Source: Archangium lipolyticum
GTDB lineage: Bacteria; Myxococcota; Myxococcia; Myxococcales; Myxococcaceae
Length of the DNA stretch: 64,000 nucleotides
Direction: 5' to 3'
NCBI RefSeq assembly: GCF_024623785.1
Contig: NZ_JANKBZ010000013.1
Span: forward strand, 62,001-126,000
Notes under the pieces: generated by a model
Seen by the model: the letters and a program-made list of their open reading frames with translations, nothing else
Database searches by the model: none
What the model was told of the DNA's origin: nothing
Program-made: the position numbers and the translations under genes
Shown here: in pieces, positions 1-64,000 of the stretch
Layout of the letters: the number at the start of each line of letters is the position of its first letter
How positions within the stretch are numbered: position 1 is the first letter of the stretch

Positions 1-705
1 TTCCAGGTCGAGCTCCAGGTGGAGCCCGCGGATCCGGACCTGGACGAGGCCGCGTTCGACCGGCTGCGGCGTGAGCTCCAGCAATCCCTCTCCCGCTTCG
101 CCCAGGGCCTGCCCGCGGGCGAGACGGTGCGCCGCCGCAAGCTCGAGGCCGTCCTCTACGCCAACCCGGCCGTCCGCCACATCGACGGCCTGCGCGTGCT
201 CACCTACGTCTGGGGAGTCGATCGGGACGATCCCCAGAAGTCCGCGCTCGTCCTCGAGGCGAAGAGCCGGGAGTACGGGCCCGATCGTGACTGGCGGCTC
301 GACAACCTCGAGACGGTGGCGATCGACCTGGAGAAGAAGCCGCCGCTCATCTCCCGGCTGCTGCCGTCCATCTACCGCATCGACCTGGTCGTCTCCGCCC
401 GGCGCACCGATCCGCGCACGCCCGAGCAGATCCGCCAGGCGCTGCGCGGCGCGGTGGAGCAGTACGCGGCCCGGCTCGCCAAGGAGGCGCAGGCCACGAA
501 CAAGCCCCAGGCGATCCTCTGGGAGGACCTCCAGATGACGCTCAAGCAGCAGGCCGAGGTGGAGCAGCTGCTCTCCGCGGTGGTCACCCCGGATGACGGC
601 CTCGCCCAGGTGCTGGCGCAGTCCAGCGGGAAGCAGGAGGCCCTCACCCTGGAGCAGGGCACGCGCATGGAGCTCGGCGGAGCCGAGATGGTGGGATTGG
701 GATGA
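1..705 (+). CDS. Baseplate J-like protein, C-terminal part (runs in from upstream)
   Basis: The reading frame is open from the first base, so this is the last 234 codons of a longer gene; the GTG at 19 is an internal codon and not a convincing start. The visible part has the alpha/beta layout of the C-terminal region of baseplate J-like proteins of contractile tails: a segment with IDLVVSARRTDPRTPEQIRQ, then an amphipathic helix ending in EQYAARL, then a dimer-like ILWEDLQ segment. In phages and extracellular contractile injection systems this protein forms baseplate wedges. It overlaps the next gene by 4 bp (ATGA), implying translational coupling. The J assignment rests on the shape of the C-terminus and on the gpI-like and fibre genes downstream, and the missing N-terminus would settle it. 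Confidence 0.55.
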   Translation, partial: FQVELQVEPADPDLDEAAFDRLRRELQQSLSRFAQGLPAGETVRRRKLEAVLYANPAVRHIDGLRVLTYVWGVDRDDPQKSALVLEAKSREYGPDRDWRLDNLETVAIDLEKKPPLISRLLPSIYRIDLVVSARRTDPRTPEQIRQALRGAVEQYAARLAKEAQATNKPQAILWEDLQMTLKQQAEVEQLLSAVVTPDDGLAQVLAQSSGKQEALTLEQGTRMELGGAEMVGLG

Positions 706-2099
706 GTCCGGAACAGCGCGCCAAACGGATGGTGGGTTACCTCCCGCCAGTCCTCCAGACGGGCAGGCAGCTCAACCGCTTCTTCGAGACGCTCGGTCAG
801 GAGCTCGGCCAGATGGAGCTCTGGCTGACGCGCCTCATGCGCTCGCGGTGGTACACGCTCGCGCGGGGCTTCCACCCGGATGACTCGCTCTCGGTCAAGG
901 CGGCGAGCGAGCTGGGCCGGCTGGGCGCGCTCTACGGCCTCGTGCCCCGCCGGGGCGAGAGCGACACCTACTTCCGCCAGCGCATCGCCTCGCTCGTGGA
1001 GCTGCATCGCACCGGACTGAGCACGGCCCCGTCGCTGCTCGGGCTGGTGTCGCTGGTGTACATGGCCCAGCAGCCCCCGGAGCTCTCCTGGGAGGGAGAG
1101 GTCGCCATCGGGACCTTCCAGGTGCCGGAGTCGGATGGCTCGACGCGTGAGGTGCGCGTCACCCTCGCCGACAAACCGCTCACGCCCGCATCGACCCGGT
1201 TCCTCGGCATCGGCGCGGGACAGCAGCTCCTCACGACCAACAACGGCCTGGAGGAGGCCATCCCGGAGATCTGCCTGAAGGCGGTCGAAGCCGACATCCC
1301 CATCCCCCTGCTGCACCACGAGGAGTCCGGGCTCGATGTGATCTTCCTGGGGCTCGTTCCCAAGGGACAGACCCTCACGCTGCGCGACAAGTACGTCCCC
1401 CTGCTCGACGGCCGTCCGGTGAAGGAGCCGGTGATCGTGGCGCATCCCACGCGCTTCTCGGGCAGGGAGGACCAGGGCCCACGAGCCCGCTTCGACGCCC
1501 CGGACTCCCGCTTCGCCGTGTTCAAGCAGGACCACGAGCTGCCCCCGCTCGTGCCGGGACGGAATCACTGGAGCTACGAGACGCTGACGCGCGCGAAGCT
1601 CACGTCCTACCTCCGGGGCACGCCGGGCCTGGATCTGGACAAGGCGCTGGCGTTGATCCCGGAAGGCAAGCCCTCGCCCCGCGCCGACTTCCAGTTCAAC
1701 TGGCTCGAGCTCGCCCCCGCGACCTTCACGCTGAGCATCCCGGTGGACTACGTGCCGCCGCACCTCCAGGTGCCCGGCGAGGATGGCACGGTGCCGGGAC
1801 TGCCCGGCCTGGTCCGGGAGCTCGCGGCCGCGCTGACCTACGGCCGTGCCGCCGGGGTGCGCTGGCGCATCGAGCTCATGCTGCCGATGCCGGCCGAAGA
1901 GGTCTCCCTGGGCGAGAGCCCCGCCCTGATGGAGCTCACGACGTCCTTCACCGAGGAGGCCCGGGCCACCGACTCCCCCGTCGCCGTCGCACCCAACCTC
2001 ATCCTCACGGAACAGGTCGCGGAGCCCGATGACTCCCGTCTCACCTGGTCCGGCTTCTTCGATAGCACCCGCTTCAACACCTCGAGGTTCAAACCATGA
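702..2099 (+). CDS. gpI-like phage tail/baseplate protein
   Basis: 465 aa. The N-terminal 120 residues (YLPPVLQTGRQLNRFFETLG, then a helical stretch and RQRIASLVELHRTGL) resemble the helical start of P2 gpI-like tail proteins, which link the J wedge protein to the tail fibre. The remaining 340 residues are predicted beta-rich and were not recognised. The C-terminus ends in a Phe/Arg/Asn-rich tail (FDSTRFNTSRF). The start ATG overlaps the stop of the J-like gene by 4 bp, and its own stop overlaps the fibre gene by 4 bp, so the three genes form a tightly coupled operon. The order J, I, fibre matches contractile tails. It is far longer than P2 gpI (about 175 aa), so the extra domain may be specific to this system. 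Confidence 0.5.
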   Translation: MSPEQRAKRMVGYLPPVLQTGRQLNRFFETLGQELGQMELWLTRLMRSRWYTLARGFHPDDSLSVKAASELGRLGALYGLVPRRGESDTYFRQRIASLVELHRTGLSTAPSLLGLVSLVYMAQQPPELSWEGEVAIGTFQVPESDGSTREVRVTLADKPLTPASTRFLGIGAGQQLLTTNNGLEEAIPEICLKAVEADIPIPLLHHEESGLDVIFLGLVPKGQTLTLRDKYVPLLDGRPVKEPVIVAHPTRFSGREDQGPRARFDAPDSRFAVFKQDHELPPLVPGRNHWSYETLTRAKLTSYLRGTPGLDLDKALALIPEGKPSPRADFQFNWLELAPATFTLSIPVDYVPPHLQVPGEDGTVPGLPGLVRELAAALTYGRAAGVRWRIELMLPMPAEEVSLGESPALMELTTSFTEEARATDSPVAVAPNLILTEQVAEPDDSRLTWSGFFDSTRFNTSRFKP

Positions 2100-4339
2100 C
2101 TGAGCCCTTCTACACGGCCAATCCCGGCGATCCGATCACCTCGGACGATTGGAACAACATGCAGCGCAAGATGCGTGAGGAGGTCCGCACGCACACCCAC
2201 AAGGGTGGAGATTCCGGGGCGCTGCTCGACGGCGGCAGCATCTCGCCCACCGCCACCCTGAAGGTGAATCAGGTGGATGCCGCGGTCGGGCTGACGGTGA
2301 AGAACGTCGACGTGTTCGAGCGGCTCAACGCCCTGGACAAGCAGAAGATGCCCATCACCGGAGGGAATATCTCCGGCACGCTGGCTGTGACCGGAAAGCT
2401 CGAGGTCGCCGTGCCGGGAGCCGGCGCCTGGAACAAGTTCGTCGTGCAGACCACGTCCGAGTGGGGTGACGGAAACACGCAATACGTGACGATCGGCTCC
2501 GGAGGCGCGGCGGGGATCATGCTCTCCCATCCCCACGTCACCTGGCGGGACAACCGGGCCTCCATCCGCTACGGCCGCAGTGGCGGAGCCCCCAACGGTG
2601 CCTTTTGGGACGTCGGGGCGCGCAACGACAATGCCTTCTCCCTGGCCTTCAACGGACCGGACGATCACAAGCTGTGGTTGTCTGGGAATGGCAACATCGG
2701 CATCGGCACGGCGGCCCCCGGGTCCAAGCTGGACATCCAGAACGCCCCCCGCTCGGGCACCCACCCCCAGAACCGGGCCCTGTACGTCACGGGTGAATTC
2801 GGCGAGGCCGACGGCGTGGAGATCCGGCACTCCAATGGCACACAGGGAATCGGGATTGGCTACAACACCCTCTATGCCTCCGGTTCGAACGCGAACCAGG
2901 ACCTGCAGTTGAAGGCCCGGGGTGGTGGAATGCTCCGCGCCCTGAACCCGATGGAAGTCATCGTTCCGGGAGTCGGCACCTGGAACAAGTTCGTCGTCAA
3001 CACCACGTCCGAGTGGGGTGACGGCAACACGCAGTTCGTGACCATCGGCTCGGGGGGCGCGGCGGGGATCATGATCTCCAACCCCCACATCCCCTGGCGG
3101 GAAAACCGGGCCTCCATCCGCTATGGCCGCAGTGGCGGAGTCGCCAGTGGCGCCTACTGGGACGTTGGCACGCGCGCTGGCAATGCCTTCTCCGTGGCCT
3201 TCAACGGGCCGGACGATCACAAGCTATGGGTGTCCGGGAATGGCAACGTCGGCATCGGCACGGCGGCTCCCAACAAGAAGCTCACGGTCGACTACCCGGG
3301 CTCCACGCAGGACCACGCCACCATGGAGGTGCGTCAGACGGGTTCCAATTCCTGGGGTGTCGCGCTCGTGCTCCGCACCACGGGGGGTAACGACGGAGCC
3401 GCGATGATGCTGCGCAGCCGGAACAAGAACTGGCATCTGCGTGGCGAAACAGGAGACAAGTCCACCGGGTTCCAGATCACCGAGGACGGCGGAGATGCCG
3501 AGTACGGGCAAGGCTTCGGAACCCCGCGGCTCCACATCAGCGCCGGCGGCAACGTCGGCATCGGCACGACGACCCCCGGGTCCAAGCTGGACATCCAGGG
3601 CGCTCCCCGCTCGGGCAGCCATCCCCAGAACCGGGTCTTGTATGTCACGGGTGAGTTCGGCGAGGCCAGCGGTGCGGAGTTCCGGCACTCCAATGGCACA
3701 CAGGGAATCGGGATTGGCTACAACACCCTCTACGCCACCGGTACCAATGACCACCAGGATCTGAACCTGCAGGCCCGGGGCAACGGAGCCGTCAGGATCC
3801 ATCGGAACCTTCCCCAGGGAGGAAAGGTCGTCTTCCTGGAGCTGTTCCAGAGCGCGGGAACCAATCCCCCGGATGTCGTTCCCAGCATCCGGTTCCACCA
3901 CGCCAACCGCCACTGGAGCCGTATCGACGCCACCAACGGCCGTTTCCACTTCCGGGACGGCAACACCGCCGTGGATGACTACGTCGATGCCGCCGCGCGC
4001 AATTTCTACATCATGAGCCAGGATGCCCTGGCCGTGGCCAGCCCGGAGCAGTCGCGGATCATCCGGGGATTCGTCCGGGGGGGCGGTGGCATCATTGGAG
4101 CGGGTTTCTCGGCCGCGTGGGTCGCCCCTGGCCTCTGCGACATCGTGTTCAGCAGGAGGTTCAACGGTCCGCCCACGGTCGTCGCCACCCAGCAGTACAC
4201 CGGCGACGGGAGGGGTGGAAACACCCTGGACAATGCCGTGATCGTCCTCATGGACGAAACCAAGGTGCGCATCAAGACCGGCGATGGGGCGGGAAACGGC
4301 ACCCCCCGCGATTTCCATTTCATTGCGATTGGCCCGTGA
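2096..4339 (+). CDS. Modular tail fibre / receptor-binding protein
   Basis: 747 aa. The N-terminus (about 1-100) is a putative attachment region with a THTHKGGDSG motif. It is followed by repeated modules punctuated by NIGIGTAAPGSKLDIQ or NVGIGTTTPGSKLDIQ, a motif common in trimeric phage fibres and S74-type fibre proteins. Two module types are duplicated within the gene (see the repeat entries at 2411 and 2720). The last 90 residues are a Gly-rich stretch and a beta domain ending in RDFHFIAIG, a plausible receptor-binding tip. No S74 intramolecular chaperone catalytic motif was seen at the C-terminus. It is the third gene of the 4-bp-overlap series, which fits a tail fibre mounted on the baseplate. 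Target specificity cannot be read from the sequence. Confidence 0.7.
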   Translation: MTEPFYTANPGDPITSDDWNNMQRKMREEVRTHTHKGGDSGALLDGGSISPTATLKVNQVDAAVGLTVKNVDVFERLNALDKQKMPITGGNISGTLAVTGKLEVAVPGAGAWNKFVVQTTSEWGDGNTQYVTIGSGGAAGIMLSHPHVTWRDNRASIRYGRSGGAPNGAFWDVGARNDNAFSLAFNGPDDHKLWLSGNGNIGIGTAAPGSKLDIQNAPRSGTHPQNRALYVTGEFGEADGVEIRHSNGTQGIGIGYNTLYASGSNANQDLQLKARGGGMLRALNPMEVIVPGVGTWNKFVVNTTSEWGDGNTQFVTIGSGGAAGIMISNPHIPWRENRASIRYGRSGGVASGAYWDVGTRAGNAFSVAFNGPDDHKLWVSGNGNVGIGTAAPNKKLTVDYPGSTQDHATMEVRQTGSNSWGVALVLRTTGGNDGAAMMLRSRNKNWHLRGETGDKSTGFQITEDGGDAEYGQGFGTPRLHISAGGNVGIGTTTPGSKLDIQGAPRSGSHPQNRVLYVTGEFGEASGAEFRHSNGTQGIGIGYNTLYATGTNDHQDLNLQARGNGAVRIHRNLPQGGKVVFLELFQSAGTNPPDVVPSIRFHHANRHWSRIDATNGRFHFRDGNTAVDDYVDAAARNFYIMSQDALAVASPEQSRIIRGFVRGGGGIIGAGFSAAWVAPGLCDIVFSRRFNGPPTVVATQQYTGDGRGGNTLDNAVIVLMDETKVRIKTGDGAGNGTPRDFHFIAIGP
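2411..3271 (+). repeat. Duplicated fibre module A (2411-2719 and 2963-3271)
   Basis: Two copies of about 309 bp, offset by 552 bp and in frame, encode near-identical segments starting VPGAGAWNKFVV and VPGVGTWNKFVV and ending IGIGTAAP. Differences are scattered, many at third codon positions, which suggests duplication followed by drift under selection. The second copy is separated from the first by the first copy of module B. Confidence 0.85.
2720..3738 (+). repeat. Duplicated fibre module B (2720-2880 and 3578-3738)
   Basis: Two in-frame copies of about 161 bp, offset by 858 bp, start GSKLDIQ and run to HSNGTQGIGIGYNTLYA. They are interleaved with module A, giving the order A-B-A-unique-B. 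Swapping of such modules is a usual way for fibre length and specificity to change. Confidence 0.85.
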
Positions 4340-4378
4340 GCCCTGGTGGCGTCACACCCGTGAACGAAAGGAAGAACC

Positions 4379-4588
4379 ATGAAGAACACGATCGAAGAGC
4401 GGATGAACACCCTGAAGTCCGAGTACGAGTCCGGTCAGAAGATGCTCGCGGAGCTGGATGCCCGGCGGGCCAACCTCACCCAGACGCTGCTGCGCATCGA
4501 GGGGGCCATGCAAGTCCTCAAGGAGTTGCAGGAGACGGAGCCGAAGCCCGCGGAGGACGCGCAGGCCCTCCCGCCGGCGGCCAGCTGA
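4379..4588 (+). CDS. Small coiled-coil protein of the tail cluster
   Basis: 69 aa, preceded by a good ribosome binding site (aaggaag, 4 nt before ATG). Residues 1-52 are one charged amphipathic helix with regular Leu/Met spacing (ERMNTLKSEYESGQKMLAEL, then RRANLTQTLLRIEGAMQVLK), followed by a Pro/Ala-rich tail. It lies 39 bp after the fibre gene and 38 bp before the next structural gene, in the same orientation, so it is probably co-expressed. A fibre chaperone or small structural linker would fit its size and place, but neither is shown. No family was recognised. Confidence 0.6.
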   Translation: MKNTIEERMNTLKSEYESGQKMLAELDARRANLTQTLLRIEGAMQVLKELQETEPKPAEDAQALPPAAS

Positions 4589-4626
4589 GCGCTTGACTCC
4601 AACCGTCACGAGCCACGAGACACTCC

Positions 4627-6288
4627 ATGAGCGACGCGCAAGTCATTGCCAGGTTGGACGACAGCGGAAAGGCCGAGCCGAACCTGATGCCGGTAGGACC
4701 CTCGGGCCGGTCCATCGTGCTCGACGTTCCGCCCGGCGTGGAGCTGCTGCGCGCCTCGCTCACGCTCCAGGCCCCCGGGGACGACGAGACGGTGGACCTC
4801 GTCCCCGGAGCCACCCTCGCCACCAGCACCAGCAAGAACCAGCTCTTGAAAGAGGAGCCCATCGAATGGTTCAGCCTGGACTGGGGCACTCGCCGGCCCC
4901 TGACGTCCCTGGTCATCCAGACCGCGGAGACACCCCGGAGCAAGGGCCGACTCAGTGTCGCCGAGGGGGGACCGTGGTACCCGCCCACGCCCTCTGACAC
5001 CGTCGCGCTGGGGGGCACCGGGCAGTCGCTCCCGGGCATCATGGCGAGCCGCTTGATGGTGGAGCTCGTCGACGCCGCCAGCGCCTCGGGTCCGACGGCG
5101 CCGAAGGTGATGGCCGCCACGAAGATCTCGGGCGTGGTGGTGAAGGCCGCCGCGCGCCCCTCGGACCTGACGGTGCTCGTCGAGCCGGGCGTGATGTTCT
5201 TCCATCAGGCGACGCCGCTTCAGCCCCTCCAGGAGATGACACTGGGGGACAACCTGACCACCGCCCTCCAGCGCGCCTGGCCCGCGGACCTGAAGGGCGG
5301 CCGGGTGACCATCTCCCTTCGCTCCTCTTCCGCTGGCAAGCTCAAGCGGCTCCACCTCGCGATGGACACCGCCACGGTCATCCAGACGTGGAGTGGCGGA
5401 GTGGATTCGCTCCAGCTTCCTGTTGCCAGCGACGGCGAGGTCGTCGGCCGCATCGACGGAGTGCCGGCACGGGTGTTGAGGGAGGTGCGCTTCGTCGTGC
5501 GGCACCAACCCCGCGACGAGCACCTCCCACTCGCTCCCCGGCCACCTCCCCTCCCCTCCCTGGCCCACCTGTGCGGCTCCGGGTACGCCGCCGCTCAAGC
5601 GTTCTCTCCCCCCGTGGAGGGAGGCTCGCTCGTGGGGCTCGACCTCCACCTGCGCCCGCTCACCCGAGGGGTAAAGGGCACGCTGAGTCTCTTCGCCGAT
5701 GCGCACGACCGTCCGGCGGAGAAGCCACTGAAGGGCGCCACCCTGGAGTTCGCGCTCGAGGAGAAGGACGACGCGCCCTGGCCCTACCGCTGGGTCCCGT
5801 TCGATCTGCCCGAGCCCGTCGCGCTCGACGGCGCGACCTGGTGGGCGGTGCTCACCGTCACCGAGGGAGATGTCCTCTGGAGCCTGGGCGAGTCTGGGAG
5901 CGCGCCTGCTTCAGGGGTGCTCGTGCCACGTGCCGCGCTCTACCGCATCGGGGACACGGGCCCCTGGCTGCCGCGAACGGGAGAGCCCTGGGCCTTCACC
6001 CGCCCGCGGCTGCGAGCGCCCGCCACCGAGCCACCGCCGCCTCCTCGCGTGCAACTGCGCTGGGGCAACAAGCTCCTCGACGTGACACCCGATGAGACGG
6101 GGCTCGTCTCCCTGGATGTAAAAGCACTCGAGGCGCTCCCGCCTCCCGCGATTCCGGCGGGTGGTGCTCCTCCGCCACTCGAGGTCATCGTCCAGTCGCG
6201 GATCTCCGGGGAGCTGACCCTCTCCGGGCTGCGCGTGACGAGCCCGCGAACCCATGCCCATCCGTTGTTCCAGCCTCCACAGAAGTGA
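4627..6288 (+). CDS. Unknown beta-rich protein of the tail-like cluster
   Basis: 553 aa, not recognised. It has no signal peptide or membrane segment. The composition is that of a large beta-rich structural protein: short beta-prone stretches separated by Pro/Gly, with Pro-rich linkers near residues 300 (PLAPRPPPLPSL), 475 (TEPPPPPR) and 515 (PPAIPAGGAPPP). These linkers suggest at least three domains. One middle segment (GTLSLFADAHDRP, then VLTVTEGDVLWSLGES) looks like a jelly-roll or carbohydrate-binding fold, a guess from pattern only. It is collinear with the tail genes and 12 bp before the next gene, so a tail-associated or target-binding role is inferred from context. Confidence 0.6.
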   Translation: MSDAQVIARLDDSGKAEPNLMPVGPSGRSIVLDVPPGVELLRASLTLQAPGDDETVDLVPGATLATSTSKNQLLKEEPIEWFSLDWGTRRPLTSLVIQTAETPRSKGRLSVAEGGPWYPPTPSDTVALGGTGQSLPGIMASRLMVELVDAASASGPTAPKVMAATKISGVVVKAAARPSDLTVLVEPGVMFFHQATPLQPLQEMTLGDNLTTALQRAWPADLKGGRVTISLRSSSAGKLKRLHLAMDTATVIQTWSGGVDSLQLPVASDGEVVGRIDGVPARVLREVRFVVRHQPRDEHLPLAPRPPPLPSLAHLCGSGYAAAQAFSPPVEGGSLVGLDLHLRPLTRGVKGTLSLFADAHDRPAEKPLKGATLEFALEEKDDAPWPYRWVPFDLPEPVALDGATWWAVLTVTEGDVLWSLGESGSAPASGVLVPRAALYRIGDTGPWLPRTGEPWAFTRPRLRAPATEPPPPPRVQLRWGNKLLDVTPDETGLVSLDVKALEALPPPAIPAGGAPPPLEVIVQSRISGELTLSGLRVTSPRTHAHPLFQPPQK

Positions 6289-6300
6289 GGACGGCCCCTC

Positions 6301-7059
6301 ATGCTGGTCTCCATCGAGTCCTACTTCCATGACGCGCTCAGGCCCGCGATTCCCCACGATGTCGACGTGGTGACCGGGCCATCCCTGGGTCCCTCGAACG
6401 AAGACACCCAGCTCCTCGAGGTGTCGGCGCTGGGGCTGAAGCTGGCGCTGCCCGAGGGCGACGACCTGACGGCGCTGCGCCAGGCCTCCTTCCATGGAGG
6501 AACGCACCGCTGGCCCGCCAACGGGCGACAGGTGGACTTCGTCCTTCCGAAGGGCGTTCAGGGCGAGGTGGTGGAGGTCGAGTCGCCTCCGGGCCGCCCG
6601 CTGCGCCGGGGGGATGACTACATGTTGGAGGGGCGCACGGTGCGCTTCTTCCGGCCTCCCGCGCAGGCCGACGTCGCCGTGGTCGCCTTCCTGCGAGGGG
6701 AGCGCGCGCACGGGTTCCTCGAGCGGCGCTCCTGTGAAATCACTCTGGTGACACGGGCGTGGGCCCGGGAGCACGGCGCCGCGGACAAGCTGCTGTCGAG
6801 CGCGCTGGCCGCGGCACTGGTCGCCTCACTGGATCTGGGCAATCTGGATGACTCGGCCTCGGACGAGTCCGGGGTCCGAATCCGGCTGCTCCGGCCCGTC
6901 ATGACCCTGTTGGGACTGACGCGCGGATCCGAGGTGCTCCAGGAGACGTCCTTCTTCCGCGCCCAGGCCGAGTTCCTGATCCGCGGAGAGCTCGAGCAGC
7001 TCATCGCCGTGGGAGAGCCCGAGCCGACTGGCATCATCCGCGAGGTGAGGCGGGTGTAA
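6301..7059 (+). CDS. Unknown protein closing the tail-like cluster
   Basis: 252 aa, not recognised, without signal peptide or membrane helix. The first 140 residues look beta-rich (VDFVLPKGVQGEVVEVE, RRGDDYMLEGRTVRFF); the remainder has an Ala-rich helix (LSSALAAALVASL) and a beta/helix C-terminus. It follows the 553-aa gene by 12 bp and is the last gene of the run before a convergent pair. Position at the end of a tail module would suit a tail-terminator or assembly protein, but no sequence motif supports that. Only co-transcription with the tail genes is well supported. Confidence 0.55.
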   Translation: MLVSIESYFHDALRPAIPHDVDVVTGPSLGPSNEDTQLLEVSALGLKLALPEGDDLTALRQASFHGGTHRWPANGRQVDFVLPKGVQGEVVEVESPPGRPLRRGDDYMLEGRTVRFFRPPAQADVAVVAFLRGERAHGFLERRSCEITLVTRAWAREHGAADKLLSSALAAALVASLDLGNLDDSASDESGVRIRLLRPVMTLLGLTRGSEVLQETSFFRAQAEFLIRGELEQLIAVGEPEPTGIIREVRRV

Positions 7060-7081
7060 TCACTCGCCGTCCGCCGAGTTC

Positions 7082-7480
7082 TCAATCCTCCGGGTCGTCC
7101 ACGTCCTCTGGTTCGTCCACATAATCAAGCGCGATCTGGGCTTGTTCACGGTAGAGCGGCACGACCTCGACAGCCAACACACCATCCAGCACCGCTCGCG
7201 CTCGGGCTACGTCCCCTGCTCTCTTGTGGCGGGCGGAATCAACGAGCGCCCGGGATAGCCGCCGACTTCCCTCGAAAATCCGGCGACGCATCTCTCGCAC
7301 GAGCGTTTCCGCCCCCACCTGGGTGAGCAACGCGCGTTCCGCTTCGTCATGGTTGACAGCTACGTCCCGCGCCACTCGCCGGCAGAGGTCGAGCACGTCA
7401 GTGTTTAGCTCTATCGGTTCGTTCCGCTCGAGCCTGGCATACAGCCCAAGCACCCCGTCCCAATCATGGGGCTCACCCAT
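7082..7480 (-). CDS. DUSAM-domain protein
   Basis: 132 aa. The ATG at 7480 is chosen because the protein from there is a complete DUSAM-like domain; the frame upstream lies inside the preceding lipoprotein gene. The pattern WDGVLGLYARLERNEPIEL, a helix with VARDVAVNHDEAERALL, then EGSRRLSRAL and VLAVEVVPLYREQAQIALDY matches the DUSAM/DUF2379 family (TIGR02267, from memory), a paralogous domain expanded in Myxococcus relatives and of unknown function. The protein is probably cytoplasmic. It starts 7 bp after the lipoprotein stop, so the two are very likely co-transcribed and functionally paired; an immunity or adaptor role is possible but unproven. Confidence 0.75.
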   Translation of the reverse strand: MGEPHDWDGVLGLYARLERNEPIELNTDVLDLCRRVARDVAVNHDEAERALLTQVGAETLVREMRRRIFEGSRRLSRALVDSARHKRAGDVARARAVLDGVLAVEVVPLYREQAQIALDYVDEPEDVDDPED

Positions 7481-7487
7481 CCCTGCA

Positions 7488-7946
7488 TCACCTCGCCTTT
7501 TGCCAGCACATCTGGAAGGGCCATTGGTGTTGGCCCTCACACAACCTGAAGCAGTCGTAGCACGGGCCCACCCAACGCGGTTTCTTCTGGCTTTTGCACA
7601 GGACGTAGGTGTCTCGGCAGTGCTCCCGCCATCCCTCGTCAGGGTCGTCCGACTCCGCTCCTTCACCCGCTCCCTCGTCCGTTCCGCGTTGTAGAGCGGT
7701 CTCGACCTTCGCCCCGGCCTTTATCGCGTCCTCTATGTCCGATGCGATGGCACCGCAGGCTCCCGCAGGGTCATACGGGTGCTTCTTGATGCAGCAAACC
7801 ATCGTCGAGTCCCCGGGGCGGCAGTCCGTCGCAGTCGCTTGGGCCAGGAGTGTGGTGCGGTCTGCCAGGGAATGGGCTCCAGCCGAACAGCCGGATGCGA
7901 ACACCCCCCACACCACAGCACCTCCGAGGACCCAAGCACGGTTCAT
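7488..7946 (-). CDS. Small cysteine-rich lipoprotein paired with DUSAM protein
   Basis: 152 aa from the ATG at 7946 (an in-frame ATG at 7976 is an alternative). Residues 1-20 form a lipoprotein signal ending in the lipobox-like FASGC. The mature protein is Cys-rich: an N-terminal CRPGDSTMVCC patch and a C-terminal block with TYVLC, GPCYDCFRLCEG and QMCWQKAR, about ten cysteines in all, suggesting several disulfides outside the cytoplasm. The middle is acidic and probably flexible (GTDEGAGEGAESDDPDEG). The combination of lipoprotein leader, compact Cys-rich C-terminus and a small partner gene 7 bp downstream recalls myxobacterial outer-membrane-exchange toxin/immunity cassettes, but no known toxin fold was recognised. 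Confidence 0.65.
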   Translation of the reverse strand: MNRAWVLGGAVVWGVFASGCSAGAHSLADRTTLLAQATATDCRPGDSTMVCCIKKHPYDPAGACGAIASDIEDAIKAGAKVETALQRGTDEGAGEGAESDDPDEGWREHCRDTYVLCKSQKKPRWVGPCYDCFRLCEGQHQWPFQMCWQKAR

Positions 7947-8210
7947 TCGGCTGGAAGTACGCTCGACGGAAGTCATTGGGAACAGGGAGTCTAGCAGAGC
8001 CCGTCCGGATGTCTGGCTCGTGGACTCGCGGTTGTCCCCGAAACGACAGCGGCTCATGGCCATGGGGTTGTCCGCAAGGGACAGTTCGCCGCTGCTCGTC
8101 GTGATGCGGGATGAGATGAGGGGAGGGCCGCGGGCGACGACCCTCACCCCCCGCCCTCTCCCAGCAGGGAGAGGGAGCATGCGGAACCCAAGAGCTTGCC
8201 GCGGAGTTCC
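7947..8210. other. Gap upstream of the lipoprotein/DUSAM pair
   Basis: This 264-bp gap holds the promoter region of the leftward lipoprotein gene and the first copy of the extragenic repeat (8141-8175). The frame continues open upstream of 7946 on the minus strand, but that extension lacks a hydrophobic start and was left out. No clear -35/-10 pair was found. Confidence 0.4.
8141..8175 (+). repeat. Extragenic palindromic repeat, copy 1
   Basis: The unit is a CCCTCACCC lead, a short C-rich spacer, then the hairpin CCCTCTCCC / GGGAGAGGG. Here the loop carries an extra base (agca). The same unit occurs at 11766, 22138 and, inverted, 29086, always between genes. Confidence 0.8.
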
Positions 8211-9845
8211 TTAACAGCCGGTCTCTACCGCACCGATGTCGGGAGCCCCGCCGCAGTAGGGCAGACCCACGTCCCCGCCCTGGTCCACCGCGGCCGAGGT
8301 CGGCCCGAAGGTCGGCGGAGCCGCACCCGCGTCACCCGCGCTCGAGGTGCTGTCACCCGCGGCCTGCTGGAAGCCCACCAGGTCCACCGGCGTACCGCTC
8401 CGCTTGAACTGCGCTCCCGACGGGAACAGGTTGTTCCCCGCCTTCAGCCCCGGGCACTGGCCACCCAGATCCACCGCCACCGGCGACTCAGAGACCAGGT
8501 TGTTCTTCAACGTGAGGTTGCTCGTCGGTCCGCCGGTGCCATGGCCGATGATGATCGCGGTACCCGCCACGCGCGTCACCGTGTTGTTCACCAACACCGC
8601 GCCCTCCGAGTTCTCGAAGCGGATGCCCGTCCCCTCGCCACCACCCTCCTTGGTGATGTCGTGGACCCGGTTGCGCCGCACCACCACGCCGCTCGGCACC
8701 GGACCCTCGTGGTTGCCTCCCACCGAGATGCCCTTCCCCGAGTCGTAGACCTCATTGTCCTCGATCGTCACGTTGCGCGCGGAGTAGTGGACCACCACCG
8801 CGTCACCCTTCGCCGTGGAGCTCGGCTTGAAGCCGTGCATCTTGTTGTTGCGGATGGTGACGTTGTGGCACGTCTTGATGTCCACCGCGTTCTCGCGGTT
8901 GGCATAGAAGTGGTTGTTCTCCACGAGCAGCCCGTCCGCGGGCGGCAGCGAGCTGAAGCCCTCGGGCCCCAGGCACTGCACCGAGTCACCCGAGTTGTCG
9001 TGGATGTCGTTGTTGCGCACCGTGATGTCGCGCGACGTGGGCTGCAACACGACGCCGTGCGAGTCCTGGTTGCCCGAGTTCTTCACGAAGTCATGGATGT
9101 GATTGTTCTCGATCGTCGCCCCGGTCGCGTTGTCGTACGTGGTGACGGCCGCGCCGGAGCTACCGTGGTGCAGTTCCGAGTTGGCCAGCACCGAGCCCTT
9201 CACGTTCCCCTGGAAGGTCACCGCGTAGGCGGGCTGCCGCTGCACGTCGATCTCGAAGCCATCGACCACCCAGTACGGCCGCCGGAACTGGACGAGCCCT
9301 CCAGAGCCCGAACCCGGAACGATGCGCGGCTTGCCTTCACCTTGAAGGGTGATGGGTGCACCCTCCGAGCCGGCCTTGGCGTTGTCTCCGAGGACGACGC
9401 GCTCGGCGTAGGTGCCCGCGAGAACGCGGATGACCTCGCCCGGACCGGCCTGGGAAATGGCCTTGGCGATGGAGCGGAACGGCTGGGCCGCGCTCCCGTT
9501 CCCGGTGTCATTGCCGGACGGGCTCACCACCCACTCCCGGGTGAAGCGGGACGGAGCGGGCGCGGGGGGACTCTTGGTCAGCCCCGGCTGCGGCGAGGGC
9601 TCGGCGATGGGCGAGTGCCCCTCGTGCGAGGGCAGGTCCGCCACGGGCGTGTTCTCCACGGGCTGCGCGCCGATGGGGGCCGGCTCACCGGGGTCCTTGT
9701 TGACGGACGCGGGTGAATCGAGGCGCGGAGCGTTGTCCGGCGTGCCCGGCTGCCCGTCCCCCTCCGGGGAACCGGCACCACCACAGGCCCAGAGGCCCAG
9801 GGTCAGCGAGCAGGCGGCCAGGAAAGCCGCTGGAGTCTTCCTCAT
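8211..9845 (-). CDS. Right-handed parallel beta-helix lipoprotein
   Basis: 544 aa from the ATG at 9845, placed 4 nt after an ideal GGAGG; an ATG seven codons earlier has this site inside it. Residues 1-22 are a lipoprotein signal (ACSLTLGLWACGG). A Pro-rich linker to about residue 100 leads to a DUF1565-like start (WVVSPSGNDTGNGSAAQPFR) and then a solenoid of Asn-rich coils (NNHIHDF, NNDIHDN, NNHFYAN, NNKMHGF, DNEVYDS, RNRVHDI, NNTVTRV), typical of PbH1 repeats of polysaccharide lyases and surface adhesins. No catalytic triad could be assigned. It is divergent from the SpoIID-like gene. A surface carbohydrate-binding or lyase role is likely; the substrate is unknown. Confidence 0.8.
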   Translation of the reverse strand: MRKTPAAFLAACSLTLGLWACGGAGSPEGDGQPGTPDNAPRLDSPASVNKDPGEPAPIGAQPVENTPVADLPSHEGHSPIAEPSPQPGLTKSPPAPAPSRFTREWVVSPSGNDTGNGSAAQPFRSIAKAISQAGPGEVIRVLAGTYAERVVLGDNAKAGSEGAPITLQGEGKPRIVPGSGSGGLVQFRRPYWVVDGFEIDVQRQPAYAVTFQGNVKGSVLANSELHHGSSGAAVTTYDNATGATIENNHIHDFVKNSGNQDSHGVVLQPTSRDITVRNNDIHDNSGDSVQCLGPEGFSSLPPADGLLVENNHFYANRENAVDIKTCHNVTIRNNKMHGFKPSSTAKGDAVVVHYSARNVTIEDNEVYDSGKGISVGGNHEGPVPSGVVVRRNRVHDITKEGGGEGTGIRFENSEGAVLVNNTVTRVAGTAIIIGHGTGGPTSNLTLKNNLVSESPVAVDLGGQCPGLKAGNNLFPSGAQFKRSGTPVDLVGFQQAAGDSTSSAGDAGAAPPTFGPTSAAVDQGGDVGLPYCGGAPDIGAVETGC

Positions 9846-9981
9846 CTTGCCTCCTTGGATTCTCATGAGCAGGGGGAACCCCTGTCAGGGTCTCCCGTAT
9901 TCGCCACCCCCGCCCCTTGCCCGCCTGGACTCCTGCCAGGAGGTGGCGGACGACTCCATCCACGGGTACCGTCGGGGGGCT

Positions 9982-11730
9982 TTGTTCAAGGCCGGTCCAC
10001 CGCTCCTCGCGCTCCTCCTCGTCACCTGCGCCGCTCCACGACGGCCCGCGCCTCCCGCGGCCAGGGAGCCCCTCCGGTCCGAGGTCCCCGTTCCCGCGCC
10101 CTCCGTCGCGAGCCCCGCCGCCACGCGCGAGCGTCCGGCTCCGCCTCCCGAGGCCGCGCCATCTCCCGACGAGCTGCCCACGCCCGGCAGCCTCAAGCGC
10201 CTCGACTTCCGGGGCGGGGATCCGCAGGTGCCCATCGGGTTGATGCAGGGCCGCCATGAGGTCCGCTTCGCTCCCAAGGGACGGATGCGGTTGCGCTTCG
10301 GTGGGGAGACGGAGCGGATGCTGGAGGCCCCCGCGGGCTCGCTCTGGACGGTGCGCGCGACGGACGGCACGCCCGCGGAGCTGTCCGCGCGCATCCAGCT
10401 CGCGGAGCTGCCCTTCCGGGACAAGGCGGGACTGTCGGAGGCGCAGGCGCAGTGGCAGGCCCGGGGCCTGGCGGTGCGCGTGCACGTGCTGGGCGCTCTC
10501 TACGGCATCGCCGGGAAGGTCATCGACAACCGGCGCTACCTGCTGCTGTTGGACGAGGAGCTCACCCCGAAGCAGGCTCCCGAGCGTCAGGCGGAGCTGC
10601 TGCGGCAGTTCGGCGTGCGCACCAACCTCTTCGAGGAGGTCCGCACCCCCTCACGCGCCATCCTCGAGGTGCGCGACGAGGCCGGCAACGTGATGGGGCT
10701 GGCACAGGACACCGTGTACGCGGAGACGCTGGAGGACGCCGGCTTCGACGTGCGGCAGGTGGAGCACGATGTCGGCTACGACAACCACGGCTTCGAGGAC
10801 CGGAGCTTCCGGGGCGCGCTGCAGATCGTCGTGGATCGCCACGGGACGCTGGCCGTCGTGAACCTGGTGAAGCTGGAGGAGTTGCTGAAGGGGCTGGTGC
10901 CCTCGGAGATCTACGCCCGGGCGCACCCGGAGGCGCTCAAGGCGCAGGCGGTGACCGCACGCGGCGAGGTGCTGGCCAAGGTCGGCATCAAGCACCTGGC
11001 GGATCCCTTCCTGCTGTGCTCCGAGCAGCACTGCGCGGTGTACAAGGGCCGCTCGGGCGAGGCGGCCAGCACCAGCGCGGCGGTGGAGGCCACGCGCGGC
11101 GAGGGGCTCTTCTCGGCGGACGGGCGGCTGGTGGACTCGGTGTACAGCGCGGTGTGTGGCGGCCACACGGAGGACAATGACGTCGTCTGGGGAGGCCCGC
11201 CCAACCCGAGCCTGCGCGGTAGACCCGACGTGCTGGGCCCCACGGAGGGCCTGCCCACGCCCGGCTCGCTGGCCGAGTACCTGCGCGCGGAGCTGCCCAC
11301 CGCCTGCCGGCTCTCCAGCTTCGCGCAGCCGAGCAAGTACCGCTGGGAGAAGCGCTTCAGCGTGGAGCAGGTGAACGCGCTCACCGCGCACCTCGGCATC
11401 GGCCCGGTGCACGCGCTGAGTCTGGGAGAGCGGGGAGTGTCCGGCCGGGCACGTTCCCTCACCCTGGCGGGCGAGCGCGGGGTCACCCAGGTGCGTGGAG
11501 AGCTGAACATCCGCCGCCTCTTCGGGATGCTCAACAGCGCCATGGCCCTGGTGGAGGAGGAACGGGATGCCGGGGGCCACCTCACCGGCTGGCGCTTCCG
11601 GGGCGGCGGCTGGGGCCACGGGGTGGGCATGTGCCAGACGGGCGCCATCGGCCGCGCCGAGGCCGGCCAGCGTTACAGGGACATCCTCCGTTTCTACTTC
11701 AATGGTGCCGAGGTCGCGCCCATCTATTGA
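9982..11730 (+). CDS. SpoIID/LytB-domain lipoprotein
   Basis: 582 aa from a TTG at 9982, chosen because it starts directly before a hydrophobic leader (LLALLLVTCAAP, a weak lipobox); a GTG at 9943 is an alternative. A Pro/Ala linker precedes the SpoIID-like domain (about 270-570), which has the family signatures KGLVPSEIYARAHPEALKAQ, SVYSAVCGGHTEDND and FRGGGWGHGVGMCQTGA. SpoIID proteins are lytic transglycosylases acting on denuded glycan strands. In a Gram-negative, non-endospore-forming myxobacterium the homologue would act in the periplasm on peptidoglycan, in remodelling or possibly sporulation. It is divergent from the beta-helix gene; downstream lies repeat copy 2. Confidence 0.8.
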   Translation: MFKAGPPLLALLLVTCAAPRRPAPPAAREPLRSEVPVPAPSVASPAATRERPAPPPEAAPSPDELPTPGSLKRLDFRGGDPQVPIGLMQGRHEVRFAPKGRMRLRFGGETERMLEAPAGSLWTVRATDGTPAELSARIQLAELPFRDKAGLSEAQAQWQARGLAVRVHVLGALYGIAGKVIDNRRYLLLLDEELTPKQAPERQAELLRQFGVRTNLFEEVRTPSRAILEVRDEAGNVMGLAQDTVYAETLEDAGFDVRQVEHDVGYDNHGFEDRSFRGALQIVVDRHGTLAVVNLVKLEELLKGLVPSEIYARAHPEALKAQAVTARGEVLAKVGIKHLADPFLLCSEQHCAVYKGRSGEAASTSAAVEATRGEGLFSADGRLVDSVYSAVCGGHTEDNDVVWGGPPNPSLRGRPDVLGPTEGLPTPGSLAEYLRAELPTACRLSSFAQPSKYRWEKRFSVEQVNALTAHLGIGPVHALSLGERGVSGRARSLTLAGERGVTQVRGELNIRRLFGMLNSAMALVEEERDAGGHLTGWRFRGGGWGHGVGMCQTGAIGRAEAGQRYRDILRFYFNGAEVAPIY

Positions 11731-11765
11731 GCGTCGGTGCTTCATGAGGGCACCGAAAAGGATTA

Positions 11766-11798
11766 CCCTCACCCTGACCCTCTCCCAGAGGGAGAGGG
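11766..11798 (+). repeat. Extragenic palindromic repeat, copy 2
   Basis: This copy has the CCCTCACCC lead, TGA spacer and a perfect CCCTCTCCC/GGGAGAGGG hairpin with an AGA loop. It lies between the SpoIID-like and TonB-C genes, 36 bp after the stop, where it could also act as a 3' mRNA stem-loop. Confidence 0.85.
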
Positions 11799-11872
11799 AA
11801 TCCACATCCGGGATGTCACCTCGAAAACGACTCGGGAGTAGCGAGCACGCTCGGGGGTTATGATCAGCACGC

Positions 11873-13102
11873 GTGTCGACAGGTCCTTCGGTTCCAGAGC
11901 AGGGGTACAGGCGCAAGCGGAGACGGAATGACCCCGTCCGCTACCTCATTGCCTTCCTGCTCGCCCTGCTGGCCCAGGGTGCCCTCTTCGGCGTCCTCAT
12001 CCTCTTCGCCGCCCTTCAGCCGGCTCCTCCCCGGCCCTCCAAGCCCGCGAGCGCCGTGGCCATGCGCCCGCTGAGCGCCCAGGAATGGGCGAAGAACCGG
12101 GGGCAGCAGGCTCCGAACCCCAACGCTCCCCAGACCAGCAAGCCGGTGGAGAAGAAGAAGGAGCCGGAGAAGCGCCCGGATGGGCAGGTGGTGGATGTGG
12201 CTCCGGGAAATCAGCAGGAGGCCCCGGACGCCAAGCACCTCGCCGAGACGAACAACAAGGTGGAGAAGGAGACGCGCGCCAAGGAGCAGACGGCCCACTA
12301 CCGCAACGCCATGCCGCGTACGACGGCGCGCAGCGCGCGCGAGGGCTCGGGCGTGAGCGAGGAGAGCGGCCAGGTGGCGGGCAACAACGGCCTGGGCGCG
12401 GATGACACGCCGATGAACAAGGGCGGCCAGAAGCCCGCCTTCGAGCTGCCCGACGCCAAGCGCAAGCAGGAGATCGCCCTCAAGCAGGATCCCAACGCGC
12501 CGGGCCCGGGCATGGACGTGGCCAACCGCAACGAGAGCGACGAGGTGGTCGGCAACTCCAAGCGGATGCGCATCCAGGTGGGCTCGGGCGAGGGCGAGGA
12601 CGGCTCCGAGGGCCGCGTGGGCTCTCCGGGCATCGCCAGGCTGATGCCGTCGCAGGCCGTGATGGATCAGATCATCGGCGGGGCGCCCAACGATCACCTC
12701 AAGGACGTGGAGGAGGGCGAGGGCACCTTCCTCAACACCCGCGAGTGGAAGTACGCCAGCTTCTTCAACCGGGTGAAGCAGAGCGTGGGCACGCAGTGGA
12801 ATCCGAACGCGGCGCTGGTGCGGAGGGATCCCACGGGCCAGACCTACAGCGGGAAGGATCGCTACACGCTGCTCAGCGTCACCCTGGACGAGCGCGGACA
12901 GGTGGCGGACATCACCATCGAGAAGAGCAGCGGGTTGGACTTCCTGGACCTGGAGGCCGTCGAGTCCTTCAAGCGGGCGCAGCCCTTCCCCAACCCGCCG
13001 CCGGGCCTGTTGGAGAACGACTCCAAGGTCCGCTTCTCGTTCGGATTCTTCATGGAGATGGGCGGCGGCCCGCGGATGCGCCTCTTCCGACAGCCCAACT
13101 GA
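11873..13102 (+). CDS. TonB-family C-terminal-domain protein (single-span energy-transducer-like)
   Basis: 409 aa from a GTG at 11873. A basic N-terminus (YRRKRRRNDP) is followed by one membrane helix (about 22-46, YLIAFLLALLAQGALFGVLI), a long Pro/Lys/Asn-rich periplasmic linker, and a C-terminal TonB-like domain (about 290-400: YTLLSVTLDERGQVADITIE, SSGLDFLDLEAVESFKRAQP). This is the topology of TonB. Myxobacteria carry several such paralogues, some in gliding, secretion or receptor complexes rather than siderophore uptake, and no ExbB/ExbD gene is adjacent. It is followed after 9 bp by the CDF transporter gene, so they may share a transcript. Confidence 0.75.
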   Translation: MSTGPSVPEQGYRRKRRRNDPVRYLIAFLLALLAQGALFGVLILFAALQPAPPRPSKPASAVAMRPLSAQEWAKNRGQQAPNPNAPQTSKPVEKKKEPEKRPDGQVVDVAPGNQQEAPDAKHLAETNNKVEKETRAKEQTAHYRNAMPRTTARSAREGSGVSEESGQVAGNNGLGADDTPMNKGGQKPAFELPDAKRKQEIALKQDPNAPGPGMDVANRNESDEVVGNSKRMRIQVGSGEGEDGSEGRVGSPGIARLMPSQAVMDQIIGGAPNDHLKDVEEGEGTFLNTREWKYASFFNRVKQSVGTQWNPNAALVRRDPTGQTYSGKDRYTLLSVTLDERGQVADITIEKSSGLDFLDLEAVESFKRAQPFPNPPPGLLENDSKVRFSFGFFMEMGGGPRMRLFRQPN

Positions 13103-13111
13103 CGCATTAGG

Positions 13112-13996
13112 GTGCGCCGCGTGGACGCCCCCCTGCTCGTCGAGCGCAACCGCAAGATTCGCAACGTTCTCGCCGCCATCCTCGTGGCCAACTGGGCCGT
13201 GGCGCTGGCCAAGCTCGTCTTCGGGTTGTTGAGCGACTCCGCCGCCGTGACGGCCGACGGCGTGCACTCCTTCATCGACGGAGGCTCCAACGTGCTCGGG
13301 CTGGTGGCCATGTCGGTGGCCTCCCGGCCGGCGGACGAGGATCACCCCTACGGCCACGGCAAGTTCGAGGCCCTGGCCTCGCTGGGCATCGGGGCGATGA
13401 TCGGCATCGCCATGCTGGAGCTGGGGCGCATGGCCTTCGACTCGCTGCTGCACGACCGGCACCCCCAGGTGACTCCGCTCATGGCCGGGGTGATGGGGGG
13501 CACGCTGCTGGTCAACCTGGCCGTCACGAGCATCGAGCGCCAGCAGGGAGAGAAGCTCAAGAGCCCCCTGCTGCTGGCGGACGCGCGGCACACGCTGTCC
13601 GACGTGGGCGTGAGCCTGGCGGTGCTGGTGTCCATCGGGCTGGTGTGGCTGGGCTATCCGAAGGCGGACGGTATCGTCACGCTGGTGGTGCTGGTGGTGG
13701 TGGCCCGGGTGGCGTGGGGCATCGTCAAGCAGGCGGTGGGCATCCTCTCGGACACGGCGCGGTTGGATCCGCAGAAGGTGATGAACCTGACCCTCCAGGT
13801 ACCGGGCGTGCGCTCGTGCCGTGACGTGCGCAGCCGGGGCATGGAGGGGACGGTGTACGTGGACCTGAAGATCGAGGTGGATCCGCAGCTCACCACCGCG
13901 CGGGCCCACGAGCTGGCCGACGCCGTGGAGACCCGGCTTCAGGCCGAGTTCCCCGAGGTGGTGGACGTGGTGGTGCACGTGGAGCCCGCCCGGTGA
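13112..13996 (+). CDS. Cation diffusion facilitator (CDF) family metal efflux transporter
   Basis: 294 aa from a GTG. Six predicted membrane helices with the two metal-site helices of CDF proteins: TM2 with ADGVHSFIDG and TM5 with DARHTLSDVG (the HxxxD pair). The conserved cytoplasmic-loop HPYGHGKFEALASL is also present. The C-terminal domain (about 205-294) has the ferredoxin-like fold with the usual His-rich end (VVDVVVHVEPA). CDF proteins export Zn, Fe, Mn, Co or Cd by proton antiport. The His/Asp pattern is compatible with Zn/Fe, but the metal cannot be fixed from this. It is 9 bp after the TonB-C gene. Confidence 0.9.
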   Translation: MRRVDAPLLVERNRKIRNVLAAILVANWAVALAKLVFGLLSDSAAVTADGVHSFIDGGSNVLGLVAMSVASRPADEDHPYGHGKFEALASLGIGAMIGIAMLELGRMAFDSLLHDRHPQVTPLMAGVMGGTLLVNLAVTSIERQQGEKLKSPLLLADARHTLSDVGVSLAVLVSIGLVWLGYPKADGIVTLVVLVVVARVAWGIVKQAVGILSDTARLDPQKVMNLTLQVPGVRSCRDVRSRGMEGTVYVDLKIEVDPQLTTARAHELADAVETRLQAEFPEVVDVVVHVEPAR

Positions 13997-14099
13997 GCCC
14001 TCGCGCTCCCCTGCCCGCTCACCGGCGGCCCCAGCTTCCGTCACAAAGCGAGATCCAGGACCCTTCCCTTATGAACCCACGAAAGGGAGGGCCTGGCTC

Positions 14100-14291
14100 A
14101 TGAGATTCGAAACCGCCGTCTTCGTCACCACCTTCGCGTTCCTGGGAGCGCGCTTTCTCCTCTGGGGAAGGAGGGACCTCCGCAACGCCGCGGAACAGGC
14201 ACGACGCAACGCCGCCGCGCACGACGAGCTCGATGAGCTCTTCCGTCCCATCCTCCTCTTCACCACCACGAGAACCGTGGCGTACTGCTGA
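14100..14291 (+). CDS. Small putative membrane protein
   Basis: 63 aa. Residues 5-22 form a hydrophobic helix (TAVFVTTFAFLGARFLLWG), followed by an Ala/Asp/Glu amphipathic helix (AAEQARRNAAAHDELDELF). A purine-rich stretch (aaagggaggg) ends about 10 nt before the ATG, and third codon positions are GC-rich as in the neighbours, which favours a real gene. No family was recognised. It stands alone between the CDF gene and a DUF885 lipoprotein gene. Confidence 0.45.
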   Translation: MRFETAVFVTTFAFLGARFLLWGRRDLRNAAEQARRNAAAHDELDELFRPILLFTTTRTVAYC

Positions 14292-14373
14292 GTCGCGCCT
14301 CCGCAACCGGCCATTCGCGGGTTGTGGAGGCGACGCGGGTGGGCGAGGCTCCAGCACCTTCCGGAGGTGTTGA

Positions 14374-16128
14374 TTGCACGTCTCGTCCCCCCGCGCGCTC
14401 ATCGCGGCGCTGCTCGTCCTGCTGTCCGCCTGTGCCACCACACGCCCCGCCGCCCAGGCGGAGGCTCCCGCGCTCTCCCCCGCCCAGCAGGCCCTGCGCC
14501 GCATCGTCGACGCGCACTTCGATGAGCAGTTCCGCCGCTTCCCCATGGCCGCCACGGCCCGGGGACTGCACACCTACGATGACCAGCTGGCCGGCTTCAC
14601 TCCCCAGGAGCAGCTGGACTGGCTCGCCTTCCTGAAGACGGAGCTCGCCGCCCTGCCCCAGCAGGTGGATCGCTCGGCGCTGCCTCCGCTGGACCGGGCC
14701 GACTACGACATCTTCCAGTCCAACCTGAAGGCCCGCATCCTGGAGCTTGAGGAGGTGCGGGGCTGGGAGCGCAACCCGAACACCTATCTGGGCCTCGCCT
14801 CCGGCTCCGTCTACCAGCTCATCAACCGGGACTTCGCGCCCCTCGAGCAGCGGATGCGCTCGGCGGTGGCGCGCATGGCGCGGCTGCCCGCGGTGTTCGC
14901 CACGGGCAAGGCGGTGCTGAAGAACCCGCCGAGGATCTGGACGGAGATCGCGCTGCAGCAGGCGGGCGGGACGCGTTCGCTGTTCGTGGAGACGCTGCCC
15001 CAGGCCTTCGCGCCGGTGAAGGACGCGGCCCTGCAGGAGGCCTTCAAGCAGGAGCAGGCGAAGGTGCTCGCGGCGCTGGAGGACTACGTGCGCTTCCTGA
15101 AGCAGGACCTGCTGCCGCGCTCCAACGGTGACTTCGCCATCGGAGAGTCCATCTACCGCCGGAAGCTGGAGTACGAGGAGGGTGTCACCGAGGACATCGA
15201 CAGCCTGCTGGCGTGGGGGAGCGCGGAGCTCAAGCGCACGCAGGACGAGTTCCGCGAGGTGGCGCGCCGGATCGACGCCACGAAGGCGCCCATGGACGTG
15301 TACCGGGAGCTCGGCAAGGAGCACCCCACTCCGGCGGAGCTGGTGCCCACCACGCGGGCGATGCTGGAGAGCATCCGCCAGTACCTGGTGGACAAGCGCA
15401 TCATCACCATCCCGAGCGAGGTGCGGGCCCTGGTGGCGGAGACGCCGAGCTTCAACCGGGCCCTCTCCTTCGCCAGCATGAGCACCCCGGGCCCGTACGA
15501 GACGCGCGCCACCGAGGCCTACTACTACGTGACGCCGCCGGACCCGACCTGGAGCGCCGAGCAGATAGAGCAGCACATGAGCTTCTACAACCACCAGGCG
15601 CTGGAGCTCGTGTCCATCCACGAGGCCTACCCGGGCCACTACGTGCAATTCCTGTGGACGAACCGGGTGGACTCGAAGGTGCGGCGGCTGATGGGTAGCG
15701 GCTCCTTCAGCGAGGGCTGGGGCCTGTACACCGAGCAGATGATGTTGGAGACCGGCTACGGCGGCACGGGGCTGAAGGCGGACAAGCTGAAGCTGAACCA
15801 GCTGGCGCTCTACCTTCAGCGGCTGGCGCGCTACCAGGTGGGCCTGTCGCTGCACACGCGCGGCATGACGTACGAGCAGGCGGTGCGCTTCTTCGAAGAG
15901 CAGGCCTACATGACGCGCACCAACGCCGAGCGCGAGGCGCGCCGCGGCACGAGCGATCCCACCTATCTGGTGTACGCGCTGGGCAAGAAGATGCTCCTGG
16001 AGCTGCGCGAGGAGGCGAAGGCGCGCTGGGGCAAGGAGTTCACCCTTCAGCGTTTCCATGACGCCGTCGTGTCCTACGGCTACCCGCCCGTGCCCGTGGT
16101 TCGACAGTTGATGTTCGGCGACAACTGA
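14374..16128 (+). CDS. DUF885-family lipoprotein, predicted metallopeptidase
   Basis: 584 aa from a TTG 7 nt after GGAGG. Residues 1-20 are a lipoprotein signal (AALLVLLSACATT). The body is the helical DUF885 fold. The predicted metal site is HEAYPGHYVQF at about residue 416 (HExxxGH) with a downstream Glu in SEGWGLYTEQM, the arrangement of M3/M32-like gluzincins. Similar proteins are annotated as secreted carboxypeptidases or dipeptidases. With the lipid anchor it would act in the envelope or outside, a plausible digestive enzyme for a predator. It is monocistronic; a 9-bp stem-loop (16172-16208) follows its stop. Confidence 0.85.
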   Translation: MHVSSPRALIAALLVLLSACATTRPAAQAEAPALSPAQQALRRIVDAHFDEQFRRFPMAATARGLHTYDDQLAGFTPQEQLDWLAFLKTELAALPQQVDRSALPPLDRADYDIFQSNLKARILELEEVRGWERNPNTYLGLASGSVYQLINRDFAPLEQRMRSAVARMARLPAVFATGKAVLKNPPRIWTEIALQQAGGTRSLFVETLPQAFAPVKDAALQEAFKQEQAKVLAALEDYVRFLKQDLLPRSNGDFAIGESIYRRKLEYEEGVTEDIDSLLAWGSAELKRTQDEFREVARRIDATKAPMDVYRELGKEHPTPAELVPTTRAMLESIRQYLVDKRIITIPSEVRALVAETPSFNRALSFASMSTPGPYETRATEAYYYVTPPDPTWSAEQIEQHMSFYNHQALELVSIHEAYPGHYVQFLWTNRVDSKVRRLMGSGSFSEGWGLYTEQMMLETGYGGTGLKADKLKLNQLALYLQRLARYQVGLSLHTRGMTYEQAVRFFEEQAYMTRTNAEREARRGTSDPTYLVYALGKKMLLELREEAKARWGKEFTLQRFHDAVVSYGYPPVPVVRQLMFGDN

Positions 16129-16171
16129 GACGCCGGTCACCACCAGGGTTGGATCCTTCTCAACACGAGCC

Positions 16172-16208
16172 GGCGAAGGTCTTTCCGCTGTACGGCAGCA
16201 CCTTCGCC
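16172..16208 (+). terminator. Stem-loop after the DUF885 gene
   Basis: A perfect 9-bp inverted repeat, GGCGAAGGT (16172-16180) and ACCTTCGCC (16200-16208), with a 19-nt loop, 44 bp after the stop codon. There is no T-run after it, so it is not a canonical intrinsic terminator; it could stabilise the 3' end. Confidence 0.35.
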
Positions 16209-16285
16209 CGCTCGGGCAGGTCGCACCTGTTCCTCCGGAGAGCCCGTCACATCTTGACGGAACCCGCTCTCCCTTAGGAGGAATC

Positions 16286-18565
16286 ATGAGGCGACTTGTC
16301 GCGATCATCCCCGCCCTGGTACTCGCACTGGCCGGGCGGGCGGAAGCTGTCGACGCCTGCCCGGATGGCGTCCCCCTCACCGCCATCCCGTCCATCCAGG
16401 GCAGCGGCGCCACCAGTCCCCTCTCCGGGCGCACGGTGGCCACCGAGGGCGTCGTCATCGGGGACTTCCAGCCCGCGGAGCTGCGGAGCGGCTTCTTCAT
16501 CCAGGCGGCCCAGGGGGACGGCAATCCCTCCACCAGCGACGGCCTCTTCGTCTACGTCCCCAGGAGCAACCCTCTGTCGTCCATCGACGTGAGGACGGGC
16601 GACCGGGTCCGCGTGAGCGGCACCGTCAAGGAGTTCCGCACCGGCAGCGACACCCTCACCGAGCTCGACTTCGTCACGGAGCTCCTCGTCTGCTCCAGCG
16701 GCGCCGGGATCCCCCCCACTCCAGTGGCGCTGCCGGTGGGCTCCGTGGCGGAGCTCGAGGCTTACGAGGGCATGCTCGTCACCTATCCCCAGGTGCTCAC
16801 CGTCACGGAGACGTTCGACCTCGGCCGCTACGGTGCGCTCCTCCTGTCCAGTGGAGGACGCCTCTTCAACCCCACCCATGGCCAGGGCAGCACTCCCGAG
16901 GAGAACGCCCGTCGGCGCATCCTCCTCGATGACGCCAGCTCACGGCAGAACCCCTCCCCCATCCCGTTCCTGTCCTCGCCTGGCCCGGACGGCACCCGCC
17001 GCGTCGGTGACACCGTGCGAGGCCTGACCGGCGTGCTCGCCTACGAGTCCAGCGAGTACCGCATCTACCCCACCCTCTCTCCGGCCTTCGTCAACGCCAA
17101 CCCGCGCACCGCCGCACCAGAGCCACTCGCCGGCCGGCTGAAGGTCGCCAGCTTCAACGTCCTCAACTACTTCACCACGCTCGGCTCGCGCGGCGCCAAC
17201 ACGGCCGTGGAGTTCGCGCGTCAGAAGGCGAAGATCGTCGCGGCGCTGAAGGCCATGGACGCGGACATCGTCGGCCTCATCGAGGTGGAGAACAACGGCA
17301 TGACCGCCCTCCAGGATCTGGTGGATGCGCTCAACGCCGCCTACGGCACGGGGAGCGGCACTCCCGAATACGCCGCGGTGCCCGATCCCCTCACCGGCAC
17401 CGGGAGCGACGTCATCAAGGTCGCCTTCATCTACAAGCCCCGGTCGGTCAGCCGGGTGGGCGAGTCCCTCAGCTTCCCGGACCCGATCTTCGACCGCCAT
17501 CCGGTCGCGCAGACCTTCCGTCCGGTGGACGGTAGCGGCCAGGACGGTTCGGACTTCACCGTGATCATCAATCACTTCAAGTCCAAGGGCTCCTGCCCCA
17601 CCAGTGGGGACGTGGACCTGGGCCAGGGCTGCTGGAACCTCAAGCGCGTCGAACAATCGCGCAAGCTCCTCCAGTTCATCGCCGAGCTCCAGGGGCGCTC
17701 GAACGATCCGGATGTGCTCGTCATCGGCGACCTGAACGCCTACGGCGAGGAGGATCCGGTGCGCACGCTCGTGGCCGGAGGACTGGAGCACCTGAGCCTG
17801 CGGATTCCGGCCGCACGCCGCTATAGCTACGTCTTCGAGGGCCAGTCGGGTGAGCTGGACCACGCCCTGGCCACACCGAGCCTGTCCGAGCAGGTGCGCG
17901 GCATCACGATCTGGCACATCAACGCGGACGAGCCGCCGGTGCTGGACTACAACACCGAGTTCAAGACCGATGACCGCTACGCGCCCACGCCGTACCGCGC
18001 GAGCGATCACGATCCCCTCATCATCGGGCTCGACACGAACCCCGTCTGCACGGTGGCCCCGGGAGCACCCACGCTGGAGCTCGATGACGGCCGGGAGATG
18101 ACGCTGGAGTGCGGAGTGGACCCCTGGATGGATCCAGGCGCTCGAGCGTGGGACGCGTGCGGCCCACTGGAGGTGCATACGTACAACTCGGGCCACGACG
18201 CCTACGGGCCGGGCCCGAACTGGCGCGCCCAGGGCACCTACCCGGTGCAGTACATCGCGTGGACCTCGGAGGGATGGACCGTGAGCGCCGTCCGCTCGGT
18301 GCACGTGGAGGACCGGACTCCTCCGACGCTGCGGCTGAAGGGGGACGCGCGGATGACGCACACGTGCGGGAGCGGCTGGGTGGACCCCTGGGTGGAGTCG
18401 CTGGACGCGTGTTACGGGAACGTGGCCCCCACCGTGTGGACGACGGGGTACGTGAACGGCTGGGCGGAGGGCGTGTACACCGTGCGCTACGAGGTGAGGG
18501 ACAGCGCGGGCAACGCCGCGCCGCCCGTGACGCGCACCGTGGAAGTCATCGACTGCCCCTGGTGA
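16286..18565 (+). CDS. ExeM/NucH-family extracellular endonuclease
   Basis: 759 aa. The start is fixed by AGGAGG 5 nt before the ATG. Signal peptide 1-21 (IPALVLALAGRAEA). Residues 40-130 are an OB-like domain (VVIGDFQPAELRSGFFIQA), as in ExeM proteins. Residues 285-575 are the endonuclease/exonuclease/phosphatase domain, with FNVLNYFTT, GLIEVENNG (Glu near 333), VIINHFKSKG, GDLNAYGEEDP (about 481) and RASDHDPLI. These supply the metal-binding and His/Asp catalytic residues. The last 180 residues hold two Ig/HYR-like repeats, each beginning with a Cys and a VDPW motif. The enzyme would degrade extracellular DNA for nutrition or biofilm turnover. It converges on the FG-GAP gene with a shared terminator. 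Confidence 0.88.
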   Translation: MRRLVAIIPALVLALAGRAEAVDACPDGVPLTAIPSIQGSGATSPLSGRTVATEGVVIGDFQPAELRSGFFIQAAQGDGNPSTSDGLFVYVPRSNPLSSIDVRTGDRVRVSGTVKEFRTGSDTLTELDFVTELLVCSSGAGIPPTPVALPVGSVAELEAYEGMLVTYPQVLTVTETFDLGRYGALLLSSGGRLFNPTHGQGSTPEENARRRILLDDASSRQNPSPIPFLSSPGPDGTRRVGDTVRGLTGVLAYESSEYRIYPTLSPAFVNANPRTAAPEPLAGRLKVASFNVLNYFTTLGSRGANTAVEFARQKAKIVAALKAMDADIVGLIEVENNGMTALQDLVDALNAAYGTGSGTPEYAAVPDPLTGTGSDVIKVAFIYKPRSVSRVGESLSFPDPIFDRHPVAQTFRPVDGSGQDGSDFTVIINHFKSKGSCPTSGDVDLGQGCWNLKRVEQSRKLLQFIAELQGRSNDPDVLVIGDLNAYGEEDPVRTLVAGGLEHLSLRIPAARRYSYVFEGQSGELDHALATPSLSEQVRGITIWHINADEPPVLDYNTEFKTDDRYAPTPYRASDHDPLIIGLDTNPVCTVAPGAPTLELDDGREMTLECGVDPWMDPGARAWDACGPLEVHTYNSGHDAYGPGPNWRAQGTYPVQYIAWTSEGWTVSAVRSVHVEDRTPPTLRLKGDARMTHTCGSGWVDPWVESLDACYGNVAPTVWTTGYVNGWAEGVYTVRYEVRDSAGNAAPPVTRTVEVIDCPW

Positions 18566-18572
18566 AAAAGCG

Positions 18573-18607
18573 AAGGGCCCGGAACCTCCCATCGGTTCCG
18601 GGCCCTT
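18573..18607. terminator. Bidirectional intrinsic terminator between convergent genes
   Basis: A perfect 14-bp stem: AAGGGCCCGGAACC (18573-18586) pairs with GGTTCCGGGCCCTT (18594-18607) across a 7-nt loop. An A-run precedes it (gaaaaagcg), giving a T-run for leftward transcripts, and cctt follows for rightward ones. It separates the ExeM-like gene (stop 18565) from the FG-GAP gene (stop 18643). Confidence 0.85.
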
Positions 18608-18642
18608 CCCCTTACTTCACCCGAACTGCACCCGACCGGGGC

Positions 18643-21600
18643 TCACTTGCAGAGCGGGCTGTGCTCCGCCGTGTTCCCCGGGCAACCGGTACCAACGCAG
18701 AACTTCGCGCCGCTGTCCACCGCGCCGCGGCCGGACTGGTCGTGCGGCACGTAGATGCGGCAGGTGCTCTCCGTGGAGAGGCCCGCGTCGTTCTTGACCA
18801 CGTAGTGGACGGTGTAGACGCGGCCGTCACCCGTGCCCTCGCGCTCGGCGCGCAGCTGCATGGACGTGTTGTTCACGATGACCATGTCGTTGCAGGTACG
18901 GCCATCACCGTTGCCATTGGCGTCCTCGACCTCGTCCGAGGTGATGCGCAGGATGCGGCCGTAGCGATCCAGGGGCAGCGGGTTGCCGCACGCATCCTTC
19001 GCGGGCGCGGCGCACTGCGACAGCTTGATGGGGGCGTACTCGTACTTGTGGTTGGGCGCCCACAGCTCGTAGCCCTTGTCCGCGCCCGGCGTGGGGGGCA
19101 CGGAGTCACCACCCTGCTGCACGCGGACGGTGAAGCGGCAGCTGGCCGCGTTGCCGAAGGCGTCCTTCGTCGAGCAGCTCACGGCCGTGTCGCCGTCGGG
19201 GAAGGTGGAGCCGGAAGCCTTCGAGCAGGTGACAGCCACCGGGCCGCAGTTGTCCGTGGCCTTGGCCTCGAAGGTGGCCTTGGCGCCGCCGCAGGAGCAC
19301 GTGTTCACCACCACCGGCGAGGTGGGGCAGCTGAGCACAGGCGGGGTGGAGTCACCCACCACCTTCACGTTGAAGCCGCACGACGTCGCGTTGCCCGAGC
19401 CATCCTTGGCGGAGCAGGTCACGGCCGTATCACCCACCGGGAAGGTGGAGCCGGAAGCCTTCGAGCAGGTGACGGGCGCCGGGCCGCAGTTGTCCACGGC
19501 CGTGGTCGAGAAGTTGGCCTTGGCGCCAGCCGCCGAGCACGTCTCGATGGTCTGCGAGGCCGGGCACTCCATGGCCGGCTTCGTGGTGTCCACCACGGTG
19601 ACGGTGCCCGTGCACTGGGCGCTCGCCTCACCGTCGGAGGCCGTCAGCACGACGGGGTGGCTGCCCAGACCGAAGGACGCGTTGGGCACCTCGTTGATGG
19701 ACAGCGGCGCCGGCCCCTTGTCCGGGTCGTAGCTGCCGTTGTTCACGCTGGCGCCACCGCGGCAGGTCGCATCCGCGCTCACCGTGACGTCGCGGCAGAT
19801 GGCCACCGGCGGCAGGTTGGACGGGGTCGCCTTGCACGTCAGGTCCACCGACGCGGAGGCGGAGTTGTTGTCCTCGCGGCACTCGATGTCGCGGCCCTGG
19901 CCCGTGCCGTCATCGTCCGCCACGACGAACACCTCGGCGGTACCGGTGGAGGTGGAGGTGAAGGAGACGGACACGCCGGCGCTGGCGCCCGCGGCCAGCG
20001 CGTTGGGGACGGTGCCCACGGCGAGCAGCGTGCCACCCGAGGCCGGGTTGCCCTTGTAGAAGGCCACCTTCAGCCCGGCGGCCACCGCGGCCTGGCCCTG
20101 GTTGCGCACCTGCGCGTTGATGGACAGCGTGCCACTCTCGCACCCGGAGGACACGATGGAGGCCACCAGGTCCGCGGCGGCGTAGGGGCTCGGGCCCTCA
20201 CCGAAGAAGCCCGCGGTGTTGGAGCGGAAGGTGTTCAGCTGCGGGTTGAGCCAGTTGGTCGCCGGCTGAGCGGGGATGGTGCCGTCGTTGTTGACGTTCG
20301 TCACCGAGTAGGCGTGCTGGTTCCAGATGCGCCGCGTGTTGGCCCAGCCCTCCTGGGTGTCGTGGTACACGCGCAGGCCGTTGAAGCCCGGGGCCCCGTG
20401 GTTGTTCTCCACCACGAGGATCTCCGCCGCGTTGTCCCCATCCACGTCCGCCACGATGGGGTACTCGTACGTGGTACCCGAGCTGTGGCGCGTCTGCCAC
20501 CGCACCGCGCCCGTCACGCCGTCGAGGATGCGCAGCCAGAGCTCGTCGGCGTAGATGACCTCGAGCTTGCCATCGCCATCCAGATCGAAGGTGGTGGAGG
20601 TCGTCTTGCCCGAGCTGTACTCCTGGATGGGCAGCGTCCACTTCACCGCGCCATTGGCGCCGTAGACGGTGTAGTTCCAGTCACCCGCCAGGCCGATCTC
20701 CAGCTGCCCGTCGCCATCGAAGTCCTCGATGTTGGGCGCGCCACCGTGGCCCCGGCTGGTGGGGAAGCCCTGGCCGGGATCCGTGAAGTGGACGTCCCGG
20801 CTCCACAGCAGCGAGCAGTCATCGTCCAGCAGCGTCACCTTCTCGCGGCCCGTCACGACGATCTCACCCGCCGCGTCGCCATCGAAGTTGGCCACGGCCG
20901 AGTAGCCACCGCCCTCCATCTGCATGTTGGTGCACTTGATGGAGCCATCGTGCCGGTAGACGGTGTGGCCGTTGACCACCTCCTGCTTGCCGTCCTGGTC
21001 GATGTCCGCCGCGAAGGAGATCGGGCCCGTGTACAGGGCTCCATCCATCCCCCGCGCGCCCACCCACTTCAGCGCGCCCGTGTTGTCGTAGACGCGGTTG
21101 CCGTCGAGGATCTCCACGGTGCCGTCGCCGTCCAGATCCGCCAGCGAGGGGCCGCCCCACTCGTTGTAGTCGTTCGCGTCCGGGGCCGAGCGGAACTTGA
21201 AGGTACCGTCGTTCTCGAAGCAGATGATGCCGCGGCCGTTCTCCGGAATGCCGCAGATCTCCACCGCGCCGTCACCGTCGATGTCTCCCGCGGCGATGCT
21301 GGCCGCCGGCTTCACCCGGTACTCCGCGTTCGTCACCGTCCACAGCTCGGCGCCGCCGTTGCCGCTCACCGCCCGGAGCACGCCGTTCACGTTGGCGTTC
21401 TCGTTCGCCCGGGCCTTCTCGTTGTAGAAGTCACCGTCGAAGGTGCTGAAGACGATGTCCGGCGTGCCGTCCCGGTTCACGTCCACCACCACCGGCTGCA
21501 TCATCACCTGCTTGAAGGCAGGAAGGACCTCGCTGCCCTCCCACTTCCACTGCAGCTCCGGCTCGAAGTGGCCCGTGAACGGCGGCGGAACCTCACAGCG

Positions 21601-21765
21601 CTCCGAGAGGTTGCTCACCCCTTTCGCCCCGTTACCGGGCTCCTGTGACTCCACCGTGCCGCAAGCGCTCCCCGAGGCCAGCGCCATCAGCGCGACGAAG
21701 AGCCGCCCACGCCTCTGCTCCCGCTGACGACACTCGGGGCTCTGGCTGTTGCGTTTGAGTTTCAT
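18643..21765 (-). CDS. FG-GAP repeat / HYR-domain surface protein
   Basis: 1040 aa. The N-terminus is long and basic, then a hydrophobic stretch to a lipobox-like SGSACG (about residue 36), so it is probably a lipoprotein. Residues 60-520 hold FG-GAP/VCBS-type repeats with Ca-binding DxDxDG loops (DVNRDGTPD, GDIDGDGAVE, DLDGDGTVE, DIDQDGKQE, DFDGDGQLE, DLDGDGKLE, DVDGDNAAE), predicting a seven-bladed beta-propeller. A CARDB-like domain follows (about 550-650). Two or three HYR-like Ig modules come next, with duplicated DNCGPxxVTCSKASGSTFP stretches. The C-terminal 170 residues are Cys-rich. Such proteins are cell-surface or secreted adhesins. It is monocistronic between strong terminators, and the ATG has a GGAGAGG site. 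Confidence 0.8.
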   Translation of the reverse strand: MKLKRNSQSPECRQREQRRGRLFVALMALASGSACGTVESQEPGNGAKGVSNLSERCEVPPPFTGHFEPELQWKWEGSEVLPAFKQVMMQPVVVDVNRDGTPDIVFSTFDGDFYNEKARANENANVNGVLRAVSGNGGAELWTVTNAEYRVKPAASIAAGDIDGDGAVEICGIPENGRGIICFENDGTFKFRSAPDANDYNEWGGPSLADLDGDGTVEILDGNRVYDNTGALKWVGARGMDGALYTGPISFAADIDQDGKQEVVNGHTVYRHDGSIKCTNMQMEGGGYSAVANFDGDAAGEIVVTGREKVTLLDDDCSLLWSRDVHFTDPGQGFPTSRGHGGAPNIEDFDGDGQLEIGLAGDWNYTVYGANGAVKWTLPIQEYSSGKTTSTTFDLDGDGKLEVIYADELWLRILDGVTGAVRWQTRHSSGTTYEYPIVADVDGDNAAEILVVENNHGAPGFNGLRVYHDTQEGWANTRRIWNQHAYSVTNVNNDGTIPAQPATNWLNPQLNTFRSNTAGFFGEGPSPYAAADLVASIVSSGCESGTLSINAQVRNQGQAAVAAGLKVAFYKGNPASGGTLLAVGTVPNALAAGASAGVSVSFTSTSTGTAEVFVVADDDGTGQGRDIECREDNNSASASVDLTCKATPSNLPPVAICRDVTVSADATCRGGASVNNGSYDPDKGPAPLSINEVPNASFGLGSHPVVLTASDGEASAQCTGTVTVVDTTKPAMECPASQTIETCSAAGAKANFSTTAVDNCGPAPVTCSKASGSTFPVGDTAVTCSAKDGSGNATSCGFNVKVVGDSTPPVLSCPTSPVVVNTCSCGGAKATFEAKATDNCGPVAVTCSKASGSTFPDGDTAVSCSTKDAFGNAASCRFTVRVQQGGDSVPPTPGADKGYELWAPNHKYEYAPIKLSQCAAPAKDACGNPLPLDRYGRILRITSDEVEDANGNGDGRTCNDMVIVNNTSMQLRAEREGTGDGRVYTVHYVVKNDAGLSTESTCRIYVPHDQSGRGAVDSGAKFCVGTGCPGNTAEHSPLCK

Positions 21766-22060
21766 CTTTCCCCTCTCCTCCGCTTTCGGACATGACCCGG
21801 TTCACTGCCACCCGATAACCAGCATTGACAGTGTACTCGCGGGTGGAGCTCAACAAAGCACCAGGTTCCGGACGCGACTGTCCTTAACATGGCTCGCAGA
21901 CCGGTGTCCTCGGAATTCTCCGACACCAATGTAAGTGCCGCACTGTGTTGGTTCTGTTTGTGCGCCACAATCACAGACGGACGGACATGGAACGCCCTCT
22001 TTTCTCTCAGAATCTTGGAAAGAGAGCGTATTGGCGCCTTCGCACAATTCGAAATGCGAA

Positions 22061-22091
22061 GGGCCCGGAACCGCTACACGGCTCCGAGCCC
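22061..22091 (-). terminator. Probable terminator downstream of gcvP
   Basis: GGGCCCGGAACC (22061-22072) and GGCTCCGAGCCC (22080-22091) pair over 12 bp, with two positions that are wobble pairs in leftward RNA and mismatches in the other direction. The 7-nt loop is gctacac. Its left arm and the five bases before it are identical to the terminator at 18573. It lies about 100 bp past the gcvP stop, beyond repeat copy 3. Confidence 0.55.
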
Positions 22092-22137
22092 TCTGCTGCC
22101 GGGTCTCACTCAGGAAGCGAACCCGGGTCTTCCTCTA

Positions 22138-22170
22138 CCCTCACCCCGTCCCTCTCCCAGAGGGAGAGGG
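22138..22170 (+). repeat. Extragenic palindromic repeat, copy 3
   Basis: This copy has the CCCTCACCC lead, CGT spacer and a perfect CCCTCTCCC/GGGAGAGGG hairpin with an AGA loop. It sits 18 bp beyond the gcvP stop codon. Confidence 0.85.
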
Positions 22171-22187
22171 GCAGTGGTGGTAGCGGG

Positions 22188-25085
22188 TCACGCCGCCCGG
22201 GACGGCTCCGGCGACATGTAGTCCTCGATCGGCGGGCACGAGCACACCAGCTTCCGATCTCCCTGCACGTTGTTCAGCCGACCCACCGCCGGCCAGAACT
22301 TGTGATCCACCACCCACTGCGCCGGGAACGCCGCCTTCTCTCGCGAGTACGGCCGGTTCCACTCCGGCGCCGTGATCACCCGCGCCGTGTGCGGTGCGTT
22401 CTTCAGCACGTTGTTGTCCTTCGGCGCCTTGCCGTCCTCGATCTCCCGGATCTCCTCACGGATGGAGATCAGCGCGTCGCACAGGCGATCCAGCTCCGCC
22501 TTCGACTCGCTCTCCGTCGGCTCGATCATCAGCGTGCCGGCCACCGGGAAGGACACCGTCGGCGCGTGGAAGCCGTAGTCCATCAACCGCTTGGCCACGT
22601 CCTCCACCTCGATGCCCGCCGTCTTCTTCAGGTGCCGCAGATCCACGATGCACTCGTGCGCCACCCGGCCCCGCTTGCCCCGGTACAGCACCGGGTAGTG
22701 CGGCTGCAGCCGCTCGGCGATGTAGTTGGCGTTGAGGATCGCCATCTTCGTGGCCTTCGTCAGGCCCTCCGCCCCCATCATCGCGATGTACATCCACGAG
22801 ATGACCAGGATGCTCGCGCTGCCCCACGGCGCCGCGGAGATCGCCCCGATGCCCTCCTTGCCGCCCGTGGAGATGACCGGGTGCGCCGGCAGGAAGCGCG
22901 TCAGGTGGCTCGCCACGCAGATGGGACCCATGCCCGGGCCGCCACCGCCGTGCGGGATGCAGAACGTCTTGTGCAGGTTGATGTGGCAGACGTCCGCGCC
23001 AATCTCCGCCGGCTTCGTCAGCCCCACCTGCGCGTTGAGGTTCGCGCCGTCCATGTACACCTGGCCGCCGCGCTCGTGGATGATGGAGCAGATCTCCTTG
23101 ATCTCCTCCTCGAACACGCCGTGGGTGGACGGGTAGGTCACCATCAGGCAGGCCAGGTTGTCCTTGTGCTCCTCGGCCCGGACGCGCAGATCGGCCACGT
23201 CGATGTTGCCGCTCTCGTCGCACTTGACGACCACGACCTTGTAGCCCGCCATCACCGCCGAGGCCGGGTTGGTGCCGTGCGCCGACGACGGAATGAGGCA
23301 CACGTCCCGGTGCCCCTGGCCCCGGTGCTGCTGGTACGCGCGGATGACGAGCAGGCCCGCCAGCTCGCCCTGGCTGCCCGCGTTGGGCTGCAGGGACACG
23401 CCCGCGAAGCCGGTCACCGTGGCCAGCATCTGCTCGAGCTGCTCGAACAGGACGCGGTAGCCCGCCGCCTGCGAGCTGGGCGCGAACGGATGCAGCTTGC
23501 CGAACTGCGGCCACGTCACCGGAATCATCTCCGCGGTGGCGTTGAGCTTCATCGTGCACGAGCCGAGCGGAATCATCGAGTGCGTGAGCGACAAGTCACG
23601 CGACTCGAGGCGGCGGATGTACCGCAGCATCTCCGTCTCGGAGTGGTAGCTGTTGAAGACAGGGTGCGTGAGGAACGGCGTGGTGCGCCGCAGGCCCTCG
23701 GGCAGGGTGCTGCGCAGCTCCGCGCCCAGCTCCTCCAGGGTGAAGCCCAGGGGCTTGCCACCGGCGAACACGGAGAGGATGGCCTCCACGTCGGCCGGGC
23801 GGGTGGCCTCGTCGAGGCTCAGCCCCACGGCGCGCTCGTCGATGCGGCGGAAGTTCATCCCCTTGGCCTCGGCGGCCGACAGGATGGCGCGGATGTGCGG
23901 CGGCGCGGCCTCGACACGCAGCGTGTCGAAGACGTTCTCGTAGTTGGCGCCGTAGCCCAGCTTCGTCAGGCCCCGCGCCAGCAGCACGGTCAGCCCGTGC
24001 ACGCGCTCGGCGATGGACTTCAGGCCCTTGGGCCCGTGGTACACGGCGTACATGCCGGCCATGATGGCCAGCAGCACCTGCGCGGTGCAGATGTTGCTCG
24101 TGGCCTTCTCGCGGCGGATGTGCTGCTCGCGCGTCTGCAGCGCCATGCGCAGGGCGGGACGGCCCTGGGCGTCCGTGGACACGCCGATGATGCGGCCCGG
24201 CATCACGCGGGTGAAGGAGTTCTTCGTGGCGAAGAAGGCCGCGTGCGGACCGCCGTAGCCCATGGGCACGCCGAAGCGCTGGGCGCTGCCCACCGCCACG
24301 TCCGCGCCGAACTCACCCGGAGGCGTCAGCATCGTGAGCGCCAGCAGATCCGTGGCGACGATGAAGAGCGCCCCGGCCGCGTGCAGCTTCTCCCCGAAGG
24401 CCCGGTAGTCGTGCACCACGCCGTCGGTGGCCGGGTACTGCACCAGCCCGCCGAAGTACTTCTTCGCGCTCAGGTCCACCGTGCGGTGGTCGCCCACCAC
24501 GACTTCAACACCCAGCGGCTGGGCGCGGGTGCGCACCACGTCGAGCGTCTGCGGGTGGCACGTCTCGGAGACGAAGAAGGCGCCTCCGGTGCCCTCGCCC
24601 TGGGTGTGCAGCGCCAGGGCCATGGCCTCGGCGGCGGCGGTGCCCTCGTCGAGCAGGGAGGCGTTGGCCACTTCCATCCCCGTCAGCTCCATCACCATCG
24701 TCTGGTAGTTGAGCAGCGCCTCCAGACGGCCCTGGGCGATCTCCGCCTGGTAGGGCGTGTACTGGGTGTACCAGCCCGGGTTCTGGAGGATGTTGCGGAG
24801 GATGACGTTCGGGGTCTGGGTGTCGTAGTAGCCCATCCCGATGAAGGACCGGAACAGCTGGTTCTTCGCCGCGATGGACTCCAACACCGCGAGCGCGTCG
24901 TGCTCCGACTGGGGCGCCGCCATCTTCAGCGGCTCCTTCGAGCGGATGGCAGCGGGCACCGTCTGGTCGATGAGCTCCTCCAGCGAGCCCACGCCCACGG
25001 CCTTCAGCATCCCCTGCAGTTCCTTCTCATCCGGCCCGATGTGCCGGTCGGCGAACGATTCCTGGTACTTCCAGTTCAAGGACAT
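22188..25085 (-). CDS. gcvP: Glycine dehydrogenase (decarboxylating), P-protein
   Basis: 965 aa, the full length of the single-chain P-protein. It decarboxylates glycine with pyridoxal phosphate and passes the aminomethyl group to the lipoyl arm of GcvH. The N-terminus has the family's [17 protein letters not shown] and the N-half motif [14 protein letters not shown]. The PLP lysine is in [20 protein letters not shown] (about residue 707), next to the Gly-rich loop. It is the last gene of gcvT-gcvH-gcvP, 80 bp after gcvH, and is followed by a probable terminator. It feeds 5,10-methylene-THF to the divergent metF gene's product. Confidence 0.98.
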
Positions 25086-25165
25086 AGATCAGCACTCGCG
25101 GTGCGGGTGAAACGAAAAGGGACCGTGCATAACAGCCGACGCAGGTCCGTTCTCACCCGGAAGCG

Positions 25166-25555
25166 TCAGGAGTTCTTCAGCAGGTTCTCGTACGCGCTGG
25201 CGTCCATGAGGCCGGCCAGCTCCTTGGTGTCCGAGGGCTCGACCTCGACGATCCACCCCGCCCCGTAGGGGTCCGAGTTGATCGTCTGGGGGCTGTCCGT
25301 CAGGGCATCGTTCACCTTCACCACCTTGCCGGTGAGCGGGGAGAAGAGATCCGACACGGCCTTGGTGGACTCGATGACGCCGAACTGCTTGCCGGCGGTG
25401 AGGGAGGCGCCCACCTTGGGCAGCTCCACGTAGACCACGTCACCCAGCGCCTCCTGGGCGTGGGAGGTGACGCCCACCACCACCCGGTTGCCCTCGATGC
25501 GGGCCCACTCGTGCTCCTTCGTGTACTTGAGATTCTGCGGAATGTTGCCGGCCAT
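25166..25555 (-). CDS. gcvH: Glycine cleavage system H protein
   Basis: 129 aa, normal length. It is the lipoyl-carrying shuttle between GcvP, GcvT and the L-protein. The N-terminal YTKEHEWARIEGNRVVVGVT and the lipoyl site GVIESTKAVSDLFSP (Lys 65) are typical. The start ATG has an AGGAGCA-type site. It lies 42 bp after gcvT and 80 bp before gcvP. No lipoate ligase, lipoyl synthase or L-protein gene is in the window. Confidence 0.97.
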   Translation of the reverse strand: MAGNIPQNLKYTKEHEWARIEGNRVVVGVTSHAQEALGDVVYVELPKVGASLTAGKQFGVIESTKAVSDLFSPLTGKVVKVNDALTDSPQTINSDPYGAGWIVEVEPSDTKELAGLMDASAYENLLKNS

Positions 25556-25597
25556 GACCGTGCTCCTCAGGTAGGGGTGCTCAGGGCTTGGGAATGC

Positions 25598-26686
25598 TCA
25601 GGACTTCTTCCAGAAAGGGGTCTTCACCACGACGGCGGGCACCGGGCGGCCGCGGATCTCCACATCGAAGGTCGAGCCCTCGGCGGCCAGCCCGGTGGGC
25701 ACGTAGCCGATACCGATGGGCTTCTTCACCATGGGGCCCATGGTGCCGCTCGTCACCTCGCCCACCCGCTGCCCGTCCTTGAGGATGGGGTAGCCGTGAC
25801 GGGGGATGCCGGAGCCGGTCAGCTCGAAGCCCACCAGCTTGCGCTTCACGCCCTCGGCCTTCTGCTTCACCAGCACGTCCTGGCCGATGAAACCGCCCTG
25901 CTTGTCGAGCTTGCAGATCCACCCCAGCCCCGCTTCCAGGGGCGTGTGGTTGTCGTCGATGTCGTTGCCGTACAGGGAGAACTTCATCTCCGTGCGGAGG
26001 CTGTCTCGGGCGCCCAGGCCACAGGGCTTCACGCCGTCCTGCTGGCCCTCCTTCAGGAGCGCCTCCCAGAGCTTCTCCGCCTCACCGGGCGCGCAGTACA
26101 GCTCGAAGCCGTCCTCGCCGGTGTAGCCGGTGCGGGAGATGATGCACTGCACGCCAGCGACCTGGCCCTCGGTGAAGCGGTAGGTGCCGATCTTCGAGAG
26201 GTCCGCCTGGGTGAGCCGCTGCACCAGGCCGACGGCCTTGGGACCCTGCACGGCGATCTGCGCGAAGTCGTCGCTGCGATCCACCGGCTTCACGCCCTGG
26301 GCGCGCGCCTGCATCCAGGCGAAGTCCTTGTCCTTGTTGGAGGCGTTGACGACGATGAGGATCCGCTCGGGCGAGAAGCGGTAGGCCACCACGTCATCCA
26401 CGAAGCCGCCCTGGTCATTGAGCAGGCCGGCGTAGAGGGCCTGGCCGTCCGCGGCCTTGGAGAGATCATTGGTGATCAGCTTGTTGGCCGTCTCGAGGGC
26501 CCCGGGACCGGAGAACTCGATCTCTCCCATGTGGGACACGTCGAAGAGGCCGACGGCGGTGCGCACGGCCTCGTGCTCGCCGATGACGGAGCTGTACTGC
26601 ACCGGCATGTCCCAACCCACGAAATCCACCATCCGGGCGCCCAACCTGCGGTGGGCCTCGTTGAGCGGCGTACGCCGGGCAACCAT
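25598..26686 (-). CDS. gcvT: Aminomethyltransferase (glycine cleavage T-protein)
   Basis: 362 aa. It transfers the methylene carbon from aminomethyl-lipoyl-GcvH to tetrahydrofolate and releases ammonia. Family motifs are [20 protein letters not shown] at the start, [27 protein letters not shown], and GIPRHGYPI with TSGTMGP in the C-terminal barrel. The ATG at 26686 is preceded by CAGGAGAGAACAC, a good site. First gene of gcvTHP, divergent from metF across a 109-bp gap that must hold both promoters. That gap is too short for a tandem glycine riboswitch, and none was seen. Confidence 0.97.
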
Positions 26687-26795
26687 GTGTTCTCTCCTGG
26701 GAGGGGGGTGTAAAAGCGGCGCGGACTATAACCGCGCACCTCCCTCAATCAAGGCTCTCGGGGATGCACCTGGGACGTTCTAGACTGCTCGCGTC
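26687..26795. promoter_or_regulatory. Divergent gcvT / metF promoter region
   Basis: 109 bp shared by two oppositely transcribed one-carbon genes. It contains the gcvT ribosome binding site and an AT-richer patch (gactataaccgcg). No convincing -35 box or palindrome was found. The divergent layout suggests coordinated control, which is inference only. Confidence 0.4.
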
Positions 26796-27668
26796 ATGAA
26801 GATTCGTAATCGTTTGAATCCGTCCAATCCGTGCTTCTCCTTCGAGTTCTTCCCGCCCAAGACCGACGAGGGCACCGCCAACCTCTTGAGGACGCTGGAG
26901 GATCTGACCCCGCTGGAGCCGGGGTTCGTGTCCGTCACCTATGGGGCGGGCGGCAGCACGCGGGACAAGACGGTGGAGCTCGTCACCCGCATCAAGCGGG
27001 AGACGGGCATCGAGGCCATGGCGCACCTCACCTGCGTGGGGCACACGCGCGACGAGCTGCGCGAGGTGCTGCGCCGGCTGGCGGACGCGAAGCTCGAGAA
27101 CGTGCTGGCCCTGCGGGGGGATCCGCCCCAGGGGCAGAAGACGTTCGAGCCCGTGCCGGGCGGCTTCCGCAACGCCACCGAGCTGGTGCGATTCATCCGG
27201 GAAGAAGATTTCAACTTCTGCCTGGGCGGGGCGTGCTATCCGGAGGGCCACGTGGAGACCGTCTCGCGAGACGAGGATCTGCGGAACCTGAAGGCGAAGG
27301 TGGACGCGGGCCTGGACTTCGTCATCACCCAGCTCTTCTTCGACAACGCCTTCTACTTCGACTTCGTGGAGCGGGCGCGCCGCATCGGCATCAACGTCCC
27401 CATCGTCCCGGGAATCATGCCCATCACCAACTACGAGCAGGTGCAGCGCTTCACGCGCATGTGCGGGGCCACGGTGCCCATGAGGCTGACGCTCCAGCTG
27501 GAGCGCGTGAAGGATCAACCGGAGGCGCTGGTGCAGCTGGGCGTGGCGCACGCCACGGTGCAGTGCATGGAGCTGCTGTCGCGCGGCGTGCCGGGCATCC
27601 ACTTCTATACGCTCAACAAGTCTCCGGCGACGCGGATGATCGTGAGCGCGCTGAGGGCCCGCTCATGA
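26796..27668 (+). CDS. metF: 5,10-methylenetetrahydrofolate reductase
   Basis: 290 aa, the usual bacterial length. A FAD-dependent TIM barrel that reduces 5,10-methylene-THF to 5-methyl-THF for methionine synthase. Seen: CFSFEFFPPKTDEGTANL at the N-terminus, FVSVTYGAGGSTRDKT (the Glu/Tyr/Gly-rich active-site strand), LALRGDPP, and the Ala-Cys-Tyr-Pro-Glu-Gly-His strand at about residue 146. The C-terminal GIHFYTLNKS closes the barrel. It is divergent from gcvTHP, whose product is its substrate, and overlaps the next gene by 4 bp. Confidence 0.96.
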   Translation: MKIRNRLNPSNPCFSFEFFPPKTDEGTANLLRTLEDLTPLEPGFVSVTYGAGGSTRDKTVELVTRIKRETGIEAMAHLTCVGHTRDELREVLRRLADAKLENVLALRGDPPQGQKTFEPVPGGFRNATELVRFIREEDFNFCLGGACYPEGHVETVSRDEDLRNLKAKVDAGLDFVITQLFFDNAFYFDFVERARRIGINVPIVPGIMPITNYEQVQRFTRMCGATVPMRLTLQLERVKDQPEALVQLGVAHATVQCMELLSRGVPGIHFYTLNKSPATRMIVSALRARS

Positions 27669-28087
27669 GTGGACCCGGACTGAATGTCCCGCCGGGAGAT
27701 CCGCGGCTGCCCGCGCTGCGCAGGCTGCGCCCGCCCGCGTTCCTGCTGCTGTGCGTGGGCGTGCTCGACATCCTCTTCTGCGTGGGGGTGCTCGTGGCCA
27801 TGGCGCTCGGCGTGCAGATGCCGACGGGAGCGGATCCGTCCGTCGTCCAACAGGCCCAGCCGGTGACGTGGTCGTTGATCCTCACCATCCTGGGCGCGGT
27901 GGTCGCCCGGGCGTTGAGCATCTGGGGAGCGTGGAGCGCCTTCAGCCTGCGCAACTGGGGCCTGGTGGTGGTGGGCGCGGTGACGGCCATGCTCCCGCTG
28001 GCCCCCGCCTGCTGCATGGGCGTCCCCATCGGAGCGTGGATGCTCTTCACGCTCAACGCGCCCGAGGTGCGACAGCACTTCACCTAG
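27665..28087 (+). CDS. Small integral membrane protein coupled to metF
   Basis: 140 aa from the ATG that overlaps the metF stop (ATGA). After a Pro/Arg N-terminus come three or four membrane helices (FLLLCVGVLDILFCVGVLVA, WSLILTILGAVVARAL, GLVVVGAVTAMLPLAPACCM). A double Cys lies in the last helix. The pattern, a short four-helix protein with a central SIWGAWSAF turn, recalls small DUF-type membrane proteins common in myxobacteria, but no family was assigned. Coupling to metF may only reflect gene packing. Confidence 0.75.
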   Translation: MSGPGLNVPPGDPRLPALRRLRPPAFLLLCVGVLDILFCVGVLVAMALGVQMPTGADPSVVQQAQPVTWSLILTILGAVVARALSIWGAWSAFSLRNWGLVVVGAVTAMLPLAPACCMGVPIGAWMLFTLNAPEVRQHFT

Positions 28088-28151
28088 CGGACACGCAGTG
28101 CCCCCCTTTATCCTCGCCGCTCACCCGAACAGGCCCGAGGGGGGCACCTCC

Positions 28152-29042
28152 ATGGAGCACCAGTACGCAGACATCAACGGCATCCGTATGCACTACGTCA
28201 CGCACGGTGCCGGCGAGCCCATCCTCTTCCTCCACGGCTTCCCCGAGTACTGGGGCGTCTGGAAGAAGCAGCTCGAGGAGCTGGGGAAGGACCACCTGGC
28301 CATCGCCCCGGACATGCGTGGCTACAACCTGAGCTCGAAGCCGACCGGGGTCGAGCCGTACCACATCGAGCACCTGGTGGCGGACATCCGCGCGCTGGCG
28401 GACCACCTGAAGATCAAGAAGTTCACCCTCGTCTCGCAGGACTGGGGCGCGCTGGTGGGCTGGAGCTTCGTGCTGCGCCACCCCGAGTACGTGCGCCGGT
28501 TCGTCACCATCAACATCACGCACCCTTCCCTCTTCAACCGGGACCTGCGCGAGAACCCCGCCCAGCAGCAGGCCAGCCAGTACATGCTGCTCTTCCGCTC
28601 GCCCCAGGCCGAGCAGGCCATCATGGCCGATGACTACGCCTTCGGGCGGCAGGCGATGCTCGGGGCGGCCCGGCAGCTCGGCGCCCAGCTCTCCGCCGAG
28701 GACGAGGCCGAGATGATCGCCGCCTGGAAGCAGCCGGGCGCCATCACCGCCGGGCTCAACTACTACCGGGCGGCGAAGATCGGTCCGCCGGACGGCCAGG
28801 GCGGCCAGGGCGGCAGCAACCTGTTGGACGGGCTGAAGCCGCAGCAGCTCGAGGTGAAGTTCCCCGTGCTCTTCATCCACGGCGAGTTGGACACCTACCT
28901 GCTGCCGTCCGGCCAGAAGGGGCTGGAGGAGCTCGTGCGGGATCTCACCTTCAAGCGCATCCCCGATGCGGACCACTGGGTCTCCCTGGAGAAGCCGGCG
29001 CTGCTCTCGCAGTACATCCGTGAGTTCATGCGGGAGAAGTAG
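28152..29042 (+). CDS. Alpha/beta hydrolase, soluble epoxide hydrolase-like
   Basis: 296 aa from the ATG at 28152 (GAGGGGGG upstream); a GTG at 28098 would add 18 residues outside the fold. Motifs are those of epoxide hydrolases and haloalkane dehalogenases: oxyanion HGFPEYW at about residue 29, nucleophile SQDWGALVG (Asp 97 rather than Ser), and the catalytic His 275 in DADHWVSLEKP. The cap domain (about 140-220) has YYRAAK, which could supply an epoxide-activating Tyr. The enzyme would open epoxides to diols in the cytoplasm. A dehalogenase role is less likely because the HGFPEYW pattern fits epoxide hydrolases better. A 7-bp stem-loop follows the stop. Confidence 0.82.
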   Translation: MEHQYADINGIRMHYVTHGAGEPILFLHGFPEYWGVWKKQLEELGKDHLAIAPDMRGYNLSSKPTGVEPYHIEHLVADIRALADHLKIKKFTLVSQDWGALVGWSFVLRHPEYVRRFVTINITHPSLFNRDLRENPAQQQASQYMLLFRSPQAEQAIMADDYAFGRQAMLGAARQLGAQLSAEDEAEMIAAWKQPGAITAGLNYYRAAKIGPPDGQGGQGGSNLLDGLKPQQLEVKFPVLFIHGELDTYLLPSGQKGLEELVRDLTFKRIPDADHWVSLEKPALLSQYIREFMREK

Positions 29043-29052
29043 GCGGCGAGAC

Positions 29053-29074
29053 ATCCTCGACATCCTTCGAGGAT
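29053..29074. terminator. Stem-loop after the epoxide-hydrolase-like gene
   Basis: ATCCTCG (29053-29059) and CGAGGAT (29068-29074), 10 bp past the stop, with an 8-nt loop and no T-run. It is followed by repeat copy 4. Weak as an intrinsic terminator. Confidence 0.35.
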
Positions 29075-29085
29075 CCGTGTAGGCC

Positions 29086-29118
29086 CCCTCTCCCTCTGGG
29101 AGAGGGCTGGGGTGAGGG
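29086..29118 (-). repeat. Extragenic palindromic repeat, copy 4 (inverted)
   Basis: The same unit as copies 1-3 in the opposite orientation: CCCTCTCCC/GGGAGAGGG hairpin, then CTG, then GGGTGAGGG. It lies between the epoxide-hydrolase-like gene and the His-rich gene. Confidence 0.85.
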
Positions 29119-29152
29119 TCGTCCCAAGCCCATCCGTGAGGAGCGCACCGCT

Positions 29153-29596
29153 TTGTTGACGAGGGAGGACCGTCGCGATCTCGGCAGACTCGGCCTGTTG
29201 GTGGCCGTGTACGGCCTGGCATTCGCGCCGGTGCTCCACGCCGTCTACGGACACGGGGGAGCGCAACCCTCCTCCGCGAGACCCTCCGCACGAGGCTGGA
29301 TCTCCCACGAGCGGCTCAACTCACACGAGCCGCCGCCCCCCGAGCTCCCCGCTCCGCACGACGAGAGCCAGCCGCACTCGCACGACTCCTCGGGCGAGCA
29401 CGGAGACGAGGGAAGCCCGCGGGGCCACACGCACGGCCCCGGCAGTGTCGAGCACCTCCAGGCGGTGGCGCTGCCCGCGCTCGCGCTGCCCCGGATGCTG
29501 GTCGTCTGGCTCGAGGCCGGCACCCGGCACCTGGGCCAGGAGCGTCCCCGCGCTGGCGAGCCGCTCCGCCCGACCGCGATGCCCCAGGCGCCGTAG
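29153..29596 (+). CDS. His-rich small membrane/periplasmic protein upstream of a TonB-dependent receptor
   Basis: 147 aa from a TTG (a second TTG follows at once) about 9 nt after gaggag. Residues 12-32 are one hydrophobic helix (LGLLVAVYGLAFAPVLHAVY). The rest is Pro/His-rich, with clusters PHDESQPHSHDSSGEHGDEG and HTHGPGSVEH, then a hydrophobic segment (ALPALALPRMLVVWL). His clusters of this type bind Zn, Ni, Co or Cu. It precedes the receptor gene by 69 bp in the same direction, which suggests a metal-handling partner. Not recognised as a named family. Confidence 0.6.
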   Translation: MLTREDRRDLGRLGLLVAVYGLAFAPVLHAVYGHGGAQPSSARPSARGWISHERLNSHEPPPPELPAPHDESQPHSHDSSGEHGDEGSPRGHTHGPGSVEHLQAVALPALALPRMLVVWLEAGTRHLGQERPRAGEPLRPTAMPQAP

Positions 29597-29665
29597 GAGA
29601 CACCGACGTCCCAGAGTCGGTCTGTCTTCTTCGTCTCCTCTTCTTCGCATCGAGGTCGTTCCCCC

Positions 29666-31888
29666 ATGCTGTCCACTCACGCGGCCAGGCTGGCCGTGAT
29701 CGCCACAGTTGCGTCCGCTGTTCCTTCGTTCGCCCAGTCCCCCGAAACGGACTCCCCCACCCTCTCGAACACGCCCCCCTCCACGCCGGTGGAGCCCGCG
29801 GCTCCTCCGAGCCTCCTGCCCGAACCCGTGAAGCCCCCGGAGGCCGAGCCGGTGGCCGCCCCCCCGCCGCCGGAGGAGCCCTCGGGCATGCGGACGACGG
29901 TGACGGCCAAGAGGCCCTTCACGGCGGCCTCGTCCTCCACGGTGCGGGACCGGGATTTCATGCTGCGCCCGCGCCCGCGCCCGGCGGACATCCTCCAGGT
30001 GGTGCCCGGCTTCTACACCGTGCAGCACGCGGGCGGAGGCAAGGCCAACCAGTACTTCCTGCGCGGCTTCGACGCGGACCACGGCACGGACGTGGCGCTC
30101 TTCGTGGACGGCGTGCCCGTCAACATGGTGAGCCACGGGCACGGCCAGGGCTACGCGGACCTCAACTGGATCATCCCCGAGCTCATCGAGCGCGTGGAGG
30201 TGCGCAAGGGCCCCTACTTCGCTCAGGACGGTGACTTCGCCACCGCGGGCGCGGTCAACCTGGTGACGCGCCGTGACTTCGAGTCCAGCCAGGTGACGCT
30301 GGGCGGTGGCTCGTTCTCCACCTGGCGCGGGATGTTCGTCGCCGCTCCGGAGGTGGAGGGCTGGAGCCCCGTGGTGGCCGGGCAGGTGTACGGCACCAAC
30401 GGACCCTTCCTCAACCCGGAGAGGATGGAGCGCTACAGCCTCTTCACCAAGGTGACGCGGCAGATCTCCGATCACTCCACGGTGTCACTGGCACTCACCT
30501 CGTACGGGAGCGGCTGGAACGCGAGCGGCCAGATTCCCCTGCGCGAGGTGAGCGCCGGCCGGATGGATCGCTTCGGCACGGTGGACGACACCGAGGGCGG
30601 CAACTCGCAGCGCCACAGCGCCTACGCCACCTGGCGCACCCTCACCCGCGATGACGGCGAGGTGAACGTCATGGCGTACGCCATGCAGTACCGGCTCAAC
30701 CTCTACTCCAACTTCACCTTCTTCAGCGCCGACCCGGTGAACGGGGACATGATCGAGCAGAACGACAAGCGCACGATGCTGGGCTTCAACGCCAGCTACC
30801 GCTTCCGGCGCAAGTGGGCTGGCATCGCCTTCGACACCACGATCGGTACGCAGGTGCGCACCGACAACATCGAGAACGGCCTGAGCCAGGACAAGGCACG
30901 CAAGCGGCTGGCCACCGTGGTGGACGCGAGCATCCTCGAGGGCAGCCTCGGCGTGTACGCGCAGGAGGACATCATCTTCACGCCGTGGCTGAGGGCGGTG
31001 CTCGGTCTGCGCGCGGACTCCTTCGGCTTCGACGTGGACGACCACCTGGAGGACATGGCCGAGCCCGGAACGAAGAGCTCGGGAGTGGAGCAGGCCTCGC
31101 GCGTCTCGCCCAAGGCGAGCCTCGTGCTCAGCCCGCTCGCCAACACCGACCTGTACGTGAACTTCGGCCATGGCTTCCATTCCAACGACGCACGCGGCGT
31201 GGTGCGCCAGCCCGAGCCGGTGACGCCGCTCACGCGGGCCCGGGGCTACGAGCTCGGCGCGCGCACGCGGCTGTTCGACCGCCTGGACCTGGCGGGCTCG
31301 GTGTTCCGGCTCGACCTGGACAGCGAGCTCGTCTGGGTGGGAGACGCGGGTGCCACCGAGGCGCGCGGCGCCACCCGCCGCCAGGGCCTGGAAGCCGAGG
31401 CCCGGTTGAAGGTGCTGCCCTGGCTCTTCGCGGACGCGGACCTCACCCTGTCGCGCGCCACCTATGTGCAGAACGCCGGCAACGGTGACGCGGTCGCGCT
31501 CGCGCCCACGCTCATCGTCTCGGGCGGCGTGTCCGCCCGTCACCCGGCCGGCTTCTACGGACGGCTCGGCGTGCTGCACCTGGGCGACCGCCCGGCCACC
31601 GAGGACCGCTTCCTCATCGCCGAGGGCTTCACCCGCGTGGACGCGACGCTGGGCTACCGGGGCTCCTTCTACGAGGTGAACGTGAGCGTGCAGAACGCGC
31701 TCAACACCCAGTGGCGCGAGGCCCAGTTCGCCAACGTCTCGCGGCTGCCGTCCGAGGCGGGGCCGGAGAGCTGCCCGGCCGGCACGCGGCCCGCGGGCGA
31801 GGCGGATGCGTTCGAGGGGTGTGAGGATCTCCACTTCACTCCCGGCGCGCCCCTCAACGCGCAGGCGAGCGTGAGCTTCTTCTTCTAA
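29666..31888 (+). CDS. TonB-dependent outer-membrane receptor
   Basis: 740 aa with signal peptide 1-24 (ending PSFAQ), then a 55-residue Pro-rich linker. The plug domain (about 85-200) has RPRPADILQVVPGFYTVQHA, LRGFDADHGTDVALFVDGVP and RVEVRKGPYFAQDGDFATAG. The remaining 540 residues are a 22-strand beta-barrel ending in the canonical aromatic C-terminus (ASVSFFF). The plug has unusually many His/Asp/Gly residues (VSHGHGQGY). It imports a scarce ligand powered by TonB/ExbBD. With a His-rich protein just upstream, a metal or metal chelate is the best guess. No cobalamin riboswitch was seen upstream. Confidence 0.9.
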   Translation: MLSTHAARLAVIATVASAVPSFAQSPETDSPTLSNTPPSTPVEPAAPPSLLPEPVKPPEAEPVAAPPPPEEPSGMRTTVTAKRPFTAASSSTVRDRDFMLRPRPRPADILQVVPGFYTVQHAGGGKANQYFLRGFDADHGTDVALFVDGVPVNMVSHGHGQGYADLNWIIPELIERVEVRKGPYFAQDGDFATAGAVNLVTRRDFESSQVTLGGGSFSTWRGMFVAAPEVEGWSPVVAGQVYGTNGPFLNPERMERYSLFTKVTRQISDHSTVSLALTSYGSGWNASGQIPLREVSAGRMDRFGTVDDTEGGNSQRHSAYATWRTLTRDDGEVNVMAYAMQYRLNLYSNFTFFSADPVNGDMIEQNDKRTMLGFNASYRFRRKWAGIAFDTTIGTQVRTDNIENGLSQDKARKRLATVVDASILEGSLGVYAQEDIIFTPWLRAVLGLRADSFGFDVDDHLEDMAEPGTKSSGVEQASRVSPKASLVLSPLANTDLYVNFGHGFHSNDARGVVRQPEPVTPLTRARGYELGARTRLFDRLDLAGSVFRLDLDSELVWVGDAGATEARGATRRQGLEAEARLKVLPWLFADADLTLSRATYVQNAGNGDAVALAPTLIVSGGVSARHPAGFYGRLGVLHLGDRPATEDRFLIAEGFTRVDATLGYRGSFYEVNVSVQNALNTQWREAQFANVSRLPSEAGPESCPAGTRPAGEADAFEGCEDLHFTPGAPLNAQASVSFFF

Positions 31889-31979
31889 CCCCGGAGGGCG
31901 AGGAGCTCCTTCACCAGGGGCTCCTCGACAGCCTCTTCCAAACCAGACAACCCCACCACCGGAAGTTCCCCGTGTCCGC
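31885..31979 (-). pseudogene. Possible 3' remnant of a leftward gene
   Basis: On the minus strand this stretch reads as a plausible C-terminal peptide (GLSGLEEAVEEPLVKELLAL, then RG and a stop) with coding-like codon use. It begins abruptly where the truncated rightward hydrolase begins. No start or upstream domain is present. It could equally be chance. Confidence 0.2.
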
Positions 31980-32351
31980 ATGGGCGGCACGCTGGCCGTG
32001 CTGCTCGCCGAGTGTCTTCTACGTGACGGCCACCCGGACTGGGACGCGTGGATCCGCCAGGTGCCCTCCCCCTGGTACCGGGAAGACCTCCGGCAGGCGG
32101 ATCCCCTCGCGTTCCACCGGAGCGCCGTGTCCCTCGTGCACCACGGGGTGAACATGCTGGCACGCGTCATTTCCCTGCCGCTCGAGAGAAAGGGATATAT
32201 CCTTGGTGCACACAGCGACGCGGACACCCACGAAACAGCTCGCCGTGTGGCCGCCTCGAAAATTCCCGTCGTCACTGTGAAGGACTCCGGACACGCCTTC
32301 AGCGAGGACGATCCCGAGGGCTTCGGCCGCGCCATCCTCCAGCTCATCTAG
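31980..32351 (+). pseudogene. Truncated alpha/beta hydrolase, C-terminal half
   Basis: 123 codons. It starts MGGTLAVLLAECLL, which resembles the sequence just after the nucleophile elbow (GxSxGG), and contains the acid and His parts of the triad: LGAHSDADTHET and VKDSGHAFSEDDPEGFG. The first half with the oxyanion loop and nucleophile is missing, and the codons before 31980 read TTPPPEVPRVR, which is not an elbow. The protein would be inactive as a hydrolase. It is likely a decayed fragment left by a deletion between the receptor gene and the GH3 gene. Confidence 0.55.
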
Positions 32352-32412
32352 CGCGGGGACATGACTGTCTTTTTGTTTCGAGAGACCAACGTGTCCGCAC
32401 TAGAAAGCAGGC

Positions 32413-34878
32413 ATGACCACTCCCCTGCGCATGACGGACTTCTCGCCCGAAGAAGGTCCAGCCACGGCCCATCCCACTCTCTGGCCCCAGACCAAGAGCC
32501 CGGCGGCCATGACCGACCCCCAGACCGAGGCCCAGGTCGAGGCGTTGTTGGCCAGGCTCAGCGTCGAGGAGAAGGTCGGCCAGGTGATCCAGGGAGACAT
32601 CAACTCGATCAAGCCGGAGGATCTGCGGACCTATCCGCTGGGCTCCATCCTCGCCGGCGGCAACTCCGGACCGAACGGTGACGACCGCGCTTCCGCCGCC
32701 GAGTGGCTGAGGATCGCGCGTGAGTTCCGCGCCGTGTCGCTCGAGAAGCGTCCGGGCCACACGCCGATCCCCGTCATCTTCGGGGTCGACTCCGTGCACG
32801 GGAACAACAACATCCCCGGTGCCACCCTCTTCCCGCACAACATCGGCCTGGGCGCGGCGCGCGATCCGGATCTGATCCGGCGCATCGGTGCGATTACCGC
32901 TCTTGAAAGCGCAGTCACCGGCATCGACTGGACCTTCGGTCCCACGCTGGCCGTGCCCCGCGATGACCGCTGGGGCCGCACCTACGAGGGCTACTCCGAG
33001 GACCCCGAGTTGGTGGCCAGCTACGCGGGCCCGATGACCCTGGGGCTCCAGGGCGAGCTGCGCCCGGGACAGCCGCTGGCGCGGGGCCATATCGCCGGCT
33101 CCGCCAAGCACTTTCTCGGCGACGGCGGCACCAAGGGCGGCAAGGACCAGGGCGATGCCGACCTCGACGAGGAGGAGCTCATCCGCATCCACGCCGCGGG
33201 CTATCCCCCGGCCATCAACGCCGGCATCCTCTCGGTGATGGTCTCCTTCTCCGGCTGGAACGGCGTCAAGCACACCGGAAACAGGAGCCTGCTGACCGAG
33301 GTGCTCAAGAACCGGATGGGCTTCGACGGCTTCGTCGTCGGTGACTGGAACGCCCACGGCCAGCTGCCCGGCAGCACCACCGAGAACTGCCCGCAGGCGA
33401 TCAACGCCGGGCTCGACATGTACATGGCCCCCGACAGCTGGAAGGGGCTGTACACCAACACGCTCGCCCAGGTGCGCAGCGGAGAGATTTCCCTGGCGCG
33501 CCTGGACGACGCCGTGCGCCGCATCCTCCGCGCCAAGATCAAGACCGGACTGTTCGAGGCGGAGCGCCCGCTGGAGGGCAAGCTCGAGCTGCTCGGCGCG
33601 CCCGAGCACCGGGCCGTCGCGCGCGAGGCCGTGGCCAGGTCGCTCGTCCTGCTGAAGAACGAGGGCGTGCTGCCCATCAAATCGTCCGCCCACGTCCTGG
33701 TGGCCGGTGACGCCGCCGACGACATCGGCAAGCAGTGCGGCGGCTGGACCATCAGCTGGCAGGGCACCGGCAACACGAACAGCGACTTCCCGAACGGGCA
33801 CTCCATCTACGCCGGCATCCGTGACGCGTTGAAGGCCGGTGGCGGCACGGCCGAGCTGAGCGTGGACGGCTCGTTCACGAAGAAGCCCGACGTCGCCATC
33901 GTGGTCTACGGCGAGAATCCCTACGCCGAGTTCCAGGGTGACGTCGCCACGGTCGAGTACCAGCCGGCTGGCAAGACCGACCTCGCCCTGCTCAAGAAGC
34001 TCAAGGCCCAGGGCATCCCCGTGGTGTCCGTGTTCCTGTCGGGACGGCCCCTGTGGACCAACCCCGAGATCAACGCCTCGGAGGCCTTCGTGGCCGCGTG
34101 GCTGCCCGGCTCCCAGGGTGAGGGCGTGGCCGATGTCCTGATCGGCGACGAGAACGGCAAGCCCCGGCGCGACTTCACCGGCAAGCTGTCCTTCTCCTGG
34201 CCCAAGAAGGCCATGCAGACGCCGCTGAACCGGGGCGACGCGAACTACGATCCGCAGTTCCCCTACGGCTACGGCCTGTCGTACGCCCAGCCCGCCCGGG
34301 TGGGGATGCTGTCGGAGGATCCGGGCCCCACCATCAGCGCCTCGAACACGGACCTGTTCTTCGGCTCGGGCAAGGTGGCCACCCCCTGGTCGCTGGTGCT
34401 GTCGGAGGCGGGCGGCTCCAGCCCCGCGTTGATGGGCAACGGCGAGACCGCGAGCCGCGCCGTCACCGTCCAGGTGGTCGACGCTGGCGCCCAGGAGAAC
34501 GGCCGCACCCTGACGTGGTCCGGAACGCAGCAGGCCACCGCGGCCATCATCGGCCTGCCCGTCGACCTCGTCCGTCAGACCAACGGTGACATGGCCGTCG
34601 CCATCCGCTACCGCCTCGACCGCGCGCCGACGGCTCCGGTGATGATGACGCTGACGGGCGGCAACCGTTCGGCCTCGCTCGACATCACGAAGCTGCTGAC
34701 CCAGGTCCCGCCGAAGGAGTTCCGCACCCTCAAGGTGAAGCTCAGCTGCTTCCGCGATGCGGGGGCGGACATGTCGTCGGTGACGTCTCCTCTCGCCCTG
34801 ACGACTTCGGGTGCCCTGGCCCTGACCTTCACCGAGCTGCGCCTGGCCACCAACGACAACGACGCGGTCTGCCCTTGA
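32413..34878 (+). CDS. Glycoside hydrolase family 3 beta-glucosidase
   Basis: 821 aa. The GH3 N-terminal barrel (about 40-400) has LSVEEKVGQVIQGDINS, VIFGVDSVHGNNN, TFGPTLAVPRDDRWGRTYEG, GSAKHFLGDGGT and the nucleophile region GFVVGDWNAHGQ (Asp 311). The alpha/beta sandwich (about 410-640) has EGVLPIKSSAHVLVAGD and YGENPYAEFQGDV. A 170-residue C-terminal domain follows, as in CelD-type exo-beta-1,3/1,4-glucosidases. It releases glucose from cello- or laminari-oligosaccharides. Oddity: close relatives carry an export signal before the AHPxLWP segment, but the frame closes 12 bp upstream of the ATG and no signal peptide is encoded. It converges on the sigma factor gene 16 bp away. Confidence 0.9.
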   Translation: MTTPLRMTDFSPEEGPATAHPTLWPQTKSPAAMTDPQTEAQVEALLARLSVEEKVGQVIQGDINSIKPEDLRTYPLGSILAGGNSGPNGDDRASAAEWLRIAREFRAVSLEKRPGHTPIPVIFGVDSVHGNNNIPGATLFPHNIGLGAARDPDLIRRIGAITALESAVTGIDWTFGPTLAVPRDDRWGRTYEGYSEDPELVASYAGPMTLGLQGELRPGQPLARGHIAGSAKHFLGDGGTKGGKDQGDADLDEEELIRIHAAGYPPAINAGILSVMVSFSGWNGVKHTGNRSLLTEVLKNRMGFDGFVVGDWNAHGQLPGSTTENCPQAINAGLDMYMAPDSWKGLYTNTLAQVRSGEISLARLDDAVRRILRAKIKTGLFEAERPLEGKLELLGAPEHRAVAREAVARSLVLLKNEGVLPIKSSAHVLVAGDAADDIGKQCGGWTISWQGTGNTNSDFPNGHSIYAGIRDALKAGGGTAELSVDGSFTKKPDVAIVVYGENPYAEFQGDVATVEYQPAGKTDLALLKKLKAQGIPVVSVFLSGRPLWTNPEINASEAFVAAWLPGSQGEGVADVLIGDENGKPRRDFTGKLSFSWPKKAMQTPLNRGDANYDPQFPYGYGLSYAQPARVGMLSEDPGPTISASNTDLFFGSGKVATPWSLVLSEAGGSSPALMGNGETASRAVTVQVVDAGAQENGRTLTWSGTQQATAAIIGLPVDLVRQTNGDMAVAIRYRLDRAPTAPVMMTLTGGNRSASLDITKLLTQVPPKEFRTLKVKLSCFRDAGADMSSVTSPLALTTSGALALTFTELRLATNDNDAVCP

Positions 34879-34894
34879 GCCTCCGCCTCCCCGC

Positions 34895-35781
34895 TCAGTC
34901 CATGAAGCGGTGGAGGCTGAAGTCCAGACGGCTCCGCACCAGACCCAGCAGGCTCTCCACCTCGGAGCCCGCGAGGTTCAACCGGAAGGCCAGCTCCGCG
35001 CGGGTGAGCTTCAACAGCCGCTCGCGCGCCTGGGCGATCCGGCGTGCCACGCCCGAGCGGGACTCTCCATACATCGTCGAGAGCCGGTCCATGGTGAGGC
35101 CATGGAGGTGGTGCAGGCGCAGCAGGGCCCGCTCCCGCTCGGGCAGTGCCCCCAGCGCCTTGCGCAGGGCCTGGGCGAGCGCCTGACGTGAGTCCTCCCG
35201 GAGCAGCTCCCGCTCCGGATCATCCGCGGCCAGCATCTTCGCGAGCACCTCGGGCGGCTCGTCGAAGAGCGCCTGGCGCCCCTGCTGGCTCGCCAGCTCT
35301 CCGGCGATGCGCGAGGCGATGATGCGCACCCATGCCAGCAGCGGGCCCCGGCCCGAGTAGTCGGCGATGCGCGGAAGGGTGTCCCCGCGCCCCAGCAGCA
35401 ACCGCTCGCGGAGCACCTGCAACACCTCGTCCACGGTGGACTCCGGGAGCGAGCCGAGGCGCGAGGGAACCTTGCGGAGGACATGCTCCTCGAAGGCGTG
35501 AAGGGCCAGCCGCTCCCCCTCCGCGCAGGCGCACGCCATGTACAGGTCCGCGGCATGGAGCTGGCGCAGCGCCTCCCCGGAGCCTTCCGGCAGATGGCGG
35601 GCCAGGTGCCGCACGAAGCGCTCCGCCGCCAGCGGGATGGAGGGCCACTGCGCCCGGGCCGCCGCCCAGTGCTCACGCAGGAGCGTCTCCAGCCCTTCCA
35701 CCTGCTCCAGCGCGGCGCTCCGCTCCGGCGGCGCGTGGGCTCGCAGCAGCGCCGAGAGGGACTCCGGTTCTCTTGCCTCTC

Positions 35782-35785
<4 letters not shown>
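34895..35785 (-). CDS. RNA polymerase sigma-70 family factor, myxobacterial gmx1-like type
   Basis: 296 aa from the ATG at 35785, which overlaps the kinase stop (ATGA). Region 2 lies at about 140-215 (VDEVLQVLRERLLLGRGD, YSGRGPLLAWVRIIASRIAG). Region 4 is at about 230-280, with an HTH reading HGLTMDRLSTMYGESRSGVA. The extra N-terminal 100 helical residues and the kinase neighbour fit the Myxococcales-specific sigma group known as TIGR03001 (from memory). It would direct transcription of an unknown regulon. Translational coupling to the kinase implies a fixed ratio of the two proteins and direct control. Confidence 0.85.
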
Positions 35786-38871
<3,086 letters not shown>

Positions 38872-38913
38872 TCGGATTGGAGGTTACCACTGTTTTTCTG
38901 GCTTCTCACGGCT

Positions 38914-38954
38914 CTATAAAAACGGCCCCCCGCGGTCCTGCATGCAAGGGGGCC
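38914..38954 (-). terminator. Intrinsic terminator of the GH44 gene
   Basis: Read leftward, GGCCCCC (38954-38948) pairs with GGGGGCC (38930-38924) and is followed at once by gtttttat (38923-38916). The 17-nt loop contains a GCATGC palindrome. It lies 77 bp beyond the GH44 stop and 43 bp before the kinase ATG. Confidence 0.75.
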
Positions 38955-39030
38955 ATTGCCCGGCCGGTCGCGCACGGACTGGCCGGGATGAGGAGGAAGG
39001 CCGCTCCGGGAGCCGTGCGCCCTGGAGCGC

Positions 39031-40980
39031 CTACCTCACCCGGACACCGTCCATGTTCGAGTACGCGGAGGACGCCGTCCCCAGGAAGGCCTTGACCCGG
39101 TACATGTAACGGCCCGGTGGGACCTGGGTGTCCACATAGGCCGTGACATTGGCGCCCACCTGCCCGACCTGGACGAACTGGAGCGGCCAGGACTCTGGCG
39201 ACCGCTCGATGATGAAGCCGTCCTCCGTCCGCGAGTTGTCCGTCCAGCGAAGCGTCACGCTCTGGCCGGAGGCCTGGGCATAGAAGTTGGACGGTGCCGG
39301 CGGCGGGACCGGGTCGACGCCCCCGTTGGGCGCGACGACGAAGAGCGTGATGCTCTGCGGGGGCACAGTGGCGGTCACGAGCCCATTCGAGGCACGGACA
39401 TCCGCCAGCCGGGTGATCGTGTTGGCCGACGTGAGCTGCCACAGCTGCGTACTCCCCGCCTTCGGGAAGCCCGCCAGGCGCAGCGTGACGGGGGTCTCTC
39501 CCGACAACACCTTGTTGATGACCATGACGGTGAGGGCTCCGTCGCTGGAGCGCTCGGCCGCGAAGGCCGACAGGGAGTCCGGGTCCGGCACGGTGCACGA
39601 AACGCTCACATCCCCGAAGGTGGATTTCCGGCCGTCATAGTTGCGGTACAGCTTCATCGCCTTGAAGGTGGGCGTGGAGGCAGCCGGTGACTCCCACCGG
39701 ATGCCATAGTCGAGCCCCTCGCGTCCGAAGAGGCCCAGGATGTCGGCCTGCGCGGTGGCCCCGTTGATGTGGGATTCCGCGCCCCAGTTGTATTCAGTGA
39801 TGCCCACCTGGGTCCCCGGGTAGTAGCTCTCGACCCAGTCCTTCAACCGGGGAATCAGCATGACCTCGTCCTGGATCCACGACTCGTCCGTGTAGCCCGG
39901 GTCCCACAGCGCCCGCGTCGAGCGGTTGCGCCGGAGCTGCATGGCCTGGGAGACGTCGCTGCTGAACTCGTCGCCCTGCGGGTAGTAGTGAACGGTGAGG
40001 ACATCCAACAACCGCCGCCCGGTGGCCTGCTCGTTCCGGCGCATCTGATCGAGCAACCACGGCAGGAAGTCCCAGCCTCCGTTCGCGTCGCGATCCGGAA
40101 ACTCGCTCCACTCGTGCGCGGCGGCGTATTGCTGGTCATACCCGCTATAGAAATAGCCGCTCCACCCCCACTCCTCCGGCCCGAACACGAGCGCCCCCGG
40201 AGCCGCGTCCTTCACCACGGCCGCATGGCCCAGGAGCCGATCCCTCACCTCCTGCATGGTGGCGCCCGTGGGATGGACGTCGCGGTGGTTGACGTGCCAG
40301 AGGCTCGGTTCGTTGTCCATCAGGTAGAACCGCACCCCACCCGCCGAGGGCTGGCCCCAGCGCTCGAGGAGGTGGAGCACCCAGCCTCTCTGGAAGGAGG
40401 GATCCACCGGCATGTTGGCGTCGTTGGGATCATTGATGATGAATTGGCCATCGAGCCGGATGCCATTGCCCGCGTCAGGGAACCACTGCAGATCGCGATC
40501 CAGCTGCAGGCCGTACTTGAGAATCGAGAAACTGGCCAGACGTGTCCGCAGGAGACCGAGCTTTGCCACCCACCCCGACATCGGCAGGGTGATGAGGGGT
40601 TCGGCACCACCGGCCTTGGAATTGGCGATGAAGGCATCCATTTCCCCACCCGGCTCCGGGCTGGAATAGGGAAGGCTCTGGAAATACCAATCCCTGCCCC
40701 GGTTGGTGGCATTCAATCGCCAATTGTAACGGGATGTGGCATTGCCACCGCTGCGATTGAGCGGTGCATTGAGCTCATTCAGCTCGGCCTGGCTTGCATG
40801 CGCCACGCCATAGATGAAGGGGCTGATGTCATGCCTTCCGGAGCCTACGTCTATATTTACAGTCACGGCGGGATTCGCCGCGAAGGCTGGAAGGGCCATG
40901 ACGACAACCAGGCCCGCGAACCACTTGAGAGCCGTGGCCCGGTACTCCGTCCCACTCCTCCACTGTGCTCGAGCTTTCAC
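39031..40980 (-). CDS. Glycoside hydrolase family 44 endoglucanase/xyloglucanase with FnIII domain
   Basis: 649 aa from a GTG preceded by GAGGAGGATCT. Signal peptide 1-34 (FAGLVVVMALPAFA). The GH44 domain (about 40-540) has ISPFIYGVAHASQAELN, RSGGNATSRYNW, the acid/base in LMDNEPSLW (Glu about 223) and the nucleophile in GITEYNWGAES (Glu about 396). A beta-sandwich follows, then a C-terminal fibronectin-III domain (about 560-649, PPAPSNFYAQASGQSVTLRW). GH44 enzymes cut beta-1,4-glucans, xyloglucan or mixed-linkage glucan in the medium. Here the araFGH importer lies just upstream in the same direction and a GH3 glucosidase 4 kb away, which points to plant cell-wall use. Confidence 0.9.
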   Translation of the reverse strand: MKARAQWRSGTEYRATALKWFAGLVVVMALPAFAANPAVTVNIDVGSGRHDISPFIYGVAHASQAELNELNAPLNRSGGNATSRYNWRLNATNRGRDWYFQSLPYSSPEPGGEMDAFIANSKAGGAEPLITLPMSGWVAKLGLLRTRLASFSILKYGLQLDRDLQWFPDAGNGIRLDGQFIINDPNDANMPVDPSFQRGWVLHLLERWGQPSAGGVRFYLMDNEPSLWHVNHRDVHPTGATMQEVRDRLLGHAAVVKDAAPGALVFGPEEWGWSGYFYSGYDQQYAAAHEWSEFPDRDANGGWDFLPWLLDQMRRNEQATGRRLLDVLTVHYYPQGDEFSSDVSQAMQLRRNRSTRALWDPGYTDESWIQDEVMLIPRLKDWVESYYPGTQVGITEYNWGAESHINGATAQADILGLFGREGLDYGIRWESPAASTPTFKAMKLYRNYDGRKSTFGDVSVSCTVPDPDSLSAFAAERSSDGALTVMVINKVLSGETPVTLRLAGFPKAGSTQLWQLTSANTITRLADVRASNGLVTATVPPQSITLFVVAPNGGVDPVPPPAPSNFYAQASGQSVTLRWTDNSRTEDGFIIERSPESWPLQFVQVGQVGANVTAYVDTQVPPGRYMYRVKAFLGTASSAYSNMDGVRVR

Positions 40981-41101
40981 AGATCCTCCTCAACCACCTG
41001 GACCCACGTTCACGCCTCGATAGAGAGGCCGCACCATGGAACAGGTATTAGTTGAGGAAGAAACAGGGTTATCGCAATGGATTTCGCACGACAGCTCAAA
41101 T

Positions 41102-42052
41102 TCAGACGCGCCGCCCCGAGGAGCGTGTGCGCAAATTGTCGAGCAGCACGGCGAGTAACAGAATCACGCCACGAACCACGTATTGGTAGAATGCCTGGAT
41201 GTTCATCAGGTTCATCACGTTCTCCGCGATGCCCATGATGAGGACGCCCACCAACACGCCGGAGATGGCGGCCCGTCCACCGGCCAGCGACACGCCGCCC
41301 AGGACACAGGCGGAAATGACCGACAGCTCGAGCCCCTGCGCCGCGTTCGGCTGACCACTGGTGATGCGCGACGACAGCAGGATGCCCGCGACCGCGCAGA
41401 CCAGCCCCTGCAGGGTGAAGATCCAGATGCGAATGGTGCCTACATTGACGCCGGCCAGGCGCGAGGCATCCGGATTGCCACCGATGGCCAGCGTGTTGCG
41501 CCCGAAGACCGTGCGGTTCAGCACGAAGCCGAAGATCAGGAAGACGAGCACCATGACGATGATCGGCACCGGGACGCCGAACAGGTCCGTCTGCGCGATG
41601 TCGAAGTAGGCCGGGTCATCGACGCCGACGGCACGCCCATCGGAGGAGATCAACGCCAGACCGCGGACGATCTGCATCGTCGCCAGAGTCGTGATGAGGG
41701 CGTTGATCCGCAGCCGGGCGATCACCACGCCGTTGACGGCCCCGACCAACACACCGGCCAGCAGGGCGGCCAGGAGACCGAGACCGATGCTCTCGGTATG
41801 GTTGGAGACCATCACGGCGATCATGCCGGAGAAGGCCACCGTGGAGCCGACGGACAGGTCGAAGTCGCGCGAGGCCAGACAGAGCATCATCGTGCAGGCG
41901 ACGATGCCGATGGTCACCACCGATTGCAGCAGACCCAGGATGTTGCGCTGGGTCATGAAGTTGGGGACGGTGACGGAGACGATCGCGAGGGCCAGCAGGA
42001 ACAGGATGACCAGCCCCTGCTCCCCGAGCACGACGCGTTTCAGGCGATCCAT
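41102..42052 (-). CDS. araH: L-arabinose-type ABC transporter permease
   Basis: 316 aa from the ATG at 42052. Eight to ten membrane helices of the BPD_transp_2 (RbsC/AraH) family, with SRDFDLSVGSTVAFSGMIAV, the ATPase-contact region GRNTLAIGGNPDASRLAGV and VLGGVSLAGGRAAISGVLVG. It forms the membrane pore for the sugar bound by the 43636-44622 protein. Third gene of araF-araG-araH, 11 bp after araG. Sequence alone cannot exclude ribose, xylose or galactose, but the binding protein is strongly AraF-like. Confidence 0.88.
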   Translation of the reverse strand: MDRLKRVVLGEQGLVILFLLALAIVSVTVPNFMTQRNILGLLQSVVTIGIVACTMMLCLASRDFDLSVGSTVAFSGMIAVMVSNHTESIGLGLLAALLAGVLVGAVNGVVIARLRINALITTLATMQIVRGLALISSDGRAVGVDDPAYFDIAQTDLFGVPVPIIVMVLVFLIFGFVLNRTVFGRNTLAIGGNPDASRLAGVNVGTIRIWIFTLQGLVCAVAGILLSSRITSGQPNAAQGLELSVISACVLGGVSLAGGRAAISGVLVGVLIMGIAENVMNLMNIQAFYQYVVRGVILLLAVLLDNLRTRSSGRRV

Positions 42053-42063
42053 TTCAAATCCTC

Positions 42064-43563
42064 TCAAGCCACTGAGCGGTCGGGCAGTGCCGCCGCGAGG
42101 AGCTTCTCCTCGGAGAAGTCGGGTCTCTGGAATTCCGCGGCGATGCGGCCACCACACATCACGAGGACGCGGTCGCTGATGCCCATGACCTCGGGCAGCT
42201 CGCTCGAGATGACGATGAGGGCGATACCCTGCTCCGCCAGTCGGTAGAGCACGTCGTAGATCTCGCTCTTGGCGCCGACGTCGATGCCACGGGTCGGCTC
42301 GTCCACGATGAGGACCTTGACGCCGCGCTCGGCCAGCCAGCGGGACAGGATGACCTTCTGCTGGTTTCCGCCCGACAGGTTGACGATGTCCTGAAGGCGC
42401 GAAGGCGTCCGCACCCCCAGCCGTTTGATGAAGTCATTGGCCGTCTCGGCCTCCCGGCCCATGTTCAGCACGCCGAAGGGCGAGAAGTGGCGCCGGCAGG
42501 AGATGTTGATGTTCTCCTCCACCGACCGGCCCTGGAGGATGCCGTCCGTCTTCCGGTCCTCGGGGCAGAGGACCAGCCCGGCGCGCACCGCCTGCCGGGG
42601 ATGGTCGATCCGGACCGCCTTCCCGTCGATCCGCAGCTCGCCCGTATGGCGCCGATCCGCGCCGTAGAGGATGCGCGCCAGCTCGCTGCGTCCCGCGCCC
42701 ACCAGCCCGAAGAAGCCGAGGATCTCCCCGGCGCGGACCTCGAAGCTGGCCGGGGCCGCCAGACGCGGGCCGCTCACCCCGGAGACGGAGAGCCGCACCG
42801 GACCCTGCTGCCGGGGCCGCCAGCCCCAGATGTTCTGGATCTCCCGCCCCACCATCTCGCGCACCAGCGTCTCGCGCGTCAGGCCCTCCATGGTGTCGTG
42901 CCAGGCGACCCGCCTGCCGTCGCGCAGCACGACGCAGCCGTCGCACAGGCGGAAGAGCTCGTCCAGGCGGTGCGAGACGTAGAGGATGACCTTGCCCGCC
43001 TTTCGCAGGCGGTCGACCAGTCGGAAGAGGATCTCGCTCTCGTGCGCGGAGAGCGACGACGTGGGCTCGTCCAGGGCGATGACCGAGGCGTCGAAGATGG
43101 CGGCCTTGGCGATCTCCACCATCTGGCGGGCGCCGATCGACAGATCCACGACCTTGGCCTGGGGATCCACGTCGATGCCGATGTCGTGCAACACCTTGCC
43201 CACCTGGGCGAACAGCTCCCGGTAGTTGACGACGCCGAACCGCGACGGGATGCGGCCCAGCATGAGGTTCTCGGCCACCGTCAGCTCGGGGACGAGTTGC
43301 AACTCCTGATGCACGACCGTGACCCCGGCCGCGATCGACGCGCGCGTCGAGGAGAAACGGTGCGCCTTGCCAGCGATGAGGATCTCCCCGGAATCGGGAA
43401 CGTAGTCACCACCGAGGATCTTGATGAGCGTGGACTTGCCCGCGCCGTTCTCGCCCAGCAGGCCAATGACCCGCCCGGCCGGGACGGCGAAGCTCAGCTC
43501 ATGGAGGGCACGGACGCCGGGAAAATTCTTGGAGATGCTCTTGAATTCGAGAAAGGCCGTCAT
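42064..43563 (-). CDS. araG: L-arabinose-type ABC transporter ATP-binding protein (two NBDs)
   Basis: 499 aa from the ATG at 43563. The first nucleotide-binding domain has Walker [10 protein letters not shown] (about 37-45), [15 protein letters not shown] and Walker [10 protein letters not shown]. The second has a degenerate Walker [17 protein letters not shown], the signature [15 protein letters not shown] and [15 protein letters not shown]. This two-domain layout, with a degenerate second P-loop, is that of the RbsA/AraG/MglA family. It lies 72 bp after araF and 11 bp before araH. Confidence 0.92.
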
Positions 43564-43635
43564 GCGCCCTCGCCGCTCGCCGGACAGGAAACGTGACGCG
43601 GCGCCGGAGCACCGCGCCACGCTCCGGGACCACTC

Positions 43636-44622
43636 CTACTCGAGGCCCAGTTCCTTGCGGACGGCCTTGTACGTGTCGCGGGTGGCGAGCTTGCCGGAGG
43701 TGAGGATGAGCTTCTCCGGCTCCTTGTTGGCGGTCACCCAGTTGTACATGTTGATCGCGGTCTCATAGCCGTGACGCTTCGGCGAGATGATCACGCTGCC
43801 GTAGAAGCCGGTCGGCGAGGGCTTCTTGAACTCGTTGATGGCCGCGTCCGAGCCGCCGATGCCCACGGCCACCACGTCCCCGGCCTTGAGGCCGGCCGCC
43901 TCGGTCGCGCGGACGGCGCCGAGCACGGCCTCGTCGTTGAGGCCGAAGGCCACCCACTTCTTGATGGTGGGGTTCTTGTTGAGGACCACGGTGGCGGCGT
44001 TGAGCGCCGCCTCGGTGTCGGTCTTGGCCTGCGGCGCGTCGAAGACGTTCTGCGCCACGAAGCCATTCTGCTTCAGCACGGAGATGGCGCCCTCGACGCG
44101 GTCCTTCGCGGTGGGCAGCTGGTCGTAGGAGACGCGGATCGCACCGACCTCCTTCATGTTCCAGCCACGCGCCTTGATCTGATCCACGATGGCCTGGCCG
44201 ACGGCCTCGCCAATCTTGGTGGCCGAGATGCCCATGTGCGGCACGTCCTCGAGCGGCTTCCCCTTGCTGTTCACCAGGCGGTCATCGACCGTCATGAGCT
44301 TGAGCTGATTGGCCTTGGCGCGAGCCACCAGGCCCGGCCCCAGCTTGACGTCGGGGGTGCAGATGATGACACCCTGCGCGCCCTGCGCGCCCAGGTTGTC
44401 GAGGGCGGACAGGGCCTTCTCACCGTCCTCCGCGCCAATCTTGACGAGGGTGAAGCCCTTCTCCTTGGCCGCGATGTCCGCGAACTTCCACTCGTCCTGG
44501 AACCAGGGCTCCTCGGGCTGCTTGATCACGAAGCCAATCTTGACATCCGCGGCGGTGGCGGCGGCCGACACCACGAGCACGGCCAGGGCACCGGCCATGG
44601 CGAGATTCTTCCAAAGGCGCAT
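43636..44622 (-). CDS. araF: L-arabinose-binding periplasmic protein
   Basis: 328 aa with signal peptide 1-25 (ALAVLVVSAAATAAD). The mature protein follows E. coli AraF closely: GFVIKQPEEPWFQDEWKFAD, IICTPDVKLGPGLVARAK, TVDDRLVNSKGKPLEDVPHM, GFYGSVIISPKRHGY and MYNWVTANKEPEKL. These include the sugar-contact Lys, Glu, Trp, Asp, Arg and Asn positions of the family. It binds L-arabinose (or D-galactose/fucose) and delivers it to AraGH. It is the promoter-proximal gene, with two operator-like inverted repeats upstream. No araA/B/D or AraC-type gene is in view. Confidence 0.93.
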   Translation of the reverse strand: MRLWKNLAMAGALAVLVVSAAATAADVKIGFVIKQPEEPWFQDEWKFADIAAKEKGFTLVKIGAEDGEKALSALDNLGAQGAQGVIICTPDVKLGPGLVARAKANQLKLMTVDDRLVNSKGKPLEDVPHMGISATKIGEAVGQAIVDQIKARGWNMKEVGAIRVSYDQLPTAKDRVEGAISVLKQNGFVAQNVFDAPQAKTDTEAALNAATVVLNKNPTIKKWVAFGLNDEAVLGAVRATEAAGLKAGDVVAVGIGGSDAAINEFKKPSPTGFYGSVIISPKRHGYETAINMYNWVTANKEPEKLILTSGKLATRDTYKAVRKELGLE

Positions 44623-44634
44623 TTTTCCTCACTG

Positions 44635-44656
44635 AAGTGTCCAAGGACTGACACTT
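44635..44656. promoter_or_regulatory. Operator-like inverted repeat 1 in the araF leader
   Basis: AAGTGTC (44635-44641), 8-nt spacer, GACACTT (44650-44656): a perfect 7-bp dyad 13 bp upstream of the araF ATG. It is well placed to block transcription or ribosome access. Confidence 0.5.
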
Positions 44657-44672
44657 GGGCTTTGTGCGGTTT

Positions 44673-44697
44673 TACGATTGCGGGGGGGTCAATCGTA
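44673..44697. promoter_or_regulatory. Operator-like inverted repeat 2 in the araF leader
   Basis: TACGATTG (44673-44680), 9-nt spacer containing seven G, CAATCGTA (44690-44697): a perfect 8-bp dyad about 50 bp upstream of araF. The AT-rich arms stand out in this high-GC genome and suit a LacI/GntR-type dimer. It lies just downstream of the possible -35 at 44731. Confidence 0.6.
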
Positions 44698-44988
44698 CGG
44701 GGAGCGTAGTGAAAGTGGAGGATGAGTCAATACAATCCCAGAGAGCACCCGCCCACGCGCTTGAAGTCTGTCAATGGATGGAAGGCTGTGAAGGGACTGG
44801 AATTCCCAGGCATCCCACCACCAGCTCATAGAACAAGAGAGCAGCACCGTGGAGACGGCCCGGCACCTCGTCGAGTCCAACTCCCGCCGAGCGGCTGCTG
44901 GATGCCTGGCGGGAGCTGGAGAAAGCCGCGCTCGTCCGGGAGCTGATCTCCGGAAGGCTGGCCGGGTGCAAGGCCCCGGCCCACCCGG

Positions 44989-45831
44989 TCACGTAGCCTT
45001 GGCCGCGTCCAGGGTGTTGCGCATCAGCATGGCGATCGTCATCGGCCCCACGCCTCCGGGCACCGGCGTGATGAAGGACGCGCGCTCCTTGGCCTTCTCG
45101 AACTCCACGTCGCCCTTGAGCTTGCCGTCCGGCATCCTGTTCATGCCGACGTCGATCACCACCGCCCCGGGCTTGATCCACTCGCCCTTGATCAGCTCCG
45201 GCACGCCCACCGCCGCCACCACGATGTCCGCCATCCCAACCTCGAACTTCAGGTCGCTCTTGCGGTGGCACACCGTCACGGTGGCGTCCGCCTGAAGCAG
45301 CATCAGCGCCATCGGCTTGCCCACGATGTTGCTGCGCCCCACCACCACCGCCCGCTTGCCGGCGGGGTTGCACCCCACCTCCTGCAGCAGCCGCATCACC
45401 CCGAATGGCGTGCACGGCCTGAGCGCCGGCTTGCCCAGCGACAGCTTGCCCGCGTTCATCGGGTGGAAGCCGTCCGCGTCCTTCTCCGGCCTCACCGCCG
45501 AGATGATCCGCTCCGAGTCGATGTGCTTGGGCAGCGGCAACTGCACCAGGATGCCGTGCACCGCCGGATCCTTGTTGAGCCTGTCGATGATCGCCAACAG
45601 CGCGTCCTCGGTGATGCTCTCGTCCGGGTGCTCCTCCCACGAGTTGAAGCCCACCTCCTCGGCGGCCTTCTTCTTGCCGGTGACGTAGATCTTCGAGGCG
45701 GGATCCTCCCCCACCCGGACCACCGTCAGTCCCGGCACCAGGCCTCGCGAGGCCTTGAGCTGCTCCACTTCCGCCTTCACCTCCGCCCGCACCCGCGCCG
45801 CCACCGCTTTTCCGTCGATCAACTGGGCCAT
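44989..45831 (-). CDS. folD: Methylenetetrahydrofolate dehydrogenase / methenyl-THF cyclohydrolase
   Basis: 280 aa, normal length. It interconverts 5,10-methylene-, methenyl- and 10-formyl-THF with NADP. Family signatures are [16 protein letters not shown] (the catalytic Tyr/Lys), [13 protein letters not shown] and [17 protein letters not shown], with PCTPFGVM in the nucleotide half and a [16 protein letters not shown]-terminus. It is monocistronic, opposed by the DjlA-like gene 52 bp upstream. It shares substrate with the gcv and metF products encoded 18 kb away. Confidence 0.97.
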
Positions 45832-45883
45832 AGCGCGGCGGACTCTATGTCAAACTGACTCCCGTCAAGGGAGTGAAGCACAC

Positions 45884-46660
45884 GTGGCACCAGGAAAAGT
45901 TCTCGGAGCGATGCTCGGGCTGGCCATCGGCATGTTGATCGGCGGACCCCTGCCCATCGTCCTGCTCATCATCGTTGGCATCTTCCTCGGCCACCAGGTC
46001 GACGAGCTGCACCTTCTGCCCTCCGAGTCCGCCGGGGAAGGTGAGCCCCTCTCCCGTTCCGTCCTCAACACCGCCGCGCAGGACCACTTCGCCCGCCACC
46101 TGTGCGCCCTCTTCATCGAGGTGGCCCGCGCCGATGGGGACGTCGTGCGCGACGAGGTGCGCGTGGTCCGCGAGTACTTCGCCGATGAGCTCAAGTATGG
46201 CCCCGAGGCCCTCGGCCTCGTCCGCCGCTACCTCAAGGAGCACCTCGCCCGGCCGCCCTCGCTGGAGGACTCCGCCGCCGCCTGCCGCGAGGAGCTGCCC
46301 ACCGCCGAGCGCCTCCTGCTGCTCGATGCCCTCTACACCCTCGCGCTCGTCGACGGGAGCCTCCATCGCGCCGAGCAGGACACCCTTCGCCGTGTCTCCC
46401 AGGGACTTGGGCTCTCCGAGGAGGACTTCCGCTCCGTCACCGCGCGCCACTTCGGCGACGGTGACGTCCACTACTCCCGGCTCGGCCTCACCCCCGAGGC
46501 CAGCGACGCGGACATCAAGAAGGCCTACCGCCAGCTCGCCGCCGCCCACCACCCGGATCGCGTCGCCCACCTCGGCCAGGGAGCCGTCCAGCAGGCGTCG
46601 CGCCGCTTCCAGGAGATCAAGGAAGCCTATGAGGAGCTCCGCCGTCTGCGCGGGTTGTGA
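45884..46660 (+). CDS. DjlA-like membrane-anchored J-domain protein with TerB domain
   Basis: 258 aa from a GTG with AAGGGAG about 10 nt upstream. One N-terminal membrane segment (LGAMLGLAIGMLIGGPLPIVL) precedes a TerB-like helical domain (about 60-180: FIEVARADGDVVRDEVRVVR, LYTLALVDGSLHRAEQDTLR). The C-terminal J domain (about 195-258) has the HPD motif in AAAHHPDRVAH, so it can stimulate DnaK. This order, TM-TerB-J, is that of DjlA, a co-chaperone at the inner membrane. Its stop abuts the metC stop of the convergent methionine operon. Confidence 0.85.
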   Translation: MAPGKVLGAMLGLAIGMLIGGPLPIVLLIIVGIFLGHQVDELHLLPSESAGEGEPLSRSVLNTAAQDHFARHLCALFIEVARADGDVVRDEVRVVREYFADELKYGPEALGLVRRYLKEHLARPPSLEDSAAACREELPTAERLLLLDALYTLALVDGSLHRAEQDTLRRVSQGLGLSEEDFRSVTARHFGDGDVHYSRLGLTPEASDADIKKAYRQLAAAHHPDRVAHLGQGAVQQASRRFQEIKEAYEELRRLRGL

Positions 46661-47833
46661 TCATCCCGCGTCGAGCGCCTGCTCAAGGTCCGCGATGAGA
46701 TCCTCGACCGCCTCCAGGCCCACGGAGTAGCGCAGCAACCCATCCCCGATTCCCCGCTGGAGCCGGACCTCGCGTGGCATGGCCGCGTGCGACATCATCG
46801 CCGGGTAGGACAGGATGCTCTCCACCGCGCCCAGGCTGACCGCCACCAGGGGGACCGAGACGCGATCGAGCACCTGTCTCGCGCGCTCCCCGGAGCCGAC
46901 GTCGAAGGACACGATGGCCCCGTAGCCCTGGGACTGCCGCTCGTGGATGGCCCGGCCGGGGTGCTCCGGCAACCCGGGGTAGTAGACCCGCGTCACCGAG
47001 GACTGACGGGTCAGCCAATCCGCGAGCGTCCGCGCGCTCCGCTCGGCGAACTCCATCCGGGCCAGGAGCGTCTTCATCCCGCGCATCAGCAGCCACGAGT
47101 CCTGGACTCCCAGCACGCCGCCCAGGGCGTTCTGGAGGTACTTGAGCTCCTGGCCCAGCTTCTCGTTGCCCACCACCGCCAGCCCGGCCAGCACGTCGCT
47201 GTGTCCCCCGAGGAACTTGGTCGCGCTGTGCAGCACGATGTCGATGCCCAGCTCCAGGGGACGCTGGAGACAGGGCGTCATGAAGGTGTTGTCCAGCATC
47301 GTCAGCAGGCCCTGCTTCCGGGCCCACTCCGCCACCGCGGCGATGTCGGTGATCTTCAGGGTCGGGTTGGACGGAGTCTCCAGGAACACCGCCCGCGTGT
47401 TCGGCTGGCGCGCGGCCTCGAGCCTGTCCAGGTCCGTCGTATCGACGAAGGTCGTCTCGATGCCCATCCGTCCGAGGATGGCCGTCAGCAGCCGGTACGT
47501 CCCGCCATACACGTCCTCGGAGCAGATGACGTGGTCGCCCTTGGAGAGCAGCATGAAGGCGCAGGAGATCGCCGCCATCCCCGAGGAGAAGGCGAAGCCC
47601 CGGACACCGCCCTCCAGCTCGGCGATGGTGTCCTCGAGCGCCTGGCGGGTCGGGTTGCCGGAGCGGGTGTAGTCGTACTCCGGAGGGTTCTCGAGCGAGG
47701 CGTGGTGGAAGGTGGAGGCCTGGTACAGCGGGATGCTGGAAGCGCCCGTGCGCGGATCCACCCCCGAGGCGGAGTGGAGTACCCGGGTGGCCAGCTTCTG
47801 GCGGGGACGAGGGGTCTCTTTGAGTTGGATCAT
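46661..47833 (-). CDS. metC: Trans-sulfuration PLP enzyme, cystathionine beta-lyase-type
   Basis: 390 aa of the Cys/Met-metabolism PLP family. The PLP lysine is in LHSATKFLGGHSDVLAG; YDYTRSGNPTRQALEDTIAE, FSSGMAAI, ETPSNPTLKITD and SLGAVESILSYPAMMSHA are the other family blocks. As the third gene after metL and the gamma-synthase, it most likely cleaves cystathionine to homocysteine, giving a complete route. The family is promiscuous, and a cystathionine gamma-lyase role cannot be excluded by motif. It starts 7 bp after the gamma-synthase stop. Confidence 0.85.
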   Translation of the reverse strand: MIQLKETPRPRQKLATRVLHSASGVDPRTGASSIPLYQASTFHHASLENPPEYDYTRSGNPTRQALEDTIAELEGGVRGFAFSSGMAAISCAFMLLSKGDHVICSEDVYGGTYRLLTAILGRMGIETTFVDTTDLDRLEAARQPNTRAVFLETPSNPTLKITDIAAVAEWARKQGLLTMLDNTFMTPCLQRPLELGIDIVLHSATKFLGGHSDVLAGLAVVGNEKLGQELKYLQNALGGVLGVQDSWLLMRGMKTLLARMEFAERSARTLADWLTRQSSVTRVYYPGLPEHPGRAIHERQSQGYGAIVSFDVGSGERARQVLDRVSVPLVAVSLGAVESILSYPAMMSHAAMPREVRLQRGIGDGLLRYSVGLEAVEDLIADLEQALDAG

Positions 47834-47840
47834 GGTTGCC

Positions 47841-49019
47841 TCACCGGGTACAGGCGCCGCCGTCGACCTCCCGGCGGGCCGCGTCGAGTGACTGGGACAG
47901 GTCGGAGATCAGGTCGTCCACGTGCTCGATTCCCACCGAGTACCGGAGCAGCCGGTCATCCACGCCCACGCGCCGGCGCAGCTCCTCCGGAATGTCCGCG
48001 TGGGTCTGCACCGAGGGATAGGTCATCAGGGACTCCACCCCGCCGAGGCTCTCCGCGAAGGCGATCAGCCGGACGTGGCGCAGGAGCGGCTCGACGAGGC
48101 GGGCGTCCTTCAACTTGAAGGAGAAGATGCCCGTGTTCCCCGAGGCCTGCCGCTTCTGGAGCGCGTAACCCGGATGGCTCTCGAGGCCCGGGTGGAAGAC
48201 GCTCTCGACGAGCGGATGCGCCGCCAGCCAGGTGGCGATGCGGAGGGCGTTCTCCTGGTGGCGCTCCATCCTCAGCGCCAGCGTCTTCATCCCGCGCATG
48301 AGCAGCCAGCAGTCCTGCGGCCCCAGCACGGCCCCGATGGAGTTGTGCAGGAAGGCGATCTGCTCGGACAGCGCCTTGACCCGCGTCACCACGAGCCCCG
48401 CCAGCACGTCGTTGTGTCCACCCAGGTACTTGGTGGCGCTGTGGACGACGATGTCCGCTCCCAGCTCGATGGGACGCTGGAAGAAGGGGGTCATCAGCGT
48501 GTTGTCCACGATGGAGGTCAGCTCGCGCGCCCTGGCCCAGCGGCAGACCTTGTCGAGGTCCGTGAGCCGCATCAGCGGGTTGCTGGGCGTTTCGATCAAC
48601 ACCGCCTTCGTCTGGGGCCGGAGGTTCGCCTGGAGCTCGTCCAGGTCATTGGTGTCGACGTAGGTCGCGGAGATTCCGTAGCGGGACAGCACCTTCTCCA
48701 GCAGCCGGTACGTTCCCCCATACAGGTCGTGCGAGACGAGCAGGTGCGAGCCCTGGCCGAACAGGGAGAAGACGAGCTGGAGTGCCGCCATGCCCGAGCT
48801 ACAGGCGAAGCCGGCGTCCCCCGACTCGAGCCGGGCGATCGCCTCCTCCAGGACGGCCCGCGTGGGGCTCTTCGTCCGCGAGTAGTCGAACCCCGTGCTC
48901 TGCCCCAGGCGGGGATGCCGGAAGGCGGTGGCGTGATGGACGGGGACGCTGACCGCGCCCGTCACCGAGTCTGAAACGGAACCAATCTGCGCCAGCTGAC
49001 TTTCGATCTTCATGTTCAT
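47841..49019 (-). CDS. metI: Cystathionine gamma-synthase / O-acylhomoserine-dependent, MetI-like
   Basis: 392 aa. It joins activated homoserine with cysteine to make cystathionine. The sequence follows Bacillus MetI block by block: LAQIGSVSDSVTGAVSVPVH, STGFDYSRTKSPTRAVLEEA, VHSATKYLGGHNDVLAGLVV (PLP lysine), SLGGVESLMTYPSVQTHADI and LLRYSVGIEHVDDLI. It overlaps the metL stop by 4 bp and precedes metC by 7 bp. No homoserine acyltransferase (metA/metX) is in the operon, so that step is encoded elsewhere. The two PLP enzymes are paralogues but well diverged. Confidence 0.88.
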   Translation of the reverse strand: MNMKIESQLAQIGSVSDSVTGAVSVPVHHATAFRHPRLGQSTGFDYSRTKSPTRAVLEEAIARLESGDAGFACSSGMAALQLVFSLFGQGSHLLVSHDLYGGTYRLLEKVLSRYGISATYVDTNDLDELQANLRPQTKAVLIETPSNPLMRLTDLDKVCRWARARELTSIVDNTLMTPFFQRPIELGADIVVHSATKYLGGHNDVLAGLVVTRVKALSEQIAFLHNSIGAVLGPQDCWLLMRGMKTLALRMERHQENALRIATWLAAHPLVESVFHPGLESHPGYALQKRQASGNTGIFSFKLKDARLVEPLLRHVRLIAFAESLGGVESLMTYPSVQTHADIPEELRRRVGVDDRLLRYSVGIEHVDDLISDLSQSLDAARREVDGGACTR

Positions 49020-51535
49020 CTCCTCCCTCGGACGTTCTGCGCGAGCCGCAGGATGTCGGCCAACACGCCCGCCGCCGTGACGTCGCCGCCCGCGCCCGCG
49101 CCTCGGACGATGAGCGGGTACTCCCGGTAGCGCTCGGTGAAGAACGACACCATCGCCTCCGCGCCCTTCAACCCGGTGGCCGGGTGCGTCGCCTCCACCG
49201 CCACGGGACCCACCTTCACGCGGGGACCCCCGGGGGCATTCGGGAGGATCTGCGCCAGGTAGCGCAGACTCCGGCCCGCCGCCCGGTAGCGCGACACCTG
49301 CGCGCTCACGTCCGTATCCAGCGAGGACAGGGCTCGCAGGAAGGCATCCGGATCGTCCTCGCGGAGGTACTCGCGCGGGACGAGCGGCTCCACGGCCACG
49401 TCCTCCAGCTCGAGCTCCAGCCCCAGCTCCCGCGCGAGGATGAGGGCCTTGCGCGCCACGTCCAGGCCGGACAGGTCATCTCGCGGGTGGGGCTCGGTGT
49501 AGCCGTTCGCACGGGCCGTCCGCACCGCCTGGGACAGGGGAACGCCCTCCGTCAGGGCGTGGCAGATGGAGCCGAGCGAGCCGGAGAAGCACCCCTCGAT
49601 GCGCTCCACGTGGTCCCCGGTGCGCACCAGGTTCTTCAGCGTCTCGATGACCGGGAGGCTCGCTCCCACCGTGGTCTCGTAGTGCCAGGCGCGGAAGTGC
49701 TCGCGGGCCTGGGTGAGCAGGGACTCGCGCTCCTTCCAGGGACGCGCGAGCGGTTTCTTGTTGGCCGCCACCACATGGATGCCACGTCGAAACGCCGCCG
49801 CGTAGAGCGTCTCCATCCCGTCCGCCGCGGTGCAGTCCACCAGCACGGGCACGGACAGGCGCGACAGCCGCTCCAGCAGCGGCACCACGTCCGGAGGAGC
49901 GCCCCGGCTCGGAGAGACCTCCGCGAGCCTCTCGAGGGCCTCGGCGGGGGGCACGCCCGCGGGCTCGAAGAGCGCACGCTGGCTGTCCACCAGCCCCACC
50001 AGCCGCAGGGCCACACCATGCCGGGCCTTGAGCGCCTTCGCGTTCTCCGCCAGCTGCGCGAGCAGCCGTCCGCCCACCGTGCCCTTGCCGACCAGGAGGA
50101 CGTTGATCTCCGTCTCCGTGAGGTTGAAGGCGCTGTGCACGGTGCGCACCGCCACCGCCGTGTCCTCCGCGTCCACCGCGCACGACACGCTGCGCGAGCT
50201 CGCCCCTTGCAGGATGGCGCGCACGTTCACCCCCACGCTCCCCAGCGCGTGGAAGAACCGGCCCGCCACGTTCGGCCGGTGGCCCATGGACTCGGCGACC
50301 AGGGTCACCAGCGTGACCGGCGCGTGCGGAGGAGGCACCCTCACCTCCTGCCGGTCTCGCTCGCCCTGCAATGCGGCCTCGAGCACCGCATGCGCCCGCT
50401 GCGCCTGGGCCTGCGGCACCACCAGGGAGATCGACGGCGCCAGCGCCGACAGCGTGCCTCCCCAGACGGTGATCCGCGCCGCCTCGAGCGCCTGCAACAC
50501 GCGATGCCCCAGCGGCTCGCTGAGCGTGGGGCGCAAAGACTCGACATGGAGCAGGGCCAGCCGCTCCAGGCTCGTCACGCTGGTGGGCCGGTGGGGATCC
50601 GGATTGCCCTCGGCGTCGATGCACGTGCCCGGCGCCTCCGGCTCGGTGGTGCTGCGGATGTGCAGCGCCGCCCCGCTCTCCAGCAGCGGAATCATCGTGC
50701 GCGGGTGGAACATGCGGGTGCCGAAGTGGGCCAGCTCGAGCGCCTCCGCATAGGTCATGCGCGGCACGGGGTAGGCATCGCCCACCAGCGCCGGGTCGGC
50801 CGTCATGACGCCGGGCACGTCCGTCCACACCGTCACCTGCCGGGCCCCAAGCAGCCACGAGAGCAGCGTGGCCGTGTAGTCGGAGCCATTGCGGCCCAGC
50901 GTGGTGGTCCGCCCCTGGTGCGAGCGGGCGATGAAGCCGGTGATGACGGGCACCACGCCCTTCCACCCGGGAGCCAGGGACGCGAGCTTCGCGCGGCTCG
51001 CCTCGATGTCCACCCGGGCCGCGCCCGCCGTCTCGTCGGTGACGAAGAAGGTGCGTGCGTCCACCGCCTGGGCGGGCACTCCACGCGCCGTCAGCGCCCG
51101 CGCCACCAGCTCCGAGGAGATGCGCTCTCCCACGGACACCACCTCGTCGAGCGTGGCCGGCGTGCACTCCCGCGTCAGCCCCACGCCCGTGAGCAGCCGC
51201 TCGATGGGCGCCAGGAGCTGCTCCACCGTGAGATCCTGCGCGGAGAGGACGGAGCCCTCCAGGACCGTACCCGCGATGCTCCTGGCCAGGCTCCGCACGC
51301 GCGCCAGGTCCGCGTCGGTGCCCGCCGTGTCTCCCCTGGCGGCGGCCTGGGCCGCGGAGATCAGCCAGTCGGTGGTATCGCCGAGCGCGGACACGACGAC
51401 CGCGAGCGGACGGTGCGCCTCGGTGATGAGGGAGAGGACGCGCGGCAGCCGTCCGGGCGTGCCGAGCGAGGAACCGCCAAACTTATACACACGCCAGCCA
51501 CTGCTCTCGGCGCGTTGCGAGTGTTCACTGCCCAT
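49016..51535 (-). CDS. metL: Bifunctional aspartokinase / homoserine dehydrogenase
   Basis: 839 aa. The aspartokinase half (about 15-290) has VYKFGGSSLGTPGRLPRV, TTTLGRNGSDYTATLL and the FGTRMFHPRTM block. ACT-like domains lie at about 320-460. The homoserine dehydrogenase half (about 470-839) begins with the NAD(P) loop LLVGKGTVGGRLLAQL and contains ETTVGASLPVIETLKNLV, EGCFSGSLGSICHALTEG and DDLSGLDVARKALILARELG. It commits aspartate to homoserine. Being first in an operon with cystathionine enzymes, it is the methionine-dedicated isozyme, hence metL rather than thrA. The ATG has AAGGA 8 nt upstream, after a leader containing a Met-rich short ORF. Confidence 0.9.
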   Translation of the reverse strand: MGSEHSQRAESSGWRVYKFGGSSLGTPGRLPRVLSLITEAHRPLAVVVSALGDTTDWLISAAQAAARGDTAGTDADLARVRSLARSIAGTVLEGSVLSAQDLTVEQLLAPIERLLTGVGLTRECTPATLDEVVSVGERISSELVARALTARGVPAQAVDARTFFVTDETAGAARVDIEASRAKLASLAPGWKGVVPVITGFIARSHQGRTTTLGRNGSDYTATLLSWLLGARQVTVWTDVPGVMTADPALVGDAYPVPRMTYAEALELAHFGTRMFHPRTMIPLLESGAALHIRSTTEPEAPGTCIDAEGNPDPHRPTSVTSLERLALLHVESLRPTLSEPLGHRVLQALEAARITVWGGTLSALAPSISLVVPQAQAQRAHAVLEAALQGERDRQEVRVPPPHAPVTLVTLVAESMGHRPNVAGRFFHALGSVGVNVRAILQGASSRSVSCAVDAEDTAVAVRTVHSAFNLTETEINVLLVGKGTVGGRLLAQLAENAKALKARHGVALRLVGLVDSQRALFEPAGVPPAEALERLAEVSPSRGAPPDVVPLLERLSRLSVPVLVDCTAADGMETLYAAAFRRGIHVVAANKKPLARPWKERESLLTQAREHFRAWHYETTVGASLPVIETLKNLVRTGDHVERIEGCFSGSLGSICHALTEGVPLSQAVRTARANGYTEPHPRDDLSGLDVARKALILARELGLELELEDVAVEPLVPREYLREDDPDAFLRALSSLDTDVSAQVSRYRAAGRSLRYLAQILPNAPGGPRVKVGPVAVEATHPATGLKGAEAMVSFFTERYREYPLIVRGAGAGGDVTAAGVLADILRLAQNVRGRR

Positions 51536-51921
51536 GGATGTCTTCCTTTCGGCGAACTGCGTGGGTCGGAGAGCCGGGGCCCACGGCGGAAGGCAGACGA
51601 TCGAGGGGAGCTCGGGACGTAGCCGTGCCGCGGGGCGCTGTTCAGGTCGGAAACCCGGGCACCCGCGGCTCTTCGGTACGAGAGGTCAGCTCAGAAACGG
51701 CTGGAAACCCATCCTCCCGCGAGCGCGCGCATGCCCGGGCCACGCATGAGCATGGCCTCCATGGACATCGGCATTCGGGTGACAGGACAGGACAAGAGAA
51801 TCTCCAGACGTGTGGCAGGAGGTAACAACAAGCCCCGCATGCTGTCAATGCCGTGATTCGTGACTTTCGCGTAGCCAACAGCGATGGGGCCCGGCTGCGA
51901 CAGCGGTTACGCTGTCTCCCG
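51536..51921. promoter_or_regulatory. Leader and promoter region of the methionine operon
   Basis: This 386-bp gap lies between divergent metL and the unknown gene at 51922. Leftward, a perfect -35 TTGACA (51848-51843) has a poor -10 (TTACCT, 51825-51820) at 17-bp spacing. A Met-rich short ORF (51774-51691) follows, then a hairpin CCCGCGG/CCGCGGG (51662-51668 with 51628-51634) and a weaker stem CCCACG/CGTGGG (51580-51585 with 51560-51565). No T-run follows either stem. No known SAM riboswitch core was recognised. Confidence 0.45.
51691..51774 (-). CDS. Putative Met-rich leader peptide of the methionine operon
   Basis: 27 codons from an ATG at 51774 to a TGA at 51691. The sequence MPMSMEAMLMRGPGMRALAG has six Met in the first 15 residues, all in one frame, and is followed by GWVSSRF. 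The only good ribosome binding site (GGAGG) lies inside, 8 nt before the fifth Met (51747), so the translated peptide may be just the last 18 residues. Met-codon stalling would be a logical sensor for this operon. Caution: CATG repeats are palindromic, so Met codons also occur on the other strand. Confidence 0.35.
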   Translation of the reverse strand: MPMSMEAMLMRGPGMRALAGGWVSSRF

Positions 51922-52749
51922 ATGCCTACGCACTCCACCATCCAGGTCCGGTTCATCGACGCGAACACGGGACAGTCGCTCGGCGAGACGGCGATGCCCG
52001 CCGATAAGCTGCCCCCGAGCTTCGACGACGTCGCTGCCCTTCAGATCGACGACAAGTCATACGAGGTCGTCTCCGCCGAGCCCAGGACGGCCGCCGAGTT
52101 CCGCGAGACGGGAACCGTGCGGCTCATGCTCCGGGCCAAGAGCCTCCCGGCCACCGTGAATCCGCGCGACATCCTCTACTCCCTGCCTACCCTCTGCGAT
52201 CCGATTCCCGCCATGGAAGAGGGCTCGACGAAGCAGGGCCTGAACGTGCTCGAGCTGCACGAGGACGACTGGCGGCAGATCGAGTTCGTGGCGCTCACGC
52301 TCGAGTCCTCCGCCGAGATCGACCTGCGGGCCGTCGCGCGGATCCACAACAAGCACTTCAAGGGTGCCGGCTTCGACGCCATCCACATCCGCAAGGCAGT
52401 GCCCTCTCCGCTGGAGGGCACCTGGCTCACCCTGGATGAGCTGCGGAGCACGCTGGGCCCGTCCGCGTCGTGGTTCGACGGCCTCTCGTTCCAGGGCGCG
52501 CCGGGGCTGATCGCGGGGGGCTTCGCCGTGAAGTTGGCCTCGGGGCTCATGCTGTACGGCACGCAACGGGGCGGAAGGATCAGCGTCCTGGCCCTGCGCG
52601 GCAGGGAGAGCACCACGGACGTCGAGGGGGATGCCCGCCTGCTGGCCTCGATCGCCACCCGGAGCCAGCTGCTGCTCATCGACTGGTGCCGCGTGGAGCA
52701 GCTCCCGCCCGTCGCCCAACACATCCGGGATTGGCTGTCCGGGCGCTAA
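51922..52749 (+). CDS. Unknown cytoplasmic protein
   Basis: 275 aa from the ATG at 51922; the frame is open further upstream to 51853, but those codons lack a ribosome binding site. It was not recognised. It has no signal peptide or membrane helix. The N-terminal 50 residues form a beta-rich segment (VRFIDANTGQSLGETAMPAD). The centre contains DDWRQIEFVALTLESSAEID and RIHNKHFKGAGFDAIHIRKA; the C-terminus has ISVLALRGRESTTDVEGDAR and LLIDWCRVEQLP. The even hydrophobic pattern suggests one or two alpha/beta domains. It stands alone, divergent from metL and 43 bp before the Smr gene. Confidence 0.65.
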   Translation: MPTHSTIQVRFIDANTGQSLGETAMPADKLPPSFDDVAALQIDDKSYEVVSAEPRTAAEFRETGTVRLMLRAKSLPATVNPRDILYSLPTLCDPIPAMEEGSTKQGLNVLELHEDDWRQIEFVALTLESSAEIDLRAVARIHNKHFKGAGFDAIHIRKAVPSPLEGTWLTLDELRSTLGPSASWFDGLSFQGAPGLIAGGFAVKLASGLMLYGTQRGGRISVLALRGRESTTDVEGDARLLASIATRSQLLLIDWCRVEQLPPVAQHIRDWLSGR

Positions 52750-52792
52750 CCGGGTTGAACTACGGCCCGTCCTGACGCATTACAAACGCATC

Positions 52793-53476
52793 ATGAGCGA
52801 CCGCGGCTCCCCCAAGAAGAAGAGCGAGAGCTTCAACAACCCCTTCAAGTCGGCTCTCGCGGACCTCAAGAAGAAGCAGGCCGAGCCGCCCAAGAAGCCC
52901 CAGGCGCCTCCCCCGCCCCCCAAACCGGCCAGGCCCAAGCGTTCCCAGGAGGAGGACGACCTGTCCCTCTTCCTCTCCGCCATGGACGGCGTGGAGCAGA
53001 TCACCGAGCGCGGCGAGGCCCCCACTCCCAATCCCCGCCTCCCGGAGATCATCGACGAGAACGCCGAGGCCCTCGCCGAGCTGGCCGAGATGGTCGCTGG
53101 ACAGGGCTCCTTCGACGTCGCCGACTCCAACGAGTTCATCGAGGGCGCCGCCCCCGGCATCGATGCCCGGCTGCTGCGCTCGCTGCGCCGCGGTGACTTC
53201 TCCGTGCAGGCGCGCCTGGACCTCCACGGCATGACCCAGACCGAGGCCAGGGAGGCCGTGGACCGCTTCCTCTCCGAGAGCCGCCGTGCCCGCAAGCGCT
53301 GCGTGCTCATCGTCCACGGGCGCGGCCTGAACTCCAAGGATCAGATTCCCGTCCTCAAGGAGCGGATCGCCGTGTGGCTGAACCAGAAGAGCATCGGCAA
53401 GACCGTTCTCGCGTTCGCTACCGCACGTCCGCAGGACGGTGGTGCCGGTGCCGTCTACGTGTTGCTCCGGCGTTAG
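52793..53476 (+). CDS. Smr-domain (MutS2 C-terminal-like) nuclease/RNA-binding protein
   Basis: 227 aa from the ATG at 52793. The first 65 residues are Lys/Pro-rich and disordered (KKKQAEPPKKPQAPPPPP). The Smr domain is at about 135-227, with LDLHGMTQTEAREAVDRFL, VLIVHGRGLNSKDQIPVLK and the terminal GGAGAVYVLLR. This is the YbeB/SmrA-B layout of free-standing Smr proteins. Such proteins cleave or bind nucleic acid, for example collided-ribosome mRNA in the case of SmrB. The DLHGM and HGRG motifs needed for this are intact. Followed after 36 bp by the deaminase gene. Confidence 0.87.
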   Translation: MSDRGSPKKKSESFNNPFKSALADLKKKQAEPPKKPQAPPPPPKPARPKRSQEEDDLSLFLSAMDGVEQITERGEAPTPNPRLPEIIDENAEALAELAEMVAGQGSFDVADSNEFIEGAAPGIDARLLRSLRRGDFSVQARLDLHGMTQTEAREAVDRFLSESRRARKRCVLIVHGRGLNSKDQIPVLKERIAVWLNQKSIGKTVLAFATARPQDGGAGAVYVLLRR

Positions 53477-53512
53477 CTGGACGCCCGGGCGGCTCTGTGC
53501 ATACATGCCGCC

Positions 53513-54508
53513 ATGGCACGCGATCTCATTGATCTGCACATCCACGTGGGTGGCTCCGTCGCCCCCCACATCCTCTGGTCCATCGCGCACCAGCAGGGCT
53601 TCAAGCTCCCGGTCAAGAACTACTTCGACTTCGTCGAGCTCATCACCTCACGCCCCGGCAAGGTGGGAAGCCTCGAGGACTACCTGAAGATCCTCCACAC
53701 CTGGACGGAGAAGATCCAGAGCTCGCCGATGGCCATCGAGCGCTCCATCTACGAGATCATCGGCAAGGAGTACCGCGGCAGCCGCGTCACCCAGATCGAG
53801 CTGCGCTTCAACCCCATGAAGCGCAACCTCAACTCGGAGCTCGACCTGGACCACATCATCCACGCGGCGCTCCGGGGCATGGACCGCGCGGTGCTCGAGT
53901 ATGGGGTGAAGGTCGGCCTCATCTTCTGCCTCGCCCGCGAGTTCGATCACCGGCTCAACAGCATCGTCGTGGAGAAGGCCATCAAGTACCGCAACCGCGG
54001 CGTGTACGGCATCGACCTGGCCGGCACGGAGAAGAACGCCCTGGAGCTGGAGCCCACCATGGTGCCCCAGTACGAGGAGCTCTTCGCCCGCGCGCGCAAG
54101 GCCGGCCTCAAGTGCACCGTGCACACCGGAGAGACCAAGGGCACCGGCGCCGAGGGCGTCATGGCCGTGGTGGAGCGCCTCAAGCCCCACCGCATCGGCC
54201 ACGGCATCCGCGCCGCCTACGACGAGACGGCCATGAAGATGCTCCGCGAGAACGACGTGGTGCTCGAGCTGTGCCCCACCTCCAACATCCACACCCGCGC
54301 TGTGGAGGGCCTCGACGAGCTCAAGCACATCATGCGCACCTTCTGGGACCGCGGCGTCAAGTTCACCCTCAACACCGACGGCACCTACCTCCTCGAGACG
54401 GACATGGCCCGCGAGGTGGAGCTCGTCGAGAAGAACGGCATCCTCACCCCCGAGCAGGTGGACCAGACGCTCGCCTGGGCCCGTCAGTACTCCTTCATCC
54501 CCGCTTGA
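53513..54508 (+). CDS. Adenosine deaminase-family amidohydrolase
   Basis: 331 aa. Zn-dependent TIM-barrel deaminase with LIDLHIHVGGSVAPHIL (metal His pair), HTGETKGTGAEG (catalytic Glu), HRIGHGIRA and CPTSNIHT. The metal Asp is in TLNTDGTYLLETDMARE. Adenosine deaminases normally have TDDP there; the second Asp, which contacts the purine N7, is Gly here. Substrate specificity may therefore differ from adenosine, so the product name should stay at family level. It lies 36 bp after the Smr gene and 5 bp before pyrD, an arrangement that fits nucleotide salvage and synthesis. Confidence 0.85.
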   Translation: MARDLIDLHIHVGGSVAPHILWSIAHQQGFKLPVKNYFDFVELITSRPGKVGSLEDYLKILHTWTEKIQSSPMAIERSIYEIIGKEYRGSRVTQIELRFNPMKRNLNSELDLDHIIHAALRGMDRAVLEYGVKVGLIFCLAREFDHRLNSIVVEKAIKYRNRGVYGIDLAGTEKNALELEPTMVPQYEELFARARKAGLKCTVHTGETKGTGAEGVMAVVERLKPHRIGHGIRAAYDETAMKMLRENDVVLELCPTSNIHTRAVEGLDELKHIMRTFWDRGVKFTLNTDGTYLLETDMAREVELVEKNGILTPEQVDQTLAWARQYSFIPA

Positions 54509-54513
54509 GGTCT

Positions 54514-55638
54514 ATGTACCGCATCGCCCGTGCCCTCCTCTTCCTCCTCTCCGCCGAGCGCGCCCACCGGTTGGGGATGACCCTGTTGCGATGGTTCGGG
54601 CACCTGCCGGGGATGTGCCGCGGCATGCGCGCGCGGACGCTCGGCTCCGTCACCTATGACGCCTCGGTGAAGGTGGCGGGCCTGGAGCTCGCCCACCCCG
54701 TGGCGCTCGCCGCGGGCCTCGACAAGGAGGCCGAGGCCGTGGACGGCCTGCTGGCGCTCGGCTTCTCCGCGGTGGAGGTGGGCACCCTCACCCCCAGGCC
54801 CCAGCCCGGCAACCCGAAGCCGCGCCTCTTCCGCATCCCCGAGCACCGCGCCCTCATCAACCGCATGGGCTTCAACAACCACGGCGCCGCCAACGCCGCC
54901 GAGCACCTCCGCGCGCGCTCGTGGCACCCCGCCCCCGTGGGGGTGAACATCGGCAAGAACAAGGACACGCCCCTGGAGCGGGCCGTGGACGACTACGTCG
55001 CGTGCGTGGACACGCTGGCCCCGCTCGGGGACTACGTGGTGGTCAATGCCAGTTCGCCCAACACCCCCGGCCTGCGCAAGCTCCAGGAGCCCGAGCAGCT
55101 CACCGCGCTCCTGCGTGCCGTGAAGGAGCGGCTCTCGCGGGTGGCCCCGGGCAAGCCCCTGTTCCTGAAGATCGCCCCGGATCTCACCCCCGAGGCCGTG
55201 GACGAGGTGGTGGACGTGGCCCTCGCATGCGGGTTGGACGGGCTCATCGCCACCAACACCACCATCGCCCGCCCCTTCGAGCACCCGCTGGCGAAGGAGG
55301 CCGGCGGTCTGTCCGGAGCACCCGCGCGCGAGCCGGCCAACGCCGTCATCCGCCGGGCCTTCGCTCGCAGCGGGGGAGCCCTGCCCCTCATCGGCGTGGG
55401 CGGCGTCTTCACCGCCGAGGACGTGTACGAGAAGCTGCGTGCCGGAGCCTCGGCCGTGCAGGTGTACACGGGCTTCATCTACGAGGGCCCGGGCATGGTG
55501 CGCCGGCTGCTCGAGGGCCTGGGTCCGCTGCTGGCCCGGGACGGTTTCCGCTCGGTGCGCGAGGCCATCGGCGCCGACCACCGTGTCCCGCCGCCGTCCG
55601 CCGTGCCCGAGCGCGAGGCCGCGCGCCCCCAGGCCTGA
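54514..55638 (+). CDS. pyrD: Dihydroorotate dehydrogenase (quinone), class 2
   Basis: 374 aa from the ATG at 54514. It oxidises dihydroorotate to orotate with FMN and quinone. The N-terminal helix pair (ARALLFLLSAERAHRLGMTL) that contacts the membrane marks class 2. Seen: PVALAAGLDKEAEAVDGL, GFSAVEVGTLTPRPQPGNPK, FNNHGA, NASSPNTPGLRKLQ (catalytic Ser), LFLKIAPDL, TNTTIARP, GLSGAPAREPANAVIRRAFA and GVGGVFTAEDVYEKLRAGAS. An extra Pro/Arg-rich tail ends the protein. It is the last gene of the Smr-deaminase-pyrD run. Confidence 0.96.
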   Translation: MYRIARALLFLLSAERAHRLGMTLLRWFGHLPGMCRGMRARTLGSVTYDASVKVAGLELAHPVALAAGLDKEAEAVDGLLALGFSAVEVGTLTPRPQPGNPKPRLFRIPEHRALINRMGFNNHGAANAAEHLRARSWHPAPVGVNIGKNKDTPLERAVDDYVACVDTLAPLGDYVVVNASSPNTPGLRKLQEPEQLTALLRAVKERLSRVAPGKPLFLKIAPDLTPEAVDEVVDVALACGLDGLIATNTTIARPFEHPLAKEAGGLSGAPAREPANAVIRRAFARSGGALPLIGVGGVFTAEDVYEKLRAGASAVQVYTGFIYEGPGMVRRLLEGLGPLLARDGFRSVREAIGADHRVPPPSAVPEREAARPQA

Positions 55639-55651
55639 GTCCTTCGAGATA

Positions 55652-55698
55652 AAAGCGGGGCACTCGCCGGATCCTTGGAGTGCAACCGGCGAGGCCCC
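55652..55698 (-). terminator. Intrinsic terminator of the DUF4097 gene
   Basis: GGGGC-a-CTCGCCGG (55657-55670) pairs with CCGGCGAG-GCCCC (55686-55698), a 13-bp stem with one bulged base. Read leftward it is followed by gcttttatc. It lies between the convergent pyrD and DUF4097 genes and may serve both. Confidence 0.75.
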
Positions 55699-55737
55699 TC
55701 ACAGTGCCGTACCTGCACGGCACGTGAAGGTATTCTA

Positions 55738-56433
55738 CTACCGATTGTCGTCGGACTGCACGTCCAGAGCACCACTCACGGAGCTCACCGCCACGTCGTG
55801 CTCCCCGTTGCCGTAGCGCTGCTTGGAGGAGCCCAGGCTCACCCCGCGCCCGTTGAAGTGGCCGCCCACCGAGGAGTACTCCACGTTGGCGCCCGCGCCG
55901 CGCGGCAGCTTCAGCTTCACGTCACCGGACACGGTGCTCACCTCGGTGTCCGCGAGCACCTCGGGCGTCAGCTTCACGTTCCCGCTCACCGCGGCCACCT
56001 CCAGCTCCCCGCGCGAGCCCTCGATCGACACGTCGCCGCTCACCACGGACACTTCCTGCTCCCCCGCCACGCCGGACACCTTCACCGGTGCCTCCACCGA
56101 GCTCACCTCCAGCGAGGAGTCGCGCGGCACCTTCACCACGAAGTGCGTGGCCACCGGATCCTTGCAGCCGCGGAGCGTCCCGCAGGCGTCGCCGCAGCAC
56201 AGCCGCACCGACACCTCGTCCCCATCCTGCTCCACCTCCACGGGGAACCTGGCGCGCTCGGCCTCGTCGCCCTCCTGCTTCACCTCCACCGACACCGTCT
56301 TCCCGTCCGCCGCTTCCACCCGGACGGAGCCGCTGACGTTGGAGATGCTCACCTTCGGCGAGCCATCCGTTTCGAACTTCCAGGACTGCGAGGCGGGTGC
56401 GGCGGCCAGGACCAGGAGCAGGGCGAGATTCAT
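55738..56433 (-). CDS. DUF4097-family beta-repeat secreted protein
   Basis: 231 aa with signal peptide 1-14 (LALLLVLAAAPA). The body is built from short beta repeats with the recurrent VSGxV/GDV pattern (VSISNVSGSVRVEAADG, VSVVSGDVSIEGSRGELEVA, AVSGNVKL, TVSGDVKLKLPRG, SVSGALDVQ), the signature of the DUF4097 beta-solenoid. A Cys-rich insertion (LCCGDACGTLRGC) lies near residue 80. The function of the family is unknown; members are often envelope-associated. It is monocistronic, with its own terminator. Confidence 0.82.
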   Translation of the reverse strand: MNLALLLVLAAAPASQSWKFETDGSPKVSISNVSGSVRVEAADGKTVSVEVKQEGDEAERARFPVEVEQDGDEVSVRLCCGDACGTLRGCKDPVATHFVVKVPRDSSLEVSSVEAPVKVSGVAGEQEVSVVSGDVSIEGSRGELEVAAVSGNVKLTPEVLADTEVSTVSGDVKLKLPRGAGANVEYSSVGGHFNGRGVSLGSSKQRYGNGEHDVAVSSVSGALDVQSDDNR

Positions 56434-56495
56434 GGGAGATGCCTCGTAGGGAAGAAGGTTGTCGCCCTCCCCTACGAGTCACCCGGGAAACGATT

Positions 56496-57623
56496 TCACC
56501 CGCCTCGCGCCACCCGCCGGTACAGCGCGTCGTGACGGCGCACCAGCCGCTCCAGGGACAGCTCCCGCTCCACGAAGGTGCGCGCCTCCGCCCCCATGCG
56601 CTTGCCCAGCTCCCGGTCCGCCAGGAGCCGGCGGAAGGCCCCGGCCATCGCCTCGGGCTGAAGGGGCGGCACCACCAGGCCCCGCTCGCCGTCCGCCACC
56701 AGCTCCGGGTTGCCTCCCACCCGCGTCACCACCATGGGCAGCCCCGCGGCCATGCCCTCCATCACCGCGTTGGACATGCCCTCCGCGGTGGAGCACAGCA
56801 CCCCGAAGTCCGCCCGGGCGTAGATGGCCGGCACGTCCGAACGGTGGCCCAGGAAGTGGACCGTGTCCGACAGCCCCAGTTGTCCCGCCAGCCGCTCCAT
56901 CTCCGGCCTCCGGGGGCCATCCCCCACCAGGAAGGCGTGCGGCACGTGCCCCTCGCGGCGCAGCATCGCCAGCGCCTGCAGCAGATCCTCCTGCCGCTTC
57001 ACCGGGTGGTTCATGTTCGCCACGTGCACCACCACCGGCGCGCCCTTCGTGTCCGGCAGCGGCGCCTTGAGTCCCTCGCGCACCCGCGCGCCGAAGCGCT
57101 TCAGATCCAGGCCATTGGGGATGACGGACACCCGCTCCGGCGGCAGCCCCTCCTCCTCCACCAGCATCTGGCGGATGGCCTCGGCGTTGCCCACCACGTG
57201 GTCCGCCATCCGCGTGAGGCCCCTGAGCACCTCGCGCCTGGCCGCACCGTGCCAGTGGGCCAGATCCAACCGTCCGACGATCACCTTCGTCCCCGCCAGC
57301 TTCGCCGCGGGCACCACCAGCATCGTCGAGTAGAAGTCGTGCGCGTGCACCAGCTCCACCCGCTGCTGCCGCAGCCAGCGCGCGAGCCGTACCACCTGCA
57401 CCGCCGAGTTGGGCCGCGCCAGCGAGCCATTCAGCGGGAACACCTCCGGCGTGAAGCCCAGCCGGTGCACCGAGTCCATCAACGGCCCCACGTCCTGCAG
57501 GACCGCCAGCTGCACCCGGTAGCTGGAGGGCAGGCCCCTCAACAGCTCCACCACCTGGACTTCCGTGCCGCCGATGTGGAACGACTTGGTGAACTGCAAG
57601 AGGCGGAGGGGTTCCTCCGCCAT
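56496..57623 (-). CDS. Glycosyltransferase family 4
   Basis: 375 aa from the ATG at 57623, 5 nt after GAGGAGG; an ATG at 57644 would overlap the upstream gene. GT-B fold with the N-domain FTKSFHIGGTEVQVVELLRG and VHAHDFYSTM. The C-domain has VHVANMNHPVKRQEDLLQAL, FLVGDGPRRPEMERLA and the sugar-nucleotide site EGMSNAVMEGMAAGLPMVV, with the EX7E pattern retained. It transfers a sugar onto a polysaccharide or lipid carrier. It lies 10 bp after the O-antigen ligase-like gene, so the two probably build the same envelope glycan. Confidence 0.9.
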   Translation of the reverse strand: MAEEPLRLLQFTKSFHIGGTEVQVVELLRGLPSSYRVQLAVLQDVGPLMDSVHRLGFTPEVFPLNGSLARPNSAVQVVRLARWLRQQRVELVHAHDFYSTMLVVPAAKLAGTKVIVGRLDLAHWHGAARREVLRGLTRMADHVVGNAEAIRQMLVEEEGLPPERVSVIPNGLDLKRFGARVREGLKAPLPDTKGAPVVVHVANMNHPVKRQEDLLQALAMLRREGHVPHAFLVGDGPRRPEMERLAGQLGLSDTVHFLGHRSDVPAIYARADFGVLCSTAEGMSNAVMEGMAAGLPMVVTRVGGNPELVADGERGLVVPPLQPEAMAGAFRRLLADRELGKRMGAEARTFVERELSLERLVRRHDALYRRVARGG

Positions 57624-57633
57624 GCGCGCCTCC

Positions 57634-58920
57634 TCACGCCGCATTGTTCGAGCCCTCCCAGCTCGCCGCCAGCTGCCCCTTCACCACCGGAACCTTCACC
57701 GATTCCTCCGACTCCTGCGCCCGGGCGATGCGCTGCGCGCACGCCGCCAGTCCGAACAACACGTAGAGATGTGCCGACAAGATGTAACCGGAGAACAGGT
57801 CGCAGATGAGGTAGCCAGCCATGGAGGCCGACAGCCCTCGCGCCAACCACCCCACCCGCGCGCTGCGCGAGGCCTCGAAGGCGGCGCCCGTCGCGCCCCC
57901 CGCGAACACCAGGAAGAAGAGCAGGCCCACCCAGCCCAGCTCCCCGATGACGTCCAGGAAGATGTTGTGCGCCACGTACGCGCGGGTGGCCTCGGGCGGC
58001 GCGTACAGCGGCCACGCGTGGCGGAAGGCTCCCGCCCCCACGCCCAGCAGCGGCTTGTCCAGGCTGATGCGCGACGTCACCTGCCACGCGTACACGCGGC
58101 CCATGGCCGAGGCGTCCTCGTGGAACGTCGCCACCGTCTCGTTGCGCTGCCAGAAGCTCTTGGGCGCGAAGATGGCCAGGCCCAGCGCCAGCGCCGTGCC
58201 GATCATCACCGAGCGCAGCTTGCGCTGCTCGCGCATCGCCCAGATGGCCATCGCCACCGACAGGCCGATGAAGCCGCCGCGCGAGTAGGTGAAGACGATG
58301 GCCACCACCGCCAGCACCACCGCCACGGCGCACGCGATGCGCCACACCCAGCCGCTCTCCTTGCGCGCCAGGAAGGCCACCGCCAGCGGCACCACCAGCG
58401 CCAGGTTCATCGCCGAGCGGTTCGGGTCCGCGTACACCTCCACCCAGTGCGCCCGGTAGCCTTCCACCAGCGTCTCGGGCGTTCCGGTGAGGTACGTGGT
58501 GATGACCCCGTGGGACGTCACGATCGACGCCAGCACCACCGCCCCACACAGCACCGCCAGCCGCTTCGGCGTGGTGACCACGTTCACCAGCGTCAGGTAG
58601 ATGGCCGTCAGCTTCAGCAGCTCGATGGCGGTGAAGCGCGACACCTCCGGGTTCACCGACCACGTCATCGAGGCCAGCGCCAGCCCCGAGAAGGCCAGCA
58701 GCGCCAGGCCTCGCGCGCCGTCGAAGTACAGCGGCTCCGCGCGCCCCATCCTCCTCAGCGCCATCAACCCCGCCGCCACCCCCGACGTCAGCAGCGCCAG
58801 CCGCAATGGAGCCAGCGCCGGGATCCACGCCTGCGGCACCATGTACATCAGCGCCGCGAAGGCGGTCAGCGCATAGAACGCCACCACATCCCGACGCTCC
58901 GCCGTGTCGCCCACCACCAT
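57634..58920 (-). CDS. O-antigen ligase / Wzy-type polymerase membrane protein
   Basis: 428 aa from the ATG at 58920 (GGAGGAGG 5 nt upstream). About eleven predicted membrane helices (VVAFYALTAFAALMYMVPQA, GLALLAFSGLALASMTW, LTAIYLTLVNVV and others). The large periplasmic loop before the last helices has PLLGVGAGAFRHAWPLYAPP and AHNIFLDVIGELGWVGLLFF, the (G)xGxG...HN pattern of the Wzy_C/O-antigen ligase family. It would polymerise or attach glycan chains in the periplasm. Ligase versus polymerase cannot be told from sequence. A hairpin lies in its 5' leader. Confidence 0.82.
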   Translation of the reverse strand: MVVGDTAERRDVVAFYALTAFAALMYMVPQAWIPALAPLRLALLTSGVAAGLMALRRMGRAEPLYFDGARGLALLAFSGLALASMTWSVNPEVSRFTAIELLKLTAIYLTLVNVVTTPKRLAVLCGAVVLASIVTSHGVITTYLTGTPETLVEGYRAHWVEVYADPNRSAMNLALVVPLAVAFLARKESGWVWRIACAVAVVLAVVAIVFTYSRGGFIGLSVAMAIWAMREQRKLRSVMIGTALALGLAIFAPKSFWQRNETVATFHEDASAMGRVYAWQVTSRISLDKPLLGVGAGAFRHAWPLYAPPEATRAYVAHNIFLDVIGELGWVGLLFFLVFAGGATGAAFEASRSARVGWLARGLSASMAGYLICDLFSGYILSAHLYVLFGLAACAQRIARAQESEESVKVPVVKGQLAASWEGSNNAA

Positions 58921-58944
58921 CCCGTCCTCCTCCCGACCGAGCAC

Positions 58945-58962
58945 CCCGGTGCGCACACCGGG
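58945..58962 (-). promoter_or_regulatory. Hairpin in the leader of the O-antigen ligase-like gene
   Basis: CCCGGTG (58945-58951), loop cgca, CACCGGG (58956-58962): a perfect 7-bp stem with a 4-nt loop, 25 bp upstream of the start. It could influence translation or RNA stability; no protein-binding role is implied. Confidence 0.35.
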
Positions 58963-59074
58963 ACCCTCATTCGAGAGCAGTTCGCTAGCAGGCGATATGC
59001 CAACCGCCCCGGAGGGCGAAGTCCCGTGGATCCAAGTGCTTAGCCATTGGGGCGGAAAGGTGGGACTGAAAGGA

Positions 59075-60748
59075 TTACGGCTTTCCGCTTTCCATGGGCA
59101 GCAGAACGGAGGCGATCGGGTTCAACTTGCCCTCCTGGAGGAACGAGGGCGCAAGCTCCTCCAGCAGGCGGGCGAGCGTCGTCTTCACCATGCGGCGCAG
59201 CTCGGGCCGCGCCGACTCGGGCACCGCCGGCTCCAGCACCGCCACCGCGCGATCAACCACGCCCGCACGCAGGCGCGGGGCCTCCGGAGTACCCTCGAAG
59301 AGCAGCGCCCCCAGCTCATCGCCCCGCCCCGAGGGCACCGGCCTCGGGTCCACCCTTCCCTCCAGCAGCGCCAGGGCCACCACGGCGGCGAAGAGGTGCT
59401 CCGCCCCCAGGGTGTTCGGCTCCACGCCGAAGCGGGCCAGCACCTCGCGCGCCTGCTTCTGCGAGCCACCCAGCAGCGCACCCAACAGCGCCACCTGCGC
59501 CTCCGCCCGTGCCAGCACCTCCCCGCTGGAGGCCAGCTCGCGCCTCGAGCGGAAGGGCACCGCCTCCGCTCCGGGCACCTTCAACGCGCGGCGCGGGCGC
59601 TTGCGGCGCAACGCCTCGATGGCCGCGGCCTCCTCCGGGAACAGCAGCGGCATGCCCTCCACCTGCGCCAGCGGCTGCTTCATCAGCCGGTCCGCGCGGA
59701 ACTTGAGCTCCAGGGTCAGGGAGAAGCCCACCTGGAAGACGCGCCGCATCTCCGTGTCGCGCACCACCTGCGTGGCCCGCGACGGATCTCCTCCCGTCAG
59801 GTGCTCCAATCCCAGTAGCAGGTAGTCGCGCGCCATCTCGCCCACGCGCCGGATGGCATCCAGCTCGCCCGGCTCCTCCACCTCGGCCACCAGCGTGGCG
59901 TTGGCCAGGTAGCGCAGCTCGGTCTCCAGGTTCTCCCGCTCCAGCTCGTCCAGGCCCCGGAAGGCGGCCTCCAGGTAGTCCGGCTGGCCCTGCCCCGCCA
60001 CCAGCGCCGTGCCCGCGGACGGCGCCGGCGCCGGCCCCGTGTCCACCCGGCTGAAGAGCCTCACCGCCTCCTCCAACGGCGGGAAGCCCAGATCCTGCAG
60101 CCGCGCCGTGCGGAAGCGGTGCGCCGTCTCCTCCAGCTCTCCGGGCACCTCCCAGCGCGTGGCCTCCAGAAAGCGCACCGCCTCGAAGGGGTTGTCCGCG
60201 ATCAGATCGTTGAGCAGGGAGCGCATCCCGGCCAGCTCCGGACCCTCCACGCCCTTGAACTCCACCAGGTAGCGGCCCTCGGGCGTCTCCATCGTCACGC
60301 CCTCCGGGTTGACGTCCGGGTTCTCCTCCAGGTCGTGGATGACGGTGAACTCGCGCAGCAGCGACTCGAGCACCTCCGTGTCCACCCCGCGCAGCTTCTG
60401 GAGGAAGTCCTCGGGCTCGTCCCCGCGCGCGGCACGCAGCCAGGTGAGCACCTCGTGCAGCGAGAGCTTGTCCTTCTTCCATCCGCCCAGGTCCACGAAG
60501 GTGCGGAACTGCTCCGGCGACGCCAGGTGGACGAGCTCGGTCGAGTCCGCCAGCCCCACCTCCATGATGGTGAAGTAGAGGTCCTCCGCGGGCAGCGAGC
60601 GCACCAGGGCGCGCGCGTCGCGCGACTCGATGAGCGCATCGAGCCGCCTCCGGGCGGGCAGCGACGCGAGTTGCCGGCGCACGGCGCTCAGCGCGCGCTG
60701 GGTGTCACTTCCATTCCCACTGCTTCCGTTTCCCTTGCCGTTCGACAC
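59075..60748 (-). CDS. DUF6178-family protein
   Basis: 557 aa, soluble and strongly helical, with an N-terminal disordered Gly/Ser/Asn stretch. The blocks IESRDARALVRSLPAEDLYF, LADSTELVHLASPEQFRTFV and DLGGWKKDKLSLHEVLTWL match the DUF6178 family found in delta-proteobacteria; its function is unknown. The C-half has a second helical domain (LLLGLEHLTGGDPSRATQVV). It is 48 bp downstream of engB in the same direction, third gene after the cytochrome and engB. Nothing in the sequence shows a catalytic site. Confidence 0.8.
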   Translation of the reverse strand: MSNGKGNGSSGNGSDTQRALSAVRRQLASLPARRRLDALIESRDARALVRSLPAEDLYFTIMEVGLADSTELVHLASPEQFRTFVDLGGWKKDKLSLHEVLTWLRAARGDEPEDFLQKLRGVDTEVLESLLREFTVIHDLEENPDVNPEGVTMETPEGRYLVEFKGVEGPELAGMRSLLNDLIADNPFEAVRFLEATRWEVPGELEETAHRFRTARLQDLGFPPLEEAVRLFSRVDTGPAPAPSAGTALVAGQGQPDYLEAAFRGLDELERENLETELRYLANATLVAEVEEPGELDAIRRVGEMARDYLLLGLEHLTGGDPSRATQVVRDTEMRRVFQVGFSLTLELKFRADRLMKQPLAQVEGMPLLFPEEAAAIEALRRKRPRRALKVPGAEAVPFRSRRELASSGEVLARAEAQVALLGALLGGSQKQAREVLARFGVEPNTLGAEHLFAAVVALALLEGRVDPRPVPSGRGDELGALLFEGTPEAPRLRAGVVDRAVAVLEPAVPESARPELRRMVKTTLARLLEELAPSFLQEGKLNPIASVLLPMESGKP

Positions 60749-60796
60749 GGCGCGTGCCTACCACAGCCCCTCCCGGGCCGGGAGTGGAAGCAGGGC

Positions 60797-61405
60797 TCAA
60801 CTCACGGCGTTCAACAACGCGTCCCACACCTCGTCCAGGCCCAGCTTCTCCGTCGCGGAGAAGGCCAGCACGGCCTCGCGGGGAAGGGACAGCTCCTCGG
60901 CGAGCGCCTGCAGGCGCGGCTTGCGGCGCGCCTTGGGGAGCCGGTCGATCTTCGTGGCCACCACCAGGATGGGACGCTTCGCCTCCTGGAGATAGTCGAG
61001 TGTCTGGAAGTCGTCCGAGGTGGGCCCCACCTCGGCGTCGATGATGCTCACCACCACCTTCAAGTCCCGCCGCTTCTCCAGGTAGGTGGTGATCATCGAC
61101 TGCCAGCTGGCCCGCTCCGTCTTGCTCACCTTGGCGAAGCCGTAGCCGGGCAGGTCCGCGAAGCGCACGGTGTGGCGCTTGCCCTCGCCCTCCACGTCCA
61201 CGTCGAAGAAGTTGATCGTCCGGGTGCGCCCGGGGGTGTTGGAGACGCGCACCAGCTTCTTGCGGCCCGCCAGCGCGTTGATCATGGACGACTTGCCCAC
61301 GTTGGAGCGGCCCACGAAGGCCACCTCGGGGGTGGCGACTCCGGCGGGGTAGCCCTTGGGCTCCACCGCCGTGGTGAGGAAGCGGGCGTCGAGGATCTTG
61401 ATCAC
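60797..61405 (-). CDS. engB: Ribosome biogenesis GTPase EngB (YihA/YsxC)
   Basis: 202 aa from a GTG directly after the cytochrome stop. Translational GTPase needed for 50S assembly. G1 GRSNVGKSSMINAL, G2 region with SNTPGRTRTINFF, G3 DLPGYGFAKV, G4 ATKIDRL and G5 FSATEKLGL are all intact. Length is typical. It starts 1 bp after the cytochrome gene, implying coupling, an unusual partner for a ribosome GTPase. Confidence 0.95.
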   Translation of the reverse strand: MIKILDARFLTTAVEPKGYPAGVATPEVAFVGRSNVGKSSMINALAGRKKLVRVSNTPGRTRTINFFDVDVEGEGKRHTVRFADLPGYGFAKVSKTERASWQSMITTYLEKRRDLKVVVSIIDAEVGPTSDDFQTLDYLQEAKRPILVVATKIDRLPKARRKPRLQALAEELSLPREAVLAFSATEKLGLDEVWDALLNAVS

Positions 61406-61406
61406 G

Positions 61407-61916
61407 CTATTTCTTCTTGGCTGTGGCCGGCTCGGGCGAGGCGCTCTCGGCGCGGGGCTGCTTGCCCGCGGTGCGCTCGGCGGACCAGTGGTCGATGGCC
61501 TTGAGGGCCTCGACGAAATTGAAGGGCTTGAGGGAAGGCGAGGACGCGTCGTGGCAGGTACGGCAGGCCTTCTCCGAGGGATCCACCAGGCCCACCAGCC
61601 GGGCGAGCTCGGCGTCCTTCATCACGTAGGCCGGCGCGTAGTACTGGCCGCCGCCGTGGCAGGTCTCGCACGTGACGTGGGAGACGCTCTGGGAGGCCTG
61701 GTCGGGCGCGTGGCACGACAGGCACCGCGCGTCCTTCTTCTGCGCCTCGGAGAGCGAGTCCGTGGCGCGGGCATGCTTGGACTGCATCCAGGCCTCGTAG
61801 GCGGCCGGGTGACAGCCCTTGCAGCTCTCCGGGCCGAGGAAATCGGCGGCCCCGGCGGCTCCGGGCAGGACGAAGGCGAGGACGAGCAGGAGGATCCAGG
61901 GGCCACGAGCGCGCAT
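61407..61916 (-). CDS. Secreted tetraheme cytochrome c family protein
   Basis: 169 aa from the ATG at 61916 (an upstream GTG at 61940 would lengthen the leader). Signal peptide 1-23 (WILLLVLAFVLPGAAGA). Four CxxCH heme sites: ESCKGCHPAAYE, ARCLSCHAPD, VTCETCHGGGQ and ACRTCHDASSP, as in cytochrome c554/c-prime-like proteins of delta-proteobacteria. The C-terminus is Lys/Pro/Ala-rich. It would carry electrons in the periplasm; no redox partner gene is adjacent. Its stop overlaps the spacer before engB by one base. Confidence 0.87.
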   Translation of the reverse strand: MRARGPWILLLVLAFVLPGAAGAADFLGPESCKGCHPAAYEAWMQSKHARATDSLSEAQKKDARCLSCHAPDQASQSVSHVTCETCHGGGQYYAPAYVMKDAELARLVGLVDPSEKACRTCHDASSPSLKPFNFVEALKAIDHWSAERTAGKQPRAESASPEPATAKKK

Positions 61917-62043
61917 CGGCCCGGTCACTAGCAGACGCACCCGGAGGGGGCAAGGCGCAGGTGCGAAACCCGGGGGTCATGTGACCTGCCTGACGGAGGG
62001 GGTTCTTGAGAGGGTGCGGGCGGATCCGTTACACCTGAACGGG

Positions 62044-62514
62044 ATGAAGACCATCGCCATCGTCGCCGTGCTCCTCGCCTCCGCACCCGCCGTGGCCAAG
62101 CCGTGGCAGGGGATCGAACCCGGACAGTCCAAGAAGGAGCAGATCACCCAGAAGTTCGGAGAGCCCTCCCGCGTGGTCACCGCCGAGGGCAAGGAGATCA
62201 TCGCCTACTTCGATCAGAAGGCCATCAAGGGCACCAAGCAGGTTCAGTTCAAGGTGGATCCGGGCACGCAGCTGGTCGAGCGCATCGACGTCTTCCCCGG
62301 ACCGGTCATCGACAAGGAGTCGGTGGAGGGCACCTACGGGCCCCTCTGCCCGGCGAGCGGCAAGGCGCCACCCTCTCCCTGCTACGTGAAGAAGCTGACC
62401 GACGACTTCCGCACCTACATGCTCTACTCCCGCCTGGGACTGGCCGTGTTCCTCAACGAGGACGGCAAGACGGTGCACTCCTTCATCTTCACCACCCAGC
62501 AGGCCGCGAAGTAG
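62044..62514 (+). CDS. Secreted protein with BamE/SmpA-like motif
   Basis: 156 aa from the ATG at 62044. Signal peptide 1-18 (IVAVLLASAPAVAK). The start of the mature protein, WQGIEPGQSKKEQITQKFGE, followed by PSRV, has the G-hPGxSxxxVxxxFGxP pattern of BamE/SmpA-like and related periplasmic domains. A Cys pair (PLCPASGKAPPSPC) follows at about 100-115. No lipobox was seen. Its function is unknown. It lies 7 bp before coaE in the same direction, so it is co-transcribed. Confidence 0.75.
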   Translation: MKTIAIVAVLLASAPAVAKPWQGIEPGQSKKEQITQKFGEPSRVVTAEGKEIIAYFDQKAIKGTKQVQFKVDPGTQLVERIDVFPGPVIDKESVEGTYGPLCPASGKAPPSPCYVKKLTDDFRTYMLYSRLGLAVFLNEDGKTVHSFIFTTQQAAK

Positions 62515-62521
62515 GCCCCAC

Positions 62522-63118
62522 TTGAAAATCTACGGACTGACTGGCGGTATCGCCTCCGGCAAGAGCACCGTGAGCCGGATGTTGACGGAGCTGGGCGCCC
62601 AGGTGCTGGACGCGGACGTCATCGCCCGCGAGGTGGTGGAGCCCGGTACTCCCGGCCTGGCCGCCGTGGCCGAGCGCTTCCCGGGCGTGCTGGATGCGGA
62701 GGGGCGGTTGGACCGGGCGAAGCTGGGGGCGCGCGTCTTCGGAGACCCCAAGGAGCGGGCCGCCCTCAACTCCATCCTCCACCCGCTCATCGGCCAGCAA
62801 TTCCTCCTGCGGACCCATGCGCTGGCCCGGTCGGGGGCGGAGCGCATCATCTATGACGCCCCCCTCCTCATCGAGAACCGGCTCCACGAGGGCATGGACG
62901 GGGTGGTGCTGGTGTGGGTGCCCCGAGAGGTGCAGAAGGCCCGGCTCATGGCGCGCGACGGCCTGGACGAGGCGGCGGCGGAGGCCCGCCTGGCCGCCCA
63001 GCTACCACTCGATGAGAAACGCCAGCATGCGACCTGGCTGGTGGACAACTCGGGGGAACTGGGGGCGACCCGGGCCCGGGTAGACGAGGTGTGGCGCGCC
63101 ATGCTCGCGCGCGGCTGA
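62522..63118 (+). CDS. coaE: Dephospho-CoA kinase
   Basis: 198 aa from a TTG at 62522, 7 bp after the preceding stop. It phosphorylates dephospho-CoA with ATP in the last step of CoA synthesis. Seen: P-loop LTGGIASGKSTVSRML, DADVIAREVVEPG, LDRAKLGARVFGD, LNSILHPLI and the DAPLLIENRLHEGMDGVVLV lid-side block. Length is normal. A plausible purine-rich site is weak, which fits translational coupling to the gene before it. Confidence 0.95.
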   Translation: MKIYGLTGGIASGKSTVSRMLTELGAQVLDADVIAREVVEPGTPGLAAVAERFPGVLDAEGRLDRAKLGARVFGDPKERAALNSILHPLIGQQFLLRTHALARSGAERIIYDAPLLIENRLHEGMDGVVLVWVPREVQKARLMARDGLDEAAAEARLAAQLPLDEKRQHATWLVDNSGELGATRARVDEVWRAMLARG

Positions 63119-63141
63119 GGGACGGGTATGCTCCGCCGCCC

Positions 63142-64000
63142 ATGAGCGAGAAGCGCAAGGAGCCCCGAGGCAAGTCCGGGACGTACTTCATCACCGGCTT
63201 CCCGGGCTTCATCGGCAAGCGGCTGGTCGAGCACATCATCCGGGAGGAGCCCAAGGCCCATGTCTATGCCCTGGTGCAGCCCAAGCACCTCAAGGAGGCC
63301 CAGCAGATAGCCTCCCGGCTCCAGGGGAGCGGGGCCACGCTGGAGCTGCTCACCGGTGACGTCGTGGACATGCACCTCGGCCTGTCCGGTGAGGAGTATC
63401 AGCGGCTGTGCGAGCGGGTGACGCACATCTACCATCTGGCCGCCGTCTTCTACCTGGGCGTCCCCAAGGAGACCGCCTGGCGCATCAACGTGGACGGCAC
63501 CCGCAACGTGCTGGAGCTGGCGCGCGACTGCGAGCACCTCAAGCGCTTCAACCACTTCTCCTCCTGCCACGTCTCCGGGGACCGGGTGGGCGTCATCGCC
63601 GAGGACGAGTTGGACTGCGGCCAGGGCTTCCGCAACGTCTACGAGGAGACCAAGTTCCAGGCGGAGCGGCTCGTCCAGCGCGCCGCCGCCTCCAACATGC
63701 CCGTCACCATCTTCCGCCCGTGCAGCGTGGTGGGGGACTCGCGCACGGGGGAGATCGATCGCTTCGAGGGCCCCTACTACCTGGGCATCCTCCTGGTGAC
63801 GAGCCCGCTGGTGGTGCCCCTGCCGCTGCCCGGCAACGGCGTGGCCCCGCTCAACGTGGTGCCCGTGGACTACGTGGTGCGGGCGGTGTGGGCCCTGTCG
63901 CACGACGAGCGCGCCGTGGGCCGCACCTTCCACCTGGTGGACCCCAACCCCATGAGCGCCCGCCGCGTCTACGAGCTCATCGCGGAGAAGGCCCACAAGA
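63142..64000 (+). CDS. SDR-family NAD(P)-dependent oxidoreductase / epimerase-like (partial at window end)
   Basis: The ATG is at 63142, and the frame is open to the end of the window (286 codons seen). Extended SDR: nucleotide site FITGFPGFIGKRLVEHII (TGxxGxxG), YHLAAVFYLGVPKET, NVDGTRNVLELARDC, HFSSCHVSG and the catalytic YEETKFQAERL (YxxxK). This layout matches the NAD-binding-4 (acyl-CoA reductase-like) and epimerase groups. The missing C-terminus would separate a fatty acyl-CoA reductase from a sugar epimerase. It follows coaE by 23 bp. Confidence 0.85.
   Translation, partial: MSEKRKEPRGKSGTYFITGFPGFIGKRLVEHIIREEPKAHVYALVQPKHLKEAQQIASRLQGSGATLELLTGDVVDMHLGLSGEEYQRLCERVTHIYHLAAVFYLGVPKETAWRINVDGTRNVLELARDCEHLKRFNHFSSCHVSGDRVGVIAEDELDCGQGFRNVYEETKFQAERLVQRAAASNMPVTIFRPCSVVGDSRTGEIDRFEGPYYLGILLVTSPLVVPLPLPGNGVAPLNVVPVDYVVRAVWALSHDERAVGRTFHLVDPNPMSARRVYELIAEKAHK

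Follow-up and report, generated by a model that had tools for sequence, protein, structure and literature searches.

What does a short, methionine-rich reading frame do directly ahead of a methionine operon? The question is raised by the minus strand of the window, i.e. the whole 64,000-nucleotide stretch of Archangium lipolyticum DNA analyzed here, in which an earlier note had pointed out such a frame at 51691-51774, upstream of metL-metI-metC, and had proposed a methionine attenuator or stalling element. The frame (translated as MPMSMEAMLMRGPGMRALAGGWVSSRF*, with Met at positions 1, 3, 5, 8, 10 and 15) is real, and it is the sole case among 1,153 stop-free ATG starts, counted over both strands of the whole window, with six or more Met in 15 codons. 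Relative to the proteins of the window, Met is enriched 6-8 fold in the Met leaders treated here. The operon consists of metL (AK-HSD) followed by two PLP enzymes of the MetB/MetC type, and the order metL-metB-metC is found in all six Archangium genomes. The surroundings include a sugar-type ABC transporter cluster at 41102-44622 on the minus strand (binding protein, ATPase and permease, named by eye from the translations), and a search for phage matches found none.

The ATG at 51774, which had been taken as the start, proved to be the wrong one. The conserved start is an in-frame TTG seven codons upstream, at 51795, and the leader ORF is for this reason 34 aa long; in this numbering further Met follow the control codons at positions 17 and 22. 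The start codon is TTG in two and GTG in four of the six Archangium genomes, and a GGAG located six bases before it is kept in all of them, contrary to the claim that the best ribosome-binding site lies inside the ORF. A perfect TTGACA placed to transcribe the leader is present, as had been stated, and is kept in 6/6 Archangium genomes, while the sigma-70 consensus scan called no promoter in the window leader, the -10-like TTACCT being weak. Transcription would be expected to start near 51813. The promoter region is shared with a divergent gene (51922-52749, plus strand) that has no Pfam or NCBIfam match. The features are collected in Table 1.

Table 1. Leader elements and downstream genes, in window positions.
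Feature	Position	Strand	Basis
-35 element TTGACA, leader promoter	51843..51848	-	sequence; 6/6 Archangium; 53 nt before TTG
-10-like hexamer TTACCT, 17-nt spacer	51820..51825	-	assigned by eye; weak match
CTGGAGA, leader ribosome-binding site	51801..51807	-	conserved in 6/6 Archangium
Leader ORF, TTG start, 34 aa	51691..51795	-	translation; same frame in 6 Archangium genomes and 4 of other genera
Leader peptide, M S C P V T R M P M S M E A M L M R G P G M R A L A G G W V S S R F	51691..51795	-	
Control Met codons 8, 10, 12, 15	51751..51774	-	1:2 pairing in mask folding
8-bp hairpin GGCCATGC-TCAT-GCGTGGCC inside ORF	51738..51757	-	kept in 10/10 exact-core genomes
Arm 1, GGCCCGGGCATGCGCG	51726..51741	-	alignment, mask folding
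GCCGCGGG, overlaps arm 2, pairs with arm 3	51662-51669	-	alignment, mask folding
Arm 2, CGCGGGTGCCCGGG, complementary to arm 1 (anti-structure)	51654..51667	-	alignment, mask folding
Arm 3, CCCCGCGGC; 2:3 forms the competing hairpin, without U-run	51627..51635	-	sequence, mask folding
metL ribosome-binding site AAGGAAG, can pair with upstream CUUUCG/CUUCC stretch	51542..51548	-	folding
metL, bifunctional aspartokinase/homoserine dehydrogenase, 839 aa	49016..51535	-	NCBIfam PRK09436, 745 bits (cut-off 726)
PLP enzyme, cystathionine gamma-synthase type (metB/metI)	47841..49019	-	best NCBIfam PRK08247, 517 bits, under cut-off 585
PLP enzyme, cystathionine beta-lyase type (metC)	46661..47833	-	best NCBIfam PRK08064, 587 bits, under cut-off 627

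Alignment of the six Archangium leaders revealed that the TTGACA, the ribosome-binding site, the TTG/GTG start, the frame and all Met codons are kept in each of them, so that the loss of frame or Met codons among close relatives, which would have spoken against the original proposal, is not seen. Altogether 57 leader bases are identical in the six genomes, and the flanks have diverged on either side of the block containing the Met codons. Toward the C terminus the peptide is not conserved; the position of the stop varies, and in two genomes it comes directly after MRAFA. Beyond the genus, the frame and the Met-containing core reappear in four genomes of three other genera (G001, G045, G081 and G082), which a 176-base leader query identified as clear relatives about 2.7 kb ahead of metL, the order downstream being leader, then metY-metX-metL in 4/4. 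Family models, applied in G001 only, gave 639 bits for metY (cut-off 495) and 246 bits for metX, which is below the cut-off of 500. In a scan allowing up to 3 mismatches, the exact 24-nt core was found in 10 out of 145 genomes of the order, namely the six Archangium and these four, and always ahead of a met operon; a profile of the leader peptide recovered the same 10 out of 147 genomes of the class at E 1.7e-12 or better, with the next match at 1e-3. A more distant window-type leader was recognized by eye in G084. Weak DNA matches in G044 and G083 apparently lie inside genes, and a three-mismatch core match in G051 is not a leader.

The peptides of the four other-genus relatives end in Cys-rich tails (GECCPSCCR, GECCCGCRI, GECCRRCC and GECCRCC in G001, G045, G081 and G082, respectively), and that of G084 has a single Cys at its end. 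Met-richness as such was rejected as the defining trait of this leader type, because G082 retains only two internal Met and core and frame stay. The same richness could have a trivial explanation, namely that CATG palindromes produce it in an intergenic stretch which is conserved but has no function. The palindromes had been listed as a weak point, and they do produce a Met-rich frame on the opposite strand as well (51731-51856, plus). Nevertheless, the promoter, start codon and arms, all of them conserved, belong to the minus strand, as do the genes downstream, the leader is conserved across genera with rearranged operons, the A-type leaders described below are built on a different sequence, and a version with Cys exists, all of which makes a non-functional stretch barely credible.

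Taken together, the sequences and folding models make it probable that the leader is a ribosome-mediated attenuator which reads the supply of charged methionyl-tRNA. RNA polymerase would start just downstream of the TTGACA, and a ribosome would follow on the short ORF. When methionine is short, this ribosome would wait at one of the Met codons that are clustered directly upstream of arm 1, leaving the in-ORF arm free to pair with its downstream partner, so that the competing hairpin would be blocked and the met operon expressed. When methionine is plentiful, the ribosome would cover arm 1, the downstream partner would pair with the next arm and transcription would be cut off; in the window copy, metL translation is possibly the step cut off instead. 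The same plan would be reused with Met codons ahead of metY, metX and metL-B-C, and with Cys codons ahead of sulfate-uptake genes. What the computations establish directly is the conservation, the reading frame, the complementarity of the arms, the agreement between control codon and pathway, and where most control codons lie relative to the switch; the stalling, the sensing of charged tRNA and the termination are deduced.

Pairing of the arms was modeled by masking an assumed ribosome footprint (P-site -14 to +16) and folding the remaining RNA. Using the whole leader, 1:2 pairing in the six Archangium leaders was 0.93-1.00 with Met 8, 10, 12 or 15 in the A site (6/6) and 0 at P-site codons 16-26 (6/6); in two of the leaders it formed again toward the end of the ORF. 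With the P site at codon 16, the rival 2:3 helix reached 0.95 or more in three leaders, and 0.87, 0.55 and 0.06 (L007) in the others. Before transcription reaches the third arm, the switch behaves alike in all 11 window-type leaders; with 50 further bases the pairing at the Met codons becomes uneven in several, e.g. 0.00, 0.95, 0.00 and 0.28 for Met 8, 10, 12 and 15 in G001. In the mask model, arm 1 of most leaders is also freed by a ribosome standing anywhere upstream of the Met codons.

How the signal would be passed on is less clear-cut in the window copy. It had been remarked that its hairpins lack U-runs; this is correct, as neither the sequence nor a terminator scan yielded a terminator hairpin with a U-run there. 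Because of this, the off-step of the window copy, be it Rho-dependent, intrinsic or translational, is one that we can only infer. The chances are about even that the same sensor acts here through Rho-dependent termination or metL translation rather than through an intrinsic terminator. Such a route would fit the missing U-run after 2:3 and the ability of the metL ribosome-binding site to pair upstream in folded leaders; against it, the accessibility predicted for the metL site in six leaders is not governed by where the ribosome stands, and the paralogs have U-rich tails (metY tails such as CUUCGUCGUUUC, and UUUU in 4/5 Archangium cys leaders). Control of metL specifically by sequestration of its ribosome-binding site was rejected, being foldable but giving no consistent response to ribosome position in these six leaders. 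We describe the window copy as resembling a classical attenuator in its working, and as related to copies that match the type more closely.

Such copies were found ahead of metY. At a threshold of E 1e-120 or better, metY was present in 46 out of 96 genomes of the family, and the upstream region was inspected in all 46. Three regions were cut by a contig end (G016, G022 and G051), with A-type leaders located on another contig in G016 and G022. Out of the 43 readable ones, 37 had a Met-containing leader, two had a SAM-I/IV riboswitch instead and four had neither (G085, G089, G092 and G094). Window-type leaders account for five of the 37 (G001, G045, G081, G082 and G084), and the remaining 32, the A type, extend the conservation seen around the window copy to similar leaders ahead of metY. 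They were defined by an ATG 37-39 nt after TTGAC[AT] and by two or more internal Met; TTGAC[AT] lies 37-41 nt before the leader start in the metY, metX and cys copies that were read. Six genera carry A-type leaders, with 32 of their 33 readable genomes passing the filter and a riboswitch in the exception, G041. As genera share ancestry, these counts are not independent events. The 32 leaders comprise 20 distinct peptides. The arms GGTGGGC / GAGCCCA / GGTGGGCT occurred in fixed order in 56/96 family genomes, as compared to 0/96 for the backwards control pattern. In the sister genomes of G026 that were read, a terminator hairpin is present that its metY leader (L172) lacks, by assembly collapse or real deletion.

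Twelve metY leaders (L152-L157, L160, L162, L164, L166, L173 and L177) could be aligned without gaps. The encoded amino acid varies at 13 of their 23 codons, with the internal ATG11 and ATG13 and the arm GGT GGG being invariant. Variable sites number 10, 9 and 6 at codon positions 1, 2 and 3, respectively; since positions 1 and 2 vary more than 3, ordinary protein-type selection is not supported. Another invariant (12/12, in genera g1, g6 and g7) is the Arg codon CGA at position 10, which immediately precedes the Met pair and may act as a slow codon that times the ribosome.

Other arrangements ahead of metY were also encountered. In genus g26, two upstream regions (L074 and L075) hold non-Met ORFs and a strong GCCTCCG...CGGAGGC hairpin, and a third (L080) a 10-bp hairpin over an ATG; none of the three gave an Rfam match. 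Family f3, another family of the order, scanned in 16 of its 23 metY genomes, had no riboswitch, and by eye no leader either, since the five Met-containing ORFs listed there lie far upstream and not behind a TTGACA. Eight f3 loci (L188-L191, L197 and L199-L201) instead have a TTGACA followed directly by a GGAC-GTCC-like stretch (AGGAC...GTCC exact in 3/8), perhaps a repressor site in place of the leader.

The two riboswitches (RF01725; 298-418 of L158 in G080 and 307-422 of L159 in G041) sit at the very place of the metY leader, and constitute a natural swap of sensor type. This swap, together with the 57 fully identical bases in six genomes, could be taken to mean that the leader itself is a structured, riboswitch-like RNA binding SAM or Met, in which the reading frame is incidental. 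We consider this very unlikely. The A-type leaders keep frame, start and stop despite a length that varies from 22 to 25 codons, and the control codons track the pathway, as described below for cysteine. Rfam at the gathering score gave 0 matches in the window, and a SAM riboswitch was rejected there; among 14 loci scanned only L158 and L159, both without a leader, matched the SAM aptamer, and the leader-bearing loci among the 14 had no Rfam match.

Attenuation by codon reading was also modeled in the A type, using 31 of the 32 leaders (G026 was dropped, its hairpin being missing from the assembly). Before the last arm is made, antiterminator pairing averaged 0.80 over 82 cells with Met in the A site versus 0.11 over 376 later codons, and placing the first internal Met in the A site gave 0.96 or more in 31/31. 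Of the M.M pair, the second Met often falls shortly past the predicted switch. Most codons upstream of the Met have the same effect as Met itself, and in many leaders the pairing comes back close to the stop codon. With all arms at equilibrium, the antiterminator exceeded 0.5 at some ribosome position in only 10/31, and equilibrium folding was rejected as proof of antitermination in the A type, 3:4 winning in most.

The A-type plan is not confined to metY. One genus of 27 genomes, presumably Myxococcus, matches the A-type arm pattern throughout, and 23 of its genomes lack metY at the threshold. Ten of these 23 were examined; each had a leader carrying two or more internal Met, and metY was adjacent in none. 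The gene downstream is instead metX-like in the three cases inspected (54-55% identical to G001 metX), although the one scored by family model reached 214 bits, below the cut-off of 500.

A second match to the arm pattern, found in seven of the 27 genomes, marks a paralogous leader with HACCCC, i.e. four Cys codons, in 5/7 read. Cys is enriched 25 fold in the Cys leaders of this genus relative to the proteins of the window. In one genome, the leader was seen to precede a porin (PF07396, 92.6 bits), a sulfate-binding protein (496 bits) and CysT (408 bits). Ahead of sulfate-transport genes the leader thus uses Cys codons, so that its control codon matches the pathway. The core of this Cys-codon paralog, TGTTGCTGCTGT...GGTGGGC, is present in 27/27 genomes of the genus; the same loose pattern has other sites in 12 genomes outside it, and the backwards control matches in 6. 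In Archangium, the sulfate-binding gene was found at threshold in 5/6 genomes, each time with a leader containing both Met and Cys codons (5/5; HRMFCRC or HMKVCC), and TTTT follows the hairpin in 4/5. The stem has changed on both sides: G006 pairs AACCCACC with GGTGGGTT, and G003 pairs AGCCCACC with GGTGGGCT.

In the five Cys leaders, folded before the last arm only, antiterminator pairing drops right after the fourth and last Cys (5/5), and individual Cys codons show dips to 0.10 (L244) and 0.67 (L247). With all arms, the antiterminator rose above 0.5 in one of the five, the highest value being 0.54 and not at a Cys codon. As 3:4 wins at equilibrium in most A-type leaders, and as 4/5 Cys leaders stay at or below 0.5, the switch must be kinetic. 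In the three of five Archangium sulfate leaders that were folded, the switch is predicted to lie no later than the first Cys, too early for the Cys codons but after the Met (3/3).

The Cys leaders also bear on the stalling element that had been proposed next to an attenuator. On this view the ribosome would be stalled by the EAMxMRGPGxR peptide, and not by the codons, when Met, SAM or some other signal is sensed. EAM.MRGPG.R is indeed invariant in the 10 exact-core window-type leaders, in four genera, and their RGPG motif recalls the RAPP/RAGP arrest motifs. On the other hand, the invariant RGPG codons double as RNA arm 1, the metY, metX and cys leaders conserve the peptide no further than the control codons and the arm, and the control codons become Cys ahead of sulfate genes, which renders nascent-peptide arrest distinctly unlikely. 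Of the two parts of the original proposal, attenuation by codon sensing is thus favored over a peptide-specific stall, because the two internal Met codons of the 12 gap-free metY leaders are invariant while 13/23 codons vary and because Cys takes over ahead of sulfate-uptake genes.

Codon sensing could extend further in the leaders with Cys-rich tails. The folds could be read as a two-window sulfur sensor, in which a ribosome waiting either at early Met codons or at late Cys codons close to the stop would re-open the anti-structure as long as the third arm is not yet made, and one leader would report a shortage of either Met or Cys; the family would then be an interchangeable attenuator body with Met/Cys control codons swapped between sulfur genes, and Archangium would have dropped the Cys window when its operon became metL-B-C. 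The anti-structure returns at the terminal Cys codons in G001, G082 and G084, and at the last Cys only in G045, in the shorter transcript alone; G081 does not have this placement. As the late window vanishes with 50 more bases, and is also seen in Archangium leaders without Cys codons there, we regard this extension as rather unlikely.

Bacterial methionine control is usually ascribed to SAM riboswitches, T-boxes or repressors. A Met-codon leader attenuator as described here was not found in the accessible parts of the open-access literature, subscription papers being outside the scope: as far as the available portions go, a broad terminator survey has no Met leader (PMC2965389), methionine is absent from the main text of an attenuation theory paper (PMC1183508), and a comparative study of Actinobacteria states that it saw no conserved RNA structure ahead of methionine operons (PMC1262725). 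In the same literature, Cys-run leaders ahead of cys operons are already known from Actinobacteria, and the Met-codon attenuator is apparently new. It poses a testable puzzle, as the amino acid sensed is also needed to start the leader. Two relatives in which a riboswitch stands in for the leader, and a single RNA body on which Met codons have been exchanged for Cys codons, amount to a natural experiment on the retuning of attenuators, and the predicted myxobacterial regulon would include metY, metX, metL-B-C and sulfate uptake.

Several known systems resemble the leader in part. Its likeness to arrest-peptide regulators, e.g. TnaC, SecM and those of the RAPP type, is that translation of a leader peptide would control the downstream gene. 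In those the peptide sequence matters, whereas A-type leaders vary outside control codons and arm; peptide conservation is present only in the window type, where the same bases form arm 1. In G041 and G080 the position of the leader ahead of metY is occupied by the SAM-I/IV riboswitch, but this is a ligand-binding RNA, matched neither in the window nor in the leader-bearing loci scanned. Mycobacterial polycysteine leaders, reportedly leaderless judging by the title of Canestrari 2020, are likewise short ORFs with Cys runs ahead of sulfur-assimilation genes. The paralog in L244-L248 is of this kind, while the window copy, with one Cys and met genes, is not. In the part of PMC1262725 that describes Cys-run leader ORFs ahead of actinobacterial (mycobacterial) cys operons, these are reported to lack a conserved terminator hairpin, unlike the conserved hairpin and in-ORF arm found here. 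A Met version, moreover, exists here.

Closest in plan are the classical ribosome-mediated amino-acid attenuators, i.e. the trp, his, leu, ilv, thr and phe leaders. As in the scheme for trp attenuation (PMC1183508, in the portion available), a short ORF with control codons precedes its cognate operon, and the arms are mutually exclusive, one of them lying in the ORF. The leader has clustered codons for the amino acid of its operon, and in mask folding it has two mutually exclusive structures that switch at the control codons. It differs in that the window copy has no U-run, that the amino acid sensed, methionine, is also the initiator, that the metY, metX and cys copies begin some 10 nt past a -10 assigned by eye, and that the in-ORF arm pairs directly with the 5' half of the terminator.
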